Assembly (NCBI GenBank): GCA_026400835.1
Contig: JAPLOA010000069.1
Span: forward strand, 62,001-126,000
From: Planctomycetales bacterium
GTDB taxonomy: Bacteria; Planctomycetota; Planctomycetia; Planctomycetales; Planctomycetaceae
Length of the DNA: 64,000 nt
Direction of reading: 5' to 3'
The notes beneath the pieces are model-generated. The model was not told the DNA's origin, did no database searches, and saw only the letters and a list, made by a program, of their open reading frames with translations. Position 1 is the stretch's first letter. Each line of letters starts with the position of its first letter. The translations under genes were made by a program, and so were the position numbers. Below are positions 1 to 64,000 of this stretch, in pieces.

Positions 1-284
1 TCGTTCGTGACGTGGATGGCACGATTTATGTCCTGCCCGACGGGCCGCACCAGCATCCGAAAGTGCTTGGATCTGGTAAGCCCGCAGTCTATGCTGGAGA
101 TTTTTCGAAACGGGGCCAGTTTGTTACAGATCTCACAAACTTGTCCGGTACATTTCAGTTTGAAGATGCAACGGATCTGCTTGCAGTTGCCAAGGCATTT
201 GAGGAAATCGGACTGACAATCCAACCCGGCGCTGTTCGACTTTTTTCATACTCATCTGGTCAACGAGCACAAATCCTTCGATAG
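1..284 (+). CDS. Unknown protein, 3' end only
   Basis: The reading frame is open from the left edge (VRDVDGT before the first possible GTG at position 12) to a stop at 284, so this is the C-terminal part of a longer gene. The visible ~93 residues contain the phrase DGTIYVLPDG, then a Gly/His-rich turn and a C-terminal segment with alternating hydrophobics. I do not recognise a family. There is no signal peptide or membrane segment in the visible part. It lies only 18 bp upstream of the cREC-like gene on the same strand, so the two are probably one operon and may act together. The real start is outside the window. Confidence 0.6.
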   Translation, partial: VRDVDGTIYVLPDGPHQHPKVLGSGKPAVYAGDFSKRGQFVTDLTNLSGTFQFEDATDLLAVAKAFEEIGLTIQPGAVRLFSYSSGQRAQILR

Positions 285-302
285 GATCTCGGGAAGGTAA
301 CA

Positions 303-1271
303 ATGAGAATAGTGATCCTCGAAGATAACATTGACCGACAACTCGCTATGCGGCAGGTCATTGTGGATCGATTCTCCGGGCATATTCTGGAATTTTTTGT
401 TGCTGCCCAACCGATGATCGATCATTTGTCGGTGACAGGGCTATATGACGTTTCGTTGATCTCTCTGGACAACGATCTGGAATTGATCGAGAAGGACGGT
501 TGCCTGGTCAATCCCGGCGATGGAATCGAAGTCGCTCGCTGGATTCGCAGCCAGCCTGCTGTCACCCCTGTGATCGTCCACACAACCAACATGTCAGCAG
601 GGGATCAAATCATGGAACTCCTTAGCGAGGCTGCATTTATTTGCGAGCGGATATTGCCCTATGATGGAGAGGTCTGGATTTCTGAACGTTGGCGCACCAG
701 CGTTAGAGACCTTATTGTGAGCACGGAACCGCACCGAACAATGTCATCGAACGGGGTGCAGATTCTTCGAGCCAGTCACCATGCGGAGGACTCTCCGGAA
801 AAAACATTACGGGAGATCCTTAGAGCAACGTCTTTGGAATTGAGTGGTTCAGTGGATCCGTCTGAACTCTGTCTCGAACTGCTGCGGTTGCGCACTGACG
901 GATTGCTCGAATGGGTGACCGGGACTGGGTTACCCGTCCTGCGCGAACTCGGCGCGGGAGCTACAATTGAGATTGTCACTGAATCGGCAGATTCGTTTGG
1001 AACTGGGCCATTCTCCGTAAATAAACGACATCTGAGTGATGAATTCTATAGTCACCTCAAGTGGCTTGGCATCACTCAAGTTCAGCTTGATGTGGTGCAG
1101 CCGTCAGTTTCGCGGCAGGCGATTCTCTTTATTGCTGTCAGACAATCGTCAATGGACCTTGCAAGCCACAGGAATCAGTTCGCGATCCGCGAAGCCCGGT
1201 CATTACTGGAAGTCGCGTTTAGACAATTTTCCAGACGTAATCAAACTCCTTATGCTGTGCATTCGGATTGA
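303..1271 (+). CDS. Receiver-like protein of the cyclic-phosphate-processing (cREC) type, with unknown C-terminal domain
   Basis: 322 residues. The first ~125 resemble a CheY-like receiver: LEDN at residues 7-9 gives the acidic pocket, and LDNDLE at 55-60 sits where receivers carry the phosphoacceptor Asp. The LDxDL form, the GDGIEVARW segment (72-80) and VHTTN (92-96) match the variant receiver family described as cyclic-phosphate-processing (usual motif LDHDLG), known from RNA-repair and conflict contexts. A conventional receiver would have a single DxxMP-type motif and a conserved Lys, neither of which is obvious. The C-terminal ~170 residues are soluble and not recognised; a GAF-like fold is possible but only a guess. 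A GGAAGG ribosome binding site lies 6 bp before the ATG. It is probably co-transcribed with the gene before it and the 46-residue gene after it. Confidence 0.72.
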   Translation: MRIVILEDNIDRQLAMRQVIVDRFSGHILEFFVAAQPMIDHLSVTGLYDVSLISLDNDLELIEKDGCLVNPGDGIEVARWIRSQPAVTPVIVHTTNMSAGDQIMELLSEAAFICERILPYDGEVWISERWRTSVRDLIVSTEPHRTMSSNGVQILRASHHAEDSPEKTLREILRATSLELSGSVDPSELCLELLRLRTDGLLEWVTGTGLPVLRELGAGATIEIVTESADSFGTGPFSVNKRHLSDEFYSHLKWLGITQVQLDVVQPSVSRQAILFIAVRQSSMDLASHRNQFAIREARSLLEVAFRQFSRRNQTPYAVHSD

Positions 1272-1325
1272 TTTGAATCGAGTTAATGGGCTACGATTCC
1301 GGGTATCTCAAGGAGGAGACCGCCA

Positions 1326-1466
1326 ATGAGTACACAAGGACAGCGCACGTCGTCACCGAAAATCAACATTCAATCGCTGCTGAATTTCAGCAGATGGTGG
1401 GAAGCATTGGTTGTTCAGCAATCCAACCCGCCGGACAAAGATAAAGCAGAAAACAAAGCGGCCTGA
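1326..1466 (+). CDS. 46-residue small protein with strong ribosome binding site
   Basis: A near-perfect Shine-Dalgarno (AAGGAGGAG, 1310-1318) stands 7 bp before an ATG that opens a 46-codon frame ending in TGA at 1464-1466. The product is polar at both ends, with the segment SLLNFSRWWEALVVQQ (about residues 17-32) forming a plausible amphipathic helix, and a Lys/Glu-rich tail. There is no Cys, signal peptide or membrane segment. It follows the cREC-like gene by 54 bp on the same strand, so it is probably the last gene of that operon. I do not recognise the family. The quality of the ribosome binding site, the best in this part of the window, is the main reason to call it a gene. Confidence 0.55.
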   Translation: MSTQGQRTSSPKINIQSLLNFSRWWEALVVQQSNPPDKDKAENKAA

Positions 1467-1489
1467 GTTTCTCAGTCGAGTCAGGTTTT
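1462..1489 (+). terminator. Possible weak terminator
   Basis: CCTGA (1462-1466) can pair with TCAGG (1481-1485), followed by TTTT. The stem is short and overlaps the stop codon of the 46-residue gene, but it stands between two convergent genes, where a terminator is expected. Confidence 0.25.
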
Positions 1490-1556
1490 GTCACATAAAC
1501 GTAGGCCTACCGCGGAAATTGGCCGGGCCTCTGCTCGCGTGTTCGCTTCGCAAGCA

Positions 1557-3374
1557 TCAAGGAATCGGAATCACTGGCAACACAAGATGCGACGCATGAT
1601 CGGCATCATGGAAAATTGTCTGCTGAGCAACAACAGGTTTGGTAGCCAGCCCGATGTTGTCTTCGCCCGTATTGAGATTCCTTAAATAGTACGGATAGTA
1701 GCTGCTGGAGATCTCGACGCGGATTTGATGCCCAGCCAGAAAACGATTGCCGGTGGGACGCCAGAATTCGATGACGTACGGATAGGCTTTATTCGGTTCA
1801 AGAATGCTCAGTCGAGCCGCATTGAAAGCTCCTCCGTTTTCCGGATCGCGATGGCGAGCCCTCATCACGCCTTCCGCCAGAAACGAAGATCGACCATCCG
1901 GACTGACATCACACAATCGCACCATCCAGTCTGTATCCTTTGCACTGGTGGCGGCGTAGAGCGTTGCCGTGATTGGTCCGATGATCTCAACATCTTTTTC
2001 CAGAACCGGCGTCGTGTAGACCAGAACATCGTTCCGTTTGGCTGACAAAGAGACATCTCTTGGCCCATCGATATGGCCGTTCTGAAACGCTGCCGACGGC
2101 GTCGGATCTTCAGGATCGTAAGTGTAATGATCGGGTGATTCCTTAGCCGGAGGAGATGTCGACAAGCTGCCATCGCCGGCGGAAGAATTCGCTTTGCCTC
2201 CACTGTGGAGGTAGTACTTCGTCCATTGTGTTTCAGGCAGAGGCCACTCCTGCGCGGTTCGCCATTCATTGCGTCCGAGTACAAACAGATGAATCGGAGG
2301 ATCCTGCAGAATTCCGTTTTCGATTCCTTTCAGGTGATAGTCAAACCATCGACACACATAACCGTTCCAGTCGATAATGGCTTGTGGTCCGAAATCCACA
2401 TCGGCGGCGATTCGATGAGTATTAATGATGTGTTCCCACGGACCGATCACCATCCGAGGGTTTTTGGATTCAGGGGTGGCACCATACTTTTTCATGGCCA
2501 GATAGTTGCCGGGTGTTCCCGTGAAATTGGCATCGAACCAGCCGGTGGCACCAAGTGAGGGCACTGTGACTCGACTGTATTCTTCAGGCTTCTGATACGC
2601 GATGGCCTTCCAGTATTCACCTTCGGCCGTATTTTGCAGAATCCACTTGCTCCACCATTCTGTCGGAAGATGATGGCGTGTTTTCTCGAAGTCGATGTAC
2701 GGCAGATTGCGGTAAGCCGCTTCACGATTGACGGCAAATCCGCCATAAGGTCCCGGGCCGGAACTGTGAGGATTTCGACCGCTGACCATGCCAGCCCAGT
2801 CCATCATCCAGCAGACAAAGATGCCGTTCTGGTAAGGGCAGTTGTAGAAATTATCGGGCGGGGCAACTTCCGGAACGATGCACTTCAATGAAGGCGGCGC
2901 CTGAGTGGCGGTCCACCACTGAGTCCAGCCCATATAAGACAGGCCAAACATTCCGACCTTGCCGGTTGACCATGATTGTTTTGCAGCCCATTCGACGAGG
3001 TCATACCCGTCCTGCTTGTGCAGCGGAGAAAACGGATCCCATTCGCCGCCGGATTCGAACCGTCCACGAGTATCCGCATTAATGACGACATAGCCTCGCG
3101 ACGCAAACAACTGAGCTCGAGCCGTATTGCCTGTCTTGTTGTACGGCGTGAGATAAACGACCGCCGGGAATCGCTCGTCGCTTTTCGGCCGAAAGATGTC
3201 GACCTTGAGCTCGACGCCGTCGCGCATGCTGGCATTCTGGTTTAGCTCTGAGATGACTTCGTACTTCTGCGGAGAGATTTCTCCGGCCGTCGGTTGCTGA
3301 GCTGGCAGCGAAGAAGATTCACCGCAGAGGAATCCAAGCAGTGCTGACAACGTGATTAGTGACGAGGATCTCAT
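1557..3374 (-). CDS. CocE/NonD-family exported hydrolase (X-Pro dipeptidyl-peptidase S15 fold)
   Basis: 605 residues with an N-terminal signal peptide (hydrophobic residues ~5-18, cleavage probably near residue 25). The alpha/beta-hydrolase nucleophile elbow GLSYMG places the catalytic Ser at about 146. IGPWEH in the second half carries the likely catalytic His, and the C-terminal third has the jelly-roll typical of CocE and X-Pro peptidases. Members hydrolyse esters or the amide bond after X-Pro; substrate cannot be read from sequence. Length is typical of the family. The ATG at 3374 is preceded only by a weak GAG, but the signal peptide right after it supports the start. It lies downstream of the DUF1549/DUF1553 gene on the same strand, with a strong palindrome between them, so it may be transcribed separately. 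Confidence 0.88.
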   Translation of the reverse strand: MRSSSLITLSALLGFLCGESSSLPAQQPTAGEISPQKYEVISELNQNASMRDGVELKVDIFRPKSDERFPAVVYLTPYNKTGNTARAQLFASRGYVVINADTRGRFESGGEWDPFSPLHKQDGYDLVEWAAKQSWSTGKVGMFGLSYMGWTQWWTATQAPPSLKCIVPEVAPPDNFYNCPYQNGIFVCWMMDWAGMVSGRNPHSSGPGPYGGFAVNREAAYRNLPYIDFEKTRHHLPTEWWSKWILQNTAEGEYWKAIAYQKPEEYSRVTVPSLGATGWFDANFTGTPGNYLAMKKYGATPESKNPRMVIGPWEHIINTHRIAADVDFGPQAIIDWNGYVCRWFDYHLKGIENGILQDPPIHLFVLGRNEWRTAQEWPLPETQWTKYYLHSGGKANSSAGDGSLSTSPPAKESPDHYTYDPEDPTPSAAFQNGHIDGPRDVSLSAKRNDVLVYTTPVLEKDVEIIGPITATLYAATSAKDTDWMVRLCDVSPDGRSSFLAEGVMRARHRDPENGGAFNAARLSILEPNKAYPYVIEFWRPTGNRFLAGHQIRVEISSSYYPYYLRNLNTGEDNIGLATKPVVAQQTIFHDADHASHLVLPVIPIP

Positions 3375-3400
3375 GAGACGGCTACTCGGCAGGAACAGAT

Positions 3401-3451
3401 CCCGTCGGCGGAGCGACGGGTGTACGGTACGCCCGTCGCTCCGCCGACGGG
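3401..3451. repeat. Perfect inverted repeat, 20-bp arms
   Basis: Arms 3401-3420 and 3432-3451 are exact reverse complements (CCCGTCGGCGGAGCGACGGG and its complement) with an 11-nt loop. The GC-rich stem has no U-run, so it looks like a palindromic extragenic repeat rather than a simple terminator. It sits in the gap between two same-strand genes. Confidence 0.9.
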
Positions 3452-3458
3452 ACTTCCT

Positions 3459-5903
3459 CTAACGATTAAACACAAACTCGCGAGTATTCAGCAGCGTCCA
3501 CAAAATATCCTCAACGGCTTTGCGGCGATCGTCTGTTTCGGTCAGTGATCGTTGCATGAGCTCCCGCTCCTGGGCGGTCGGGAACCTTGAGACAGTAGCC
3601 AGATAAAGTTCTTCGATGATCGCATTTGGCGGAAGATCAGACGCCGCCAACATAGCCGCGCGGCCGCGTCGGTCTTCAAGCTTTACCGTTGTCGTTTCGG
3701 AGTTCATCAGATGCAGGGCTTGAGCCATGCTCGGTTCAACGCCGCGTTCACAAGCACACACCGACTGACGAACTGGTCGGCCGAAAGTCTCCAGAAACAG
3801 GGATGGCAGTTTGTTATCCCAAACCTGAATCGCTCGATAACCTTCCGGCCAGCCGTTGAATCGTTCCGGGATGCCGGTCGCCTGAGACATCGCATCCAGC
3901 AAAACTTCAGCAGGCATTGGCTTAATTGCGGCCCGCGAATAGTTCTGATCATCCAGAAGGTTCGAATCCGTGACGGCGGAATCAAGCTGGTAAACTCGCG
4001 AATTCAACAACGTCCGAGTGAACGCCTTCAGATCAAAGTTCACTTCAATCAGATGATCGGCCAAAGCCTGCATCAGCGGTTCGTTTGAAGCTGGGTTCGT
4101 CGCTCGCAGATCGTCAACCGGTTCGACCAGACCACGGCCCCAGTAGTGTCCCACCAGTCGATTCACGATACATCGCACGAACAGAGAATTCTCCTTCGCC
4201 GTCAGCCACTGCGCGAGAACTCGGCGACGATCTTTGGGATCAGGAAACATCGCCGGAGCGGCCCCAAGTCCAGCCGCCGGCACAGGCTCACTGGTTCGAG
4301 GATGTTTAAGATCCTCGCCGGGTTTGTCGATGATCTTAAGAGCACCACCCGGCAGAGATTTTCGATCGACTCCGGTGAAGAAACCGGCCAGAGCAAAGTA
4401 GTCTTTCTGGTCCCAGCGTTCGAACGGATGATGATGACACTGAGCACACTCGATACGAACACCAAGGAACAACTGGCTCACAGCGCGAGCCGACTTTTCC
4501 GGGTCGGCCTGAACCTGAAAGAAACCTGCCGGAGAATTTCCGACGGTTGATCCTTGTGCGGTGAGAACATCATAGACCAGGCGATCCCACGGTGTATTCG
4601 CCGTGATCTGTTGATGGGTCCAGCGCGTCATTGCGACGGTGCCCTGCGGCGTGATAATGTCCTTATCAGCCTGCAGCAGATCAGCCCAGCGCTGAGCCCA
4701 GTAGTCGGCGTATTCGGAGCGTTCCAGCAGTGCATCAATCACCTTGCGTCGCTTGTCGGGATCGGTATCGGCAAGAAAAGATCGCACTTCGGCTGAAGTC
4801 GGGAGTGTTCCAATCGTGTCCAGGAAGACTCGACGCAGGAACATGGAGTCACTCGCCACCGGGCTGGGCTGGATCTGTAGTTTTTGCAACTTGTCCCAGA
4901 CGAGACCATCAACAAAACTCAGTTCATCAGGACGTGTAAAATTTATGTTTGGCCCTGGCAGAGTGATGCGGGTGACCGCCACATGTCCCATGTATCGCAC
5001 CAGAACTGCGGCTTCACCGGGAACGTTCGTCGCCTGAATCAAACCTTCGACGCTGACAGCGGCGACGACATCATTATTGGATTGGAAATTTGCCTCGGAC
5101 GTGATGCCTCGAATCCCACCCGACCGGGTAATTGCGACGACACGTAATTGCTGGGTTTCTCGACCGGCTAGAATGATTTCGGCCGGTTCGGCTTTGATCG
5201 AGACAATCGGGTCCTGAGACTCGTCGTCGAGAGACATCCCTTCAGACACCCAGCGGAGCAGAATTCTGTGCCAGCGTGAGCCGGGTTCGATTCGACGGCC
5301 ACCACCGTGAGGAACGCTGGCCACTGCTTTCTGAATGAGCAGGCTCTTTTCAGGAGCCGCGGGGAAGACTCGACGAGCGTGGCTGTCGCGAACGATCGCA
5401 TCAAAATCGCGGGCAGGATCAAATCCGAAAACGCTGAGGCGAAAACCATTCTGGCCTTCGGCTTTGCCGTGGCAGCCGCCGGAGTTACACCCTGATTTTG
5501 ACAGCAAAGGAATCACATCGTTACGAAATGAAACGGGCGTGGGATGTGAGATGCCGCGAACTCGGATCATGGCCGTTGCGGACATTTCGTTGATTTGAGC
5601 CGTGAGCGTGGCTTCCCCATCCGAAAGTGGATCGATTCGGCCAGCCGCGTTAATCGCCGCGACATCAGGGCTGGACAGCGACAAGGTGGCAGATCGAGTG
5701 ACATCAATGCGTCGACCAGTGGAATCGATTGCTGTCACGAGAAACTGATCTGAGGTTTCCGGGGACGCGATCTCCAGCAGGTCCGGAGAAATCCGAAGCG
5801 AGACCCATGAGGTGGTTTGATCGTCGGCTCGCACGGCATTCTCGGATGAGAATACGATCAGAGTCAGCAAGCAGATTGTTCTGAGAGCAGATGTCGTCAA
5901 CAT
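3459..5903 (-). CDS. Exported DUF1549/DUF1553 protein with two Ig-like (Big_2) domains
   Basis: 814 residues from the ATG at 5903, chosen because CGGAG lies 7-8 bp upstream and a clear signal peptide follows (hydrophobic ~9-19, cleavage near RADD). A longer frame to 5981 would bury that signal. Order: Ig-like Big_2 domain (~30-115), a region with CNSGGCH (139-145), a second Ig-like domain (~236-314), DUF1549 (~320-520) with CAQCH (486-490), and DUF1553 to the C terminus. CxxCH and Cx4CH motifs are haem c attachment signatures, and such proteins are called planctomycete cytochromes, but haem binding is unproven. These families are hallmarks of Planctomycetota and usually pair with a DUF1501 gene; here the neighbour is a CocE-type hydrolase. 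Exact function is unknown. Confidence 0.88.
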   Translation of the reverse strand: MLTTSALRTICLLTLIVFSSENAVRADDQTTSWVSLRISPDLLEIASPETSDQFLVTAIDSTGRRIDVTRSATLSLSSPDVAAINAAGRIDPLSDGEATLTAQINEMSATAMIRVRGISHPTPVSFRNDVIPLLSKSGCNSGGCHGKAEGQNGFRLSVFGFDPARDFDAIVRDSHARRVFPAAPEKSLLIQKAVASVPHGGGRRIEPGSRWHRILLRWVSEGMSLDDESQDPIVSIKAEPAEIILAGRETQQLRVVAITRSGGIRGITSEANFQSNNDVVAAVSVEGLIQATNVPGEAAVLVRYMGHVAVTRITLPGPNINFTRPDELSFVDGLVWDKLQKLQIQPSPVASDSMFLRRVFLDTIGTLPTSAEVRSFLADTDPDKRRKVIDALLERSEYADYWAQRWADLLQADKDIITPQGTVAMTRWTHQQITANTPWDRLVYDVLTAQGSTVGNSPAGFFQVQADPEKSARAVSQLFLGVRIECAQCHHHPFERWDQKDYFALAGFFTGVDRKSLPGGALKIIDKPGEDLKHPRTSEPVPAAGLGAAPAMFPDPKDRRRVLAQWLTAKENSLFVRCIVNRLVGHYWGRGLVEPVDDLRATNPASNEPLMQALADHLIEVNFDLKAFTRTLLNSRVYQLDSAVTDSNLLDDQNYSRAAIKPMPAEVLLDAMSQATGIPERFNGWPEGYRAIQVWDNKLPSLFLETFGRPVRQSVCACERGVEPSMAQALHLMNSETTTVKLEDRRGRAAMLAASDLPPNAIIEELYLATVSRFPTAQERELMQRSLTETDDRRKAVEDILWTLLNTREFVFNR

Positions 5904-6381
5904 CAGTCTCCGAATTTGGGTTATGGCGAGCAGGAGTGTGGCGGGAAGCAGCGACGTGCTTGTGGCCTTGGAGTATGGCAAGCCGCAGGAAAGATTGCAA
6001 TTTGTTTCATCGCCGTCGCTCGGATTTCCAGTGGACCCGCATGTTTGGGTACGTCGCTGTCGCGATTGGAGCGTGGACGTGCGAAGGTGTAACCGGGAGC
6101 GATGGTGAACGGCGGGTGGAAGCTGTTTCCGCTAACCCGGCTTCCCCGGAAGTGAAGCTAAATCGTGAGGCATAAATGATTTCATTGGTGAGTCCTTGAA
6201 CCAGACACTCATGGGCTGCTGATAGTGTTGTTTGACGGCAGGCCGCAGGCGTCGTTACCCGATTTCGCCTCCGCCTGCGGTTCGACGTTAAACGAGAACG
6301 CTCAATACGCGACTAAATCAACGCCCCGCTGACACGTTCCGGCTGATGGGGCCTATGGCAATAAAAAGGTTGCTGGCAACA
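5904..6381. other. Intergenic region between DUF1549/DUF1553 and HD-GYP genes
   Basis: About 480 bp with no convincing gene in any frame. It should hold the promoter of the minus-strand DUF1549/DUF1553 gene. A hairpin-forming stretch (CCGCAGGCG near 6243 with CGCCTGCGG near 6275) is the only structure I see; it may end transcription of the signalling operon, whose last gene stops at 6382. Confidence 0.5.
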
Positions 6382-7650
6382 CTAATCAACGTCGGTCAGA
6401 TCTATGCGGATTCGTACGATTTCGTCGCGAATCTTCATGAAGGCATTGACAACATCCGGGTCGAAGTGCGTACCACTTTCTTCCTGAAGAATTTCAAAAC
6501 ACTTATCAATCGGGAAAGCTGGTTTGTAAACTCGTTTGCTGCTGAGCGCGTCGAAGACGTCGGCCACTGCCACGATACGGCCGCTGAGCGGAATATCGGT
6601 TCCCTTCAGGCCAATGGGATAGCCGTTGCCGTCCCAGCGTTCGTGATGAGTAAGCGCTATTTCGGAAGCCATGCGGAGCAGAGGCGAAGAACCAACCCCG
6701 ATCATCATTTCACCGAGCCGAGTATGGGCTCGCAGTTGCAGTGATTCGCTATGGCTTAACGGCTGAAAGACACGCTTACCAAGGCCCACGTGGCGCTGCA
6801 TGGTTTCGAATTCTTCCGGCGTTAACTTTCCGGGTTTCCGCAGAATGTCATCGCCGATTCCGATCTTACCGATATCATGCAGGGGAGCAGCATGCTCGAT
6901 CAGCTCACACGTGGCGCGATCAAGTCCCATCTGCCGAGCCAGAATTCCGGCGTAGCGACCGACTCGCACGACGTGATGACCGGTCTCGTTATCTCGAAAC
7001 GCAGCCAGCTTCGCAAGACAGTGAATCAGTTCGAGTCGTGATAACATCAGCTCTGCGGTACGAGCTTGAATCTGGGATTCCAGTTCCCGACGATGATTCA
7101 GCATCTGATCAAATTGTGACCGCAGCAGAAGTGCGTTACGAACACGAGGCAGCAACGACGTCGCTCGCAGAGGCTTTGTCAGAAGTTCGGCAGCCCCCAG
7201 TTCAAGTGCATCCGTGCGCACTCGTTCGTCTTCCGAAGCTGTGATCATGATCATCGGAATATTGCGAAGATCCGGGCTGGACGCGACCTGTTGCAGAATC
7301 AGCAGGCCGGAGACGCTCATTACGACATCGCAAATCACGAGGTCAGGCTGCTGCGTAATGATACGTTCCAGAGCAGATTCCGGTTCTGTGTGCGTTTCAA
7401 CGTTGCGATATCCAGCGATCTGCAGGCACTTCTGGATCAATCGAACATTGATCGCTTCATCATCGATCACGAGGATTTTACGATTCTGAAATTCGTCACT
7501 GGCCACCATCGTGGACGCAAAAGGACCGGCCACAGCAGGCAGATTCTGGAGTGAAGCTGCACTGGCGGGAAGGACGCGATCCGGGATTTCAATCCCGAGC
7601 GTTTTTTCAATCAGATTGTGTTCGTGAGCAGTCAGCATTCTGGTTGTCAT
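6382..7650 (-). CDS. Response regulator with HD-GYP domain (probable cyclic-di-GMP phosphodiesterase)
   Basis: 422 residues. After a ~55-residue leader comes a receiver domain (57-175) with acidic pair DD at 63-64, phosphoacceptor Asp at 108 (LVICDVV) and Lys at 159 (LLTKP). The MP.MDG stretch that normally follows the phosphoacceptor is replaced by MSVSG. A short coiled linker leads to the HD-GYP domain: HDIGK at 258-262 holds the metal-binding His-Asp, and GNGYP at 341-345 is the GYP motif. The family hydrolyses cyclic-di-GMP in the cytoplasm. The gene is the third of a same-strand signalling block and follows the hybrid kinase by 147 bp, so it is a plausible output of that relay. No transmembrane segment. 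Confidence 0.93.
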   Translation of the reverse strand: MTTRMLTAHEHNLIEKTLGIEIPDRVLPASAASLQNLPAVAGPFASTMVASDEFQNRKILVIDDEAINVRLIQKCLQIAGYRNVETHTEPESALERIITQQPDLVICDVVMSVSGLLILQQVASSPDLRNIPMIMITASEDERVRTDALELGAAELLTKPLRATSLLPRVRNALLLRSQFDQMLNHRRELESQIQARTAELMLSRLELIHCLAKLAAFRDNETGHHVVRVGRYAGILARQMGLDRATCELIEHAAPLHDIGKIGIGDDILRKPGKLTPEEFETMQRHVGLGKRVFQPLSHSESLQLRAHTRLGEMMIGVGSSPLLRMASEIALTHHERWDGNGYPIGLKGTDIPLSGRIVAVADVFDALSSKRVYKPAFPIDKCFEILQEESGTHFDPDVVNAFMKIRDEIVRIRIDLTDVD

Positions 7651-7797
7651 GATTAATAATCTGAAGGCAATTCAGGAGTTGTTTGAACTGTCTTTAAAAA
7701 AGGCTTCGTTGGGGAGTCTCGCTTCAGAGTTCGGGCGAATGCGGCTGTCAGCCCGACAATTGCCGCTGCTCTGAATGTTTGAATGGACCGGTTTGAA

Positions 7798-10014
7798 TTA
7801 CATGGTAGAGGTGGACTCACAGAGTTCCGGATGAAGTGACTGGCTGGTGAGCTGTACAGATTCCAAACACAGGATCAGATCTGTTCGAAAGTCGTTGATT
7901 TCATCCAGCAGTGATTTCAATTCAATAGCTTCGTCCATGCAGCGACGCTCGAGTACTCCCGCAGATGCGCGAAGTCGCAAAGCACATAGATTGGCGGCAA
8001 CCCCTTTGACGCCATGACTCAGATGCTGAACAGCCAGTCGATTATTGTTGGCAATGGCGCCTTCCAGATCACGCAGGCTTTGTCGTCCGCGAAGTTCAAA
8101 CATATTCAGCAGTTCGATAGCCAGCTCGGAATCTCCAAAGCACTGAGACAGCAATTGTTCAGCATCGAAAGCTTCTGCGACGGAGGCACTTCCTACGCAG
8201 ACGCGTGGTGCCGTTTCATTCGGAATTGGTTCCAGCCCTTTAGACTGAGGTGTGGGCATCCAGCGAAGCAGCATATTCGTCAGAGCCTGACAGGTGATTG
8301 GTTTTGTCAGGTAGTCGTCCATACCCGCTTCAAGGCATTCCTCACGGTCGCCAGCGACAGCATTCGCAGTAAGTGCGATGATTGGAATTCGCTTCCCGTT
8401 ACGAGAAAGCCCATGGTCTGGAGTTTCTGCATCCCGGATTATTCGGGCCGCCTGAAGTCCATCCATCAGAGGCATCTGGCAATCCATCAGGATCATGTCG
8501 AACTCGCCGGATTTGGCCTGATCAACAGCGACCAGGCCGTCTCCGACAATTTCGCACTCGAGACCGAACCTGCGGAGAAATTCGCGGACAACAACCTGAT
8601 TGATTTCGTAATCTTCAGCGACCAGAACACGGAAGTCACGAGACGACTGTTCTGCCAATGGCACTGTTCGCATCAAATCTGATGTATTGTTTGCTTCTGC
8701 TTTTTCCACCGGATGTTCTTCCGATGGTGGCTGCAGACAAATTGTGAACCAGAATGTGGAGCCCTTCCCAGATTCACTCTCAACGCCGATCTCACCCCCG
8801 AACAACTCAACCAGTTTCTTGCACAGAGCCAGTCCGAGGCCTGTCCCTCCAAAGCGGCGAGTGGTACTGCCATCGACCTGAGAAAACAGCTTAAACAAGC
8901 GATGACGACGGTCGACTGGTATGCCAATCCCTGTATCAGAGACAGCGATTCGAACCATCAGATCACCGGTATCGGTGTACTGTTTCTGAGCCTCGATTGA
9001 GACGCCTCCTTTCTCAGTGAACTTCACGGCATTGCTGATGAGATTCAGCAGAATCTGACGCAGGCGAGCGTTATCTGCCGACACCCACCTGGGGAGATCC
9101 GGCGACAACTCACAGGTTATCTCAAGCCCGCTCTTGTGAGCCGCGGGAGTCATGATCTCGGCCACGTCGTGAATCAATTGATGCAAATTGAAGTCGACAG
9201 GATCCAGTTCCAGCATGCCATGTTCGATTTTGGAAAAATCCAGAATGCCGTTGATCAGACTCATCAGACAATCTGCAGACGACTGAGCCCCGCGGGCATA
9301 TCGCTTCTGCTGCTCATCCAGCGTCGTTGACGACAACAGTTCCAGCATCCCGGTCACACCATTCAGTGGCGTGCGAATTTCATGACTCATATTGGCCAGG
9401 AAGTTACTCTTCGCGCGGCTGGCACTTTCGGCCTCGGACATAGCGCGCGTTTTCTCGTTAATAACTCGGGCCAGCTTTTCCATGTGCCGTAACTGGACAT
9501 CTCGCAACGCGCTTTTTGCGGTCAGAGACAATGCCAGTTGTCGGACTTCAATCGCGTCAAATGGCTTGCGGAGGATCAGGAACTGATCGGTTCTTCCCAG
9601 ACGGCTCACAATCTGTCGCCATGAGTAATCAGAGTAGGCCGAACAGATCACGACTTCCAATTGGGGATCGACTTTCCAAAGTCGTTCGATGGTATCGATA
9701 CCGTCCCATCCGGGAGGCATACGAATGTCAACAAATGCCATGCGATAAGGGCAGCCCTCTTCCATCGACTTCTCCACCAAAGCCAGCGCTTCCTGGCCCC
9801 GATAGGCGGAGTCAATCTGATATTGCGTCGCGGCAGTTGAGCCCGGCAACGCGGCGGACGTTTCCCCAAAGAGATCCAGCTCGGCCTGAGTCAAATCGCC
9901 TTCATCGTTGGAGGAAAGCAGCTTGCGAAAGTCCATATGAATCGCTGCATTGTCATCGACGAGCAGGATGCGATTCTTTTGTGATGGAGCCAACGGGCTG
10001 ACGTATGCACTCAT
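7798..10014 (-). CDS. Hybrid sensor histidine kinase, REC-HisKA-HATPase-REC-Hpt
   Basis: 738 residues, all cytoplasmic. An N-terminal receiver (~14-165) has Asp96 in FVDIRMP and carries an extra ~30-residue insertion after its first helix. A coiled linker follows, then HisKA with the phosphorylated His211 in [10 protein letters not shown]. The ATPase domain has N-box (NLISNAV), G1 (DTGIGIP) and G2 (GTGLGLA). A second receiver (~461-585) has Asp511 in LMDCQMP, and the C-terminal Hpt domain has His667 (LSHGVKG). The multiple modules imply an internal His-Asp-His relay. The ATG overlaps the stop of the CHASE4 kinase gene by 4 bp (ATGA), so the two are translationally coupled. No DNA-binding output is present, which points to HD-GYP or another protein as the receiver. 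Confidence 0.94.
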
Positions 10015-12008
10015 GCGTACTGCTCCTCGAACTTTCCCGGGATCACGGGCTCATTGTATGACGAACTGAATGAAGAAGCGGTCTTGTCGACCACCTCTGA
10101 AGCAGATGTCTCTGTATTGGCGGCGGAACTCTTTATTGTCTCCGGGACCGCCCGCGGTATCGTGATCTGAAACGTGGCTCCTGTACCCGGGCCATCGCTG
10201 TACGCTGTGATGTCGCCACCCATTTCACGGATGACATTGACGCAATAGTGCAGCCCCGGCCCCGAACCTTCTTTGCGGGTTGTGAATCCCTGTCCGAAAA
10301 GCCGTTCGTGAACCTCCGGAGTGAATCCGGTTCCGGTATCACGGACTTCAATCTGCAGGAGGTCTGTTTCCAGAACAGCCACGTTTATCGTTAGTACATG
10401 GTTGCGTTCCGGAACAGACTGCATCGACAGCAGAGCATTCTTCTCAAGGTTCACAAGGACCTGCGCGACGCGACTTCGGTTCAGTTCCATCAGAGGTAGT
10501 TCCGGCATGTTGACTATAGCTGTTATGCCACATTGCTTCTGCAGGGCTTCATTGACGAGTAACGTCTCGTTCAGCAAAGCTCGCAGGTCGACCCGCTGGC
10601 GAAAATCAGATTTGCGAGCATGGCTCTGCTGAGAAGCAATCGCATCGCGAATATGATGGATTGTTTCCTGCAGACGCTGGAGTTCACTCAGATTTTCTGC
10701 CTGCTCTTTCTGTAGTGTGCCGGCGACTGTCACAAGATAATTAATGAGTTTAGGTCCACGTGGATCTTCGCTGAAGAAATGGACTGCATTCGAGGCCTGT
10801 TCGGACAACAGTGACGTGGCCTTTTCCAGCCCGGACAGCCGTGAGTTATTCAAACGATCGCCAATCACTTCGGCGCAGCAATTCGCTGTGTTGACAGCGT
10901 TGCCTACGTTGTGCAGAACTTCAGAAGCAATTTCCGCCATGCCTGCGCTGTGAGCCGACTCTTCGGTCTCTCTTCGGGCTTCAGCCAGATGAGCCACCAT
11001 CAGATCAAAACTTCGGGCCAGAATCCCGATTTCATCGGCCCGGTTCAGGTTCAGTCTGGCTGCCGGGTTATCTTCGATTCCAACACGTGCGGCGTGTGAG
11101 GCCATCGTTTGTAAAGGTTCAACACCACGCAGTCGAAGTGCTAGTCCGGTTCCCAAAAGCATCGACAGCACACCAATGAGGCTGCAAAACATCGCTGCAT
11201 TCGTGGTGAATTTTCCCTGATGCACAATGGGGCGAGCACTTATCAGTGTCAGCATCGCAACGGGAGAACCATGGATATCATCCAGTGTTCGTGAGCTTTG
11301 CAGCGTGTCTTCATCAATCTCCACGATGGAGCTTTGCGGCGAGCTCTGTGAGTTCTGTGAGCCTGACCGAGCGGCTTTCTCCAGATCCTTAATGCTGATC
11401 TGACAGTGCGTTCTGTCGCGCATCTCGGCTATTCGATCGTCATTGAGAAACCGTCCCATGATCATGGCCCCGCGAATCGGACCTTCGCGTCTGGACGACA
11501 CAACCGGTCTTGACGCAATGATCATGAGGCCGTGAGATGTGCGGACCAGACCTTCATTGGCATCCTCTGTGCCCGAAAAATCCGCGAAAACGCTGTCTGG
11601 TTTCCGGAGATCCTGAACCAGTTCCGGAAGGTCAACCCTCTCCTGAGAATCAGGATCTACGCAACTGTATGCAACCAGTTCCGAAGAGCTTGTCAGGATC
11701 GCAACAAGATCGTTGCCGGTGGTTTCGTGAAAAGCAGGGGAAAGATTGGAATCGCGATAAGCCTGATTTCGATCCTCCAGGAACTGGCAAGTGTCGTCCC
11801 ACGCTCCATAGTCGAAGGCGAGCGTTGAGACAGATTCGGCTACTCCATCGACTGCCTCCTGACAGCGGTCGAGATTTTGAATAGCGGCATCCTGTTCCAG
11901 TTTCGTAAAGGCAGGAGCCATCACCAGCGCGTGCATCATCCACGTTGTGCCGAGGAAAACCGTCGACAACGCGATCAGCAACAGTGCTATTTGAAGTCGA
12001 ATGGACAT
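10011..12008 (-). CDS. Membrane sensor histidine kinase, CHASE4-HAMP-HATPase
   Basis: 665 residues from the ATG at 12008, preferred because the first transmembrane helix (~6-24) begins right after it; a TTG at 12089 would add 27 unlikely residues. The periplasmic part (~35-268) resembles CHASE4 (DYGAWDD near 67-72). A second membrane helix (~270-292) and HAMP (~293-350) follow. The phosphorylation site appears to be His366 in LHNVGN, a non-canonical H-box seen in some kinases, instead of the usual HEIRTPL. The ATPase domain has N-box NLEKNA, G1 DTGTGF and a G2 loop GPGLHYC. It starts the signalling operon and overlaps the hybrid kinase by 4 bp. The ligand is unknown. Confidence 0.9.
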   Translation of the reverse strand: MSIRLQIALLLIALSTVFLGTTWMMHALVMAPAFTKLEQDAAIQNLDRCQEAVDGVAESVSTLAFDYGAWDDTCQFLEDRNQAYRDSNLSPAFHETTGNDLVAILTSSSELVAYSCVDPDSQERVDLPELVQDLRKPDSVFADFSGTEDANEGLVRTSHGLMIIASRPVVSSRREGPIRGAMIMGRFLNDDRIAEMRDRTHCQISIKDLEKAARSGSQNSQSSPQSSIVEIDEDTLQSSRTLDDIHGSPVAMLTLISARPIVHQGKFTTNAAMFCSLIGVLSMLLGTGLALRLRGVEPLQTMASHAARVGIEDNPAARLNLNRADEIGILARSFDLMVAHLAEARRETEESAHSAGMAEIASEVLHNVGNAVNTANCCAEVIGDRLNNSRLSGLEKATSLLSEQASNAVHFFSEDPRGPKLINYLVTVAGTLQKEQAENLSELQRLQETIHHIRDAIASQQSHARKSDFRQRVDLRALLNETLLVNEALQKQCGITAIVNMPELPLMELNRSRVAQVLVNLEKNALLSMQSVPERNHVLTINVAVLETDLLQIEVRDTGTGFTPEVHERLFGQGFTTRKEGSGPGLHYCVNVIREMGGDITAYSDGPGTGATFQITIPRAVPETIKSSAANTETSASEVVDKTASSFSSSYNEPVIPGKFEEQYA

Positions 12009-12504
12009 CAGGGACGCTCGGAACAACTTTGATTTGAAGAGAAACCGGATCAAACGTGCAGTCGCCCACCCTTTTGGGGCACAAGGCAACGCTAGGACAC
12101 GTTGATCACGTCTGTCGTCAAATGTCTCCGATATTCAACATCAACTTAACAAGTGCTGGAATGTCCTCCCCGGTGACGAGTTGTTTTCTGGTGGAAAACC
12201 CGAGTCAGCAAGTAGATGGCTCCGGAATTCACTGGGTTATTACCCGCCTGGGTGAATAAGCTACTCTGATGTTTCGGAATGTCCTGGTGCCAGAGCCGGT
12301 GGTTGTGGTTGAAGATGTTCGTTGAAGCAGTCAGGCCGCACCTTGTTGGGCGATTGCAGGAACTCATGACTGGTTGAGGACAGCAAAAGAATGAATCTCT
12401 GCTTTTGTGGCTTCAGACGATCTGCCTACAATTCACGGTGATTCTGTCCGTTTTCCGAGTGCCACAACAAAGGTTGAATGAAATTTTTCGGGAGAGCCTG
12501 CTCC
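12009..12504. other. Divergent intergenic region upstream of the CHASE4 kinase and the DUF2617-like gene
   Basis: About 500 bp between divergent genes with no convincing coding frame. It should contain promoters for both directions; one candidate for the plus strand is listed separately. Confidence 0.5.
12405..12432 (+). promoter_or_regulatory. Candidate sigma-70-like promoter
   Basis: TTGTGG (12405-12410), 16-bp spacer, TACAAT (12427-12432), about 70 bp before the DUF2617-like start. The same TCTGCCTACAAT string recurs upstream of the LipB-like gene, which makes both a little more credible. Confidence 0.35.
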
Positions 12505-13047
12505 ATGACCGTTGGTTATCTACGTCCGGATGTCGCTGATATGGTGCTGAGAGTGTTGGATCGCTCGGTGCATCCGGAGTTATTTGAGACCTTGTGTCAG
12601 ATAACAATTCCTGTCGGACGCAATCAGGCCACTTTGCGGATCAGCAACTTTGGCCACGCCATCGAATTCAGGACCCCGGAGAAAGTTATCACCGAAGTCG
12701 CAACAAGCAAGTTCTCACCGCTGCCGCTCCAGGGGCGTATGGTGGACCGTCGATTGATCGGCTATCGAACGCACACCTTTGAATGTCCGGGCCTGAAGTA
12801 TCACTGCAGCTATCAGTTGGATACGGTGCCTGCGGAGGTTTATCTGCAGGTTCATCGAGAGATGGAAGCAGATGCCCGCAAGGCGATTCTGACCGCGGCG
12901 TTGCCAGGTTCCAGTGTCAGTAGTCCTGATTGTCTAAGTTACCTGATGAGCGATCTTTTGCCGGAAGGCCTTGTAATCCACTCGTTCCATTCGTTTCCGG
13001 ACAATGGGGCTGTGCTTCGCATCCAAACGCTCTTTGAAGTGCTTTAG
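12505..13047 (+). CDS. DUF2617-like protein of unknown function
   Basis: 180 residues from the ATG at 12505, which has GGGAG 8-9 bp upstream; an ATG at 12478 would add nine residues but has no spaced ribosome binding site. The protein is soluble, with no signal peptide. It has conserved-looking blocks GHAIEFRTPE near the middle and YHCSYQLDTVP further on, and ends in a hydrophobic strand. The general layout resembles the DUF2617 family found in planctomycetes and actinobacteria, but I assign this by overall look and length, not by a diagnostic motif. It is a single gene, convergent with the haloperoxidase gene downstream, so context gives no functional hint. Confidence 0.6.
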   Translation: MTVGYLRPDVADMVLRVLDRSVHPELFETLCQITIPVGRNQATLRISNFGHAIEFRTPEKVITEVATSKFSPLPLQGRMVDRRLIGYRTHTFECPGLKYHCSYQLDTVPAEVYLQVHREMEADARKAILTAALPGSSVSSPDCLSYLMSDLLPEGLVIHSFHSFPDNGAVLRIQTLFEVL

Positions 13048-13131
13048 ATCCCTGCCCGATGGCACGATTTTTCGAGGCGATGATTGAGAATAACGTCGCG
13101 CACGTTGTGCGGGACAGAACGTCGTCCCTGA

Positions 13132-13148
13132 TCATAGATGATCTATGA
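13132..13148. repeat. 17-bp palindrome between convergent genes
   Basis: TCATAGAT-G-ATCTATGA is a perfect palindrome in the gap between the DUF2617-like and haloperoxidase stop codons. It could be a bidirectional terminator stem or a protein-binding site. Confidence 0.5.
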
Positions 13149-13205
13149 GCAACTCGCGGCGACAGCGCCGGCCTGGTTCACAAGGAACGTCTGAACTTCG
13201 GCAGA

Positions 13206-14603
13206 CTATCGAACCGGCGGCTTTGGTCGCAGGGTCGACGAGAAGATTTCTCCCGCGATAAGCTTGCCCGCAACAATGCCATCGGATGCATCAAACGGCC
13301 AATGAATGCCAAGATAAATCCGGCTCCATGAGTTCTCCATGATGGCTTCTTCGAGATTGCGATAGGTGCGAGTCACAATCGGTCGTGGCCTGCCGTCGCT
13401 GCCTCTGTTTACTCCGTTGTATTCATCGGAAGTAAATGAGAACTGAATTCCGGCAGTGCCGTAGAATCGGGCCGTCATATTTAAGGCCGCCGTACCGAAA
13501 GCGGAATGGCCGGAGGAGTAAGCAGGAAATGGTGGTGTGAAGTCGACGCCATCGCCGGCTCCGTTTGTAGCTGGTGCTCCCAGCGGACGCCAGGCTGGAT
13601 CGCCAATGGTGTAGATGTTCGTGTCATTGTTGCCCTGACGAATTCCGATGACCGGTCGCCAGAGTTCGTAATAGTACTTTGTGTACCAACACTGAATTCC
13701 TGCGTCTGCCATTGCGAGGTTCACCAGAGCGAAAAGGCGTGCATTCTGTTCTGTGGTGTTGCGTCTTTGGATCGCAATTGTCCGAACAACCTGATTGTAA
13801 AGACGTGGAGGTGTTCCAAGGCCGGGTACTCCATCATACGCCCAGAAGATTCCCGTGATAGTATCCCTCGGGCTTCGCAGAGTCGGATACTGGCCAGCAG
13901 CTCCTCCCCAGTTGAGCAGTGTCTGATAGGCAACGGCGTATTCAAAAGAATTGAGCGCGGGAGGAGGTGGTGACAGATGTGAATGGATATTGGAAATCAC
14001 AAACGGATCAACATAACCCCAGTGTGGTGTGTTAAATCCCTGATTGGGATGCAATGGATCCGGCCGATGGTAACCAGGCAAAGTGCTGACGTTATAGGGA
14101 AGATTCAGGTTCGAGTTGTCGTTCCTGCGATCATTCAGAATCGCGAGGGCCACTTTCTTCCCCAGATCAATCCCTGTTGTGCGTGGCGTTCCTGCAGCAA
14201 CACTGCTCATCGCGTTGGCGTAGGCTGTACGGATCCTTGTCGCCTGCTGAGGATACAGTGACAACAACGTGTCCTGTGCAGCTGCAGAGACCGCCGCTGT
14301 TGTGTTTGCTGAGTTATAGCCGCTCAACTCGACAAGGTATGGACTGTATTTGCGGTGGATCGAATTCCAGGCATCAAACATCGCCACGGATATGATCGCG
14401 AATGCTCGTGATGTTCGAGTCGGGCCGCCCTGATCCTGAATCAAAAGGCGACTGTCGCCGACGTTCATATCGAGCATCACCTGATTCCAGACCAGGATAA
14501 TATCGGCGGATGCATTGTAGGGCGGCAGCGATTGAGCAAAACCTCGATCCGGGGCGATCAGAACCAACGCGCAGCACAGCACCAGCAGCAAACGACGGAA
14601 CAT
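13206..14603 (-). CDS. Exported vanadium-dependent haloperoxidase family protein (PAP2 superfamily)
   Basis: 465 residues with a signal peptide (hydrophobic 4-17, AQS near 23). The vanadate/phosphate-binding signature is complete: KX6RP (Lys309, Arg316-Pro317), SSGHSAF with Gly365-His366, and SRX5HX3D (Ser427-Arg428, His434, Asp438). The family includes vanadium haloperoxidases, which oxidise halides with hydrogen peroxide, and related acid phosphatases. The usual PSGH motif has Ser in place of Pro, a common variation. The length and the N-terminal helical region favour haloperoxidase-like over a small PAP2 phosphatase. GGGAG lies 9 bp upstream of the ATG. It is a lone gene facing the DUF2617-like gene. 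Enzymatic activity is inferred only. Confidence 0.87.
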   Translation of the reverse strand: MFRRLLLVLCCALVLIAPDRGFAQSLPPYNASADIILVWNQVMLDMNVGDSRLLIQDQGGPTRTSRAFAIISVAMFDAWNSIHRKYSPYLVELSGYNSANTTAAVSAAAQDTLLSLYPQQATRIRTAYANAMSSVAAGTPRTTGIDLGKKVALAILNDRRNDNSNLNLPYNVSTLPGYHRPDPLHPNQGFNTPHWGYVDPFVISNIHSHLSPPPPALNSFEYAVAYQTLLNWGGAAGQYPTLRSPRDTITGIFWAYDGVPGLGTPPRLYNQVVRTIAIQRRNTTEQNARLFALVNLAMADAGIQCWYTKYYYELWRPVIGIRQGNNDTNIYTIGDPAWRPLGAPATNGAGDGVDFTPPFPAYSSGHSAFGTAALNMTARFYGTAGIQFSFTSDEYNGVNRGSDGRPRPIVTRTYRNLEEAIMENSWSRIYLGIHWPFDASDGIVAGKLIAGEIFSSTLRPKPPVR

Positions 14604-15286
14604 TTAGATAAACTCCCACGCAACAGTCCATCTCGATACGACGTCCAGCCGTCCGAAAACCCGGGCGCGTGGACATTCCTAATCGTTTGGGATCGTGGGA
14701 TGGTGTCCAGGGACAACGCAAGGTTAAATCTTTTGCGACCCTGATAGCACCACTCGAGATGTTCGATTGTGCTGATTGTTTCCATTGTGTCGAATTTGGT
14801 GATTTTGCGGACCGCTGCTGCATCGTTTCTGGTGGCGTGCCCTTATTCGAGGCACAAGGGCCGACTGTCCTGAGAGTCGCATCCACGAATGCTCCCTTGA
14901 ACATCTTGAGGTCCACCAGTCGTCGGCAATCTTGAATTTCCGCGAGCACTGCTGGAATGGAAAAGGTCTTCGATCGTTCGACAGGTTTGCTCAGAAATTC
15001 AGACTTTTGGGCGGCTTACCCCATAGCGATGGCAAAAGACGGCCTGTCTCGAACACTACAATTGCCGCACAGTTTCTTGATTTAGGGATCGAATCTTGGA
15101 GCGCGTTCGACCGTCTGCCTACAATATTGCGGCGACGCAGGTGTTGGCCTCGGCCAGTCTCGCCGCACAAAACGTCACGGGTGACAGGAACGAGATGGTG
15201 TCGAGCTCATATTGAGTGCGCGAAATTTCGTTCGACATTCCCCCTCTGGTTACTTCGGTATCGTCACCGGTTTACTGACTGATTTC
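14604..15286. other. Long intergenic region upstream of the LipB-like gene
   Basis: About 680 bp between divergent genes. Reading frames here are short, Arg/Ser/Cys-rich and look like chance. It contains a small hairpin (GCCCTT and AAGGGC around 14838-14860) and a candidate promoter near 15096-15125. Confidence 0.5.
15096..15125 (+). promoter_or_regulatory. Candidate sigma-70-like promoter for the lip genes
   Basis: TTGGAG (15096-15101), 18-bp spacer, TACAAT (15120-15125), about 160 bp before the LipB-like start. The -10 region shares TCTGCCTACAAT with the candidate upstream of the DUF2617-like gene. Confidence 0.35.
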
Positions 15287-16054
15287 ATGACCATCGACTG
15301 GGAAGCATTTACCAATCACACACTGACAACTGCCGAAGTGCGGCTGCTGGGGATGGTGGATGTTCCGTCTGTGCTTGCGTTGCAGAAGTTGATGGTCCAC
15401 GAGGTCCGACTTCAGAGCCGGACCAATGCCGCGGTTCTGATCTGCGAACATCCTCCAACGTTGACTGTAGGTGAAGGAGCGACACTGCTCGAACTTCCTG
15501 CGTCTCCCAGGGAGCTGGAGTCTCGACTGATCGCGGTCCATAAACTGCATCGCGACGGCCACGCTATTCTCCATCAGCCAGGACAACTTGCCGCTTATAT
15601 CGTTGTGTCGCTGCCGGAATGCAGCATGAGCGTCGACGAATATCGCGGCTGCCTGCAGCGAGCGGTTGTAAAAACCTGTGAAGAAGTTCAGGTGGTTGCA
15701 TCAATTCAGCCGTCTGATCCCACAGCCGTTTTTGGTCGCCATGGTGTTGTTGCGGAAATTGGAATTCACGTTGACAATGGTGTCACCAGCTTCGGGATCT
15801 TTCTGAATGTAAGCCCTCGTCTGGATGAAGCACGTGAAATCGGTCGCGGAATGCTGGGACAGAAAGTCTCGTCATTGAACGCAGAGCGAGTCCGCCCGAC
15901 TCAAATGCCGCAGGTGCGATCTGCTTTAATTCAGCACTTGTGTGAAGAACTGGGTTATCCTGACTATCATTTGCACACTGGTCATCCTTTTTTGAAACGA
16001 ACTCGGACCCTGATCCATGACAAGTTTGCCAATCCTCAATCAGCCGACGAATGA
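15287..16054 (+). CDS. LipB-like protein (lipoate/octanoate transferase fold) lacking canonical catalytic residues
   Basis: 255 residues from the ATG at 15287; a TTG at 15212 is an alternative. No strong ribosome binding site is seen. The fold signature of octanoyl-ACP:protein transferase is clear: CEHPPTLTVGEGA (53-65, cf. ExHxPVxTxG), RDGHAILHQPGQL (89-101, cf. RGGQVTYHGPGQ) and IGIHVDNGVTSFGIFLNVSP (158-177, cf. the LGLRxRxGxxxHGLALNV block). The Lys of the family's K-I-x-x-G motif is Val154 here, and the catalytic Cys of the PCG motif has no counterpart (RGML, 187-190). It overlaps lipA by 38 bp, so a role in lipoylation is likely. Either it is a pseudoenzyme, it works by another mechanism, or it is a distinct planctomycete branch. 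Four other Cys (53, 112, 122, 131) could be alternatives. Confidence 0.78.
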   Translation: MTIDWEAFTNHTLTTAEVRLLGMVDVPSVLALQKLMVHEVRLQSRTNAAVLICEHPPTLTVGEGATLLELPASPRELESRLIAVHKLHRDGHAILHQPGQLAAYIVVSLPECSMSVDEYRGCLQRAVVKTCEEVQVVASIQPSDPTAVFGRHGVVAEIGIHVDNGVTSFGIFLNVSPRLDEAREIGRGMLGQKVSSLNAERVRPTQMPQVRSALIQHLCEELGYPDYHLHTGHPFLKRTRTLIHDKFANPQSADE

Positions 16055-16958
16055 AACGCCTGTTGATGAGTCTGCACTTTCGGGTGTGAATATCATCGCC
16101 GGCGGACCCGTGCGCCGGTTACCTCGCTGGCTGAAGCGTCCGTTACCTCAGCCCGGAATGGCCTACACCAGCGACGTGATTTCCGATCTTAAACTGGAAA
16201 CTGTCTGCGAAAGCGCGAAGTGTCCGAATCGCACGGAGTGCTGGTCTCAGAAGACCGCCACGTTCATGATCGGCGGTAACGTTTGTACTCGCCCCTGCGG
16301 TTTTTGTTCCGTGCCGAAAGGCAAGACGGAGAGACTGGAGCTGGACGAACCAGAACGAGTTGCCGAAGCAGCAGCTCGTCTCGGGCTGCAGTATGTCGTG
16401 ATTACGTCGGTGACTCGTGACGATCTGAAAGACGGTGGTGCCGAGCATTGGTATCGTACCGTCATCGCTGTCCGTGAAAAGACGGGTGCTCAGGTCGAAG
16501 TCCTTGTGCCGGACTTCCTGGGTAACCGAGCCGCGATCAGTCGCGTTATCGAATCGCGTCCGGATGTGTTCAATCACAATACGGAAACCGTTCCTCGTCT
16601 ATATCACCGCGTCCGCCGCAATGCCGACTACCAGCGAACTTTGGATCTACTGAAGCAGGTGAAGGACGAAGCACCTGATATGCCAACGAAGAGCGGCCTG
16701 ATGCTGGGACTCGGGGAAAATCGCGATGAGCTGATGGATGTATTTGCCGACTTGCGAGCTGTCAATTGCGACATGCTGACGCTGGGACAGTATCTGCAAC
16801 CAACTCCCGAGCATCTGCCGGTCGAACGATATCTTCCTCCAGAAGAGTTTGATGAGATCGGCGAGATGGCTCGCAAGCTCGGCTTTGGCATGGTCGCCAG
16901 CGGCCCATTCGTGCGAAGCAGTTATCACGCCGGTGAGATGGCTGAGCAGATGGCGTGA
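16017..16958 (+). CDS. lipA: Lipoyl synthase LipA
   Basis: 313 residues. This radical-SAM enzyme inserts two sulfurs into protein-bound octanoyl groups to make the lipoyl cofactor of 2-oxoacid dehydrogenases and the glycine cleavage H protein. Both iron-sulfur clusters are visible: the auxiliary cluster motif CESAKCPNRTEC (Cx4Cx5C) and the radical-SAM motif CTRPCGFC (Cx3Cx2C). The downstream blocks ITSVTRDDLKDGG, NHNTETV and LGQYLQPT are typical. The Arg-rich LPRWLKRPLP preceding the catalytic core is also characteristic and supports the upstream ATG, which lies inside the end of the LipB-like gene (38-bp overlap), implying translational coupling. It is convergent with the small membrane gene that follows. 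Assignment is secure. Confidence 0.96.
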   Translation: MTSLPILNQPTNETPVDESALSGVNIIAGGPVRRLPRWLKRPLPQPGMAYTSDVISDLKLETVCESAKCPNRTECWSQKTATFMIGGNVCTRPCGFCSVPKGKTERLELDEPERVAEAAARLGLQYVVITSVTRDDLKDGGAEHWYRTVIAVREKTGAQVEVLVPDFLGNRAAISRVIESRPDVFNHNTETVPRLYHRVRRNADYQRTLDLLKQVKDEAPDMPTKSGLMLGLGENRDELMDVFADLRAVNCDMLTLGQYLQPTPEHLPVERYLPPEEFDEIGEMARKLGFGMVASGPFVRSSYHAGEMAEQMA

Positions 16959-16982
16959 AGTGTTGTTACCTTCGCATCAACG

Positions 16983-17336
16983 TTAACGGACAGCCCACAT
17001 TAGTGCGGCTGCGATTTGCGGCAGTATGCCGAGGAACAGAATCAGAAACAAAAGCGGGATTCCTCTTAGGAACCCTCGGCTACTGATCACATACCATGGA
17101 ATTGAAAGGTAGAGGGTGACCCAGACGAGGAAGCTGAAATCGTAACACGGGGTTTTGCGCCGCTGCCGAGCGTCTGCCGCGATCCACATGATCACTGTGA
17201 CCCAATACAGGGTGTTCCAGAGACCGAAGACGAAATCTCTGACAGGAACACCAATGATCATGTAACCAGAAAATGCCACCGACGCACATAACGCGACGAC
17301 AACCGGAGGCCAGAAAAGCTTGAGAAATGACCCCAT
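16983..17336 (-). CDS. Small integral membrane protein, unknown
   Basis: 117 residues, mostly hydrophobic, with about four membrane helices (~8-30, ~38-52, ~68-85, ~90-112). No recognised motif; a short cytoplasmic loop has ADARQRRKTPC. It lies 26 bp downstream of the exported unknown gene on the same strand, so the two may form an operon, and it converges on lipA. The alternating hydrophobic and basic distribution looks genuinely coding. Confidence 0.65.
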   Translation of the reverse strand: MGSFLKLFWPPVVVALCASVAFSGYMIIGVPVRDFVFGLWNTLYWVTVIMWIAADARQRRKTPCYDFSFLVWVTLYLSIPWYVISSRGFLRGIPLLFLILFLGILPQIAAALMWAVR

Positions 17337-17362
17337 CTGGCAGATGCTCCCGGATATCTGAA

Positions 17363-18175
17363 CTACTCCGTCACAAGTTCGCTCTCGACGTTATCACGAA
17401 TTCGGCGGAGCTTCATGTCCACCTTCTTGATCGTGACCGGCTTGAACTCAGAAACCGGAGCCGCTGAGTCTTTAGCGTCTGTTGTCACCGTCACGATCCA
17501 GCGAGCCAGGCCAAACGGGATTTCCTTGGAAACCCAGTATTCACCTTCGTTTGTTGACCGAGTCTTCTGGGTCTCCATGACCAGCTTGCCCTTCATTCGA
17601 GCAGCTGAATATGTTTGGCCCTGGACCAATGTTTCCGGCTGATCAGCCGAAGCCACTTCTTCCGGTTCCGCATAACTGGTCAACAACGAAATCGTCGGAT
17701 AGAAACGCAGAGCTGGGGTCGTAATAGGAGTCACTGCTTCTTCACCCAGTCGTCGGAATCCTTTAACGATCGGCAACATCTCATTCGGAATGCCGTCAGC
17801 ATCTTTGGCTTCGGCGATAATCTTGCTTTCAGGGACCAACACCTTGTAGATGCGTGCTCCAACGGGCCCTGGATCAATCCCGGCGGCTCCGGCTTTGCCA
17901 GTCAGAGTTTTGATTTCCAGCCAGCGACAGGGCTGAACCTTGCCTTCAAACTCGGCTTCTTCCTTGCCCACTGACTTGATGCTCAGTTCGCACGTCCATT
18001 GCAGGGGTGCCTGGTCATCGGGACCGGTCGACTGAGTCAGCGTGCCTTCATATTCGACGGACTTGCCGTCTTCCGGAAGATTGAAGATCAATCCCTGAGC
18101 GGACACAGAAGTCCCGCTGAAAGCCAATGTCGCGCAGACAGAGAAAGCGATAGCCAGAAGATTCAGGCGAGCCAT
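17363..18175 (-). CDS. Exported protein of unknown function
   Basis: 270 residues with a clear signal peptide (hydrophobic ~5-22, cleavage after VSAQ near 27). The mature part is rich in beta-strand-like alternation, with two Cys (in WTCELS and QPCRWLE). It has no enzyme motif. The pattern resembles planctomycete secreted proteins of no known role. The C terminus ends DNVESELVTE. It is followed by the small membrane gene. The start is supported by the signal peptide. Confidence 0.72.
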   Translation of the reverse strand: MARLNLLAIAFSVCATLAFSGTSVSAQGLIFNLPEDGKSVEYEGTLTQSTGPDDQAPLQWTCELSIKSVGKEEAEFEGKVQPCRWLEIKTLTGKAGAAGIDPGPVGARIYKVLVPESKIIAEAKDADGIPNEMLPIVKGFRRLGEEAVTPITTPALRFYPTISLLTSYAEPEEVASADQPETLVQGQTYSAARMKGKLVMETQKTRSTNEGEYWVSKEIPFGLARWIVTVTTDAKDSAAPVSEFKPVTIKKVDMKLRRIRDNVESELVTE

Positions 18176-18577
18176 AAATCAGAGCCTCAGCGGATGTCTT
18201 TCGAGTCGTGGGGACACGATGTATCTGAACGCACGTCTGCCGAGCAAAAATGCTCGAAGAGATGCGGAATTCAGCCGGAAACAGGAATCCCGGCTCCGGA
18301 AGTGTCGCAAACCCAACGTTCCGGAAGCAAGAGTAAACGACGTTTCGGCTCGGAATCGACCGACCCTGGGGCAATTCTGCGGGTTAGCGAACGGATATCG
18401 AGCATCAAAAAGGCTGTCTCCTGGTCAGTTGAAGTCTTTACGGGTATTCTCCCGGCCGCTTGCAGGCCGTCGATTTGAACCGTAGTGCCGACTTCAGTCG
18501 GCATTGAGGGCCGTAATCTGCACTTGAATCACGACCCCAGCTTCCCTGACCCTCCAAAACACAACCAGGAAATAACC
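18176..18577. other. Divergent intergenic region upstream of RNase PH
   Basis: About 400 bp. No convincing gene. Contains a hairpin AGTGCCGAC-TTCA-GTCGGCATT (18484-18505) and, before it, a CGGCC-rich dyad near 18450-18468. Promoters for both flanking genes should lie here. Confidence 0.5.
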
Positions 18578-19294
18578 ATGCCCCGCCACGACGATCGCTC
18601 GCCGGATCAGCTACGCCCGATTTGCATTCAAAAAGGATTCACAAAGACGTCAATCGCCAGTGTGCTGTTTCAGGCCGGATCCACGATGGTTTTGTGTACA
18701 GCGAGCCTGGAAAAATCGATTCCTCCATGGCGAAAATCTCGCGTCGAAGGAGCACCGGTGCTGGGCTGGGTTACGGCGGAGTACAACATGTTGCCCGGCA
18801 GCACGTCACCCCGAAAACAACGAGATCGCTCCAAAGTGGATGGTCGCACCACCGAGATCCAGCGTCTGATCGGACGAAGTTTGCGGGCCGTCGTGGATTT
18901 CGAAGCTCTGGGCGAGCACACGATTACGATTGACTGCGATGTCCTGCAGGCCGACGGAGGAACTCGAACGGCCAGCATCACCGGAGGATATATTGCCCTC
19001 GCAGAAGCTGTGAAGCAGATCAATTCATCTCGCCCCATTCTGCGCGATTCAGTGGCCGCGATCAGCGTCGGCGTTGTGGACGGCACTCCGGTTCTGGATC
19101 TCGATTACAAGGAAGACAGCACAGCAGAAGTGGACATGAACGTCATCATGACGGGTGCCGGAAAGTTCATCGAAGTTCAGGGCACAGCGGAAGGTGCACC
19201 GTTCGATCAGGATGCTCTGAATGCGATGCTGGACCTTGCAAAGTCCGGCATTCGCCAGTTGACGAAACTCCAGCAGACGGACAAGCTCTCTTAA
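18578..19294 (+). CDS. rph: Ribonuclease PH
   Basis: 238 residues from the ATG at 18578, preceded by AGGAAA; an in-frame TTG further upstream at 18485 adds 31 residues that are not part of the family. RNase PH uses phosphate to trim 3' ends of tRNA precursors and some other RNAs. The sequence shows the canonical start (R.DxRxPDxLRP), [42 protein letters not shown] and the LDYxED block (DLDYKED). Length is typical (238 vs ~240). It stops 16 bp before the convergent kinase gene ends, so there is no room for a separate terminator hairpin. Assignment is secure. Confidence 0.96.
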
Positions 19295-19310
19295 GAATCG
19301 GGTCGCCGCT

Positions 19311-22300
19311 CTATGGTTCTAGGCTGCCGGGAATCGCGATGGTATGCCCGGTTTGGTCCCACACAACAAGAGTATTGCCGTCCATCGTAAACTTCATCCC
19401 GGCGACAGACTCAATTGGCAGTGGCTCGAGCTGAAGGAGTTCTCGTCCTACGACAACATCCCACAGCTTGACCACGCCTTGGTCGTCGCCAGTTGCAATA
19501 ACGCGATCATCCGTAGAGATCGCTGTTGCCCTGATTTTGCCAATGTGACCCGTCAACCGGTGACGCAACTTGAGAGACTCCCCATCCCAGAGGCATAACG
19601 TCCGATCGTGAGAGACGGAAACTAGATGACGACCATCTGAACTGATCAGAATGGCCGAGACTGTCGTATGATGAGCACTCAGTTCCGCATAAGGCGTTGC
19701 GTTCAGATTCTGAATCTCACGAACCTGAAGAGTATTCAAGCCATGGCTGGCAGTGATGATCCATTGACCATCCGGCGAGATCGTTGATGCAGACTGATTC
19801 GACAACCGCAAAAGAATCCCACCGTCTTCCGTATTGACGACCGCAAGTTCATCATCATAACTCTGAGCAACGGCCGTTCTTCCCAAAGAATCCACGGCAA
19901 GCCGGTAAACGCTCGACGATTCGAAAACCGGAATCACCCTTGGGCTGTCAGAAGACTCACGAGGCATCATGATCAGTCGCCCCTGACGATCACCGGCAAT
20001 CAGACTTTCCGAATTGGCAGCCATCGTGATCGCGGTGATTTGGCCATCGGCCGCTTGAGGAGCAAAGCCATTTCCGGAATTCACGTCGAGAATCGCGGAT
20101 CCAGGATCGTGATCTGCGGGGATGACGATGGCGGATTCTCGAGGCGCAGGGGCCAACCAGTTCGGCCCAAATGCCTTATCCTCGGAACCTCGGCACAACT
20201 CAAGAACCGTGTTGCGGGGTGATATTCTCCAGCGTCGAATGACACCAGCTCGATCCGCAGTCAACAGAGTCTCCGCTCCCTGGTCATCTTCTGCGGTCTT
20301 CGACTGCCACATTACATAAGAAATCGGCTTTTGATGTCCCCCCAGTCGTCGAAGTGGAGCCCATGACTCCGGAGCGTTTTCCGAGCTGACCGCGTCAGCG
20401 TCAAACAAGGTAACGGCGCCTCCTCGGTCTCCTGCCGCAATAACCCCATCGCGAGAACATGCGACGGCATGAATTGCATCAAGCCCCTTGAACTCAGTCA
20501 GGATTTGCCCGCTGGCAAGATCACAAAGCCGCAAGCCTCCATCTCGACCGGCGACGACGACTCTTTTGCCGTCCGGTGTAAAATGAGACATCGTCAGAAC
20601 GCTGTCAAAACCAATTCGAATAACCGGTTCAAAGTCTTCCAGCCTGAAAAGGAAAACATTTCCGTCGCTCCCCGTCGTGAGGATAGAACTTCGGTCTGGA
20701 GACATTGTCATGTGTTCGATGGCTCCCTCATGCGGAGTTGGGATCCTGCGTAACAACTTTCCGGCATCGGCATCCCAAAGCCCCAACTCCGAACGGTCTT
20801 CACATGACACGAACTGATGCGTCCCGGGCAGGAAAGCAACCGTGGAGACATCCATCTGCGGATCAACGTTGATCAGATGCAGAAGGTGATGAGTCGCGGC
20901 ATCCCAGATTGCAATATGCCCGTTGTCTCCGGTCGTTACCAGAATTGTCCGATCGTCAGACCAGTGAAAGCTGCTGAGCTCGCCCTTCGTTGCCTGTAAG
21001 AACAGGACGTCATTCGCAGAGCCGTTCTTCGAAACGGCTCGAATAGCGCCGTGGCTGTCCGCCGACAGAATTTCGCCATTCAGCGGCGACTCCTGCAACC
21101 ACCAGATGGATTGTCCTCCGTTAAGAATCGTCTCGTTTGGGAAAGTGACGCGGCTGTTTAGGTATCTCCATGCAAAATGTGAGACGCCCTGTCCGGCCGA
21201 GCCGAGCAGTTTATGTTTGCCAAGAATTCGAAATGCTCCCTGAGCATCACCGCTTTTCCATGCCAAAGAAGCAATCTGAATATCTGCAGCCAGCAGAAGA
21301 TCCTGAGCACTCTCATAGTTCTGATCTGCAAGTGTGCGAAGAGATTCAGACTGCTGGACCGTCTTATCGAGCTTAGCCACGTTGAGACGCAGGTGCTGAT
21401 TCGACGTAATGAGATCGCCCTGAAGCTTATTCAGCGATCGTGTATAGCTGACCGCGAGTACCAGCATGCAGCACACGAGAAAGCCGGAAACCAGAATCAG
21501 CGAGGCGATCAACGGCCTGCGCTGGCTCCACTTCACCAGGGCTCGCCACATCGATGGACGACGCGCTTTGACAGGATGGCCGGAAAGGAAACGTGTCAGA
21601 TCTTCCGCCAACGCTCCGGCCGAGTCATAACGCTGGGACGGCTGCTTTTCCAGACATTTGAGACAGATAAGGCTGAGGTCCTGATCAATCCCTGGATCAA
21701 TCATGTGGGGGGCAATTGGATCGGACTCAACGATCAGCCGCAGCGTTTCCGGAGTCGATGATGAGTCAAATGGAGGTCTTCCGACCAAAAGCGTGTACAG
21801 CGTTGCTCCCAGAGAGTAAATGTCAGACGCTTCGCTGGCCGATCCACTCGACGACTGAATAATCTCCGGGGCAAGGTACCGAGGAGTTCCGATCAACTGA
21901 CTTGTCATCGTCTCCGCAGTCTCTGCCTCCAGCAATTTGGCAAGGCCAAAGTCTCCCAGTCTCGGCACGAAGGGAAAGTCAGCTCCGGGCTGAGATTGAT
22001 CAGGGAAGAGAAAGACATTGCCCGGCTTAATGTCGCGGTGCAGAATGCCGCGCGAATGGCTGTAATGAACCGCAAGTGTCAGAGTTCTGACGATCTCAGC
22101 TGCCAGTCGAGGAGACACGGAGGTCTTTCGTGAAGTCAGCCATTCCGAAAGTGTCGGTCCATCACACCAGGCACAGGCCAGATACGGCAAGTCTCCGTCT
22201 TCCCCGGTCTCGAAGACACTGATGATGTTGGGGTGATCCAGACTTGCAACCGCTTTTGCTTCTGTAACGAACCGTCGCCGCAGTTCACTATTCATCAATG

Positions 22301-22625
22301 AATGCGGTCGAGGAACTTTCAGAGCAATCTGTCGATTCAGGTCAGGGTCCCGTGCCAGATAGACAACGGCAAAGCCTCCTGACCCCAGGACCGACAGAAT
22401 CTCAAAGCGTCCTATGCGATCCGGAGCCCACGATGGGATGGCTTTGACTCGACGCGGCACCACCGCTTCCAGAATCTGTAAAGCCTTCTGACCAACCGTG
22501 ACCTTTTTCAGCAGATCGGGATCTGTTTCCAGAACCAGCGTATCAGGAACTCGCCCCGCGCGCAATGACTCCTCGTAATGCAGCAACGAATTCAGCAGAG
22601 AAACTTCGGACGAAGGGGCCATCAC
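19311..22625 (-). CDS. Serine/threonine protein kinase with WD40 repeats
   Basis: 1104 residues. Eukaryotic-type kinase domain at ~73-350: glycine loop GSGGFAVVYLA (81-91), Lys103, HRDIKPGN (195-202) and DFG (224-226), with an activation segment ending in APE. A single membrane helix follows (~375-398) and the outer C-terminal region is a long run of WD40 repeats (~480-1100), interspersed with GH..SIXG-type blocks such as the terminal SVSHDRTLCLWDG. Planctomycetes encode many such kinase-propeller fusions. It starts at GTG (22625) or ATG (22622), with AGGAG 10 or 13 bp upstream. The sigma factor gene lies 24 bp upstream, so they form an operon and kinase and sigma factor may be functionally linked. 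Confidence 0.94.
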   Translation of the reverse strand: MMAPSSEVSLLNSLLHYEESLRAGRVPDTLVLETDPDLLKKVTVGQKALQILEAVVPRRVKAIPSWAPDRIGRFEILSVLGSGGFAVVYLARDPDLNRQIALKVPRPHSLMNSELRRRFVTEAKAVASLDHPNIISVFETGEDGDLPYLACAWCDGPTLSEWLTSRKTSVSPRLAAEIVRTLTLAVHYSHSRGILHRDIKPGNVFLFPDQSQPGADFPFVPRLGDFGLAKLLEAETAETMTSQLIGTPRYLAPEIIQSSSGSASEASDIYSLGATLYTLLVGRPPFDSSSTPETLRLIVESDPIAPHMIDPGIDQDLSLICLKCLEKQPSQRYDSAGALAEDLTRFLSGHPVKARRPSMWRALVKWSQRRPLIASLILVSGFLVCCMLVLAVSYTRSLNKLQGDLITSNQHLRLNVAKLDKTVQQSESLRTLADQNYESAQDLLLAADIQIASLAWKSGDAQGAFRILGKHKLLGSAGQGVSHFAWRYLNSRVTFPNETILNGGQSIWWLQESPLNGEILSADSHGAIRAVSKNGSANDVLFLQATKGELSSFHWSDDRTILVTTGDNGHIAIWDAATHHLLHLINVDPQMDVSTVAFLPGTHQFVSCEDRSELGLWDADAGKLLRRIPTPHEGAIEHMTMSPDRSSILTTGSDGNVFLFRLEDFEPVIRIGFDSVLTMSHFTPDGKRVVVAGRDGGLRLCDLASGQILTEFKGLDAIHAVACSRDGVIAAGDRGGAVTLFDADAVSSENAPESWAPLRRLGGHQKPISYVMWQSKTAEDDQGAETLLTADRAGVIRRWRISPRNTVLELCRGSEDKAFGPNWLAPAPRESAIVIPADHDPGSAILDVNSGNGFAPQAADGQITAITMAANSESLIAGDRQGRLIMMPRESSDSPRVIPVFESSSVYRLAVDSLGRTAVAQSYDDELAVVNTEDGGILLRLSNQSASTISPDGQWIITASHGLNTLQVREIQNLNATPYAELSAHHTTVSAILISSDGRHLVSVSHDRTLCLWDGESLKLRHRLTGHIGKIRATAISTDDRVIATGDDQGVVKLWDVVVGRELLQLEPLPIESVAGMKFTMDGNTLVVWDQTGHTIAIPGSLEP

Positions 22626-22649
22626 GCGTTATTTTGCTCCTGCAGCAGT

Positions 22650-23267
22650 TCATAACTTCGCGGCGGCTTCTGATTCCTCAAGCCTTTCCCCCAGTGCAAC
22701 GACGGCACGTCCCCACAGCATTCTGGCGGCATCCGGAGTGCGCTGCATACGATCGGCGATTTCGACAAAGCTCAAATCCTGTTGCTGTCGAAGGAAAATG
22801 ACCGTTCGATAATCGATCGGCAGCGATTCCACAATTTTCCAGAACAGCTCATGGGTTTCCCTTCGCTTCAGCTGATCGCTGGGTGATTCGTCACGGGACT
22901 GAAAGCCGGACAGCCCGGTCATCGTCTCTGCCAGAACATCACGTTGCTGACGTCCGTGGTGTCGAACCAGATCCGTCAACTGATTGCGCATGATCTGAAC
23001 AAGCCATGTTTTGAGTTCTGCCTCCGTAGTCCCACGAAAGGTCGACAGTTCTCGACAGGCCTTCAACAAAGAATCCTGAACCAGATCCGAGTCATCCACA
23101 CGAGACTGAAGAAACTCCGGAAACTCGACCGCAGCAAGTGTCTTCAGATACGGACGATACCTGGTCGCGATCTCTTCCGGATTCTGACGGAACGCCAGAA
23201 CCATCTCATGATCATTCGTCGCTTCCGCTTCATGCGAAGTCAAAAGCTCATTCTCATAGGACGACAT
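22650..23267 (-). CDS. ECF-type RNA polymerase sigma factor
   Basis: 205 residues from the ATG at 23267, chosen over a start at 23354 because AGGAG precedes it. Region 2 has DDSDLVQDSLLKA (the -10-recognition helix) and region 4 has LSFVEIADRMQRTPDAARML, a helix-turn-helix for -35 recognition. This is the planctomycete ECF type often encoded beside a Ser/Thr kinase, as here with 24 bp between genes. It would direct transcription of a regulon that cannot be read from this sequence. No anti-sigma factor is adjacent, so control may be through kinase-mediated phosphorylation, an inference from gene context. Confidence 0.92.
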   Translation of the reverse strand: MSSYENELLTSHEAEATNDHEMVLAFRQNPEEIATRYRPYLKTLAAVEFPEFLQSRVDDSDLVQDSLLKACRELSTFRGTTEAELKTWLVQIMRNQLTDLVRHHGRQQRDVLAETMTGLSGFQSRDESPSDQLKRRETHELFWKIVESLPIDYRTVIFLRQQQDLSFVEIADRMQRTPDAARMLWGRAVVALGERLEESEAAAKL

Positions 23268-23867
23268 CACCGGCTCCTGGCGAACGAAGATTCTCGACAA
23301 GTCGACAGTTTGTCGCCGAGTCGACGGTCGAGTCAAGCATTCAACGCCGCTCATGAACGGGAAGCCAGGTATCTTTGTTTGACCCCATTGCTCTTAACGA
23401 ATGCTCAGCGGGCGAGACGCCCGCGCTCCCGGAGCGCGGACGTCCCGTCCGCTTTCTTTCATTTTCCTTCTTTCCTTTTTTTTAACATACCCACCGCCGC
23501 CCGCATTCCTCTCGACCGCTTTCATCTCTCCAATTTTCAGCCCCTGCAGCCACCACCGCCTCAAGATCTCATTGCGGGCATTCCCCCATTTCGCGCACAA
23601 CTCGACCACCCTCACTGAGTTCTTCGGATCACTTCGGCAGGACTCCGAAATCCACAGAATCCAAAAAACCCTCGTCGGCCTCGTTCGGTTCGTTTTCGCG
23701 ATGACGTCCTGAATGGCAGGGCCTATTGCTGATCACAGAAACGCATGAACGGCGGGTTTGAGAAGAGGGGATTGCTTTCAGTAGTCACTTCGATTCTCTG
23801 ATCGTTGCCATTCATGCCAGATCACAAAGGCCCGGCATTGCGGTCACTCTCTCCTGCGGAAGATACG
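23268..23867. other. Intergenic region upstream of the giant surface protein
   Basis: 600 bp between divergent genes without a convincing coding frame. It holds a GC-rich hairpin (listed separately), a pyrimidine-rich T tract around 23453-23483 immediately after it, and presumably the promoters for both flanking genes. Confidence 0.5.
23407..23453. repeat. GC-rich imperfect palindrome followed by a T/C-rich tract
   Basis: Arms 23407-23429 and 23431-23453 are complementary except for three positions and are separated by one base. The stretch resembles palindromic repeats that recur in planctomycete and verrucomicrobial genomes. A T-rich run follows, so it could also stop plus-strand transcription. 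Confidence 0.65.
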
Positions 23868-26800
23868 ATGAAGAGCTTTCTGAAGAGCATAGAGTCAATT
23901 CTTAATGACGCCGTTCGATCACTTTCGCAGCAACAATCCGGTCGATTGCGTCAAAAGCACTCGCGGCTGGAATCGCTTGAGCCACGCAGTTTGCTCACAA
24001 CTATCGTTAATACTTCCTTTGATTCATTGCCCAGCAATGTGTTTGGCGCCGGCCATGCGCTTCTTTATTCGCAATACGGCGAGGTTGTGCTAACGGCAAA
24101 TACCACTGGACAACAAGGATCGATCTTCGTGCAGTATGGTGCTAGGGCCGTCGCCCACTCCGGATCGGCTCGAATCTATCTTGGCAATGACGGCGGTGGT
24201 GGCGATGGGATGAGTATCGGTTATGGCGCGTTGTCGGGGAGCTCGTTTGGTGAAGGGGGGAATCCGTCAGGCGTCTGGATTTCCATTGATACCCACGTGA
24301 ATGATCAGTACAGCGGGCAAGTGTCGATTATTTACAACGGTGCGGTTGTCGATCAATCTCAATTCTTTAACGGCAACGCGCATACCTCAACTGGAATCGC
24401 TGGGCGGGGATACCACGTCCTCACGTGGAGTGTCACTGAGGGCGGCTATTTTCAGTACACACATCCTGCCATCGGGACTCGCAGTGCTCAGTTGTCCGGT
24501 TGGAGCGCCGCGGTTCAATCGAATTGGGAATTCGGCATCGGTGCCAGAACCGGGGCTGCGTACGATGAGCACGCTATCAGCGACCTGACGATCACAGATA
24601 ACAAAGTAGCTCCGACGAACATAAGCCTTTCGAACAGCACTGTTGATGAAAACGCTTCAAGCGGAACGATTGTTGGCTCGTTATCCACAACAGACTCCGG
24701 AGGAAGTAACTCTTTTGTTTACAGCTTGGTCTCTGGAACCTCGCAGTTTCAAATTGTGGGCAATCAACTGCGCACAGCCACTAGGCTGGATTATGAAAGC
24801 GGTGCGACTCGTTCGGTTACAGTCCGAACTACCGATGAAGCGGGTTTGACGTTCGACAAAGTGTTCACGATCTCCGTCGGGAATGTCAATGAGGCGCCAA
24901 CCAACATTACGCTCTCCGCTACAACAGTCGCTGAGAATGCCGGCAGCAATGCAGTCATCGGAGCGCTTTCAGCATCGGATCCTGAATCGTCCGTTGGCTC
25001 ATTGAGCTTCTCACTTCCGCCGGGTGTGTTCGACAACAACCTGTTTAACATCAGCGGAACATCGTTTCGGGCGAATTCATCATTTGATTTTGAGTCCGAT
25101 CCTTACCACGTTGTTACAGTTCGCGCCACTGATCCCGCCGGACTAAGTCTCGACAGGTCGTTTGCGATCATTGTGACAAACGTGAATGAGGTTCCCACAA
25201 ACATTTCGCTGTCCGCGACTTTGTTGTCGGAAAACGCCGGCACGAATGCGGCGATTGGAACCCTGTCTGTGACGGATACCGAAGCCCCTGCTCTCGTGAA
25301 AGACATTTCCGTCGGTGCTGCCGGTGCAACTCCCAGTTTTCTGACTAACGTGAACGGCACCCTGTATTTCACGGCAAATGACGGTGCCAACGGAACGGAA
25401 CTCTGGAGGAGCGATTTGTTTGCCGGGGCGTTCTTATTGAAAGACATTTGGAGCGGAGGATCCTCGTCCGTGCCGATGGAACTGACCAATGTCAACGGGA
25501 CGCTCTATTTCACGGCAGATGACGGGCAGGCTGGACGCGAATTGTGGAAGAGTGACGGAACCGCGGGTGGAACAGTGCGAGTGGTAGACATACGAACTGG
25601 AGGCTTTGCATCGAATCCGCAGAATCTGACGAACGTCGGCGGGACACTCTACTTCACTGCAGACAATGGCCCGAATGGACGTGAGCTCTGGAAAGCAGAA
25701 TCGAATGGTGCCGTTTCACAAGTCAGCGACATCAGAGGTGGATCTGCTTCCTCGAATCCGGGTTCACTAACCAATGTCAACGGGACGTTGTACTTCACGG
25801 CGGATAATGGCAGTAACGGCGTGGAATTGTGGAAAACGATGTCAGGACCCGGAGCGGTAATGGTTAGCGACATTCGCAGCGGCTCATTGTCCTCAAGTCC
25901 AGGCTCGCTGACGAACGTCAACAGCGTACTCTATTTCACTGCCGACAATGGTACGAGTGGACGTGAGCTCTGGAAAAGTGATGTCGGTGGAACAGCGATC
26001 GTCAAAGACGTTCGGACGGGAGCCACTTCGTCGAATCCAACAAACTTGCTGAACATGAACGGAACTCTGTTCTTTACGGCTGACGACGGATCGAGTGGTC
26101 AGGAACTCTGGAAAGGCGACATTATCTCAGGGGCCGTCTTAGTGAAAGACGTTCGAGCTGGAGGCAGTGGTTCGTCACCTGGTTTATTGACCCAGGTTGG
26201 CACAACGCTGTACTTCACTGCCAACGACGGCGTCAATGGCGTTGAACTCTGGAAAAGCGACGGATCGCCAGGCGGTACAACGCTTGTCTCGAATATTCGC
26301 GCAGGCATCAGTGATTCGTCTCCAGGTTCGCTGACAAACGTGAACGGGACGCTCTACTTCAATGCCGACGATGGCATAGGTGGCCTTGAGCTTTGGAGAA
26401 GCAACGGAACAGCTTCTGGAACCATACTCGTGAACGACATCGTGTCGGGGATTGGCAGCTCAAATCCCATTGGGCTCACGAACGTTAACGGCACGCTCTT
26501 TTTCAATGCAAACGATGGCGTGAAAGGCAGCGAGCTTTGGCGCAGTCCTGGTGACTTTTTTACGTTCAGTTTGCCAGCCGGACTCAACAGTAACAGCTTG
26601 TTCAATATCAGCGGTGCAACACTTCGTGCGAACAACTCTTTCGACTACGAAGCTGCTTCCAGCTACTCTATCACGGTGCGTGTGACTGACTCCGGTGGAT
26701 TGACATTCGACAAGCCGTTGGTAGTGGCCGTTGCAGACGTCAACGAAGCGCCGACCGACCTCTTGCTCTCCTCAACGACAGTTTCTGAGAACCAAGCGAG

Positions 26801-29800
26801 CGGGACGGCAGTGGGGACATTTTCAACGACGGATCCAGACGCTGCCAATACATTCACGTACTCATTCGCAACCGGGAGCGGTGACTCGGACAACGCAAGC
26901 TTCACGATCGATGGAGAAGTATTGAAGACCGCTGTTGGGTTCGACTACGAGTCGAAGGAGAGCCACTCGATTCGTGTTCGGTATATGGATCAGGGTGGCC
27001 TGTCTCAGGTGAAAGTGTTCTCAATCACGGTTTCGGACGTCAACGAAGCACCGAGTTTCCAGGTGCAAAGACCGGGAACCACGCGGCAAGGGAACGAATT
27101 TCGAGCCAGCTCAACGACGAGTTCCAGCCAGACAAGAGCTGCAGTGGCGATGGATCCCTCAGGCAACAGTGTCGTGGTCTGGAGTGGGCACCTGAATGAT
27201 GGCAGCGGGGCGAATATCTTTGCTCAGCGATACAGCGCCTCTGGCGTTGCCGTCGGAAGTGAGATTCTTGTCAATACATACACGGTGTCCCACCAGGAAT
27301 CGCCGACTGTAGCCATGGACGCCAATGGGAATTTCGTTGTCGTCTGGGCGAGCAATGAACAGGATGGCAGCAGTTATGGGGTCTATGGCCAACGGTATGC
27401 AGCGAACGGAACTCCAATTGGCGCAGAATTTCAGGTAAATCAAACGACCGACAGCTTTCAGGGCCACCCGTCTGTGGCAATGCATAGCAGCGGCAGTTTT
27501 GTCGTGACCTGGTCAAGCGTTGATCAAGACGGCTCCGGGGTGGGAATCTATGGACAAAGATATGGAACTAATGGTGCTGCAATTGGCTCCGAGTTCCTTA
27601 TCAACAGCTTTACCAGTGGCACCCAGGATGGCTCACGGGTTGGCGTCGCCAGCGACGGAAGTTTTGTTGTCGCATGGCACAGTGACGGTCAGGACGGCAG
27701 CAGTTGGGGAATCTATGCTCAACGGTTCGACGCCAGCGCGAACCCGCTGGGCTCAGAATTCCGTGTTAACACCTTCACTGCGGGTTATCAGCTCAATCCG
27801 GCACTTGCGGTTGAATCGGACGGAGATTTCACAATCGCCTGGAGAAGCGCGGGACAGGATGGAAGTGGCGATGGTATCTACGCACAACGCTACGCTGCCA
27901 ATGGAACAACGGTGGGCTCCGAGTTCCGAATCAACACGACTACCTTAAATAGTCAGGATGAGGTCAGCCTTGCCGCTGATTCTCAGGGAAACTTGATCGC
28001 CGCCTGGTCAAGCTGGCATCAAGACGGCAGTGATCGCGGCATTTATGCACAGGTGTATTCGGCAAACGGCAGCCCTCGTGGTGGTGAGTTTCGAGTCAAC
28101 ACATTCACAAACAACTCCCAAAGAAGAGCGGCCATAGCCGTCGACGCGGACGGCGATTACCTCGTTGTCTGGGACAGTGAGGGACAGGGTAACGGCGAAA
28201 CGATTTATGGCCAGCGTTACACCGGTTCAAGACTTGTTGGAGAGATCACCACTGTTGCCGAAAATACCGTGACCACGTCGCGTATCAAGCTTGGGGAGTT
28301 TGCGATTGCCGACGATGCTCTGGGTACGGAATCCGTCACGTTGACCGGCACCGCCAGGCAGCACTTTGAAGTCGATGGCAATTCGCTGTACCTGAAAGCC
28401 GGGACGCCCCTCGACCATGAAGACTGGAACTTCTTTCAAGTGGTACTGAATCTGGATGATGCAAGCATTGGCAATACTCCAGATGACACAATCAACTTTT
28501 CGTTGACCATCACCAATGTCAACGAAGCGCCGACGGGGATTAGTTTGTCAGGAAACAGCCTTGCTGAAGATTCGGGCGCGGATGCGACGATTGGGCTGTT
28601 GTCCGGTGATGATCCGGATGGGACAAATGTGTTGACGTTTTCGTTGCCTTTGGGAGTTGGCGACAATCAGCATTTCTACATCGACAGCACTCAATTAAAG
28701 GCCAATGCGTCTTTCGACTTTGAAGCGGATTCCACTTATACCGTGACGGTCCGCGTTTCTGATTCGGGCGGACTCACTTTTGATCATCAATTCACGATTA
28801 CGATTTCGGACGTGAACGAAACGCCGACGAACGTTGCTGTTTCTTCGACGTCGATCGCGGAGAATCAGGAAGGTGCCACGCTGGTGGGCACATTGACGAC
28901 TTCGGATCCGGATGCGTCGAACACGTTTTCTTATTCGCTGGTGACGGGGACGGGGGATACCGACAACGCGAGTTTCGCGGTTGTTGGGGACGAGGTTCGA
29001 ACAGTGCTCCCGTTGGATTTTGAGGCGCAATCGACTTACTCGATTCGGGTTCAGTCCACGGATCAGGGCGGATTGTCGTTCGAGAAGGTGTTCACGATCA
29101 CCGTTACCGACGTCGATGACCTCGCTCCAGTGAGTTTGATCTCGGCTCTGGCAGCGGCTTCGAACAGTCTTTCGATTCCCATCAGCGTGACGGGCAGCGA
29201 TCCGGGAGCAATCACGAGCGGTGTGAAGGAATACGATCTGTATTACTCAACGGGTGGTTCGTTTATCAAGTTTGCCACGGTGCCTGCGGGCTCGCCGTCG
29301 ACGACGTTTACGGGGTCCACGAATACGACGTATTGGTTCCGCAGTCTGGCTCGCGACAACGCGGGGAATGTCGAAACCAAAACGACTGCGGACACCTATA
29401 CTCGTCTTGGCGATATCGTTGCACCGGCGACACAAGTGACGTCGGCGGTACCGAATTCGAGTGGTCTGTTTGCGATTCAAATGACAGGGACCAAAACCAG
29501 CGGGACTCCGCTGACGCAGTTTGATGTCTATGTCGTTATCGACAGCAGTCCGGCGGTGCAGATTGGCTCGGCCAATGGTGTGGCTCTGGGCTCCGGGAAT
29601 TACTCGGGCGAGATTCTTTTTCAGGGAGCACTGGACGGAACCAGTCACACCTACCGCTTCTACAGTCGTGGACGTGATGGGGCCGGGAATGTGGAAGCGG
29701 CTCCGGCCAGTGGCGACGTCTCCGTCACTCATTCGTTTGCCGCAGCCGGTCTGATGGCGACGGCGATTGACGTGCAGAACGGCGTCAACCAGCGTTCATT

Positions 29801-30299
29801 CGTACGATATCTGGATGTGCTGTTTAGCGGCTCGTCGGGCCTCAATGCGATGCTGAATGCAGGACGCGTGAAGATCGAGCGATTTGGAATTGACGCCACA
29901 TCGGTTGTGCCAGGAACCGGAGTCGACGTGCCAGGAGCTTTGTTGTCTCAAAATGGAAATCGCCTGCGACTGGATTTTGGGGCGAGCGGACTGGGCGGAC
30001 TTCGTCAGGCGGGGAACGGGTTTTATCGAGTCCTGCTGGATCTGGATGGAAACGGCTCCTATGCCGATACCGGTGACGCGGCGTTCGAATTTCATCGACT
30101 ATTTGGTGATGCAGATGGGAACGGCATCGTGGACATCGCTGACACGAATCTGGTCACCAGCCAGATCGGTCGCACTGGTGCCAACCTGGACGGTGATCTG
30201 GATGGCAACGGTGCAGTCAATTCCACCGACCGTCTCTACACAACGCAGCAACGCGGAAAAAAACTGCTGGAACCGCTGCTGGGTTGGCTGGATGACTGA
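23868..30299 (+). CDS. Giant exported surface protein: LEPR-XLL, lectin-like, cadherin, ELW array, second repeat array, dockerin
   Basis: 2143 residues from ATG 23868 (GGAAG 6 bp upstream). An N-terminal LEPR-XLL motif (LESLEPRSLLT, ~34-44) marks a planctomycete sorting region. Then: a ConA/legume-lectin-like domain (~46-245), cadherin-like repeats with conserved FDxE / VTVRxTDxxGL strands, nine repeats with ELW[KR]xD/N and NGTLYFTA(D/N)DG (~472-895), more cadherin-like repeats, seven repeats ending in IYxQRY..G and SEF.VN (~1061-1455), further cadherin-like repeats, an Ig/FN3-like region (~1740-1880), and a C-terminal dockerin-like pair of Ca-binding loops (DADGNGIVDIAD, DLDGNGAVNSTD). It is probably a cell-surface adhesin or matrix protein. 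The ELW array interrupts a cadherin-like domain. The PEP-CTERM gene follows on the same strand. Length and repeats are as read; exact domain limits are estimates. Confidence 0.9.
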   Translation: MKSFLKSIESILNDAVRSLSQQQSGRLRQKHSRLESLEPRSLLTTIVNTSFDSLPSNVFGAGHALLYSQYGEVVLTANTTGQQGSIFVQYGARAVAHSGSARIYLGNDGGGGDGMSIGYGALSGSSFGEGGNPSGVWISIDTHVNDQYSGQVSIIYNGAVVDQSQFFNGNAHTSTGIAGRGYHVLTWSVTEGGYFQYTHPAIGTRSAQLSGWSAAVQSNWEFGIGARTGAAYDEHAISDLTITDNKVAPTNISLSNSTVDENASSGTIVGSLSTTDSGGSNSFVYSLVSGTSQFQIVGNQLRTATRLDYESGATRSVTVRTTDEAGLTFDKVFTISVGNVNEAPTNITLSATTVAENAGSNAVIGALSASDPESSVGSLSFSLPPGVFDNNLFNISGTSFRANSSFDFESDPYHVVTVRATDPAGLSLDRSFAIIVTNVNEVPTNISLSATLLSENAGTNAAIGTLSVTDTEAPALVKDISVGAAGATPSFLTNVNGTLYFTANDGANGTELWRSDLFAGAFLLKDIWSGGSSSVPMELTNVNGTLYFTADDGQAGRELWKSDGTAGGTVRVVDIRTGGFASNPQNLTNVGGTLYFTADNGPNGRELWKAESNGAVSQVSDIRGGSASSNPGSLTNVNGTLYFTADNGSNGVELWKTMSGPGAVMVSDIRSGSLSSSPGSLTNVNSVLYFTADNGTSGRELWKSDVGGTAIVKDVRTGATSSNPTNLLNMNGTLFFTADDGSSGQELWKGDIISGAVLVKDVRAGGSGSSPGLLTQVGTTLYFTANDGVNGVELWKSDGSPGGTTLVSNIRAGISDSSPGSLTNVNGTLYFNADDGIGGLELWRSNGTASGTILVNDIVSGIGSSNPIGLTNVNGTLFFNANDGVKGSELWRSPGDFFTFSLPAGLNSNSLFNISGATLRANNSFDYEAASSYSITVRVTDSGGLTFDKPLVVAVADVNEAPTDLLLSSTTVSENQASGTAVGTFSTTDPDAANTFTYSFATGSGDSDNASFTIDGEVLKTAVGFDYESKESHSIRVRYMDQGGLSQVKVFSITVSDVNEAPSFQVQRPGTTRQGNEFRASSTTSSSQTRAAVAMDPSGNSVVVWSGHLNDGSGANIFAQRYSASGVAVGSEILVNTYTVSHQESPTVAMDANGNFVVVWASNEQDGSSYGVYGQRYAANGTPIGAEFQVNQTTDSFQGHPSVAMHSSGSFVVTWSSVDQDGSGVGIYGQRYGTNGAAIGSEFLINSFTSGTQDGSRVGVASDGSFVVAWHSDGQDGSSWGIYAQRFDASANPLGSEFRVNTFTAGYQLNPALAVESDGDFTIAWRSAGQDGSGDGIYAQRYAANGTTVGSEFRINTTTLNSQDEVSLAADSQGNLIAAWSSWHQDGSDRGIYAQVYSANGSPRGGEFRVNTFTNNSQRRAAIAVDADGDYLVVWDSEGQGNGETIYGQRYTGSRLVGEITTVAENTVTTSRIKLGEFAIADDALGTESVTLTGTARQHFEVDGNSLYLKAGTPLDHEDWNFFQVVLNLDDASIGNTPDDTINFSLTITNVNEAPTGISLSGNSLAEDSGADATIGLLSGDDPDGTNVLTFSLPLGVGDNQHFYIDSTQLKANASFDFEADSTYTVTVRVSDSGGLTFDHQFTITISDVNETPTNVAVSSTSIAENQEGATLVGTLTTSDPDASNTFSYSLVTGTGDTDNASFAVVGDEVRTVLPLDFEAQSTYSIRVQSTDQGGLSFEKVFTITVTDVDDLAPVSLISALAAASNSLSIPISVTGSDPGAITSGVKEYDLYYSTGGSFIKFATVPAGSPSTTFTGSTNTTYWFRSLARDNAGNVETKTTADTYTRLGDIVAPATQVTSAVPNSSGLFAIQMTGTKTSGTPLTQFDVYVVIDSSPAVQIGSANGVALGSGNYSGEILFQGALDGTSHTYRFYSRGRDGAGNVEAAPASGDVSVTHSFAAAGLMATAIDVQNGVNQRSFVRYLDVLFSGSSGLNAMLNAGRVKIERFGIDATSVVPGTGVDVPGALLSQNGNRLRLDFGASGLGGLRQAGNGFYRVLLDLDGNGSYADTGDAAFEFHRLFGDADGNGIVDIADTNLVTSQIGRTGANLDGDLDGNGAVNSTDRLYTTQQRGKKLLEPLLGWLDD

Positions 30300-30492
30300 G
30301 GTCTCATGCGGCGGCTTGCTCAATCTGAGAAATGACCGTCAAACATTTCCGAATCAGGCCAGAGCACGGAGGGGCCGGCCATTGGAGTCGCGACTTGCTG
30401 AGGCACGAACTGTGGCATCGACGATCGCACAGCGGGCAACCGCTGGTGAGTACGGATAACGAGTTTTCAAACCCTTGCTTGAGTATGAGACC

Positions 30493-31200
30493 ATGCGTCT
30501 GTTTTTACCGTGCCTGATTGTCGTTCTGTCCGCCTCCACATCCTGTTTCGGTGACATCATCGTGGATGTCCAGGATGCTTCGATTTCTGCAGGCGGGACC
30601 GGGTTTATCGACGTACTGATCAGCTCGGACGTGACGGACAATCTGTTTCAATCGGCGTATCATTTTGAGATCACCGGTTCTGTGGCGAATGGAAGCGTTC
30701 AATTTCGCCCCAGCGCCTTTCAGACGAATGTTCAGCAGTCTGTCGTTGCTCCGGTGCCATACGTTTTTGCAGGCGACACGGATCCTGGCAACTTCTTTGC
30801 AACACGCCAGGATCCCACGGTGACACAGATTATCGGCGGGGATAATACCCTGTCCGGTACCGGTATTTCTCTGACCACCACGCAAACTTTGCTGGCGAGA
30901 CTGCAGGTCGAGCATATCACGGGGACGCCTCTGGCGGCAGTGGGAGATACGTTCACCGTCAAACTGATTAACAACGACAACGGAACGCCCGGGGACTTCA
31001 CGGACGATTCGACTCAGTTCAAGGACGACTTACTGAACAACCTGACGATTGATCCTCTGTCCTATTCCGGCAGCGGCACGATCACAATCACGTCCGCCGC
31101 AGTTCCGGAGCCTTCGACCTTTGCCGTCCTTGGATTTGCGTCGATCGCATTCATCGGCAAGCGTTGGCGGAGGCGAAGTCACCGGATTGATGTTGTCTGA
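30493..31200 (+). CDS. PEP-CTERM sorting-domain exported protein
   Basis: 235 residues from the ATG at 30493. Signal peptide at ~1-19 (ends SCFGD), a beta-rich body with a cohesin-like flavour (DVQDASISAGGTG, repeated hydrophobic strands, LARLQVEH) and a C-terminal sorting signal VPEPSTFAVLGFA followed by a hydrophobic helix and a basic tail (GKRWRRRS). PEP-CTERM proteins are recognised by exosortase and removed from the membrane anchor after export. The cohesin-like body, if real, would be a natural partner for the dockerin of the preceding giant protein, but this is inference. It follows that gene by about 190 bp, so the two are likely co-expressed. Confidence 0.85.
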   Translation: MRLFLPCLIVVLSASTSCFGDIIVDVQDASISAGGTGFIDVLISSDVTDNLFQSAYHFEITGSVANGSVQFRPSAFQTNVQQSVVAPVPYVFAGDTDPGNFFATRQDPTVTQIIGGDNTLSGTGISLTTTQTLLARLQVEHITGTPLAAVGDTFTVKLINNDNGTPGDFTDDSTQFKDDLLNNLTIDPLSYSGSGTITITSAAVPEPSTFAVLGFASIAFIGKRWRRRSHRIDVV

Positions 31201-31517
31201 GAATCTGGATAGACCGGAAAGCTGACGCATTCCGCTCGCCGCAAATTGATTGCGCTTGGTTATACGCTGTTAACGCGAGCGGCAGAAAAGGGAATTACCG
31301 GTCGATAGTAGAGCAGTCGTCTCAACTGCTCACGAACAAATGGGACAATTGTTCTACTGTGATAACGCCACGCGTCTGGTTTTATCAGCAAGCCTGCTTT
31401 GAGTTGCGTTTCACGCGGTTCACTGTCATCCTCTTCCGCTTGCGATTTGTGTCCTGCCCCAACCTCAGGCCAAATGCAGCCGATGATTCGTCTACAGGCG
31501 AGGAGCGAGTGACAGGA
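31201..31517. other. Intergenic region upstream of the MFS gene
   Basis: About 317 bp. Nothing coding stands out. The longer open frame from 31359 lacks transporter features, so I place the MFS start at 31518. Confidence 0.4.
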
Positions 31518-32906
31518 ATGACACAGCCGCAGAATCCTTACGTGTTGCCAACGAAAACAGATGATTCACAAAGCCTAAGCAGCTCTCAGAACCAGGCGAC
31601 AAAAGTTCGCTGGCTGATCGTCGCGATGCTGATGGGGTTTGCCTTTCTGGGGCACTTTAATCGTGTCGGGATTACGGTTGCGGCCAAAGAGAAATTCATT
31701 GGGCCGGGATTGTTGTCTGAAGTGCAGATGGGGCAGGTTTACTCCGCCTTCCTCTGGGTCTACACGTTGACCATGTTGCCCGGCGGATGGATTATTGACC
31801 TCGTTGGTCCGCGACGAGCACTCACCGGGATGGGATTGGGACTGGGCTTCTGCGTCGTCATGACCGGCGCATTGGGACAACTGGGCTGGCCGATCGCTTC
31901 GTTGTTAATCCCGTTGATTGCAGTGCGCAGCGTTGCGGGTTTTTGCAGTACCCCCTTGCATCCGGGAGCAGCCCGGAGTGTGTCGCTGTGGTTTCCTTTG
32001 ACGAGTCGTTCAACCGCGAACGGACTCGTAACGGCCGGAGCGCTGATTGGTATCTCTGTGACCGCGCCGGGCTTTGGATGGCTGATGGATCGATTCGACT
32101 GGTCGATCGCGTTCATGATCTCGGGTGCAGCCTTGATGGCATTCTCAATTCTCTGGCTGGCATTATCGACGGATGATGTCAACGGCCATCCTCGAGCCAA
32201 CAACGCGGAAAAGCAGCTGGTGGCGATGAGTCATGTGCCGGCCGCCGGTACCAAAGCGTCCGCCGCAGACTTTCTGGCGTTGTTCAAGAACAGCCAGTTG
32301 ATGATTCTGGCTTCCAGCTATGCGGCCTACAGCTACTTTCAGTATCTGTTCTTTTACTGGATCGATTTTTACTTCGGCAAAGAGTTGCAGTTGCCAGACG
32401 GTGAAAGTCGTCGAGCCACATTCATTGTCATGATGGCCATGGCGATCGGAATGGCGTTCGGAGGAATGCTGACTGATCGGTTGAGTCGACACATTGGCGT
32501 ACGCTGGAGCTGTCGCAGCATTGCCATGGCGGGCATGTTGTTAAGTGCTGGCTTTGCATGGTTCGGAGTTGCCGCCAAAGATCCGAACGAAGTGATTCTG
32601 CTTTTTTCACTGGCCCTCGCAGCCCTCGGAATGTGCGAGGGGATTTTCTGGACGTCAGCTCCGGCTCTGGAACCTACCAAAGGCGGCCTGGCCGGCGCAT
32701 TCCTGAACACGATTGGCAATGCCGGAGGAAGTCTGGCACCGATCTGCACGCCATGGATCGGCGTAAATTATGGCTGGCCTGCAGCCATTGGAGTTGCGTG
32801 TTGCACGAGCGTGCTCGGAGCTGCGCTGTGGTTGCTGATTGATACGGGAATCAGAAGCCGCAAAACAACAGAGGAGCTTGTGATCGAGGAACGCTCGGCG
32901 TTTTAG
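31518..32906 (+). CDS. Major facilitator superfamily transporter
   Basis: 462 residues from the ATG at 31518; AGGAG lies 12 bp upstream and ACAGGA directly before it. A 30-residue polar leader is followed by about 12 membrane helices. The first helix carries LGHFNRVGITVAA, where the usual L-x-x-L/R-D-R motif of the anion-cation-symporter (ACS) family occurs, and GGMLTDRLSR-like loop residues follow helix 8. Family relatives import sugar acids such as hexuronate or galactonate with protons; the substrate here is not determinable. It is not clearly in an operon, with an adjacent gap on each side. Confidence 0.85.
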   Translation: MTQPQNPYVLPTKTDDSQSLSSSQNQATKVRWLIVAMLMGFAFLGHFNRVGITVAAKEKFIGPGLLSEVQMGQVYSAFLWVYTLTMLPGGWIIDLVGPRRALTGMGLGLGFCVVMTGALGQLGWPIASLLIPLIAVRSVAGFCSTPLHPGAARSVSLWFPLTSRSTANGLVTAGALIGISVTAPGFGWLMDRFDWSIAFMISGAALMAFSILWLALSTDDVNGHPRANNAEKQLVAMSHVPAAGTKASAADFLALFKNSQLMILASSYAAYSYFQYLFFYWIDFYFGKELQLPDGESRRATFIVMMAMAIGMAFGGMLTDRLSRHIGVRWSCRSIAMAGMLLSAGFAWFGVAAKDPNEVILLFSLALAALGMCEGIFWTSAPALEPTKGGLAGAFLNTIGNAGGSLAPICTPWIGVNYGWPAAIGVACCTSVLGAALWLLIDTGIRSRKTTEELVIEERSAF

Positions 32907-32959
32907 TGCGATAAATGTGTCAAAGCCTCATCAGCCGAAGTGCGTTAGCGGACTGTCGA

Positions 32960-33077
32960 TTTAATCCCCCCTGAGCCTGCCTCAGGGGCCTGCGGGCTTT
33001 CGCACCACTGAAAGTCCTGGTTTCTATGCTGGTGCAAAAGCGGTTAAACCCCCGACGCGGGGTCGGGGGCGATTAAA
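32960..33077. repeat. Palindromic intergenic element
   Basis: The ends TTTAATC.CCCC (32960-) and GGGGGCGATTAAA (33065-33077) are inverted copies; inside are CCCCCGAC-GCG-GGGTCGGGGG and GCACCAC ... CTGGTGC. A similar layout is seen around many planctomycete genes. It lies between the MFS and RidA genes, which converge. Confidence 0.6.
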
Positions 33078-33158
33078 GTACCATCCCGTTAGCGACCAAC
33101 GGCTGATAGCACTATTAATTCAGCAAATCGTTCCAGCCAATCATCTGAGAACACGACC

Positions 33159-33545
33159 TCATTCGAGAACGGCAATCGCATCGATCTCGATGTGAATGCT
33201 CTCCATCGGGAAGGTCACTCCGATCAGTGTGTTCACCGGATAATCGTCACCAAAGAACTCGTGGTAGATTTCGATCTGCTCGCCTTCGAACGGATGCCAC
33301 TTATAGGGATCCGCAACGTACATGGTCAGCTTGCAGATATCCGATGGCTGTCCACCTTCGGCTTTGACCATGCGAGTCAGTCGGTCCAGGATGACTCGCA
33401 GTTGTTCCATGGGGCTGCCGTTTTGGGCCGACGAGCCATTTGCGGTGCAGCCGGACAGAAACAGCATGTTTCCCGCGCGCACTCCACGGGCGTAGTGAGG
33501 CCCTGACGGGTAGATGTCTTCGAAGTGAATCCGACGTTTCTTCAT
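33159..33545 (-). CDS. RidA/YjgF family protein
   Basis: 128 residues from the ATG at 33545; the frame extends upstream to a start at 33650, but family length and the initial KKRRIHFEDIYPSGPHY favour 33545. RidA proteins deaminate reactive enamine/imine intermediates formed by PLP enzymes. Key features are GNMLFLSG near the N terminus, a central helix QLRVILDRLTRMV and the C-terminal IEIDAIAVL strand. The canonical catalytic Arg, usually in a V..R..LP.. motif, appears lost (the residues are TFPMESI), so this belongs to a non-deaminating or divergent branch. It is isolated, on the opposite strand to its neighbours. Confidence 0.82.
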   Translation of the reverse strand: MKKRRIHFEDIYPSGPHYARGVRAGNMLFLSGCTANGSSAQNGSPMEQLRVILDRLTRMVKAEGGQPSDICKLTMYVADPYKWHPFEGEQIEIYHEFFGDDYPVNTLIGVTFPMESIHIEIDAIAVLE

Positions 33546-33897
33546 GGGGTCACCCGGCAAATGTCTGGTTGGCGAGGATTGATCAGGCCGAAGGCCCGAT
33601 CGGGTTGAATTGAGCCCCGGAAGTCTGGTCGATCCTACGATGGCCTGCAATCAACGAGGGTACTGGCGCGTCTTCTGTGTCAAAAGACTTCTGAAGTGTG
33701 AGCGCCCCCTCTTGGGTGCCTTGGACAATTGGGAAAACCAATCTTCACGAGACGTTCACGCAAAGTTCCCGTGAAATCGATGGTTGAGGGATCGTCAGAC
33801 AATATGTTGGCTCCAGGACTTTGCGGAAGAACTCAATTTCTGTAGTCTGCGTTTTTCAGGTCAGGGGCCGAGAAACCAGAGCAGGTGAGGTGTTGTT
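33546..33897. other. Intergenic region upstream of the STAS gene
   Basis: About 350 bp between divergent genes. No coding frame of note; promoters for RidA and the STAS operon should be here. Confidence 0.45.
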
Positions 33898-34263
33898 GTG
33901 TCAGAAGTTCTCGACAGTTTTCAAATCGAGTGGCATGGAAATACTGTCGTGGTCACTCCAGCTTCCAGCGTTGAGTCACTCAACTGGGATTTGGTGGAGC
34001 AGGCTGCTGACCTCGTCATGGAACCGCTCAATGACCAGGAAGCACCAATGGTCGTGGTGGACCTGAGCCGCGTCGGCTATTTTGGCTCGGTCTTTCTGGC
34101 ATTACTGCTTCGCTGCCATAAGTTCGTGAAGAAAAAAGGCGGGGAGCTGGTTCTCTGCGGCGCCAGTGACATGGCGCTCGAACTGCTGCGAATTACGGCG
34201 CTCGACACGATCTGGGCGATCTATAAAACTCGCGATGAGGCGATGCAGGCTCTCTCTGAGTAA
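33898..34263 (+). CDS. STAS-domain protein (anti-sigma-factor antagonist type)
   Basis: 121 residues, starting at GTG with AGGTGAGGTG upstream. A single STAS domain: beta strand [10 protein letters not shown], the helix after LNWDLVEQA, then [21 protein letters not shown] with the hallmark hydrophobic helix and the C-terminal strand GELVLCGA. The phosphoacceptor Ser of classic antagonists (DxSxV.xIDSSG) is partly replaced: [10 protein letters not shown]. The family binds anti-sigma kinases or sits in stressosome-like complexes. No anti-sigma kinase gene is adjacent. It is followed 33 bp later by a LOG-family gene on the same strand. Confidence 0.88.
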
Positions 34264-34296
34264 CACAAACAAACCCTTGCATGGAGGCAGGTTGCT

Positions 34297-35343
34297 TTGA
34301 AAAAACGACATCCGCTGAAGCATCCGCATCAGTCTGAAATGGACGTGATTGAACACGTCTCGGAATTGAAGCATCACGAAGAGTTAATAGCTGAGATCAA
34401 GCAGACAGCAGACAAGCTGGCCGAGGATAAGGCGACTCGCGGAGATCTGAAGATCCTGAGCCGTGCCTTGAAGGAGCTGCGATATGCCTTCAAGGTATTT
34501 TCACCCTATAGGATGAACCGCAAGGTTACCGTCTTTGGTTCTGCTCGTACGAAGCGCGAAAATCCCTGCTACACCACCGCTGAGACATTTGGTCGAAGAA
34601 TGGCCGAAGAAGGCTGGATGGTCGTGACAGGCGCCGGTGGCGGAATCATGGAGGCGGCTCACCGTGGCTCCGGTCGCGAGATGGCCATGGGGCTCAATAT
34701 TCTTCTGCCATTTGAGCAGGAAGCGAATCCGGTTATTGCTGGAGATCCCAAACTTGTCAGCTTGAAGTACTTCTTCACTCGTAAGCTGATGTTCGTGAAA
34801 GAGGTCCACGCAATTGTTAGTTGCCCGGGCGGATTCGGCACGCTGGATGAGGCATTCGAAAGCCTGACGCTGGTTCAGACCGGTAAACGCGATTTGATGC
34901 CGATGGTGATGCTGGATGAACCGGGCGGCACCTATTGGTCTCACTTTTTGAACTATATCCGCAATGAATTGCTGGACAATGGTCTGATTTCTCCCGGAGA
35001 CTTGTCGCTCTTCAAGGTGACTGACAACGTTGAGGAGGCCATTGAAGAAGTGCTTGGATTTTACAGCGTCTACAACAGCATGAGGTTCATCCGTGATCGC
35101 CTCGTGTTGCGACTTCATGTGGAACCGACCGAACTACTGCTCGAACGGCTGAATGATGAGTTTGCGGACATCGTTGTCAGTGGTAAGATTGAGAAAGTAG
35201 CAGTACATCGGCTGGAGTCGGATGATGCTCACCTGGCTGAATTGCCGCGGCTGAGTCTGAATTTTGATCGTAAGGCCGTTGGCAGACTGCGGCAGATGAT
35301 CGACGTGATCAACTGTGAGCTGGAAGGCTATTGTGGTGTGTGA
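34297..35343 (+). CDS. LOG-family Rossmann-fold protein (TIGR00730/COG1611-like)
   Basis: 348 residues from TTG at 34297, with GGAGG 12-13 bp upstream. Central ~200 residues carry the LOG/lysine-decarboxylase-like nucleotide-binding motifs: [14 protein letters not shown] and the PGGFGTLDE catalytic motif. LOG enzymes cleave nucleotide 5'-monophosphates to release the base; this long form, with ~85 extra N-terminal and ~70 extra C-terminal residues, is common in bacteria and often of unknown substrate. The N-terminal extension is charged and helical. It sits between the STAS gene and the small exported gene and is probably co-transcribed with both. Confidence 0.85.
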
Positions 35344-35381
35344 TGTTCTTTGATGAACGAGTTGAAAAAGGAATCCCGGCT

Positions 35382-35849
35382 ATGAATCGACGACACGTTC
35401 TTCAGGCTTTGGCATTACTTTCTGCCAGCAGCACGACCTTGGCTGCATTCGGAGAATCGAGTCTGGCAGATGTTGCTGTGGCCGTACCGGAGAATCTTTC
35501 GGCAGCACTGAGAAACTCCCGACAGGTGTGCGTTGATCTTTTGAGCCGCCTTGATCGAATGGACTCTCGGCGCGGCTTGATCACCGAGTTGACGTCCGCT
35601 GTCGGCGAAGTTGCGATTGATGCTCTGCAGGAGTTGTCTGTTCTGCTGGAACAGACGGACGCTCGCATCTCGTCCGTTGAACAGTGTACCGTCGCATTGT
35701 TTCAGGCGTGTGCGGATTCGCTGATTCGTGTTGAAACGCCATTGAAATCGTTGTCTCAGAGTGGAATGCTTCCTGGTCCAGTCGTTGACTCCTCCGTCGC
35801 TGTTTTTGGACAGGTTCGACAACTACTGTTGAGCCTTCCTATGGACTGA
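35382..35849 (+). CDS. Small exported Cys-containing helical protein, possibly four-helix copper-binding (Csp-like)
   Basis: 155 residues from the ATG at 35382 (AAGGA 10 bp upstream). N-terminal MNRRHVLQALALLSA is a twin-arginine-like export signal. The remainder is helical, with Cys in QVCVDLL, EQCTVALF and ACADSLI, and ends SLPMD. The helix spacing and repeated Cys-X3-acidic phrases resemble the Csp copper-storage four-helix family, but there are only three Cys and the resemblance is weak. It follows the LOG gene by 38 bp, same strand. Unknown function; copper binding is a guess. Confidence 0.6.
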   Translation: MNRRHVLQALALLSASSTTLAAFGESSLADVAVAVPENLSAALRNSRQVCVDLLSRLDRMDSRRGLITELTSAVGEVAIDALQELSVLLEQTDARISSVEQCTVALFQACADSLIRVETPLKSLSQSGMLPGPVVDSSVAVFGQVRQLLLSLPMD

Positions 35850-36022
35850 TCCGAAAGTCGCGGTGAATCTCGTTTTTGTTTTGTAAGACGTCCTCAACGG
35901 TTTCGACGGAAGCGATTGCTGCTTTTCGGGTTCGGCCTTTTCTGTGGCTCGTCGGCAAAAGTCTGTGGGCCAATCGGGATTTTCGAACGACGCTTTGAGA
36001 GCTGTAACAGTTCACTCAGAGT

Positions 36023-36736
36023 TCAGTGAGCCCCGAGATACGCTTTTCGCACCTCGTCACTCGACGCCAACTCTGCGGCTGGACCATCCATCTCAATTGA
36101 GCCAACTTCGATCACGTAAGCGCGATGTGCGACCTTCAGCGCCATGGCGGCGTTTTGTTCAACCAGCAAAATGGTCGTACCGGAGTTGTTGATTTCTCGG
36201 ATCACCTGAAAGATCGTCTGCACAATCTGTGGAGCCAGTCCCAGAGACGGCTCATCCAGCATCAACAGTCGCGGTCTGGACAGCATCGCTCGCGCAATCG
36301 CGACCATCTGCTGTTCACCACCGGAGAGTGTCCCGGCAGCCTGTTTCAGACGTTCACGGACTCTTGGGAAAAGCTCCAGGGCTCGTTCGCGATCTTTGCG
36401 AATTTCTGCGTGATCGTTGCGCGAATACGCACCCAGCTGAAGATTCTCTTCGACGGTTAAATTGGCAAAGATTCCCCGACCTTCCGGAACATGAACCAGC
36501 CCGCTTTGCGCAATGCGATGCGGCGGCTGTCCCTGGATCTCTTTTCGTTCGAACTGGATCGTCCCCTGCTTAGGTGTCAGCAGTCCGGAGATCGTTCGCA
36601 GCATTGTCGACTTGCCGGCTCCATTGCCTCCGATCAGGGTTACGATCTCGCCCTGTTCGACTCGCAGCGAACAGTTGCGAATCGCCTCGATCGCACCGTA
36701 AGAGACAGAAAGATTGTTGACAGTCAGAAGTGACAT
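36023..36736 (-). CDS. livF: Branched-chain amino-acid ABC transporter, ATPase LivF
   Basis: 237 residues. Walker A GGNGAGKST, ABC signature LSGGEQQMVAIARAM, Walker B LLMLDEPSLGLAP and the following H-loop (LVEQNA) are all intact. LivF/LivG pairs power the LivHM permease. TAATG overlap with livG (stop and start share one base), the last gene of the operon. Length typical. Confidence 0.95.
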   Translation of the reverse strand: MSLLTVNNLSVSYGAIEAIRNCSLRVEQGEIVTLIGGNGAGKSTMLRTISGLLTPKQGTIQFERKEIQGQPPHRIAQSGLVHVPEGRGIFANLTVEENLQLGAYSRNDHAEIRKDRERALELFPRVRERLKQAAGTLSGGEQQMVAIARAMLSRPRLLMLDEPSLGLAPQIVQTIFQVIREINNSGTTILLVEQNAAMALKVAHRAYVIEVGSIEMDGPAAELASSDEVRKAYLGAH

Positions 36737-37578
36737 TACGCATCCTCCAGTCCGGCGCCCAGGTAGGCGGCGATGACTCGAGGATCATTCTGAACGTTCG
36801 CCGGAGTCCCTTCGCTGATCGTGATTCCGTACTCCAGCACCGTGATCCGTTCGCAGATCTTCATCACCAGCGGCATGTCGTGTTCGATCAGGAGCACGGC
36901 CACCTGAAAGCGATCACGAATCTGTCGGATCGACTCCGCCAGTGCGAACTTCTCCTGCGGATTCAGTCCGGCGGCCGGTTCATCCAGCAACAGCACTTTT
37001 GGATTGGTCGCCAGAGCACGGATGATTTCCAGTTTGCGTTGATGGCCATAACTCAGATTGCTGGCCAGTTCATCGGCTCGGTCCTGGAGTTCGAAGATCT
37101 GCAGAAGCTCAAGTGATCTCTGACGCAGCAGTTCTTCCTCACGCCGATAGCCGCGCGATCGAATCACAGTGGAAAGCAATCCATGTCGATTGTGCAGTTG
37201 CCCTGCCAGTCGCACGTTGTCCAGCACGCTGAGACTTGGGAACAGGCGGATGTTCTGAAACGTCCGGGCGATGCCTGCTGCGGTAATCTCATGCGGCTTG
37301 CCCTGGCCCAGTCGCTGCGAACCCAGTTGAATCTCACCGGAGTCCGGCTGATAGACGCCGGTCAGAAGATTGAAGACAGTCGTCTTGCCCGCTCCGTTCG
37401 GACCGATCAGCCCGTACAAACCTGCGCGAGGCAGTCGGAGCGAAAACTTCTGGACAGCTTTCAAGCCGCCGAACGAAATCCCAATCTCACGCACATCCAG
37501 CAGAGCCTCTGGACCGCTGGCCGCTCCACCTGCGATCAAACCGCTCTTCGCTGCCAAACCCTCTGTCGATGATTTCAT
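36736..37578 (-). CDS. livG: Branched-chain amino-acid ABC transporter, ATPase LivG
   Basis: 280 residues with Walker A GPNGAGKTT, signature LSYGHQRKLEIIRAL (the LSYG form is typical of LivG), Walker B VLLLDEPAAGLNP and H-loop LIEHDM. About 25 residues longer at the N terminus than most LivG. The start ATG overlaps the livM stop by 4 bp. Part of the livK-H-M-G-F operon. Confidence 0.95.
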   Translation of the reverse strand: MKSSTEGLAAKSGLIAGGAASGPEALLDVREIGISFGGLKAVQKFSLRLPRAGLYGLIGPNGAGKTTVFNLLTGVYQPDSGEIQLGSQRLGQGKPHEITAAGIARTFQNIRLFPSLSVLDNVRLAGQLHNRHGLLSTVIRSRGYRREEELLRQRSLELLQIFELQDRADELASNLSYGHQRKLEIIRALATNPKVLLLDEPAAGLNPQEKFALAESIRQIRDRFQVAVLLIEHDMPLVMKICERITVLEYGITISEGTPANVQNDPRVIAAYLGAGLEDA

Positions 37579-38735
37579 GAGCCGACCTCCGCTGGCGAAA
37601 CATCCGAACCCGACGTTTCAGCTTTCCTGCGGCGACGATTGAACATCTCCCAGACTTCATGAATTCCCAGCAAGCCCTGAGGTCGCACGAGCATCATGAT
37701 GATCAGCAGCAGTGCGTAGACGATCAGTCGATACTGTTCGAAATCCCGCAGGAGTTCGGGAAGCACCGTCAGGAAAACAGCCGCCAGCGTTACACCGGAA
37801 ATCGATCCTCGCCCGCCCAATACGGTCATGATGACGTAGTCAAACGACTGCTGGAAACCAGCATCCTTCGGGCTGACTGTACCGGTCGAATGCGCGAAGA
37901 GTCCTCCCGCGACACCGGCAAAGAAAGCGGCAACAACAAAGGCCGTCACCTTCTGCCTCGCGATGTTGACTCCCATTGCCTGCGCGGCAATTTCATCTTC
38001 TCGCACTGAAATCATCGAGCGACCCGCGCTGGAACTCTTCAGTCGATAAGCCACAACCAGAGTGATTGCCAGGATCGAATAGACCCAGAACAGATTCGTG
38101 TACTTCGGGATTCCGCTAAAGCCGAGCGACCCGCCCAGCGGAGGCGGAACCAGTTGCTTCAGCCCGACACTCTGAAGCGCTTCGATGTCTTCGATCAGAG
38201 GTCCCGTCTGTTGCAGCACGACACGAATGATCTCGCCGAAGCCCAGTGTCACAATAGCCAGATAATCGCCTCGCAGCCGCAGTGACGGCAGCCCGACCAC
38301 ATAACCAGCAATCGCCGCAACCAGTCCGCCTGCCAGACACGAACCCAGAAACAACCAGTCACCGCTGCCCAGGAATCCTCCGTGCTTCACCGTGGAACCC
38401 CAAAGCAGCATCGAACCGTAATACGTGATTGATGCGGCCGTGTAACCGCCGACGGCCATGAAGCCGGCATGACCGATCGAGAATTGCCCGGTCATGCCAT
38501 TCACGATGTTCAGCGACACAGCCAGCACGATCACGATCCCGATGATCTGCAGAATCTGAGTGTTATAACTTCGCTGTGGCGCCGGCAGAGAAAAATGCAG
38601 CACCAAAGCGATCAGAATGCCGATCGCGATTGGGATCAGACCGGTCCAGCCGTTGCCTTTCACAGCAACCTCCGCGGCCTCAGATTTTGCAACCGCCGCT
38701 GCATCAGAACCGACAGAAGATGTTCCGCGCATCAT
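37575..38735 (-). CDS. livM: Branched-chain amino-acid ABC permease LivM
   Basis: 386 residues. After a ~30-residue cytoplasmic leader there are eight or nine membrane helices. The LivM signature GHAGFMAVGGYTAA and the later GLPSLRLRGDYLAIVTLGFGEI block are clear. A C-terminal basic tail (RRRRK) is cytoplasmic. It lies 2 bp after livH stop and overlaps livG by 4 bp. Partners with LivH to form the membrane channel. Confidence 0.94.
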   Translation of the reverse strand: MMRGTSSVGSDAAAVAKSEAAEVAVKGNGWTGLIPIAIGILIALVLHFSLPAPQRSYNTQILQIIGIVIVLAVSLNIVNGMTGQFSIGHAGFMAVGGYTAASITYYGSMLLWGSTVKHGGFLGSGDWLFLGSCLAGGLVAAIAGYVVGLPSLRLRGDYLAIVTLGFGEIIRVVLQQTGPLIEDIEALQSVGLKQLVPPPLGGSLGFSGIPKYTNLFWVYSILAITLVVAYRLKSSSAGRSMISVREDEIAAQAMGVNIARQKVTAFVVAAFFAGVAGGLFAHSTGTVSPKDAGFQQSFDYVIMTVLGGRGSISGVTLAAVFLTVLPELLRDFEQYRLIVYALLLIIMMLVRPQGLLGIHEVWEMFNRRRRKAETSGSDVSPAEVGS

Positions 38736-38737
38736 CG

Positions 38738-39697
38738 CTACACCTTCTCTCTCAACGTGGAACCCAGTAAACCACTGGGCTTCACGAGCAGAATCAGAAT
38801 CAGCAGCGTGAAGACATAGACGTCGCGGTAGTTGGACGAAACATAGAACGCGCCAAACTGCTCAACAAAGGCGATGACGAATCCGCCCAGCACGGCTCCG
38901 CGAACATTTCCGATGCCACCGATGACTGCGGCGACAAACGCTTTCAGTCCCAGCAGCACCCAGATCGTATGAGCCGGCTGACTAATACTAGGGTACTTCA
39001 TCACGATCAGAAACCCGGCTGCAGCGGCCAGCATCGATCCCAGCACAAATGTAAACGATACGACGCGATCAACCGGGATGCCCATCAACGCGGCCGTGTC
39101 GGTGTTGAACGAGACCGCTCGCATGGCCACGCCGAGCTTCGTGCGAAAGACCAGATACTGCATGATCAGCATCAGTGACGTGGCCGTGGTAAAGATCACG
39201 ACGTCGACCATACCGATCACCAACTGCCGCGCGGATTCACCTTCACCAAACGAAAATGTCGCGAGGGCTCGGTCAGAAAGCAGTGGAGGCATATCCTGGG
39301 GACTGGCGCCAAACACAAAGCTCAACTGTCCCACGTTCTGCAGCAACAGCGACACGCCAATCGCGGTGATCAGCACGTTCAGCCGCGGCGCGCGCCGCAG
39401 CGGACGATAGGCCAGACGTTCGATGGTGAAGCCGATCGCTCCGCAGAAGATCATCGCCAACAGCAGGATCATCAGCGCGACCCAGACCGGCGGGACTTCT
39501 TTCAGGCCATATCCGAGTGCAGGAAGAACTCGGACAGACAACGAGTAACTGCCCCAGGCTCCCAGTACGACGATGTCGCTGTGGGCGAAGTTGATGAACT
39601 TCAGAATCCCGTACACCATCGTGTAGCCCAACGCGATCAGCGCATACAGACTGCCGATGGCAATGGCTGTGATCAGCGTTTGAGCAAAGTCAGACAT
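38738..39697 (-). CDS. livH: Branched-chain amino-acid ABC permease LivH
   Basis: 319 residues with about eight membrane helices. The N-terminal LITAIAIGSLYALIALGYT and MVYGILKFINFAHSD motif are diagnostic of LivH, as is the late GNVRGAVLGGFVIAF loop. It follows the binding-protein gene by 58 bp and precedes livM by 2 bp, all on one strand. Confidence 0.94.
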   Translation of the reverse strand: MSDFAQTLITAIAIGSLYALIALGYTMVYGILKFINFAHSDIVVLGAWGSYSLSVRVLPALGYGLKEVPPVWVALMILLLAMIFCGAIGFTIERLAYRPLRRAPRLNVLITAIGVSLLLQNVGQLSFVFGASPQDMPPLLSDRALATFSFGEGESARQLVIGMVDVVIFTTATSLMLIMQYLVFRTKLGVAMRAVSFNTDTAALMGIPVDRVVSFTFVLGSMLAAAAGFLIVMKYPSISQPAHTIWVLLGLKAFVAAVIGGIGNVRGAVLGGFVIAFVEQFGAFYVSSNYRDVYVFTLLILILLVKPSGLLGSTLREKV

Positions 39698-39755
39698 GAA
39701 TCAGGAAGCACCAGAGAATTATCGAAACGCCACATTAACGACACGGCACGGACTG

Positions 39756-40943
39756 TTACTCACCCGGCTGAATCGTGGCCACGTACTTTGGTGCACCGTT
39801 TTTCATTTCCAGCATCACGGCGGGTTTCACGGCGTTCCGTTCTGCGTCGATGGAGATCTTTCCGGTAATACCATCGAAGTCTTTTGTCTTCGCTAATTCC
39901 GCAGCAATGGCAGCACCTTCCAATGACCCTGCTTTCTTCATCGCATCGAACAGGATCATTGCCGAATCGTGTCCCAGTGCGGCCAGCGCATCCGGGATCT
40001 CGTTATGTTTCGCTTTGTACCTGGCGATGAAGTCCTGGATTTTCGGGCTGGGGTCTTCCTGCGAATAATGATTGGAATAGAAGCAGCCGTTGATGGCATC
40101 ACCGGCAATCTCACCAAGCTTTGCTGAATCCCATCCGTCAGCTCCAACAAACGGTTGAGTCATCCCGAGCTTTCGCGCCTGCAGGATCATGCTGGCGACT
40201 TCGGTATAGTAACCCGGCACAAAGATGACATCTGGTTCCGCTGCACGAATCGATGTCAACTGGGCAGAATAGTCCTGATCACCCGCCTGATACGTCTGCT
40301 TGCTGACGACTGTGCCACCGAGGGCCACGAACGATTTTTCGAATTCTTCTTCCAGACCGACAGAATACGGTGAGCCCTGATCGGTGACGATGGCGGCTTT
40401 GGAAGCCTTCAGACTTTCGTGCTCACGAGCAAACTTCGCACACACTTTGCCCTGGAACGGATCGATAAAGCAGACTCGAAAAATCATGTCACCGACTTTG
40501 GTCACCTTGGGATTTGTCGATGACGGACTGATCATCGGCACGCCACCATCCTGGCAGATCGGAGCTGCAGCCAGAGAAAGTCCGGATGCCACCTCTCCAA
40601 TTACAGCGACGACACCGTCTTTCGTGACCAAACGAGTCACGGCGGTGCTGGCTTCCCGAGCCTCGCCTTTGTCGTCGTACGTGACCAGCTTCACTTTGCG
40701 ACCATTGATGCCTCCCGCAGCATTCAATTCCTCAATCGCCATTTTGATTCCGTTGTCGGTCGAAATCCCGAACGTCGCCTGAGAACCAGTCAGAGAACCG
40801 TAATGGCCAATCAGGATCTCATCACTATCACTGCCGCCACTACTGCCGCCGTTCTGGCAACCAGAGATCGTCAAAGAGAGGCATGCCAGCAGCATTGCAA
40901 CATGGCCGGTGCGTTGCAGAAACTCGCGCTTCGGAGAAATCAT
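39756..40943 (-). CDS. livK: Periplasmic lipoprotein substrate-binding protein of the Liv importer
   Basis: 395 residues. Signal peptide with lipobox ISGC (Cys near residue 29), then a Gly/Ser linker and two-lobed type-I periplasmic binding domain: IGHYGSLTGSQATFG, AVIGEVASG, FVPGYYTEVA and a later HDSAMILFDAM block. The ligand cannot be read; members bind Leu/Ile/Val, other amino acids, amides or urea. First gene of the five-gene operon. Lipidation at Cys is inferred. Confidence 0.92.
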   Translation of the reverse strand: MISPKREFLQRTGHVAMLLACLSLTISGCQNGGSSGGSDSDEILIGHYGSLTGSQATFGISTDNGIKMAIEELNAAGGINGRKVKLVTYDDKGEAREASTAVTRLVTKDGVVAVIGEVASGLSLAAAPICQDGGVPMISPSSTNPKVTKVGDMIFRVCFIDPFQGKVCAKFAREHESLKASKAAIVTDQGSPYSVGLEEEFEKSFVALGGTVVSKQTYQAGDQDYSAQLTSIRAAEPDVIFVPGYYTEVASMILQARKLGMTQPFVGADGWDSAKLGEIAGDAINGCFYSNHYSQEDPSPKIQDFIARYKAKHNEIPDALAALGHDSAMILFDAMKKAGSLEGAAIAAELAKTKDFDGITGKISIDAERNAVKPAVMLEMKNGAPKYVATIQPGE

Positions 40944-41421
40944 ATGAGTCGTCTCAAAGTGTTGTTTACGACGCGGGAAACTCGTAGGGCCGGAGTTTAT
41001 CGCGGTTCAAAGAGCTTGTCACCCGGTTGGCCGCATGTTCCCGACGGGTTGAAAACATCCTTGTCGAAAATGACCAACGGCCAATTTGCCGCGAATACAG
41101 GGCGATGTCGATCAACTTGTGTTCTTTGTCGCCTATTTCCCGATGGTTGGTCATGAGTAATCCCGGAGGGGGCTCATCTCCGGCTGATCTTCGGCTCGGC
41201 TCTGCGCGGCATTGCATCAAAGCTGCGTGCGATTTCAGCAAAGCGTGCCGCCCGGGGGATCAAGGAAGGCGGTATCTTCGTGGTCAAGACGTTTCGGCTG
41301 TGTCTGTCTGGAGGCAAGCCGAAAGACGGAGCTATCAGGTCGGCCGATCCGGGCGAAGGATCGAGTTAACTCCCTTAATGTGTCCATCATCGACGGACAC
41401 TTTGGAATCCAAAACGCGATG
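40944..41421. other. Intergenic region upstream of the Liv operon
   Basis: About 480 bp with no convincing gene and no strong palindrome noted. It should contain the livK promoter (minus strand). Confidence 0.4.
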
Positions 41422-41856
41422 TCAGAACAGACGAACGATCAGCTGTTTCCATTCATCGATCAGTGGCGGAGTTTCCTCGGTCAATTCGATTCGTTGTCGG
41501 ACCTTGGACGCATTCGTTTCCTGAATAATCTGGATGGGATTATTCTGCTGTTTTGCGGCTCGTCGCTGCTCTTTCAGAAGCTCTTTTAGCCGCATGGCGT
41601 GCTCTTCTTCCAGTCGCTGAAGCACCTGATCAAATTCTGCCCGAGCACGGTCCGGCACCCCGGTTTGATGGTAGTGCGAAATGATTGCGGCGATCGAGTC
41701 TTTCTTTTCCTGGTCGAGCCGAATCTTCCCAACCGTCGGCCAACCCATCCGAAGCTGCAGCCAGGCGAAATGCACTTTTGACGCGGGACTTTCAGAATCC
41801 ATCATAATCTGTGGCTTGATCTCAGAATCGGCGGGACAATGTGAGTCGTGTGGCAT
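41422..41856 (-). CDS. Unknown small, coiled-coil-like protein
   Basis: 144 residues from the ATG at 41856; TTG at 41892 is an alternative. The product is polar and charged, with a helical, Gln/Glu/Lys/Arg-rich middle that could form a coiled coil (RLEEEHAMRLKELLKEQRR). No known motif, no ribosome binding site visible at either start. A signal peptide is absent. Weak evidence for being a gene; kept because the codon pattern and length exceed the chance frames nearby. Confidence 0.4.
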   Translation of the reverse strand: MPHDSHCPADSEIKPQIMMDSESPASKVHFAWLQLRMGWPTVGKIRLDQEKKDSIAAIISHYHQTGVPDRARAEFDQVLQRLEEEHAMRLKELLKEQRRAAKQQNNPIQIIQETNASKVRQRIELTEETPPLIDEWKQLIVRLF

Positions 41857-42082
41857 TGAAATTTCGTTTGATTGATAGAGCGGCGCGAACAAAACGAGAG
41901 ACGCAGCAAAACGTGCGAGCCACCCGGACTGGCAAAGAATGGCACAGAGTAACCATCTTTCGCAGCAAACGACGTGGCAATCAGCAAAAAAGACTGGTCG
42001 GTGTTGCTATTCTTCTGGTTTCCAGACGTTGCTTCCATCCTCGCGAGCGGCATGTTGATTTCGTCGCACCCTGCGCGCATTT

Positions 42083-42146
42083 GTTTACCGCCCAGCCGGA
42101 GGCGCCGGCGTTCTTGCTGGCCGGCGCCTCCGGCTGGGCGGTAAAC
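42083..42146. repeat. Perfect inverted repeat, 26-bp arms
   Basis: Arms 42083-42108 and 42121-42146 are exact reverse complements (GTTTACCGCCCAGCCGGAGG and its complement form the first 20 bases) with a 12-nt loop. It sits about 85 bp upstream of the DUF1553 gene and contains no U-run; it looks like a mobile-type palindromic element rather than a terminator. Confidence 0.9.
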
Positions 42147-42229
42147 GGTGAAATCAATACCATGCCCGACGGATGGCCAGCGATGTTTGAAGTTCATAGT
42201 CGGGCCACTTGTGCCAGCGAGGAATTGCG

Positions 42230-45202
42230 ATGACTTCATTGTGGACTTCAGAATGGTGTACTCATCGCACAGCGTCTTGCATCACGGTGCTCATGCTTCT
42301 GATGACGGCGAGCCCGACACAGGCAGGCGAAACTGCGCATCGAGTCACTCAGGGACTTCACGCTCTTTACTCTTTTGAGCAGGCTGAAAATGGATTAATC
42401 CCGGACAAGTCTGGTGCGGGGGAGCCTCTGAATCTTCGGATCGATAAACCGCAGAACGTGCAGTTTCGTTCCGGGAGGATGCAGATTACGACTCCGATCA
42501 CGATTGCATCCGACGGACCAGCGACAAAGTTGGTCGATGCAATTCGGGAGACCAGAGAACTCTCAATCGAAGTCTGGCTGACTCCGTCCGACCTGAAGCA
42601 GAGTGGACCAGCTCGTATCGTGAGCCTTTCGATCGATCCCTCGCAGCGTAATTTTACACTCGGCCAGGACAAAGGTCGGCTGGACGTCCGATTGCGATCG
42701 TCATCGACTGACAACAACGGCCAACCATCGACCGCCGGGCCGGAGAACTCACTCGCGACAAAGTTGACCCATGTCGTTTTTACTCGATCTGCAGGTGGTG
42801 AAGTCGGGCTGTATCAGGACGGTATGAAAATCGTCAGCGGCAAGGTTGCCGGAGATTTTGCCAACTGGAGCAACGAGTTTCGTCTGTCCATTGCGAATGA
42901 AATTACCGGCGATCGACCATGGCTAGGGGATCTGCATCTCGTAGCGGTTTACAGCCGTGCGTTAAGCGATGCGGACGTGACTCAAAACTACTCCGCAGGC
43001 GTTCCGTTGGGGACAGACTTCGCCAAGCTTCTGCCGCCTGCGCATGAGGGACCGGTCGACTTCGTTCGCGACATTCAGCCAATCTTTCGACAACACTGCT
43101 ATGACTGCCATTCGGCTGATCACGAAGACGGCGGTGTGAATCTTGGCATACGTGATCGCGCCCTTCAGGGCGGCCATGATGGCCCGATCTTCGAAGTCGG
43201 CAGCAGTGTGCATAGTCGATTGATTCATCTGGTGGCGGCCGTAGATTCAAAGTCGATCATGCCGCCGGAAACAGGTGGCCTAAGCAAACAGGAGATCGGC
43301 CTGTTACGAGCGTGGATTGATCAGGGAGCTGTCTGGCCAAACGGAACCGATGTGGCTGATCCGCGTGAAGAGAAGGCGAAGACTCATTGGGCGTTCAAAC
43401 GTCTGCAGGAAGTCGCGGTGCCAGCGGTGAACGGAACGAGTTGGCCACAGACACCCGTCGATCACTTTATTGCCGCCAAACTGGAAGAAGCGTCGCTTAC
43501 TCCTCAACAACCGGCTACTGCAAGAGAACTGATTCGGCGTATCAACTTCAATCTCATCGGCCTGCCGCCGACTCCGGAAGAAGTCGACGCTTTTTGTATT
43601 GCGGCAGAGAAAGATCAAACGGCTGCGATCACTGAGCTGGTCGATCGATTGCTCGCGAGTCCTCACTACGGCGAACGCTGGGGACGGCATTGGCTGGATG
43701 TGGCTCGCTATGCTGACAGCGACGGGCAGGAGAGTGATCGCGATCGACCCACGGCCTATCACTACCGTGACTTCGTCATTCGATCGCTGAACAACGACAT
43801 GCCTTACGACCAGTTCATCCGCTGGCAATTGGCTGGCGATGAATACGAGCCGGCCAATTCCGAAGCCGTTGCCGCAACCGGATTTCTTGCTGCCGGTCCA
43901 TTCGCGGCGTTACCCGATCGATTGATGGAAGATGAACGACTGCGGAATCGCTACAACGAACTCGACGATATGTTGTCGACAATCGGCACCGGTTTTCTTG
44001 GACTGACTCTGGGCTGTGTGCGATGCCACGATCACAAATACGATGCGATCCCCGCTCGAGATTACTACAGCCTGATGAGCGCGTTTCATGGTGGCGTACG
44101 AACCGAAGTGCCCCTGGGGAATACAAACGAAAAGGTCCTCGCGTATCGCGATCTCGGCCCGGACCCCGGCCCGACATGGCTCTTTCAGCGAGGCAACTAT
44201 TACGATCGTGATCAACCTGTGTCGCTGGGTTTCGTTTCGATACTGACAAGTGGCAAATCCCCGAGCAACTATCTTCTGACGGCTCGGGAATTAAGTCCTT
44301 CCAAACAAACCACCAACCAGCGTCGAGCGATGGCGGACTGGATGACGGACACCGAACACGGCGCCGGTGCGTTGTTGGCGCGAGTCATTGTGAATCGCAT
44401 CTGGCAACATCATTTTGGACACGGCATCGTGAGAACTCCGGGTGATTTTGGTGTGCGTTCGGAGGCTCCATCACATCCGGAATTGCTCGAATGGCTGACT
44501 CATGATTTTGTGCAGCATGGCTGGCAGATCAAACGCCTGCACCGCCTGATTCTGCAGAGTGCTGTTTATCAGCAAAGCAGCCATGTCGCGGACGTAACCA
44601 CCGCGACATCGCCGCATCCCGATGCCGACAACCGGCTGCTCTGGAAGTTCCCGCTGCAACGTATTGAAGGCGAAATCCTTCGCGACTCGATGCTGGCTGT
44701 CAGCGGAACGTTGAATACAAAGTCGTACGGTCCAGCCGTCAAACCGCCCATTGCCGGCGAAGCGATTGTGGCTCGCAATTTGAAGGATGGTTACCCTGAC
44801 AAGATTGAGGACTCTCCGGAGATTCGCCGCCGTTCAATCTATCTCTTCCATAAACGAGTCGTCCCGTATCCCCTGCTTCAGGCCTTTGACAAGCCTGATG
44901 CTCAGCAAACATGCAGTCGCCGCGATCATACGACCGTGGCACCGCAGGCTCTGGCATTACTGAATGATCCGTTCGTGCGCACGGTGTCCTCGGAGTTTGC
45001 GGATCGATTGATGAAACAGCATCCGGATAATTTGAAGTCGCAGCTTCGATTGGCTTATCGGCTCGCGTTATCACGAGAGCCCGAGGACGATGAACTTTTC
45101 GCAGCGGAAGCGTTTGTCGTGGATCAGTCGAACCAGCGAAAATCGATGACCGACTTTTGCCAGACAATCTTCGCACTGAATGAATTTTTGTACGTGGATT
45201 AA
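42230..45202 (+). CDS. Exported DUF1553/DUF1549 protein with LamG-like domain
   Basis: 990 residues from the ATG at 42230 (AGGAA 8 bp upstream). Signal peptide (hydrophobic ~15-30). A LamG/ConA-like domain (~50-235), then a cytochrome-like domain with CYDCH near 290, then DUF1549 with CVRCHDH near 600 and DUF1553 in the C-terminal part (residues ~700-960, with LLNDPFVR and LAYRLALSREP). Family hallmark of Planctomycetota; role unknown, possibly polysaccharide or redox related. Its usual DUF1501 partner lies about 2 kb downstream, with a sigma factor gene in between. Confidence 0.88.
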   Translation: MTSLWTSEWCTHRTASCITVLMLLMTASPTQAGETAHRVTQGLHALYSFEQAENGLIPDKSGAGEPLNLRIDKPQNVQFRSGRMQITTPITIASDGPATKLVDAIRETRELSIEVWLTPSDLKQSGPARIVSLSIDPSQRNFTLGQDKGRLDVRLRSSSTDNNGQPSTAGPENSLATKLTHVVFTRSAGGEVGLYQDGMKIVSGKVAGDFANWSNEFRLSIANEITGDRPWLGDLHLVAVYSRALSDADVTQNYSAGVPLGTDFAKLLPPAHEGPVDFVRDIQPIFRQHCYDCHSADHEDGGVNLGIRDRALQGGHDGPIFEVGSSVHSRLIHLVAAVDSKSIMPPETGGLSKQEIGLLRAWIDQGAVWPNGTDVADPREEKAKTHWAFKRLQEVAVPAVNGTSWPQTPVDHFIAAKLEEASLTPQQPATARELIRRINFNLIGLPPTPEEVDAFCIAAEKDQTAAITELVDRLLASPHYGERWGRHWLDVARYADSDGQESDRDRPTAYHYRDFVIRSLNNDMPYDQFIRWQLAGDEYEPANSEAVAATGFLAAGPFAALPDRLMEDERLRNRYNELDDMLSTIGTGFLGLTLGCVRCHDHKYDAIPARDYYSLMSAFHGGVRTEVPLGNTNEKVLAYRDLGPDPGPTWLFQRGNYYDRDQPVSLGFVSILTSGKSPSNYLLTARELSPSKQTTNQRRAMADWMTDTEHGAGALLARVIVNRIWQHHFGHGIVRTPGDFGVRSEAPSHPELLEWLTHDFVQHGWQIKRLHRLILQSAVYQQSSHVADVTTATSPHPDADNRLLWKFPLQRIEGEILRDSMLAVSGTLNTKSYGPAVKPPIAGEAIVARNLKDGYPDKIEDSPEIRRRSIYLFHKRVVPYPLLQAFDKPDAQQTCSRRDHTTVAPQALALLNDPFVRTVSSEFADRLMKQHPDNLKSQLRLAYRLALSREPEDDELFAAEAFVVDQSNQRKSMTDFCQTIFALNEFLYVD

Positions 45203-45356
45203 CGCGTCTGGCTTCCAGACGTGGCTTCCATCCACACCGGGTGGATGACGAGAATCGAAGAAATCCCTCAAGAATCTCTGTCACGTTTTTCTGCCAACAA
45301 CCACTCTGTTCTGAGTCGACGATGCTAAAACCATCCTCCGGAACAGGAAGCCCCTT

Positions 45357-47114
45357 ATGTCCCCAGCGAATCTCGAAGACCTGAGTGATGAACAGCTCTG
45401 TAGACTTGTGAGCGAGCGTTCTCTCATGGCGTTTGAGGAGTTTGTGCGGCGTCATCAGGCGGCGGTTGCGAGTGTGGCTTATAGCATCTGTGGCGATGTG
45501 ACGCTGAGCGAGGATATCGCCCAGGAAGCTTTTCTTGCGGCATGGCAGACGAGTGAAGATCTGCAAGAACCACAGAAGTCGCGAGCCTGGGTTTGTGGCA
45601 TCGCGAGGAATCTGGCCAATGGTGAGATCAGGCGGACTCGCCGACATCTCGTGTCACTACAGACGCTTCACTCTGATCATGAACCGACGAGTGACTTGCC
45701 GGACATCGCAGATTCGATCGTTCGTGCAGAAGAAGAATCCGTTGTCTGGAAGTCTTTGGAAGAAATCCCGGCGAACTATCGTGAGTCACTGATATTGTAC
45801 TACCGCGAAGATCAGTCCATCGCATTGATTGCTCAGACACTGGACATCACCGAAGACACCGCGCGGCAGCGTTTGTCTCGGGGTCGTGAATTGTTGCGAC
45901 ATCAAGTGGCCGCGATGATCGAAGTCGCACTGGTGAAGACAAAACCGTCAGCAGCTTTCACCGCCTCTGTCATGGCGGCGGTGGCGGTCATGTCGGGAAC
46001 GGCCAAGGCCGCCTTGACTTCCACCGGCGCTGGCATTGCCGGGTCTATGATCGCGAAGTCAGCAACGGCTGGTGCGGTTGGCGGCGTTGTCGGCGGACTG
46101 GCCGGAGCCGCAGGAGGTCTTGGCGGAGGCTGGCTGGGCACGTGGATTCCTGCTCAATTGGCTCCCACGAATCGAGAGCGTGTGTACCTGCTGAAACATG
46201 GCAAGCGAATGCTTGCGATTGCTGCGGTTATGATGCTGATCTTTTTTGCAATCACTTTCGGGCTGGAGTACTGGCAAGCTCCAGCGGGTTGGCAGCTCGG
46301 TTCGCCATTGATTTTTATGGTCGGCTTTCAGATCTGGGCCACGGTTGAAAGTCTGAAGCTTCGACGCGTGATCCGACAGATTCGAGCAGAAGCCAGCGCA
46401 GAGACAGATCCGAATCCGTCGCCTGTGGGGCGACAGTTTCGGTCGAAAATGTCCAGATTTGAAGGTCGTGTCTGGCAGAGCAGGACGATGCTTTTGGGGC
46501 GACCATTGGTTGATATCAACGTGAGCGACCTCCCCACCGAACGGAACATCGACGCCCAATCTCGACTCACCCCGAAGATTGCTCGTGGCTGGATTGCGAT
46601 TGGCGACAAAGCTCATGGCATTCTGCTGGCCATCGGTGGCAGCGCAAGAGGGATTGTCGCGATTGGTGGAATGGCGATCGGAGTGATCAGCATTGGCGGT
46701 TTGTCGCTGGGATTGCTTTCACTGGGTGGTTTGGCCATCGGGCTTGCAGCATGCGGCGGGGGAAGTCTTGGCGGAATCGCATTTGGCGGGCTGGCAGTCG
46801 GCTATCAGGCTTTGGGCGGATTTGCTTTGGCCTGGGATTTCGCCTGCGGTGGCGGCGCAGTGGCGCATAATTGGGCGTATGGCGGAGGAGCGTGGGCGAA
46901 TAAAGCGGCCGTCGGCGGCGGCGCATATGCGCCGCTCGCGAATACTCCGGAGCTGCGTCAGTTGATGGAAGCTCATTGGCTTGTGCGAGCAATGAACTGG
47001 CAGGTCGCTAACAATAGCCTGTTCCTTGCTGTTGTCCTGATCGGTTCGATAGCTCCATCGCTCCTGATGATGCCGCTGTTCTATCGAAGGAAGCGTAAGG
47101 ACTCAGAGCCGTGA
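45357..47114 (+). CDS. ECF sigma factor fused to a membrane domain with glycine-rich repeats
   Basis: 585 residues from the ATG at 45357 (AGGAAG 8 bp upstream). Residues ~1-185 are an ECF sigma factor: region 2 YSICGDVTLSEDIAQEAF and region 4 ALIAQTLDITEDTARQRLSR. A Gly/Ala-rich stretch (~205-265) and two membrane helices (~280-305 and ~315-335) follow, then a soluble linker, then about ten-residue Gly-Gly repeats (IAIGG / LSLGG / LAIGL, ~410-530), and a final membrane helix near 555-575 with a basic tail. The fusion may tether the sigma factor to the membrane and release it on a signal, an inference. It sits between the DUF1553 and DUF1501 genes on the same strand. Confidence 0.9.
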   Translation: MSPANLEDLSDEQLCRLVSERSLMAFEEFVRRHQAAVASVAYSICGDVTLSEDIAQEAFLAAWQTSEDLQEPQKSRAWVCGIARNLANGEIRRTRRHLVSLQTLHSDHEPTSDLPDIADSIVRAEEESVVWKSLEEIPANYRESLILYYREDQSIALIAQTLDITEDTARQRLSRGRELLRHQVAAMIEVALVKTKPSAAFTASVMAAVAVMSGTAKAALTSTGAGIAGSMIAKSATAGAVGGVVGGLAGAAGGLGGGWLGTWIPAQLAPTNRERVYLLKHGKRMLAIAAVMMLIFFAITFGLEYWQAPAGWQLGSPLIFMVGFQIWATVESLKLRRVIRQIRAEASAETDPNPSPVGRQFRSKMSRFEGRVWQSRTMLLGRPLVDINVSDLPTERNIDAQSRLTPKIARGWIAIGDKAHGILLAIGGSARGIVAIGGMAIGVISIGGLSLGLLSLGGLAIGLAACGGGSLGGIAFGGLAVGYQALGGFALAWDFACGGGAVAHNWAYGGGAWANKAAVGGGAYAPLANTPELRQLMEAHWLVRAMNWQVANNSLFLAVVLIGSIAPSLLMMPLFYRRKRKDSEP

Positions 47115-47214
47115 AAGGTGAGTCTTCTCCCTGGGGCTCGTCCAGGTGGAGGTGAATCCGGGAACCGGATAGACTCCACGGCGTAGAGTTCTCACCAACG
47201 TCCGGGGAAACATC

Positions 47215-48630
47215 ATGGCCCGCTTTCTATCATCTCACTGCCATCGCTTTGAACCCATCATCAACCGACGGCAATTGCTGCAGCGGGCTGGCGGAGGATT
47301 CGGCGGACTGGCTCTGGCTCAGATGATGGCAAGCCGGGGCGTGAAAGCATCAGACGACATCAATCCGCTGGCTCCCAAAGCGTCGCATTTTCCGGCCAAA
47401 GCGAAGTCGATCATCTGGCTGTTCATGGAAGGGGCCCCCAGTTCGGTCGACATGTTTGATCCAAAACCGGAACTCACCAAACGCGATGGCCAGAAGATTG
47501 CGATTGATGTGTTCAACGGAAGTCCGGGTCCGTTGATGAAGTCACCGTTTTCGTTCAAACAGTACGGCGAAAGCGGCGCGTGGGTTTGCGATCGGTATAC
47601 GAACGTCGCAAAGCATGTCGATGATTTTGCGTTCATCAAATCATTGCACAGTGATTCCAATGATCACGTACCCGCGCTGTATCAGATCAATACCGGCATC
47701 GCGCGGCCCGGGTTTCCGGCGGCTGGAGCCTGGTTCACGTATGGACTCGGCAGTGAGAATCAGAATCTTCCCGGCTTCGTGGTGCTTGGTAACAATCAGG
47801 GCATCAAAGGTGGCCCGTTAAACTGGCACTCGGGATTTCTTCCGGCCGCACATCAGGGTACGTTGTTTCGATCTGAGGGCAATCCAATTCTGAACCTGAA
47901 TCGCCCGGCCGATGTGACTCGCGAAGACCAGCGGCGGCAGCTCGATCTGATGGCGAAGCTAAACGCCAAACATCTCGAATCGCGGCCCAGTGAAGCGGAG
48001 TTGCTCGCACGCATTCAGTCGTTTGAACTCGCGTATCGCATGCAGTCCGATGCCGCCCGGATGATCGATTTCTCCACGGAGACTCAGGCCACGCGAGACA
48101 TGTACGGCGTCGATCAGAAGGAGACGAAGTCGTACGGATCAAAGTGTCTGCTGGCTCGACGGCTTGTCGAAAGCGGCGTTCGATTCGTGCAGGTTTATAG
48201 CGACGGAGAATGGGATGCACACAGCAATCTGACGGAGAATCACACCGGGCATTGTCGAGCGACAGATATCCCCATCGCGGGCTTGCTGGCTGATCTGAAA
48301 GAACGCGGACTGATGGATTCAACGCTCGTGATCTGGGGCGGCGAGTTCGGGCGCATGCCGGTTTCACAGGGCAAAGACGGACGAGACCATAATCCTCAGG
48401 GCTTTATGGCCTGGATGGCCGGTGCGGGCATCAAGGGGGGAACAAGCTTCGGCGAGACCGATGAGATCGGGTACAAGGCGGTTGTCGATCCGGTCACCGT
48501 CCACGATCTGCACGCCACCATGATGCATTTGCTGGGAATGGATCACAAACGCCTCACATTCCTGCATAACGGCCGCGAGTATCGACTGACCGACGTCGCT
48601 GGCGAAGTGCTGCACAAGATTCTGGTGTAA
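47215..48630 (+). CDS. Tat-exported DUF1501 (sulfatase-fold) protein
   Basis: 471 residues. Tat signal NRRQLLQRAGGGFGGLAL (residues ~18-35) directs folded export. The body is DUF1501: WLFMEGAPSSVDMFDPKPE near 65-83, QIN.GIARPGFP near 160, VIWGGEFGRMP near 375 and a HNPQGFMAWMAG block. The fold is related to the alkaline-phosphatase superfamily and the protein may bind metal, but catalytic function is unknown. In planctomycetes it is generally found in the neighbourhood of DUF1553 genes, as here. It follows the sigma-membrane gene by 100 bp on the same strand. Confidence 0.9.
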   Translation: MARFLSSHCHRFEPIINRRQLLQRAGGGFGGLALAQMMASRGVKASDDINPLAPKASHFPAKAKSIIWLFMEGAPSSVDMFDPKPELTKRDGQKIAIDVFNGSPGPLMKSPFSFKQYGESGAWVCDRYTNVAKHVDDFAFIKSLHSDSNDHVPALYQINTGIARPGFPAAGAWFTYGLGSENQNLPGFVVLGNNQGIKGGPLNWHSGFLPAAHQGTLFRSEGNPILNLNRPADVTREDQRRQLDLMAKLNAKHLESRPSEAELLARIQSFELAYRMQSDAARMIDFSTETQATRDMYGVDQKETKSYGSKCLLARRLVESGVRFVQVYSDGEWDAHSNLTENHTGHCRATDIPIAGLLADLKERGLMDSTLVIWGGEFGRMPVSQGKDGRDHNPQGFMAWMAGAGIKGGTSFGETDEIGYKAVVDPVTVHDLHATMMHLLGMDHKRLTFLHNGREYRLTDVAGEVLHKILV

Positions 48631-48761
48631 AGGAGCGTGCCCTCTGCCTTCATTCGACAATTCCATCGCGATGAGAAATGATGTACACCGCGCTTTGATG
48701 CCGATTGATACGGTTTTCGGACATCTGAAACCTGAAAACACTCACGGAACCCACGAGTCCT

Positions 48762-50498
48762 ATGTTATCTCGCACACGACTTACCGCTCAGCAACTTCGG
48801 AGTCATCGTTATCTGGGACCTGATGATCTGCGATCGTTTGGCCATCGTTCTCGCCAGAAACAAGCGGGCTTCACGACCGAAGATTTTTCCGGGAAGCCGG
48901 TTATCGGCATTCTGAACACCTGGAACGATCTCATTTCCTGTCACGCTCATTTTCGACAGCGCGTGGAAGAGATCAAACGCGGAGTCTGGCAGGCCGGTGG
49001 CTTTCCCGTTGAGATTCCCGTGATGGGGCTAAGCGAGACGTTCATGAAACCGACGTCGATGTACTATCGCAACTTCCTCGCGATGGAAGCTGAAGAAGTA
49101 CTGCGGACTTATCCCATCGATGCGGCTGTGCTGATGAGCGGTTGCGACAAAACCACGCCAGCTCTTCTGATGGGAGCGCTCAGCGCGGATGTGCCTTCGA
49201 TTGTGATGCCAGGCGGTCCGATGAATCGAACGTCCTGGCATGGCGAGCAACTGGCCAGCGGCACAGATGTCTGGCGATTCTGGGCCGAACGCGGCGCGGG
49301 ACGAATGTCGTGCGAAGCCTGGTGTGAACTCGAAGACCATATCGCCGCGTCTCCCGGCCACTGCATGACGATGGGCACAGCCTCCACAATGACCGCACTG
49401 GCTGAAGTGATGGGGATGACTCTGGCCGGAGCCAGTTCTGTACCGGCCACTCATTCGGGCCATGCCCGCATGGCTGCACAGACAGGTCGTCAGGCCGTTG
49501 AGTTGGCCTGGTATCATGTGAAACCAACCGAGCTGATGAATCGCGAGTCGTTCGAGAATGCGATCACGACACTGATGGCGATCGGTGGATCCACGAATGC
49601 GATTGTGCATCTGATGGCGATGGCCGGACGAACCGATGTCACCGTGACTCTGGAAGACTTTGATCGAATCTCACAGCGAACGCCGGTGTTGGCCAATCTT
49701 CGTCCGACCGGCAAATATGTAATGGGTGATTTCTTCGACGCGGGTGGGCTGAATGCCTTGCTCGCGCAGATTTCGGATCTGTTGCATCTGGATGCGGTGA
49801 CAGTTGAAGGTAAGACGCTTAAAGATGCCATCGGCGAAGCGGAAATCTGGAACGACGATGTTATTCGTCGGCGAAACAATGCGATCTGTACGACAGGAAG
49901 CCTGGCGGTTCTGCGAGGCAACCTGGCTCCGGATGGATGCGTGATTAAACCGGCCGCCGCGGAAGCTCATTTGCTGCAGCATCGTGGTCCGGCTGCAGTC
50001 TTCAAAGATTATCCAGACCTGAAAGCTCGCATCGATGATCCCGCACTGGGGCTGACGAAGGATCATGTCATTGTGCTGCAGAATGCTGGTCCGCTGGGAG
50101 CTCCGGGGATTCCGGAATGGGGCATGTTGCCAATTCCAAAATACCTTTTGCAGGAGGGAGTTCGCGACATGGTTCGCATCAGTGACGCGCGAATGAGTGG
50201 TACCAGTTACGGAGCCTGCGTGCTGCATGTTTCTCCGGAGTCCTACATTGGCGGACCATTGGCATTGGTTCAGGATGGCGACATCGTCTGTTTGGACGTG
50301 GCCGGTCGAGAGCTTCAACTGGAAGTTTCCGAAGAAGAGCTGAATTCACGCCGTGCGAAGTGGGTCTCACCAGACCCGAAGTTCAGTCGAGGTTACGGCA
50401 AGTTGTACTTTGATGAGACCACTCAGGCTCACGAAGGCTGTGACTTTCGGTTTCTGCATGCGGATGGCAGTCAGGATGCGCCGCCGTCGATTTATTGA
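48762..50498 (+). CDS. IlvD/EDD-family dehydratase, probably a sugar-acid (arabonate/xylonate-type) dehydratase
   Basis: 578 residues. Cys ligands of the iron-sulfur cluster are present: SCHAH (Cys near 66), GCDKTTPA (near 134) and GHCMTMGTASTM (near 206). Further landmarks are PGGPMNRTSW, GGSTNAIVHL and RISDARMSGTSYG; the last carries the active-site Ser. The family includes dihydroxy-acid dehydratase (valine/isoleucine synthesis), phosphogluconate dehydratase and sugar-acid dehydratases. The C-terminal GYGKLYFDETTQAHEGCDF block and the 578-residue length are closer to arabonate/xylonate dehydratase than to IlvD. It does not neighbour isoleucine/valine genes. Substrate is therefore an inference. 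Confidence 0.85.
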   Translation: MLSRTRLTAQQLRSHRYLGPDDLRSFGHRSRQKQAGFTTEDFSGKPVIGILNTWNDLISCHAHFRQRVEEIKRGVWQAGGFPVEIPVMGLSETFMKPTSMYYRNFLAMEAEEVLRTYPIDAAVLMSGCDKTTPALLMGALSADVPSIVMPGGPMNRTSWHGEQLASGTDVWRFWAERGAGRMSCEAWCELEDHIAASPGHCMTMGTASTMTALAEVMGMTLAGASSVPATHSGHARMAAQTGRQAVELAWYHVKPTELMNRESFENAITTLMAIGGSTNAIVHLMAMAGRTDVTVTLEDFDRISQRTPVLANLRPTGKYVMGDFFDAGGLNALLAQISDLLHLDAVTVEGKTLKDAIGEAEIWNDDVIRRRNNAICTTGSLAVLRGNLAPDGCVIKPAAAEAHLLQHRGPAAVFKDYPDLKARIDDPALGLTKDHVIVLQNAGPLGAPGIPEWGMLPIPKYLLQEGVRDMVRISDARMSGTSYGACVLHVSPESYIGGPLALVQDGDIVCLDVAGRELQLEVSEEELNSRRAKWVSPDPKFSRGYGKLYFDETTQAHEGCDFRFLHADGSQDAPPSIY

Positions 50499-50575
50499 TC
50501 GACGCGTTTGCGTATTCATCTGAACGTCAACGCTGATCTCAAGTATCGCTTTCAATCGCCGAATGACAATGCTTC

Positions 50576-52828
50576 ATGACTAAACGAGGTTCTCAGATTT
50601 CTGCTTCAGAAGACGATTCGGCGAGCGATGATCGAGCGGACACTTCGCATTTCGCAAAGCCATTGTTGTCCAATCTGAAGCAGTATTGGGGCTATCCAGG
50701 TTTCCGCGCATTGCAGAGAGAAGCGATGTCGCTGGTCATGAGTGATCAGGATTCGCTCGTTGTGCTGCCCACGGGCGGCGGAAAGTCGTTGTGTTATCAG
50801 GTTCCGGCGATTTCTCGTGACGGGCTGGCTTTGATCGTTTCGCCCCTGATTTCGCTGATGAAGGATCAGGTCGATTCACTGCAGAGCGTTGGGATCTCGG
50901 CGGCCTGCATCAACAGTATGCAGACGAATCGTGAGAAGATCGAAGTCGCCGACAAGATTCGTCGACGAGAACTGAAGCTGCTTTACATCGCTCCGGAACG
51001 ACTGGTGCAAACCAAGACAGTGCAGTTCCTGCAGAGCGCAGGTGTTTCCTTTGTGGCGATTGACGAAGCGCACTGTATCAGTCAGTGGGGACACGATTTT
51101 CGTCCCGAGTATCGACAGCTGCGGAATTTGAAGACGATCTTTCCGGGCATCTCTGTTCACGGTTACACGGCCACCGCCACCGAGCAGGTCCGCGCAGACA
51201 TTGTGGAGCAGTTGGGTCTGACAAACTGTGATATTCTGGTGGGATCGTTTGATCGACCAAATCTGCAATATCGAGTTGAACGGCGGACGGATGCAATCGG
51301 GCAGATTCAGAGAATCCTGAATCGACACAAAGGGGAATCCGGAGTCATTTATTGCATCAGTCGCAAGCATGTGGATGCGACCAGTGAGGCGTTGAATCGG
51401 CTGGGCTTTTGCACGTTGCCCTATCATGCCGGGATGCCCGATGAAGATCGCCGGAAGAATCAGGAGGCCTTCATCGACGAAGATGTCAACATCATCGTGG
51501 CAACCGTCGCTTTCGGAATGGGCATCGACAAAAGCAATGTTCGTTTTGTGATTCATGCCGAGATGCCACGGTCACTGGAAAATTATCAGCAGGAAAGTGG
51601 GCGAGCAGGCCGCGATGGTCTGGAGGCCGACTGTGTTTTGCTTTACGCAGCCAATGACGTCGACACGTGGGAATTCCTGATGCAGGATACCGAAGATCCT
51701 GCGGTGCTGGACGCTGGCCGTGAATCTCTGCAGGCGATGAAGCAGTATTGCGTGAGCACTCGCTGTCGCCATGCACAGTTGGTCGAACACTTCGGGCAGA
51801 TTCTGGAAGCCAGCAACTGTGGAGCGTGTGACTTTTGTCTGAAGGAGATGGAACCAGTTTCCGATCCACTGATCGTTGGGCAAAAGATCCTGTCGAGTGT
51901 CGTACGACAAGGCGAACGGTTTGGGGCGGCCTATACGGCTCAGGTGCTGCGAGGCTCCAGGGCTAAACGCATCGTGGAAAATGGCCACGATAAGTTGACC
52001 ACCCACGGTCTGATGAAAGATGAGTCTGAGCCACAACTGCGAAACTGGATTGATCAGTTGTTGTCTCAGGGATTTCTGCGACAGGCCGGTGAGTTCAACT
52101 GCCTGGAAGTCACACCATCGGGACGATTATTGCTCAAGGGACAACAGACGCCGACTCTGCTGAGAACTCGCGTGGCCGATTCCGCACAGCCATTTGAAGA
52201 TCCCTGGTCTGGCGTGGATCGGGATCTCTTTGAAGAGCTGCGAGCCATGAGAACTCGTCTGGCCATTCAAAAGCATGTGCCGCCATACATTATCTTTGGC
52301 GATGCGACTCTGCGAGATCTCGCGCGTCACCGACCGACAAAGGGTGGCATGTTGACGAAGATCAGCGGCATCGGTGCTCAGAAACAGAAAGAATTCGGAG
52401 CGGTCGTACTGTTTACGATTCAGCAATGGTGCGAAGCCAACAACGTCGAAACAAACGTCGGGCTGGACGAAGCCGTTAAGACTCGTCCTGCGTTGCGACA
52501 GGCGACGAAGGCTCCGAGCGAAGGAAAGGCTCAGGAGTATTTCGATCTGTTCGAGCAAGGCCTTTCGATGGAAGACGCGGCTCATCAATTGGGTCGTTCC
52601 ATGGACACGGTCAGCAAGTATCTGGGCATGTATGTTGAAGCTCATCGCATCACAGAGATCAGTCCCTGGGTTCCACCGGCAATGGAAAAGCGAATCAACG
52701 AAGCCATTGGGCAGATTGGCTCTGAGCGTCTGAAGCCGCTGTTCGAACATCTGAAAAGCGAAATCTCGTACGCTCACCTGCGCATCGCAGCCACCGCGTG
52801 GAATCTGCGTCAGGCGGATGATGAGTAA
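50576..52828 (+). CDS. recQ: ATP-dependent DNA helicase RecQ with C-terminal HTH extension
   Basis: 750 residues. Helicase core: FRALQREAM (motif 0), PTGGGKS (Walker A, ~66-71), DEAHCISQWGHDFRPEY (motif II), TATAT, and motif VI QESGRAGRDG. A Zn-binding C-(x)-CxxC (NCGACDFC), RQC winged-helix region (~405-520) and HRDC domain (~540-620, LAIQKHVPPYIIF) follow. The last ~100 residues form an additional helix-turn-helix of the HTH_40 type (GLSMEDAAHQLGRSMDTVSKYL). RecQ unwinds DNA 3'-5' in recombination and replication-fork repair. Start ATG at 50576, weak ribosome binding site. Adjacent palindrome downstream may terminate it. Confidence 0.96.
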   Translation: MTKRGSQISASEDDSASDDRADTSHFAKPLLSNLKQYWGYPGFRALQREAMSLVMSDQDSLVVLPTGGGKSLCYQVPAISRDGLALIVSPLISLMKDQVDSLQSVGISAACINSMQTNREKIEVADKIRRRELKLLYIAPERLVQTKTVQFLQSAGVSFVAIDEAHCISQWGHDFRPEYRQLRNLKTIFPGISVHGYTATATEQVRADIVEQLGLTNCDILVGSFDRPNLQYRVERRTDAIGQIQRILNRHKGESGVIYCISRKHVDATSEALNRLGFCTLPYHAGMPDEDRRKNQEAFIDEDVNIIVATVAFGMGIDKSNVRFVIHAEMPRSLENYQQESGRAGRDGLEADCVLLYAANDVDTWEFLMQDTEDPAVLDAGRESLQAMKQYCVSTRCRHAQLVEHFGQILEASNCGACDFCLKEMEPVSDPLIVGQKILSSVVRQGERFGAAYTAQVLRGSRAKRIVENGHDKLTTHGLMKDESEPQLRNWIDQLLSQGFLRQAGEFNCLEVTPSGRLLLKGQQTPTLLRTRVADSAQPFEDPWSGVDRDLFEELRAMRTRLAIQKHVPPYIIFGDATLRDLARHRPTKGGMLTKISGIGAQKQKEFGAVVLFTIQQWCEANNVETNVGLDEAVKTRPALRQATKAPSEGKAQEYFDLFEQGLSMEDAAHQLGRSMDTVSKYLGMYVEAHRITEISPWVPPAMEKRINEAIGQIGSERLKPLFEHLKSEISYAHLRIAATAWNLRQADDE

Positions 52829-52836
52829 TGCGTTCT

Positions 52837-52974
52837 GGCGAGCGGCAGGGCGTCAGCCCTCCGAGTGCAGCTGTTCTGGATTCTTCTATTGCAATGTATG
52901 TCCAGGAGCTTTTTCATGCTTCATGAGGAACAACCGGAGTTCGAGCTCAGAGGGCTGACGCCCTGCCGCTCGCC
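52837..52974. repeat. Inverted repeat with 25-bp perfect arms and 88-nt spacer
   Basis: Arms 52837-52861 and 52950-52974 are exact reverse complements, separated by a spacer that has no convincing gene. The pair lies between recQ and the ECF sigma gene. The arms contain GGCAGGGCGTCAGCCCTC, itself internally GGGC/GCCC-rich. Too long-spaced for a simple terminator; probably a palindromic extragenic element. Confidence 0.85.
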
Positions 52975-53031
52975 GATAGAATGATCTCGTCCCCAAAACG
53001 CTGCTTATTTGCAAAGGCAATGCTTTACCAG

Positions 53032-53061
53032 TTCAACGTCGCGGGATGCTCGCTCTATACT
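53032..53061 (+). promoter_or_regulatory. Candidate promoter for the ECF sigma gene
   Basis: TTCAAC (53032-53037), 18-bp spacer, TATACT (53056-53061), about 58 bp before the ATG at 53120. Matches a sigma-70-like promoter but not tested. Confidence 0.35.
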
Positions 53062-53119
53062 GCGAACATTGTCGCTCACTTAAATCATTTCTGTGTTCGT
53101 TGTCGCGATAAAGAGACCC

Positions 53120-53761
53120 ATGGCCGCCAGTGAAGCCGATCGACAGCTTGTACTCCGTATTCGCGCGGGTGAAGCCGATGCATGGCAGCAGTGTATTGAC
53201 ATGTATGAAGGTCGCCTGTTGGCCTTCGCGAGAACTCGATTGCAGGATCGTTCGGCGGCGGAAGACATTGTGCAGGAAACCTTTCTGGGCTTCCTGAAAG
53301 CACTGCCGAATTATGACGATCGAACGCCACTGGAGTCCTGGTTGTTCTCCATTGCTGCACACAAGCTGATCGACTTTATGAGACGATCCGGGCGTCGTCC
53401 GGTGCTGCCGCTTCTGACATCCGAATCCAAAGACGGAGCCGCACGCGATCTGACAGGTCCCGGTCGAGCCGCCTCCAGCATGATGCGCAGCAGCGAGCAG
53501 GCTCGAGCGGAGTCCGGCGTTGTGGAGAGTTGCCTGAAGGAACTGATCCAGGATTTCAAAGCGAGCGGCGCGTGGGAACGCCTGCAATGTGTCGAGCTGA
53601 TTTTTGTGCTCGGCTGGGCCAACAAAGATGTAGCCCTGCGGCTGAACATCACGGAACAAGCCGTCGCCAATCACAAGTTCTTTGTTGTATCCAAGCTAAA
53701 AGATGCTGCGAAGTCATCCAAGGTGTCCAGCACCGTGCTCACATCACTGGGGCTGGATTGA
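53120..53761 (+). CDS. ECF-type RNA polymerase sigma factor
   Basis: 213 residues from the ATG at 53120. Region 2: AFARTRLQDRSAAEDIVQETFLG followed by WLFSIAAHKLIDFMRR; region 4: WANKDVALRLNITEQAVANHKFF, the helix-turn-helix for -35 binding. A polar linker (DGAARDLTGPGRAAS) separates them. No anti-sigma factor gene is adjacent; the CPBP gene converges 3 bp after its stop. Sigma-70 family; the promoter it recognises cannot be read. Second of three sigma-like genes in the window. Confidence 0.88.
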   Translation: MAASEADRQLVLRIRAGEADAWQQCIDMYEGRLLAFARTRLQDRSAAEDIVQETFLGFLKALPNYDDRTPLESWLFSIAAHKLIDFMRRSGRRPVLPLLTSESKDGAARDLTGPGRAASSMMRSSEQARAESGVVESCLKELIQDFKASGAWERLQCVELIFVLGWANKDVALRLNITEQAVANHKFFVVSKLKDAAKSSKVSSTVLTSLGLD

Positions 53762-53764
53762 CGT

Positions 53765-54385
53765 TCAGGCTTCATTCTGAGTTTGCTGCTCTTCGGACTC
53801 ATGCTTCCGGAAATCTCGAATCACGATGATGAACGCGATGAGATCGTAGAGTGTGTGGGCTGTCATCGGGATCAGCAGATTGGGTGTGCGGTCGGCGGCG
53901 ATGAGGGCGGTAAGGTAGAGCCCGAGAAAAGCGGCCAGCATGGCGTAGACGGGTGTGACGGCGTGGGCGAGGCCGAAGAGGAGATTGCTGATCAGCACGG
54001 CCAGAAATGGATTCCAGTCCTGAATCCAGAGATACAGGAAGCCGCGAAAGAAGGCTTCTTCGCAGACGCCGGCCAGAATCGCCAGCAGAACAATGTCGAA
54101 CCAACGGCACTCGCTCAGATAAGGACCGATGGAGTCTCGGACGAACTCGCGGATCTGCACGAGTCCTTTGGAGCGTGAGACCATGCAGATGGTCAGAAGA
54201 ATCAGCATTGGCCCGGTGGCAAGAATTCCGAATCCGAAATCCTGAACAGACCAGGACAGAGTCGCCAGAGGCGCACAACCGGTGAGCCATCCGCCGATGA
54301 ATGCGACAACCAGAATCGCACCTTCGAAGATTCCTGCGCTGGTCAGGAATTGTGACTGAGTCAGGGAAGGTTCGTTTTCGGAAAT
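53765..54385 (-). CDS. CPBP-family intramembrane metalloprotease (CAAX-protease-like), probable AUU start
   Basis: About 206 residues. Signature CEEAFFRGFLY contains the catalytic EExxxR, followed by the second membrane helix pair with NLLFGLAHAVTP and the third with MTAHTLYDL, matching the CPBP family of membrane peptidases related to eukaryotic CAAX proteases and involved in processing or stress. The first ATG, at 54208, would cut off two membrane helices (FEGAILVVAFIGG and FGFGILATGPM). The frame continues upstream without GTG, TTG or ATG to a stop at 54425-54427, and an ATT at 54385 has AAGGA eight bases upstream. I therefore place the start at 54385 (AUU, as in infC). The start is an inference; the protease is secure. 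Confidence 0.78.
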   Translation of the reverse strand: MSENEPSLTQSQFLTSAGIFEGAILVVAFIGGWLTGCAPLATLSWSVQDFGFGILATGPMLILLTICMVSRSKGLVQIREFVRDSIGPYLSECRWFDIVLLAILAGVCEEAFFRGFLYLWIQDWNPFLAVLISNLLFGLAHAVTPVYAMLAAFLGLYLTALIAADRTPNLLIPMTAHTLYDLIAFIIVIRDFRKHESEEQQTQNEA

Positions 54386-54988
54386 GGCGGAGATCCTTCG
54401 CAGCGATTTGATTGGGCGGTGTGGTCAATCAGTCAGAATTTCGTTAACGAGTTGTCGATTCAGGAACCGTCCCAAATCAACTTCCCGATTTTTCGATGTG
54501 CTGAAATCCCAACCCGAGACGTCAGTGAGGGATTTTGCAGAAATCCTTCGATCCCTCGCTGACGCTTTTTGAAGTTGCGCATTTGCGTGTATCCCAACCC
54601 GCTGCGTGAGCGAGGGATTGTGTTTTAGCGTTTTAGGCAGTGTTTCCGGGAATCCCTCGCTGACGCTTCGGGTTGTGATAAATCCCAGTGTTTCTCCGCA
54701 AGTGAACAACCTCAGCGCCGAAACTTGCAACTTCAAAACTCACGCTTCGGGTTGGGATGAACGGATACAACCCTGAATCGTTGCTGTCACAAAGGACGAT
54801 TAAAGCATCGGCCGAAATAGCGAAGAGCATAAACGAAAATGGGCACCGGTATGATACCGGTGCCGCGAGGGGACGCATCAACTCTTAGGACAGAAAGGAA
54901 GGGAGAGAGAGGAGAGAGGGGGATAGGATTCAGCGGCAGCGTTCGCGATTGAACGCTGCGTGTTTCAATAGTGCAGTTCAGGAAAGAA
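54386..54988. other. Repeat-rich intergenic region
   Basis: About 600 bp. It holds the planctomycete palindromic repeat cluster listed separately, then AT-rich DNA and GA-rich tract at 54890-54930 (AGGAAGGGAGAGAGAGG). No convincing gene. Confidence 0.6.
54504..54758. repeat. Cluster of TCCCAACCCG / CGAGGGAT-type palindromic repeats
   Basis: At least five related copies: 54504-54535, 54549-54568, 54591-54619, 54651-54683 and 54739-54758. Units such as ATCCCAACCCGCTGCGTGAG and AATCCCTCGCTGACGCTTCG are inverted partners, so adjacent copies can form hairpins. Chance frames through them read like TRSVSEGF and NPKRQRG, tags familiar from planctomycete genome annotation, which shows how widespread the element is. 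Confidence 0.85.
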
Positions 54989-56155
54989 CTACTTTTCTCG
55001 TGTGGAGTCAGCCATAGAGATCGACGGTCTGTCGAGGCTGCTCGAAGAGACACTGCGTTCACTCGACTTTCGAGTGGCGCGCCATCCAGCAGCCTTAGCG
55101 GCGACTGGTTTTGCCGCTGCCGTTTCTGGTGCGGCCTCTTTGCGGAAAACGGCGGGAATCACGAGATCATCAGATTTTTTCGGAGAACGTCGTGTTTGTG
55201 GAGCACCGAAGGCTGGCACGTCATCATCGCTGCGAAGCGGTGTTTCCAGCCCTGCTCCATCAGTGTTGCCATCGTCACCGGCGGCACGCTTGAAGGACTT
55301 GTCCGGATCAGCGCTGTCTTCTTTGAATGTTGATCGTTCAGCACTGATCGGATCGGGTGCCGGAGCAAGTGCTGCTCGGGGGCTGGAGTTCTCGATGATT
55401 GGATAGCCGTAAGCCATCTGTGAGCCGCCGATGTACGGCGAACCATAGGCCATGGCGGTTCCAATCGGTACGGTTCGATAAGCTGTTTGAGGCCTCATCA
55501 CGGTGACTTCCTGAGACTTCATGACCATCTTCTGAACCTGAACCTTCTGAGTCTTCCGTTCGGCCACCATTTCGGTTTCCTGCACGGTGACACGGCGAGT
55601 TCCATGGACAGCGACCTGACGAGTGTAAGGAACGCTGCACGTCACGACATTGGGCACATACTGGCGAGAAGTTGTGTAGTTCGGCGTGAAAGCCGTTCGC
55701 ATCGAATAGCCCGTGCGATTCATCCAACCAATGAGACCGGGTCGAGGGTCAACCTGGCAAGGAGCACATTTTGCGACTGGGTGGTAGTTTGTCGTCCAGC
55801 GGCCCATGTCTCGATTGACCGTACGGACTTCCGACACAGTCTGGTAGGAGACGGTCGGGACTTCAACTTCGCGACTTCGAGTCACGGGACGGTATTCAGT
55901 GTATTCGCGATCTTCATAAGCCGTCTCATAGGTTGGCACCTGAACGGTTTGTTTTTCGCGGGTATAAGTGGTGATGGGCACGGTCTGGTAGCAGGTTTGC
56001 TGAACCGGCTGAATCGGCGTGCACTGGGCGAGTGGTTGAGCGACCACGGGACCACAACTTCCACAGCCATCGTAGTACTGAGCCTGGGCAGTGCTTTGCA
56101 ATGAAAGAACCAGCGCTCCCAGCGCGGCACCAAAAGTGAGTCTTCTGGACAGCAT
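54989..56155 (-). CDS. Exported Tyr/Thr/Val-rich repeat protein (YTV-like)
   Basis: 388 residues; signal peptide (ends AQAQ near 26), ribosome binding site GGGAAG shortly before the ATG. The first half after the signal is made of alternating Val/Thr/Tyr strands such as VPTYETAYEDREYTEYRPVT and VEVPTVSYQTVSEVRTV, like the planctomycete YTV repeat family. A few Cys occur at the beginning (YDGCGSCGPV). The second half is polar with many Lys, Ser, Asp and Ala and looks disordered. Probably an envelope or surface protein. No enzyme motif. It stands alone on the minus strand. Confidence 0.75.
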   Translation of the reverse strand: MLSRRLTFGAALGALVLSLQSTAQAQYYDGCGSCGPVVAQPLAQCTPIQPVQQTCYQTVPITTYTREKQTVQVPTYETAYEDREYTEYRPVTRSREVEVPTVSYQTVSEVRTVNRDMGRWTTNYHPVAKCAPCQVDPRPGLIGWMNRTGYSMRTAFTPNYTTSRQYVPNVVTCSVPYTRQVAVHGTRRVTVQETEMVAERKTQKVQVQKMVMKSQEVTVMRPQTAYRTVPIGTAMAYGSPYIGGSQMAYGYPIIENSSPRAALAPAPDPISAERSTFKEDSADPDKSFKRAAGDDGNTDGAGLETPLRSDDDVPAFGAPQTRRSPKKSDDLVIPAVFRKEAAPETAAAKPVAAKAAGWRATRKSSERSVSSSSLDRPSISMADSTREK

Positions 56156-56712
56156 GTGCTTCTTCCCTGAAGAAAATGCTCACCAGCGCGCACTGATTCC
56201 ACCAGGAAACATATGCAAGCCAGCGAAGAGGAGATCAGATTCAAAGTCCCCGTTCATGTTTCTCAGTGCGGCTGAGTTGTATGAAACAGTGACAAGGAAC
56301 CATCAAGGTGAGACAGGTGGCAAGTTTCACCACTGCATCCTGCAGTGACTTAAACCAGCCGGTGGAAAACAGCAGAAAGAGGAAAGGAGTCGCAGGTGTT
56401 TGGCCGAATCTGCCGAGGAACACTCTGCGTGCGGGCCGAGATTTATCCCAACGGAAAATTTGGGTCAATAGCGGTTAAAGTTTTGATCACGATTCTCCCC
56501 AGCTCTTTTATCGTCAATTGCTATTGCATTCATTTTTGACTCGAACGACAGCAGGTTTTGCCGCTGTGAGATGGCTTCGGCAATTTTTGCTGGTTCTGTC
56601 CCGGGCTTCGTCGTTGTCAGCACAGACTGCGGCTGAAATGGTCAGAAAGAGTGGATTTGAGATCTGAGACTTACAATTTCAAATCCACGTATCCCGGGTA
56701 AAAAAGGCAGAC
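56156..56712. other. Intergenic region between YTV-like protein and TadA
   Basis: About 560 bp with no convincing gene. It should include the promoter of the exported protein, transcribed leftward. A and T content rises near 56490-56560. No strong palindrome seen. Confidence 0.4.
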
Positions 56713-57204
56713 TTACTTCTTCCCGAGGGCTCGTTGCTGGCGGAAGAATTCCTGCAGAATGGCTTTGCAGTCTTCGGCCATGACGCCGCCCATCACGGCT
56801 GACTGATGATTCAGGCGGATATCAGATGTCAGGCTGAAGAGCGTGTGACAGGCACCGGCCTTTGGGTCCGTCGTTCCATAGATGACTCGCGGGATTCGAG
56901 CCTGAACGATGGCCCCAGCGCACATCGGGCATGGTTCCAGAGTGACATACAGAGTGCAGTCCAGAAGTCGCCATGATTGCAGAACTTCTGCCGCCTGAGT
57001 AATGGCAATCATCTCCGCGTGAGCTGTCGGATCATTCAATGTTTCGCGCTGATTGCGACCTTCGGCGATGACTCGCTCCTGATATACAATCACAGCTCCG
57101 ACCGGCACTTCACCTTCATCAAAAGCGATAATGGCCTGATCGAGGGCTTTCTTCATCCAGTAATCATGTGGTGCGAGAGGGTTTTGTGGAAGCAGTTCGG
57201 ACAA
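56713..57204 (-). CDS. tadA: tRNA-specific adenosine deaminase TadA
   Basis: 163 residues. TadA converts the wobble adenosine of arginine tRNA to inosine. Zn ligands are intact: HAEMIAI (catalytic Glu next to His), and PCPMCAGA (two Cys). The early [24 protein letters not shown] and later [17 protein letters not shown] blocks are typical. Length is normal for TadA, unlike the shorter cytidine deaminases. It is essential in most bacteria. Gene stands alone; ribosome binding site not obvious. Confidence 0.94.
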
Positions 57205-57480
57205 GTGTCGGGAGCCTTCAGGAAGATTGCGAGGTAGCGAAGTGACAGGCCGGTGATTCCGTGCTCGGCCATGATTGAGGCGATCTCTTTTACGTATTCA
57301 GCAAACACCCAGCCTCCACCCACACCGTGCAGGGAATCCTCTCTGTGATCCCGGCCGCGCGTAGTTCAGAGGATGCGTCGCGCTATGTCAAACGACGACA
57401 AAGCAAGGCTGTAACGCATCGGACCGAAAGATTCTGTGACCGAAAAATTAATGGCAAAGTAAACCTCTGTGTTCTTCGTT
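57205..57480. other. Intergenic region between sulfatase and TadA
   Basis: About 275 bp without a convincing gene. It contains the tadA promoter region (transcribed leftward). Nothing else stands out. Confidence 0.4.
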
Positions 57481-59049
57481 TCATTTTTCGGTCGTCAAAT
57501 GTTTCGGTCGTAACCTTTCTGTGTTTGATGCATTTGGTCGACCATTAAGCGGAGCAGCTTCCGGATAAGTGTACAGGATTTTTCGAAGCGACTCCGTGAC
57601 AGACGACTGATCCTGGACCACGTTCCGTGTTTCCTGCGGATCAGTTTCGTAATCGTAGAGTTCCAGATCTGCTGATTCCGGATTGGCTCCGGGCGTTTTC
57701 CATTCGACCAGGCGATATCGATCCGTACGAATCGCACGGCCGAGTTTTGCGTTCGGATAGGCGTGGAAGACATGATCTCTGATGCGAGCCTTTGGATCAC
57801 GGAGCACTGGAGCGAGGCTGAGACCATCGATGGGTTGTGGTCCGCCTGGCTTTGGTAAGCCTGCGAGTTCGGCCAGTGTTGGGTAGAGGTCCACCGATTC
57901 GGTCAACTGACTTGTCACGGTGTTGGGTTGAGTCACACCCGGCGCGACAATCAGCAGAGGAATCCGCGTAGCCTGCTCATAGTTTGTATGCTTGGTCCAG
58001 ATTCCGTGATCACCGAGGTGATAGCCATGATCGCTCCAGAACACGATAATCGTGTCGCCCTGCAACTTCAGGCGATCAAGTTCATCGATCACTCGTCCGA
58101 CTTGAGCATCCATGTAGCTGGTGCTCGCGTAGTAGCCATGAATCAGTTGTTGCTTCAGTGATGTCGAAAACGCTGCCGCGCGGTCTGCCGGCACAGGATC
58201 GTAGGCGGTGATCTCTCCGCCACGTTTTCCAGCCACAGCGGGGGCGTTCTCCGGAGCTTGCTCGAAGGCTGGGAGCGGAAGCTGGTTTGGATCGTATAAA
58301 TCCCAGTACTTCTTTGGCGCGGAGAAAGGCAGATGGGGGCGCACAAAACCGGCCACAATGAAGAACGGCGTACCCTCAGTTTCGCGGCGCTGCTTTGCGG
58401 ATTGAAGTCGAACGATCGTTTCTGCGGCAACTCGTCCATCGGCATAGTCATCGTCGTTGGCAATCGGTGCTTCGAATGCAGCGCCGCGCGGAAGTGAGCG
58501 AATGGCATCCAGCTTCTGATTTGTAAACAGAGCTTCCTCGCGAGTGAGCTGGCCGCCTTGTGTGCTGGCCGGATCAAGGTACTCGATCACTTTCTCCTTA
58601 AAATGCGGGACGCTGAACGACAATGGATCGCCTTCATTGCCGTGTCCAATGTGAAAGACCTTGCCAAGAGATTCCGTACGATATCCATGTGCGGCAAATT
58701 GCTGAGGCAACGTGACGGCGTTCAGATGCCGATCTCGGAGGCGGCTGCCAAGACTATAAAGGCCGCTTGATGTTGAATGAGATCCGAGCATCAGGGTGAA
58801 TCGGGAAGGGGCACAGACCGCCTGGTTGCAGTATGCTCGATCAAACCTCAGGCCTCGTGAGAAGAGCCGGTCGATGTTGGGTGTTTTCGCAATCTCATCG
58901 CCGTAGCAACCGAGCGTGGGCTTGAGATCGTCCACGAGAATGATCAGGACGTTCGGCAGATCCGCTGCGACGCTCACTAAGCCTGTCATCAAAAAGGCGA
59001 TAAGTGTCGCGAGGTTATTGATCAGGAACTTCAAACCGGGGCAATGCAT
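57481..59049 (-). CDS. Exported sulfatase (iduronate-2-sulfatase/choline-sulfatase-like)
   Basis: 522 residues with a signal peptide (hydrophobic ~8-25). VLIILVDDLKPTLGCYG gives the first metal-binding Asp pair (Asp40-41). CAPSR at 79-83 places Cys79 as the formylglycine residue of class-I sulfatases. The second metal/His cluster FWSDHGYHLGDHGIWTKH is intact. The length and motif order resemble iduronate-2-sulfatase, cleaving sulfate esters of polysaccharides. No separate formylglycine-generating enzyme is in the window. Typical of planctomycetes, which are rich in sulfatases. It is single, with no operon partner. Confidence 0.92.
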   Translation of the reverse strand: MHCPGLKFLINNLATLIAFLMTGLVSVAADLPNVLIILVDDLKPTLGCYGDEIAKTPNIDRLFSRGLRFDRAYCNQAVCAPSRFTLMLGSHSTSSGLYSLGSRLRDRHLNAVTLPQQFAAHGYRTESLGKVFHIGHGNEGDPLSFSVPHFKEKVIEYLDPASTQGGQLTREEALFTNQKLDAIRSLPRGAAFEAPIANDDDYADGRVAAETIVRLQSAKQRRETEGTPFFIVAGFVRPHLPFSAPKKYWDLYDPNQLPLPAFEQAPENAPAVAGKRGGEITAYDPVPADRAAAFSTSLKQQLIHGYYASTSYMDAQVGRVIDELDRLKLQGDTIIVFWSDHGYHLGDHGIWTKHTNYEQATRIPLLIVAPGVTQPNTVTSQLTESVDLYPTLAELAGLPKPGGPQPIDGLSLAPVLRDPKARIRDHVFHAYPNAKLGRAIRTDRYRLVEWKTPGANPESADLELYDYETDPQETRNVVQDQSSVTESLRKILYTYPEAAPLNGRPNASNTERLRPKHLTTEK

Positions 59050-59229
59050 TTGGGGCTCGCGGGGGAAGTGTTTTCATTGATCTCGAGACACCGCGCGAAT
59101 CAGACGGTTGATTTAATCAGCCGGAACGCACGAGCGTCCAGTTCTGGCAGCAGAAACCGAGTCACAACAACTGGAGACTAACGCCCAAAGGCTGATGCAA
59201 CGACTCAATCAACAGTTTGGGAATGTCAC

Positions 59230-59694
59230 GTGGGCGATTCGACAAATCAAGCCTGGATCGAACGTGACTTCGGATTCTGCAGCGTCATTAGATTCATGTT
59301 GACGGCTTCAGAGCGAGCAGGTCGCATTTGGGACGTATGCGAACTGACCGATCTGATGGGCTGCGAGAGTGTGATGGTCAAAAGACTATCGACCGGCAAT
59401 CGCCAGAGATTACTGCTGGCCAAAACGTTGTTGCATGATCCGTCGGTTCTGGTCCTTGACGAACCGACCAGTGGCCTGGATCCTTGAGCCCGCAACGAGT
59501 TGCGAGAGATTATCAGGACACTGGCTTCGCCGGGTAAAGCCATCATTCTCAGCTCCCATATTCTTTCAGAATTCGAAGACATCAGCGATCAAGTGGGAGT
59601 TCCGGAGGCCGGGCGTGATTATGGAGAGTATGGCATTGCGGCTGATCCTCGGCTGAATCCTGCGTCGGTGACGCGACTGTGTTTGCCTCGGTGA
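59230..59694 (+). pseudogene. Broken ABC transporter ATPase, 3' part, internal UGA
   Basis: Reading from 59230, the sequence has LSTGNRQRLLLAKTLLHDP and LVLDEPTSGLDP (signature and Walker B), then an in-frame TGA at 59485-59487, then continues without frame change as ARNELREIIRTLASPGKAI and LSSHILSEFEDISDQVG, the normal ABC continuation with its H-loop His, before losing similarity. No Walker A (GxxGxGKST) is present upstream, so the N-terminal half is missing. This reads as a decayed CcmA-type ATPase. If UGA were read through, the two halves would join, but the missing N terminus argues for decay rather than recoding. Confidence 0.75.
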
Positions 59695-59765
59695 AGACCT
59701 GAGGTGGTCCTGGCCAGTCAACTCTGCGTCACACTCCCGGACCCGTGCCAATCACAGTTCTTCAG

Positions 59766-59855
59766 GGACAAAATGATCAAAGACAAAATGATAAAACACA
59801 GTCAGACGTGCCGTCATTCGTTGCTCTTCATCATTTTGTAACCATCATTTTGTCC
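59766..59855. repeat. Long imperfect inverted repeat of ACAAAATGAT units
   Basis: GGACAAAATGAT (59766-59777) is inverted at 59844-59855; a second pair is at 59782-59792 and 59830-59839. Together they make nested 10-12-bp stems across 90 bp. The motif recurs as a short direct repeat in each arm. Confidence 0.75.
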
Positions 59856-59993
59856 ACATGACTGAGAAAGAAATCCTGAGGGGGCTGGGCCACATGACAC
59901 CAACAAATCAGGAATCCGCCTACGGACAGGAGCGACTACTACTCTCGATTTGCGGTCTACATTCCTGGGCAAACAGGGGGATCCGTTGGATAG

Positions 59994-60284
59994 GCTCAGT
60001 TTTCGGTTCAGCCCAATTTGTTGAAGGACAAGTTGGACGCGTTTCGGATTGGTGTTCCAATAACTCCGTGGGGAATTCGTCAGAGTATTGCTACCGCTGA
60101 TGACCCGGAGTTGCAGGGAGTTCAGATCGATGGGATTCACTATTACATGCAGAAGTTGTTACCGGACGAGATACCTCAGGAGTGGCGTGACACTTGGCAG
60201 CAGTGCTTCGAACAACAAATGAGTGTGGCTCAGGAACTATTGAATCGGCAGAATATTCAGCTGCAGGGACAATCTCAGTTCTGA
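59994..60284 (+). pseudogene. Fragment of an unknown gene, probably frameshifted
   Basis: The frame entering at 59994 runs to a stop at 60284 and encodes LDAFRIGVPITPWGIRQS, a run of Asp/Glu and the end QLQGQSQF. A second frame upstream (59866-60020) reads TLDLRSTFLGKQGDPLDRL and FRFSPI, and the two would join into one longer protein if a base were gained or lost near 60014-60020. I do not recognise the family. There is no usable start codon with a ribosome binding site. The region lies in decayed DNA next to the ABC remnant. Confidence 0.4.
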
Positions 60285-60481
60285 ACCAGATTGGATTGTT
60301 TCGAATATCCGACTCACCTGTTCGACGGTTCACGTGTTCCTGCTCAGGAAACACCAGCGTCTTGCGTGTCTGATTATCATGGCGGTATCATGTCAGGCCT
60401 TGTCGCCGATCGCGGTCCTCAATCGAACCAGATCGAAAACGATGCATTGCTCTGATATTCTTCGCCGGAATCGAGTCAACC

Positions 60482-61888
60482 ATGATACCTGGATCACAAC
60501 CTCGCCGCACAATCCTGAAAGCGGGGCTCGGCGGATTTGCATCGCTGAGTCTGGCTGATGTGCTTCGGCTGCAAAATCAATCGCAGGCCAGTGAAAGTCG
60601 AACTGCTGCGAGCGAACGAACGGCCGTGATTCTGGTCTGGTTGCGCGGTGGTGCCAGTCACCTGGAGACATTTGACCCGAAGCCTCAGGCTACTCTGGAG
60701 TTCCGTGGCCCGTATTCTCCGATCGACACCAACGTCCCCGGAATTCAGATCTGCGAACTTCTGCCGCGACTTTCCACGATTGCAGATAGGTACTCCATCC
60801 TGCGTTCGATTGCTCATACGGGTGGCGGACATCCGGCTGGTTCACTGCAGGTTCTGGCCGGTGATCCGGATCCTCAGGATAAGCTTGTTCCGGTGCTGCC
60901 GGACTGGATGTCGATTGCCAGTTATCTGCGCCGTGACTCGGTTCGGGGTCTGCCCAATTACATTGCCGTGAATCCTGTCGACAACTATGACAACTTTACT
61001 ATCGCTGGTCCGACTTATCTTGGAGCAGCGTATCGACCTTTTTCAGTGGTTGGCGATCTCAGTAATCCTAAGTTCGAGGTGCCAAACATCGGTATGCCGG
61101 TCGAGAACCTTGACCGCCTGCAACGTCGCATGTCGTTGAAGAGTGGATTCGATCGACTGCGCAGTGGGCTGGATGTTTCCGGGACATTAGACGCCATCGG
61201 CCGCTTCGAAGGACAGGCCCTGAGCCTGCTCACAAGTCCCGAGGCTGGTGCCGCGTTTGACCTGAAGCAGGAACCGATGGAGGTTCGTGAGCGATACGGT
61301 ATGAATGCCTGGGGCCAGCAATGCCTGATGGCCCGGCGACTCGTTGAGGCCGGTGTTGAGATCATTACCACCGAGTTTGATGGCCCGCTCTGTGGTCGAG
61401 TCGCCAACTGGGACGATCATGCGGTGAACCATCATGTGTTCGATGCGAACAAGTTCCGTGCGCCGTTCTTTGATCAGGCGGTTTCCGCGTTGATTGAAGA
61501 TGTTTACGCACGTGGATTGGATCGGCGAGTTCTGGTTGTTGTCGCAGGAGAATTCGGCCGTACGCCGCGAATCAGTTACGTCGCCAGCAGCGGTGGCGGT
61601 GTGGCCAGTGCAGCGGCGGGCGTTGTTCAACCTGGCCGTGATCACTGGCCGCGAGCGAACTCCATGATCTTCGCTGGGGGCGGTATTCCAACCGGTCAGG
61701 TGATTGGAGCGACAGATGTCCGAGGCGAAGATCCGATCGATCGACGCGTCGAGCCGGGCGATTTTCTGGCGACGATCTACAAACATCTGCAGATTGATTA
61801 TGCCAACGTCGCGATTGAAAACTTCACGGGTCGACCAGTCCCGATTCTGAACTCCGGCAAGCCAATCCCCGAGTTGACGCGAGGATAG
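60482..61888 (+). CDS. Tat-exported DUF1501 (sulfatase-fold) protein
   Basis: 468 residues. Tat motif PRRTILKAGLGGFASLSLAD at ~7-26. Body: VILVWLRGGASHLETFDPKP (like the WLFMEGAPSSVDMFDPKP of the DUF1501 protein encoded at 47215-48630), HTGGGHPAG, and a C-terminal EFGRTPRISY and NSMIFAGGGIPTGQ. No DUF1549/DUF1553 partner lies beside it. It is probably exported folded by the twin-arginine system; catalytic function is unknown. Confidence 0.9.
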   Translation: MIPGSQPRRTILKAGLGGFASLSLADVLRLQNQSQASESRTAASERTAVILVWLRGGASHLETFDPKPQATLEFRGPYSPIDTNVPGIQICELLPRLSTIADRYSILRSIAHTGGGHPAGSLQVLAGDPDPQDKLVPVLPDWMSIASYLRRDSVRGLPNYIAVNPVDNYDNFTIAGPTYLGAAYRPFSVVGDLSNPKFEVPNIGMPVENLDRLQRRMSLKSGFDRLRSGLDVSGTLDAIGRFEGQALSLLTSPEAGAAFDLKQEPMEVRERYGMNAWGQQCLMARRLVEAGVEIITTEFDGPLCGRVANWDDHAVNHHVFDANKFRAPFFDQAVSALIEDVYARGLDRRVLVVVAGEFGRTPRISYVASSGGGVASAAAGVVQPGRDHWPRANSMIFAGGGIPTGQVIGATDVRGEDPIDRRVEPGDFLATIYKHLQIDYANVAIENFTGRPVPILNSGKPIPELTRG

Positions 61889-61955
61889 TCTGAGAATTCA
61901 TTGGTTTCGCAGGGTGGGAACAGCCAGCATCGAGAACGCTGGCCGACCATTTCAT

Positions 61956-63203
61956 CTAGCGGTTCACTCGATACGGTGTCACATCCAGGTGAGGCTTCTG
62001 GCCGCTGACCATTTCGGCAATCAGCTTACCAGTGCCGGTGCCCATTGAGATTCCCAGCATGCTGTGACCGGCGGCAATCCAGACGTTGTTGAATCGAGGC
62101 GACCGATCGATGAACGGAATCCCGTCCGCCGTCATTGGTCGCCAGCCGCACCATTCTTCCTCAACAGGTTCTGCAGTCGGTTCGTGCAGATATTGAGCAG
62201 CTCCGGATCGCAGGTAGTTCAGACGATGTCGGTTCAGCGAGGAATCGTAGCCGGTAAACTCCATCGTGCTGCCGACGCGATAACCGGTATCGAATGGAGT
62301 AATCGCCACGTGGCACTCTTCGAGAATCATTGGATACTTCGGGCAGAGTTTTGGTCGTGCCATTGTAATCGAATAGCCCTTGCCTGGCTGAATCGGCAAC
62401 TTGATACCGACGGCTTCGTTCAACAGCGGTGTCCACGCACCAGTCGCCACGACAAATTCATCTGCCGAGATCGTCTCACCGTTCGTCGTCACCGCCGTCG
62501 CACGATCACCGGTGGAGGCGAAACCCTTCATTGCTGTGTTCTCGCGAACTGTCACGCCCTGCCCTGTAATGATGCGACGGACTTCGCTCATGAGTCTGCT
62601 CGGACGCAAATGAGCATCACAGCGATAAAGCCATGCACCAGCGAGCCCGGGTTTCAAAGCCGGTTCAAGTTCGGTCAGAGCTTTCCCCGCAAGCGGCTCA
62701 GCGCCCATATCGAAATGTTGTTTCAGCCACGCATCGATTGCGGCATACTCGTCAAATTCATGCTGATCACGAAAGACAAACAGCAGCCCGTCTGTCTTCC
62801 ATTCGACCTGCATGTTCTGCTGTTCGAAAACTTCACGATACAAAGTTGCGGAAGACTGCAGCAGCGGGTGGCAAGCCTGCCCAGCTTCCATCATGTTCTT
62901 CGAATTGCAGCGGAGGGCAAACTTCAGCAGCCATGGGGCCAGACTGAACAGTTTCGTCGGTTCAATACGAAGCGCAGTTTGACGGCTGAGCATTCCTTTG
63001 ATGGCTTTGGTGAGCTGTCCTGGTCGAGCCAGTGGAATCACATGACTGGGGCTGACATATCCGCAGTTCCCATGAGAAGCGGCTTTGCCAAACTGAGCCT
63101 GTTCGATCAGCGTAACCTTTCGACCCGTCTGAGCCAGATACCAGGCCGCGAATCCTCCGATGATACCTCCGCCAATGATCACCGTATGTTTTTGAGAAGT
63201 CAT
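61956..63203 (-). CDS. FAD-dependent D-amino-acid dehydrogenase/oxidase, probably D-hydroxyproline dehydrogenase
   Basis: 415 residues from the ATG at 63203, with the Rossmann [20 protein letters not shown] at ~9-30 binding FAD. Later blocks [22 protein letters not shown] and the end [22 protein letters not shown] are typical of DadA/D-amino-acid dehydrogenases. A longer upstream frame is not used because ATGA joins the stop of the hydroxyproline epimerase gene exactly. That coupling suggests it oxidises cis-4-hydroxy-D-proline, the epimerase product, to the imino acid. Specificity is inferred from this context. Confidence 0.88.
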
Positions 63204-64000
63204 ATTCGAATTCCCGCTCGAAACGGGTCCGTTGGTTGAAGAATCAGATTGCATTCGCCGGTCACCCAGGCGGAGCCGGTAATGGTGGGAATAATAACGG
63301 GGTCGGCTCCGGTCGGAACTGTTGAATCGTCCGGTTGCCAGCTCCCCTCGAAAATGCTGCCGACAATGCTTTCCTGGAACCAGGTGGCACCCGCCAGAAG
63401 TTTTCCATCGGCCGCCAGGCAAGCCAGTTTTGCGCTCGTTCCGGTACCGCATGGCGAACGATCATAGGCGCCGCCCGGGCACATGACGAAGTTCTGGCTG
63501 CTGGATTCCGAAGTTGAGGGAGGCCCGAAGAGTTCGATATGGTCAATCAGTCCACCATTGACCCCCGTGATACCATCTCGCTCAAGAGCGGCTCGGATCT
63601 GGAGCGTAAAATCAGACAGCTCTTTCCAGCGAGAAAGACTGAGATCCTGTCCGTGGTCACTGACCAGAAAGAACCAGTTTCCTCCCCATGCGATGTCGCC
63701 GGTGATTGTGCCATGGCCGGGAACATTCACGGGAACAGCTTTGCGATATCGCCATGAGGGGACATTCCGGACAGCGACGCGGCATTCGTCTTTGAGAGTC
63801 GCAGTCACCACACCGACGGGAGTTTCAATGCGATGCGAACCGGGGCCCAATTTTTTCATCCACGCCAGCGTTACCATGAGCCCGATCGTCCCATGGCCAC
63901 ACATGTTCAGGTAGCCCGTGTTGTTAAAGAAAATGATTCCCGCCGCGCAGGTTGGGTCCGAGGGCTCACACAACAAGCCACCGACGAGGACATCGGACCC
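63200..64000 (-). CDS. 4-hydroxyproline 2-epimerase (proline racemase family), 5' end outside the window
   Basis: About 265 codons are present; the frame is open at the right edge (GSDVLVGG before position 63976) and the family is ~310-340 residues, so the first ~50-70 residues lie outside. Catalytic Cys pair is seen: MCGHGTIG and SPCGTGTSA. Both Cys (one in each motif) mark an epimerase; the related trans-3-hydroxyproline dehydratases have Thr in place of the first. The enzyme converts trans-4-hydroxy-L-proline to cis-4-hydroxy-D-proline. Overlaps the dehydrogenase by 4 bp, consistent with a catabolic operon. Length and motif agree with the family. Confidence 0.88.

Follow-up and report, generated by a model that had tools for sequence, protein, structure and literature searches.

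LipB is a textbook enzyme of lipoate synthesis and performs the step before the sulfur insertion by LipA. In the stretch of DNA analysed here (the window, 64,000 nucleotides of a Planctomycetales bacterium, G000:C28:62001-126000 in a genome of 7.58 Mb), a LipB-like gene stands directly before lipA, and the original prediction held that its product has neither the catalytic Lys nor the catalytic Cys. This raises the questions of whether the loss is real, which protein transfers octanoate instead, and what a LipB without its dyad is kept for. The features of the two-gene unit are given below, with the codons placed by alignment; the positions of Arg89, His96 and Cys53 are named in PMC9307952, and "the clade" means the group of dyad-less homologues described further on.

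15287 to 16054, + strand: LipB-like coding sequence without the catalytic dyad, 255 aa, ATG start, from the open reading frame and profile matches
15443 to 15445, + strand: codon of Cys53, at the position of E. coli V41 and LplA W37
15551 to 15553, + strand: codon of Arg89, the acyl-pocket Arg (E. coli R71), kept in 79/79 of the clade
15572 to 15574, + strand: codon of His96, the acyl-pocket His (E. coli H78), kept in 76/79 of the clade
15746 to 15748, + strand: codon of Val154, aligned with K135 of E. coli LipB
15848 to 15850, + strand: codon of Gly188, aligned with C169 of E. coli LipB
15917 to 15919, + strand: codon of Arg211, Arg in 76/79 of the clade and in 5/43 catalytic LipBs
15983 to 15985, + strand: codon of His233 in the C-terminal tail, His in 70/79 of the clade and a gap in 27/43 catalytic LipBs
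16017 to 16054, + strand: overlap of the two genes, 38 bp, assuming that lipA starts at the ATG at 16017
16017 to 16958, + strand: lipA, lipoyl synthase, 313 aa, TIGR00510 357.7 bits against a cut-off of 310.25

Both open reading frames are present, and the predicted 38-bp overlap holds if lipA starts at ATG 16017; the other in-frame lipA starts before the next ATG are TTG 16026, GTG 16086 and GTG 16110. When the window was compared with the two relatives closest to it, synonymous divergence was lower in the LipB-like gene (pS 0.18 and 0.23, 15287-16054) than in lipA (pS 0.33 and 0.38, 16017-16955). As for the neighbours, judged by eye, we take the 465-aa protein at 13206-14603 (- strand) to resemble a vanadium haloperoxidase or PAP2-type phosphatase, the frame at 18485-19294 (+ strand) to resemble ribonuclease PH, and the 1104-aa protein at 19311-22625 (- strand) to resemble a Ser/Thr kinase with WD40-like repeats.

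The predicted kinship with LipB was borne out. PF21948 matched the window protein with 66.4 bits (cut-off 27), and the solved LipBs 1W66, 2QHT and 2QHS (E 1.5e-9 to 3.2e-9) were its sole PDB sequence matches with E <1e-8, but TIGR00214 gave 70.3 bits, which is below the equivalog cut-off of 83.55. Foldseek gave 1W66 and 2QHS as best matches, from an AlphaFold2 model of low confidence (mean pLDDT 57.8) that was built from 10 close sequences and had pLDDT <50 at residues 56-98 and 175-200, so the place of Cys53 cannot be read from it. Alignment with E. coli LipB (L068) put Val154 in the column of K135 and Gly188 in that of C169, which agrees with the claim that the Lys is replaced and that no Cys is at the usual position. 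The further claim, that the usual Tyr-His-Gly block is altered (LHQPGQ), stood in part, as the neighbouring Tyr and Gly differ but His96 corresponds to E. coli H78 and is thus unchanged. By inspection, the window protein had neither LipM motif (the CF Cys and the K-x-x-G-S-A-Q Lys); by inspection and the LipB alignment, it also lacked the RRxxGGG loop and the Lys (K133) of LplA, with RDGHAILH in place of the loop and Val154 for the Lys.

To count these changes, 79 distinct homologues of the dyad-less clade were used, 55 from searches of close relatives and 24 from a class-wide TIGR00214 search. They come from six families (f1 to f6) of the window's class and four named records; identical open reading frames were collapsed, and the duplicates L204, L217 and L223 were excluded. 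The 43 catalytic LipBs, all from the phylum, comprised 3 inside the class and 40 outside it (30 listed loci and 10 hand-picked lower-scoring ones). The C169 column held Cys in 0/79 clade members and the K135 column held Lys in 1/79 (L021); both residues were present in 43/43 catalytic LipBs. The clade has R 25, Q 20, V 18, P 6, L 5, M 2 and single others in the Lys column (n = 79). What is conserved in the clade is the absence of Lys and Cys; the Val/Met state as such, whose conservation had been in question, is not. No conserved Lys/Cys pair was found elsewhere in the protein: no Lys column was at 75% or more in the clade and the only such Cys column was Cys53, so a shifted catalytic pair was ruled out. 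A sequencing or annotation error was ruled out as well, since the dyad loss is common to 79 sequences from many genomes. A quick tree of 115 rows was calculated with the active-site columns removed and with eight near-copies and L204, L217 and L223 excluded. It showed that one branch with SH-aLRT 100 splits 71 dyad-less from 44 dyad-bearing rows, with E. coli among the dyad-bearing, and the dyad-bearing LipBs of the class (G253, G274, G392) grouped with the other dyad-bearing rows. Two close relatives of the window gene (L034 and L037, 98% and 81%) are in MAG records titled Candidatus Kuenenia, and these titles may be wrong.

Linkage to lipA was scored where a same-strand lipA frame starts -700 to +500 bases from the LipB-like stop. 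By this measure, lipA lies directly downstream of the dyad-less LipB in 76/79 (one of the other three ends at a contig end), compared with 6/43 catalytic LipBs plus one LipB-LipA fusion. Tighter linkage to lipA accompanies dyad loss. The observation is confirmed and extends beyond one genome: there is a LipB-derived clade that has no dyad and is linked to lipA, and much of this planctomycete class retains the gene before lipA despite the loss. The neighbouring genes were listed at ten loci of 18-20 kb, and Pfam was run on seven open reading frames of one locus. The fusion (L200, G253:C1:4942303-4943742) is a catalytic LipB joined to LipA in a single 544-aa open frame.

The gene is under constraint. 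In the 8/9 window pairs with unsaturated dS, the dN/dS of the LipB-like gene was 0.038-0.228 (0.038-0.136 at an identity of at least 69%, 0.210-0.228 in the two most distant pairs), and that of lipA was 0.017-0.060 in 7/9 window pairs. A pseudogene was ruled out by these low values. Besides the Arg and His listed above, the acyl pocket has a clade-specific feature at Cys53: the V41 column is Cys in 73/79 of the clade versus 8/43 catalytic LipBs. Its counterpart in LplA, Trp37, touches the lipoyl group, according to PMC9307952. Other pocket columns changed in the clade. T76, found in 43/43 catalytic LipBs, is mostly hydrophobic, and the H150 column has His in 42/79 and Phe in 28/79, the window protein with Phe. 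Because of the purifying selection, the kept pocket Arg and His, and the clade-specific Cys53, Arg211 and His233, a new job is suggested rather than decay.

As for the question of whether the genome holds another lipoyl transferase, there is a candidate that seems able to transfer octanoate. There are two PF21948 proteins in the window's own genome, the LipB-like protein and exactly one other, at G000:C37, which is 267 aa long and has EPFLCF and KIVGSAQ, that is, the CF Cys and the Lys are intact. An NCBIfam scan gave this protein only ligase matches, all below their cut-offs, so the LipM name is based on the motifs. Among 49 LipM-like proteins read, the CF motif was present in 48 and the Lys in 47, with one protein cut by a contig end. 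A LipM-like protein was found in 41/41 surveyed genomes with a dyad-less LipB; one of these proteins is the cut one, and another, in G041, is the only LipM-like protein of its genome and is weak (40.6 bits, Arg for Lys). In the phylum sample, 27/27 class genomes had a LipM-profile match. Outside the class 80/168 genomes matched the LipM profile, some together with an over-cut-off LipB (e.g. G072, G125), so LipM alone does not make the LipB dyad dispensable. In G253, G274 and G392, the other PF21948 protein does not count as LipM-like in our sense, as it has no CF motif and its score with the LplA-like profile exceeded that with the LipM profile. Some genomes of the class have proteins of a third, LplA-like group, which was defined by alignment (L069-L087); these keep the Lys but have no Cys at the LipM position, and the PF21948 search found none in the window's own genome.

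Four proteins of the own genome are candidates for carrying lipoate: GcvH, a second GcvH-like protein, a frame of 394 aa, and one of 556 aa in which two biotinyl/lipoyl domains were found; from domain and length, the 556-aa and 394-aa frames are possibly E2-like subunits. The second GcvH-like protein (G000:C27:36944-37249, L275) is divergent, with 63.9 bits versus 138.6 for the first. A gcvP open reading frame (gcvPB, glycine cleavage) adjoins the LipM-like gene in 23/53 genomes and in 0/13 of the own genus (loci L129-L138, L180, L263-L266 and others), and in G035 the gene order is gcvPA, gcvPB, lipM.

To see how far the LipB-like protein is dispensable, 23 of the class genomes without a LipB match were re-searched with the clade's own profile. 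Nothing was found in 22 of them, and G053 gave one marginal match, on its LplA-like protein. In these 23 genomes lipA was above its cut-off in 17 and split in one (G277), and five had no lipA at all, three of the five belonging to the own genus. Since 17/23 keep lipA, the LipB-like protein is not needed by LipA everywhere. The only PF21948 protein is LipM-like in five genomes with lipA and without the LipB-like gene (G028, G280, G296, G434, G455), and LplA-like in G297, which also has lipA. In some lineages, LipM and LipA thus seem to suffice, which makes the LipB-like protein accessory. A LipA tree that included 47 lipA genes with a dyad-less neighbour had 11 label changes, at least 5 of them forced by starred branches, although this was a quick tree with a long-branch warning. 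The LipAs of G253, G274 and G392, whose LipBs bear the dyad, fell outside the LipA clade of the rest, and three LipAs of family f67 were also outside the class LipA clade, grouping with L243 of G392. Because 14 of the 17 LipAs without LipB were scattered inside the 61-row class clade, the tree favours repeated loss of the LipB-like gene, rather than replacement of LipA by transfer, as the probable reason for its absence.

The original prediction had offered two alternatives: either octanoyl transfer works by a different chemistry, or the protein is a non-catalytic partner and a transferase of the LipM/LplA type is encoded elsewhere. The evidence favours the second, because a LipM-like protein with Cys and Lys is encoded in the own genome and one was found in all 41 surveyed genomes; the first fits less well but keeps a foothold, because Cys53 is conserved at an acyl-pocket position, though no conserved Lys replaces the lost one. 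The reading we prefer, to which we would give about an even chance, is that the window protein is a LipB-derived pseudoenzyme, that LipM octanoylates, and that the pseudoenzyme holds the octanoyl arm or the lipoyl domain for LipA. The LipB of the window's lineage would have lost its Cys/Lys dyad with a LipM-type octanoyltransferase present to load the lipoyl domains, and would have kept its acyl-pocket frame while becoming tied to lipA as a two-gene unit. Its ligand, with which it would not react, would then be the octanoyl arm or else the octanoylated form of the lipoyl domain or of GcvH, and this it would hold or present to the LipA encoded by the next gene. As reported in PMC9307952, E. coli LipB K135A/C169A still binds octanoyl-ACP (KD 36.4 uM) and also binds octanoyl-CoA. 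By analogy, the natural dyad-less LipB could bind octanoyl without transfer, because the E. coli double mutant binds and the pocket Arg and His are kept. Being encoded as one unit with lipA, the protein would most likely serve LipA's step. We infer as most likely that the protein transfers no octanoyl, that it binds the arm or domain and that it contacts LipA. Judged from the alignment, the altered pocket of the clade (T76, H150) would count against the holding of octanoyl. The genomes that keep lipA but have no such gene, the LipM-profile matches outside the class and the weak LipM-like protein of G041 also speak against the preferred reading. A more specific version, which would be a new arrangement for lipoate assembly, is improbable as a whole. 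In it, the former acyl pocket of the pseudoenzyme would grip the octanoyl arm during the work of LipA. Cys53, at the position of LplA Trp37 and so presumably near the tail end of the chain, would contact the sulfur-receiving carbons and steady the arm, or the intermediate with one sulfur, through the two insertions.

Cys53 could also mean that the protein is still an acyltransferase with moved chemistry, which we consider unlikely. Here Cys53 would be the nucleophile, and octanoyl or lipoyl would be passed from LipM-loaded GcvH to E2, as LipL does. The position of this Cys in the pocket and its enrichment in the clade agree with such a role, as do the gcvP frames beside the LipM-like gene and an own genome with only two proteins of the fold and biotinyl/lipoyl frames of E2-like length. 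But six clade members have no Cys53, no conserved Lys stands in for K135, and the five lipA-bearing genomes named above have no PF21948 protein besides a LipM-like one. Furthermore, Trp37 of LplA presumably sits at the tail end of the pocket, away from the carbonyl. The LipM of B. subtilis is specific for GcvH and depends on LipL, as described in PMC10332631, which would suit this relay.

The kept Arg and His would also suit a protein that senses or carries octanoyl-ACP: its former donor site would take up octanoyl-ACP, and it would then either signal to LipM or LipA or supply one of them. The binding of octanoyl-ACP by the dyad-less E. coli mutant points the same way, but its affinity is only moderate, and the gene order shows no output partner besides lipA; we regard this explanation as rather improbable. 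We give slightly less probability to the idea that the protein assists the LipM-like transferase as a subunit, as LplB does for archaeal LplA. Bipartite LplA-LplB ligases are known (PMC10332631), and a LipM-like protein accompanies the dyad-less LipB in 41/41 genomes, but the gene is linked to lipA (76/79) and not to lipM, the two genes of the own genome are on separate contigs (C28 and C37), and class genomes that have no dyad-less LipB can still have a LipM-like protein. That the gene is a relic under loss, retained only through joint translation with lipA, is hardly credible: it overlaps lipA in the window and is absent from several lineages that keep lipA, but its dN/dS is low in the window pairs with unsaturated dS, its clade has newly conserved residues, and it is present in all six class families read.

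Compared with known systems, the pseudoenzyme that we favour is nearest to LipB itself (TIGR00214; E. coli; 1W66, 2QHS, 2QHT), with which the window protein shares the fold branch, the Arg of the RGG loop, the His, the Gln and the place beside lipA. Unlike LipB, it is without the Cys and Lys, is under the equivalog cut-off, has its own Cys53, Arg211 and C-terminal tail, and occurs besides a LipM-like protein. The E. coli K135A/C169A mutant (PMC9307952) loses the same two catalytic residues, but it is laboratory-made, whereas the natural protein diverged further, in the pocket too, and the binding of the mutant is known, whereas the natural protein is known from sequence. With LipM and LipL of Firmicutes it shares the superfamily and the pathway, and the G000:C37 protein is LipM-like; the window protein belongs to the LipB branch, however, and is without the Cys and Lys of LipM. 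LplB of the bipartite lipoate ligases (PMC10332631) and the window protein would both be non-catalytic helpers in lipoate attachment, but the window helper would derive from a catalytic fold and pair with LipA.

In the part of the literature searched, no description of a dyad-less LipB, of a LipB pseudoenzyme or of planctomycete lipoate synthesis was found. The survey of lipoate systems with TIGRFAM and Pfam models in PMC10332631 reports co-occurrence of LipB and LipM as very rare and notes LipM genomes without LipL; the string "Planctomycet" does not occur in its main text. The dyad-less LipB may bear on a question raised there, namely how the remaining lipoyl proteins are supplied in genomes that have LipM but no LipL, and it offers a natural case for roles of LipB besides catalysis. 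It also matters for annotation. TIGR00214 matches were found in 217/297 class genomes, and the LipB cut-off was exceeded in 46/297; among the best 30 of the 217 loci, which were read at residue level, 27 were dyad-less. Where the dyad is gone, homology annotation would thus assign the wrong function. The TIGR00214 cut-off cuts through the dyad-less clade, with some members (e.g. G052 and G351) above it and others, the window protein included, below.
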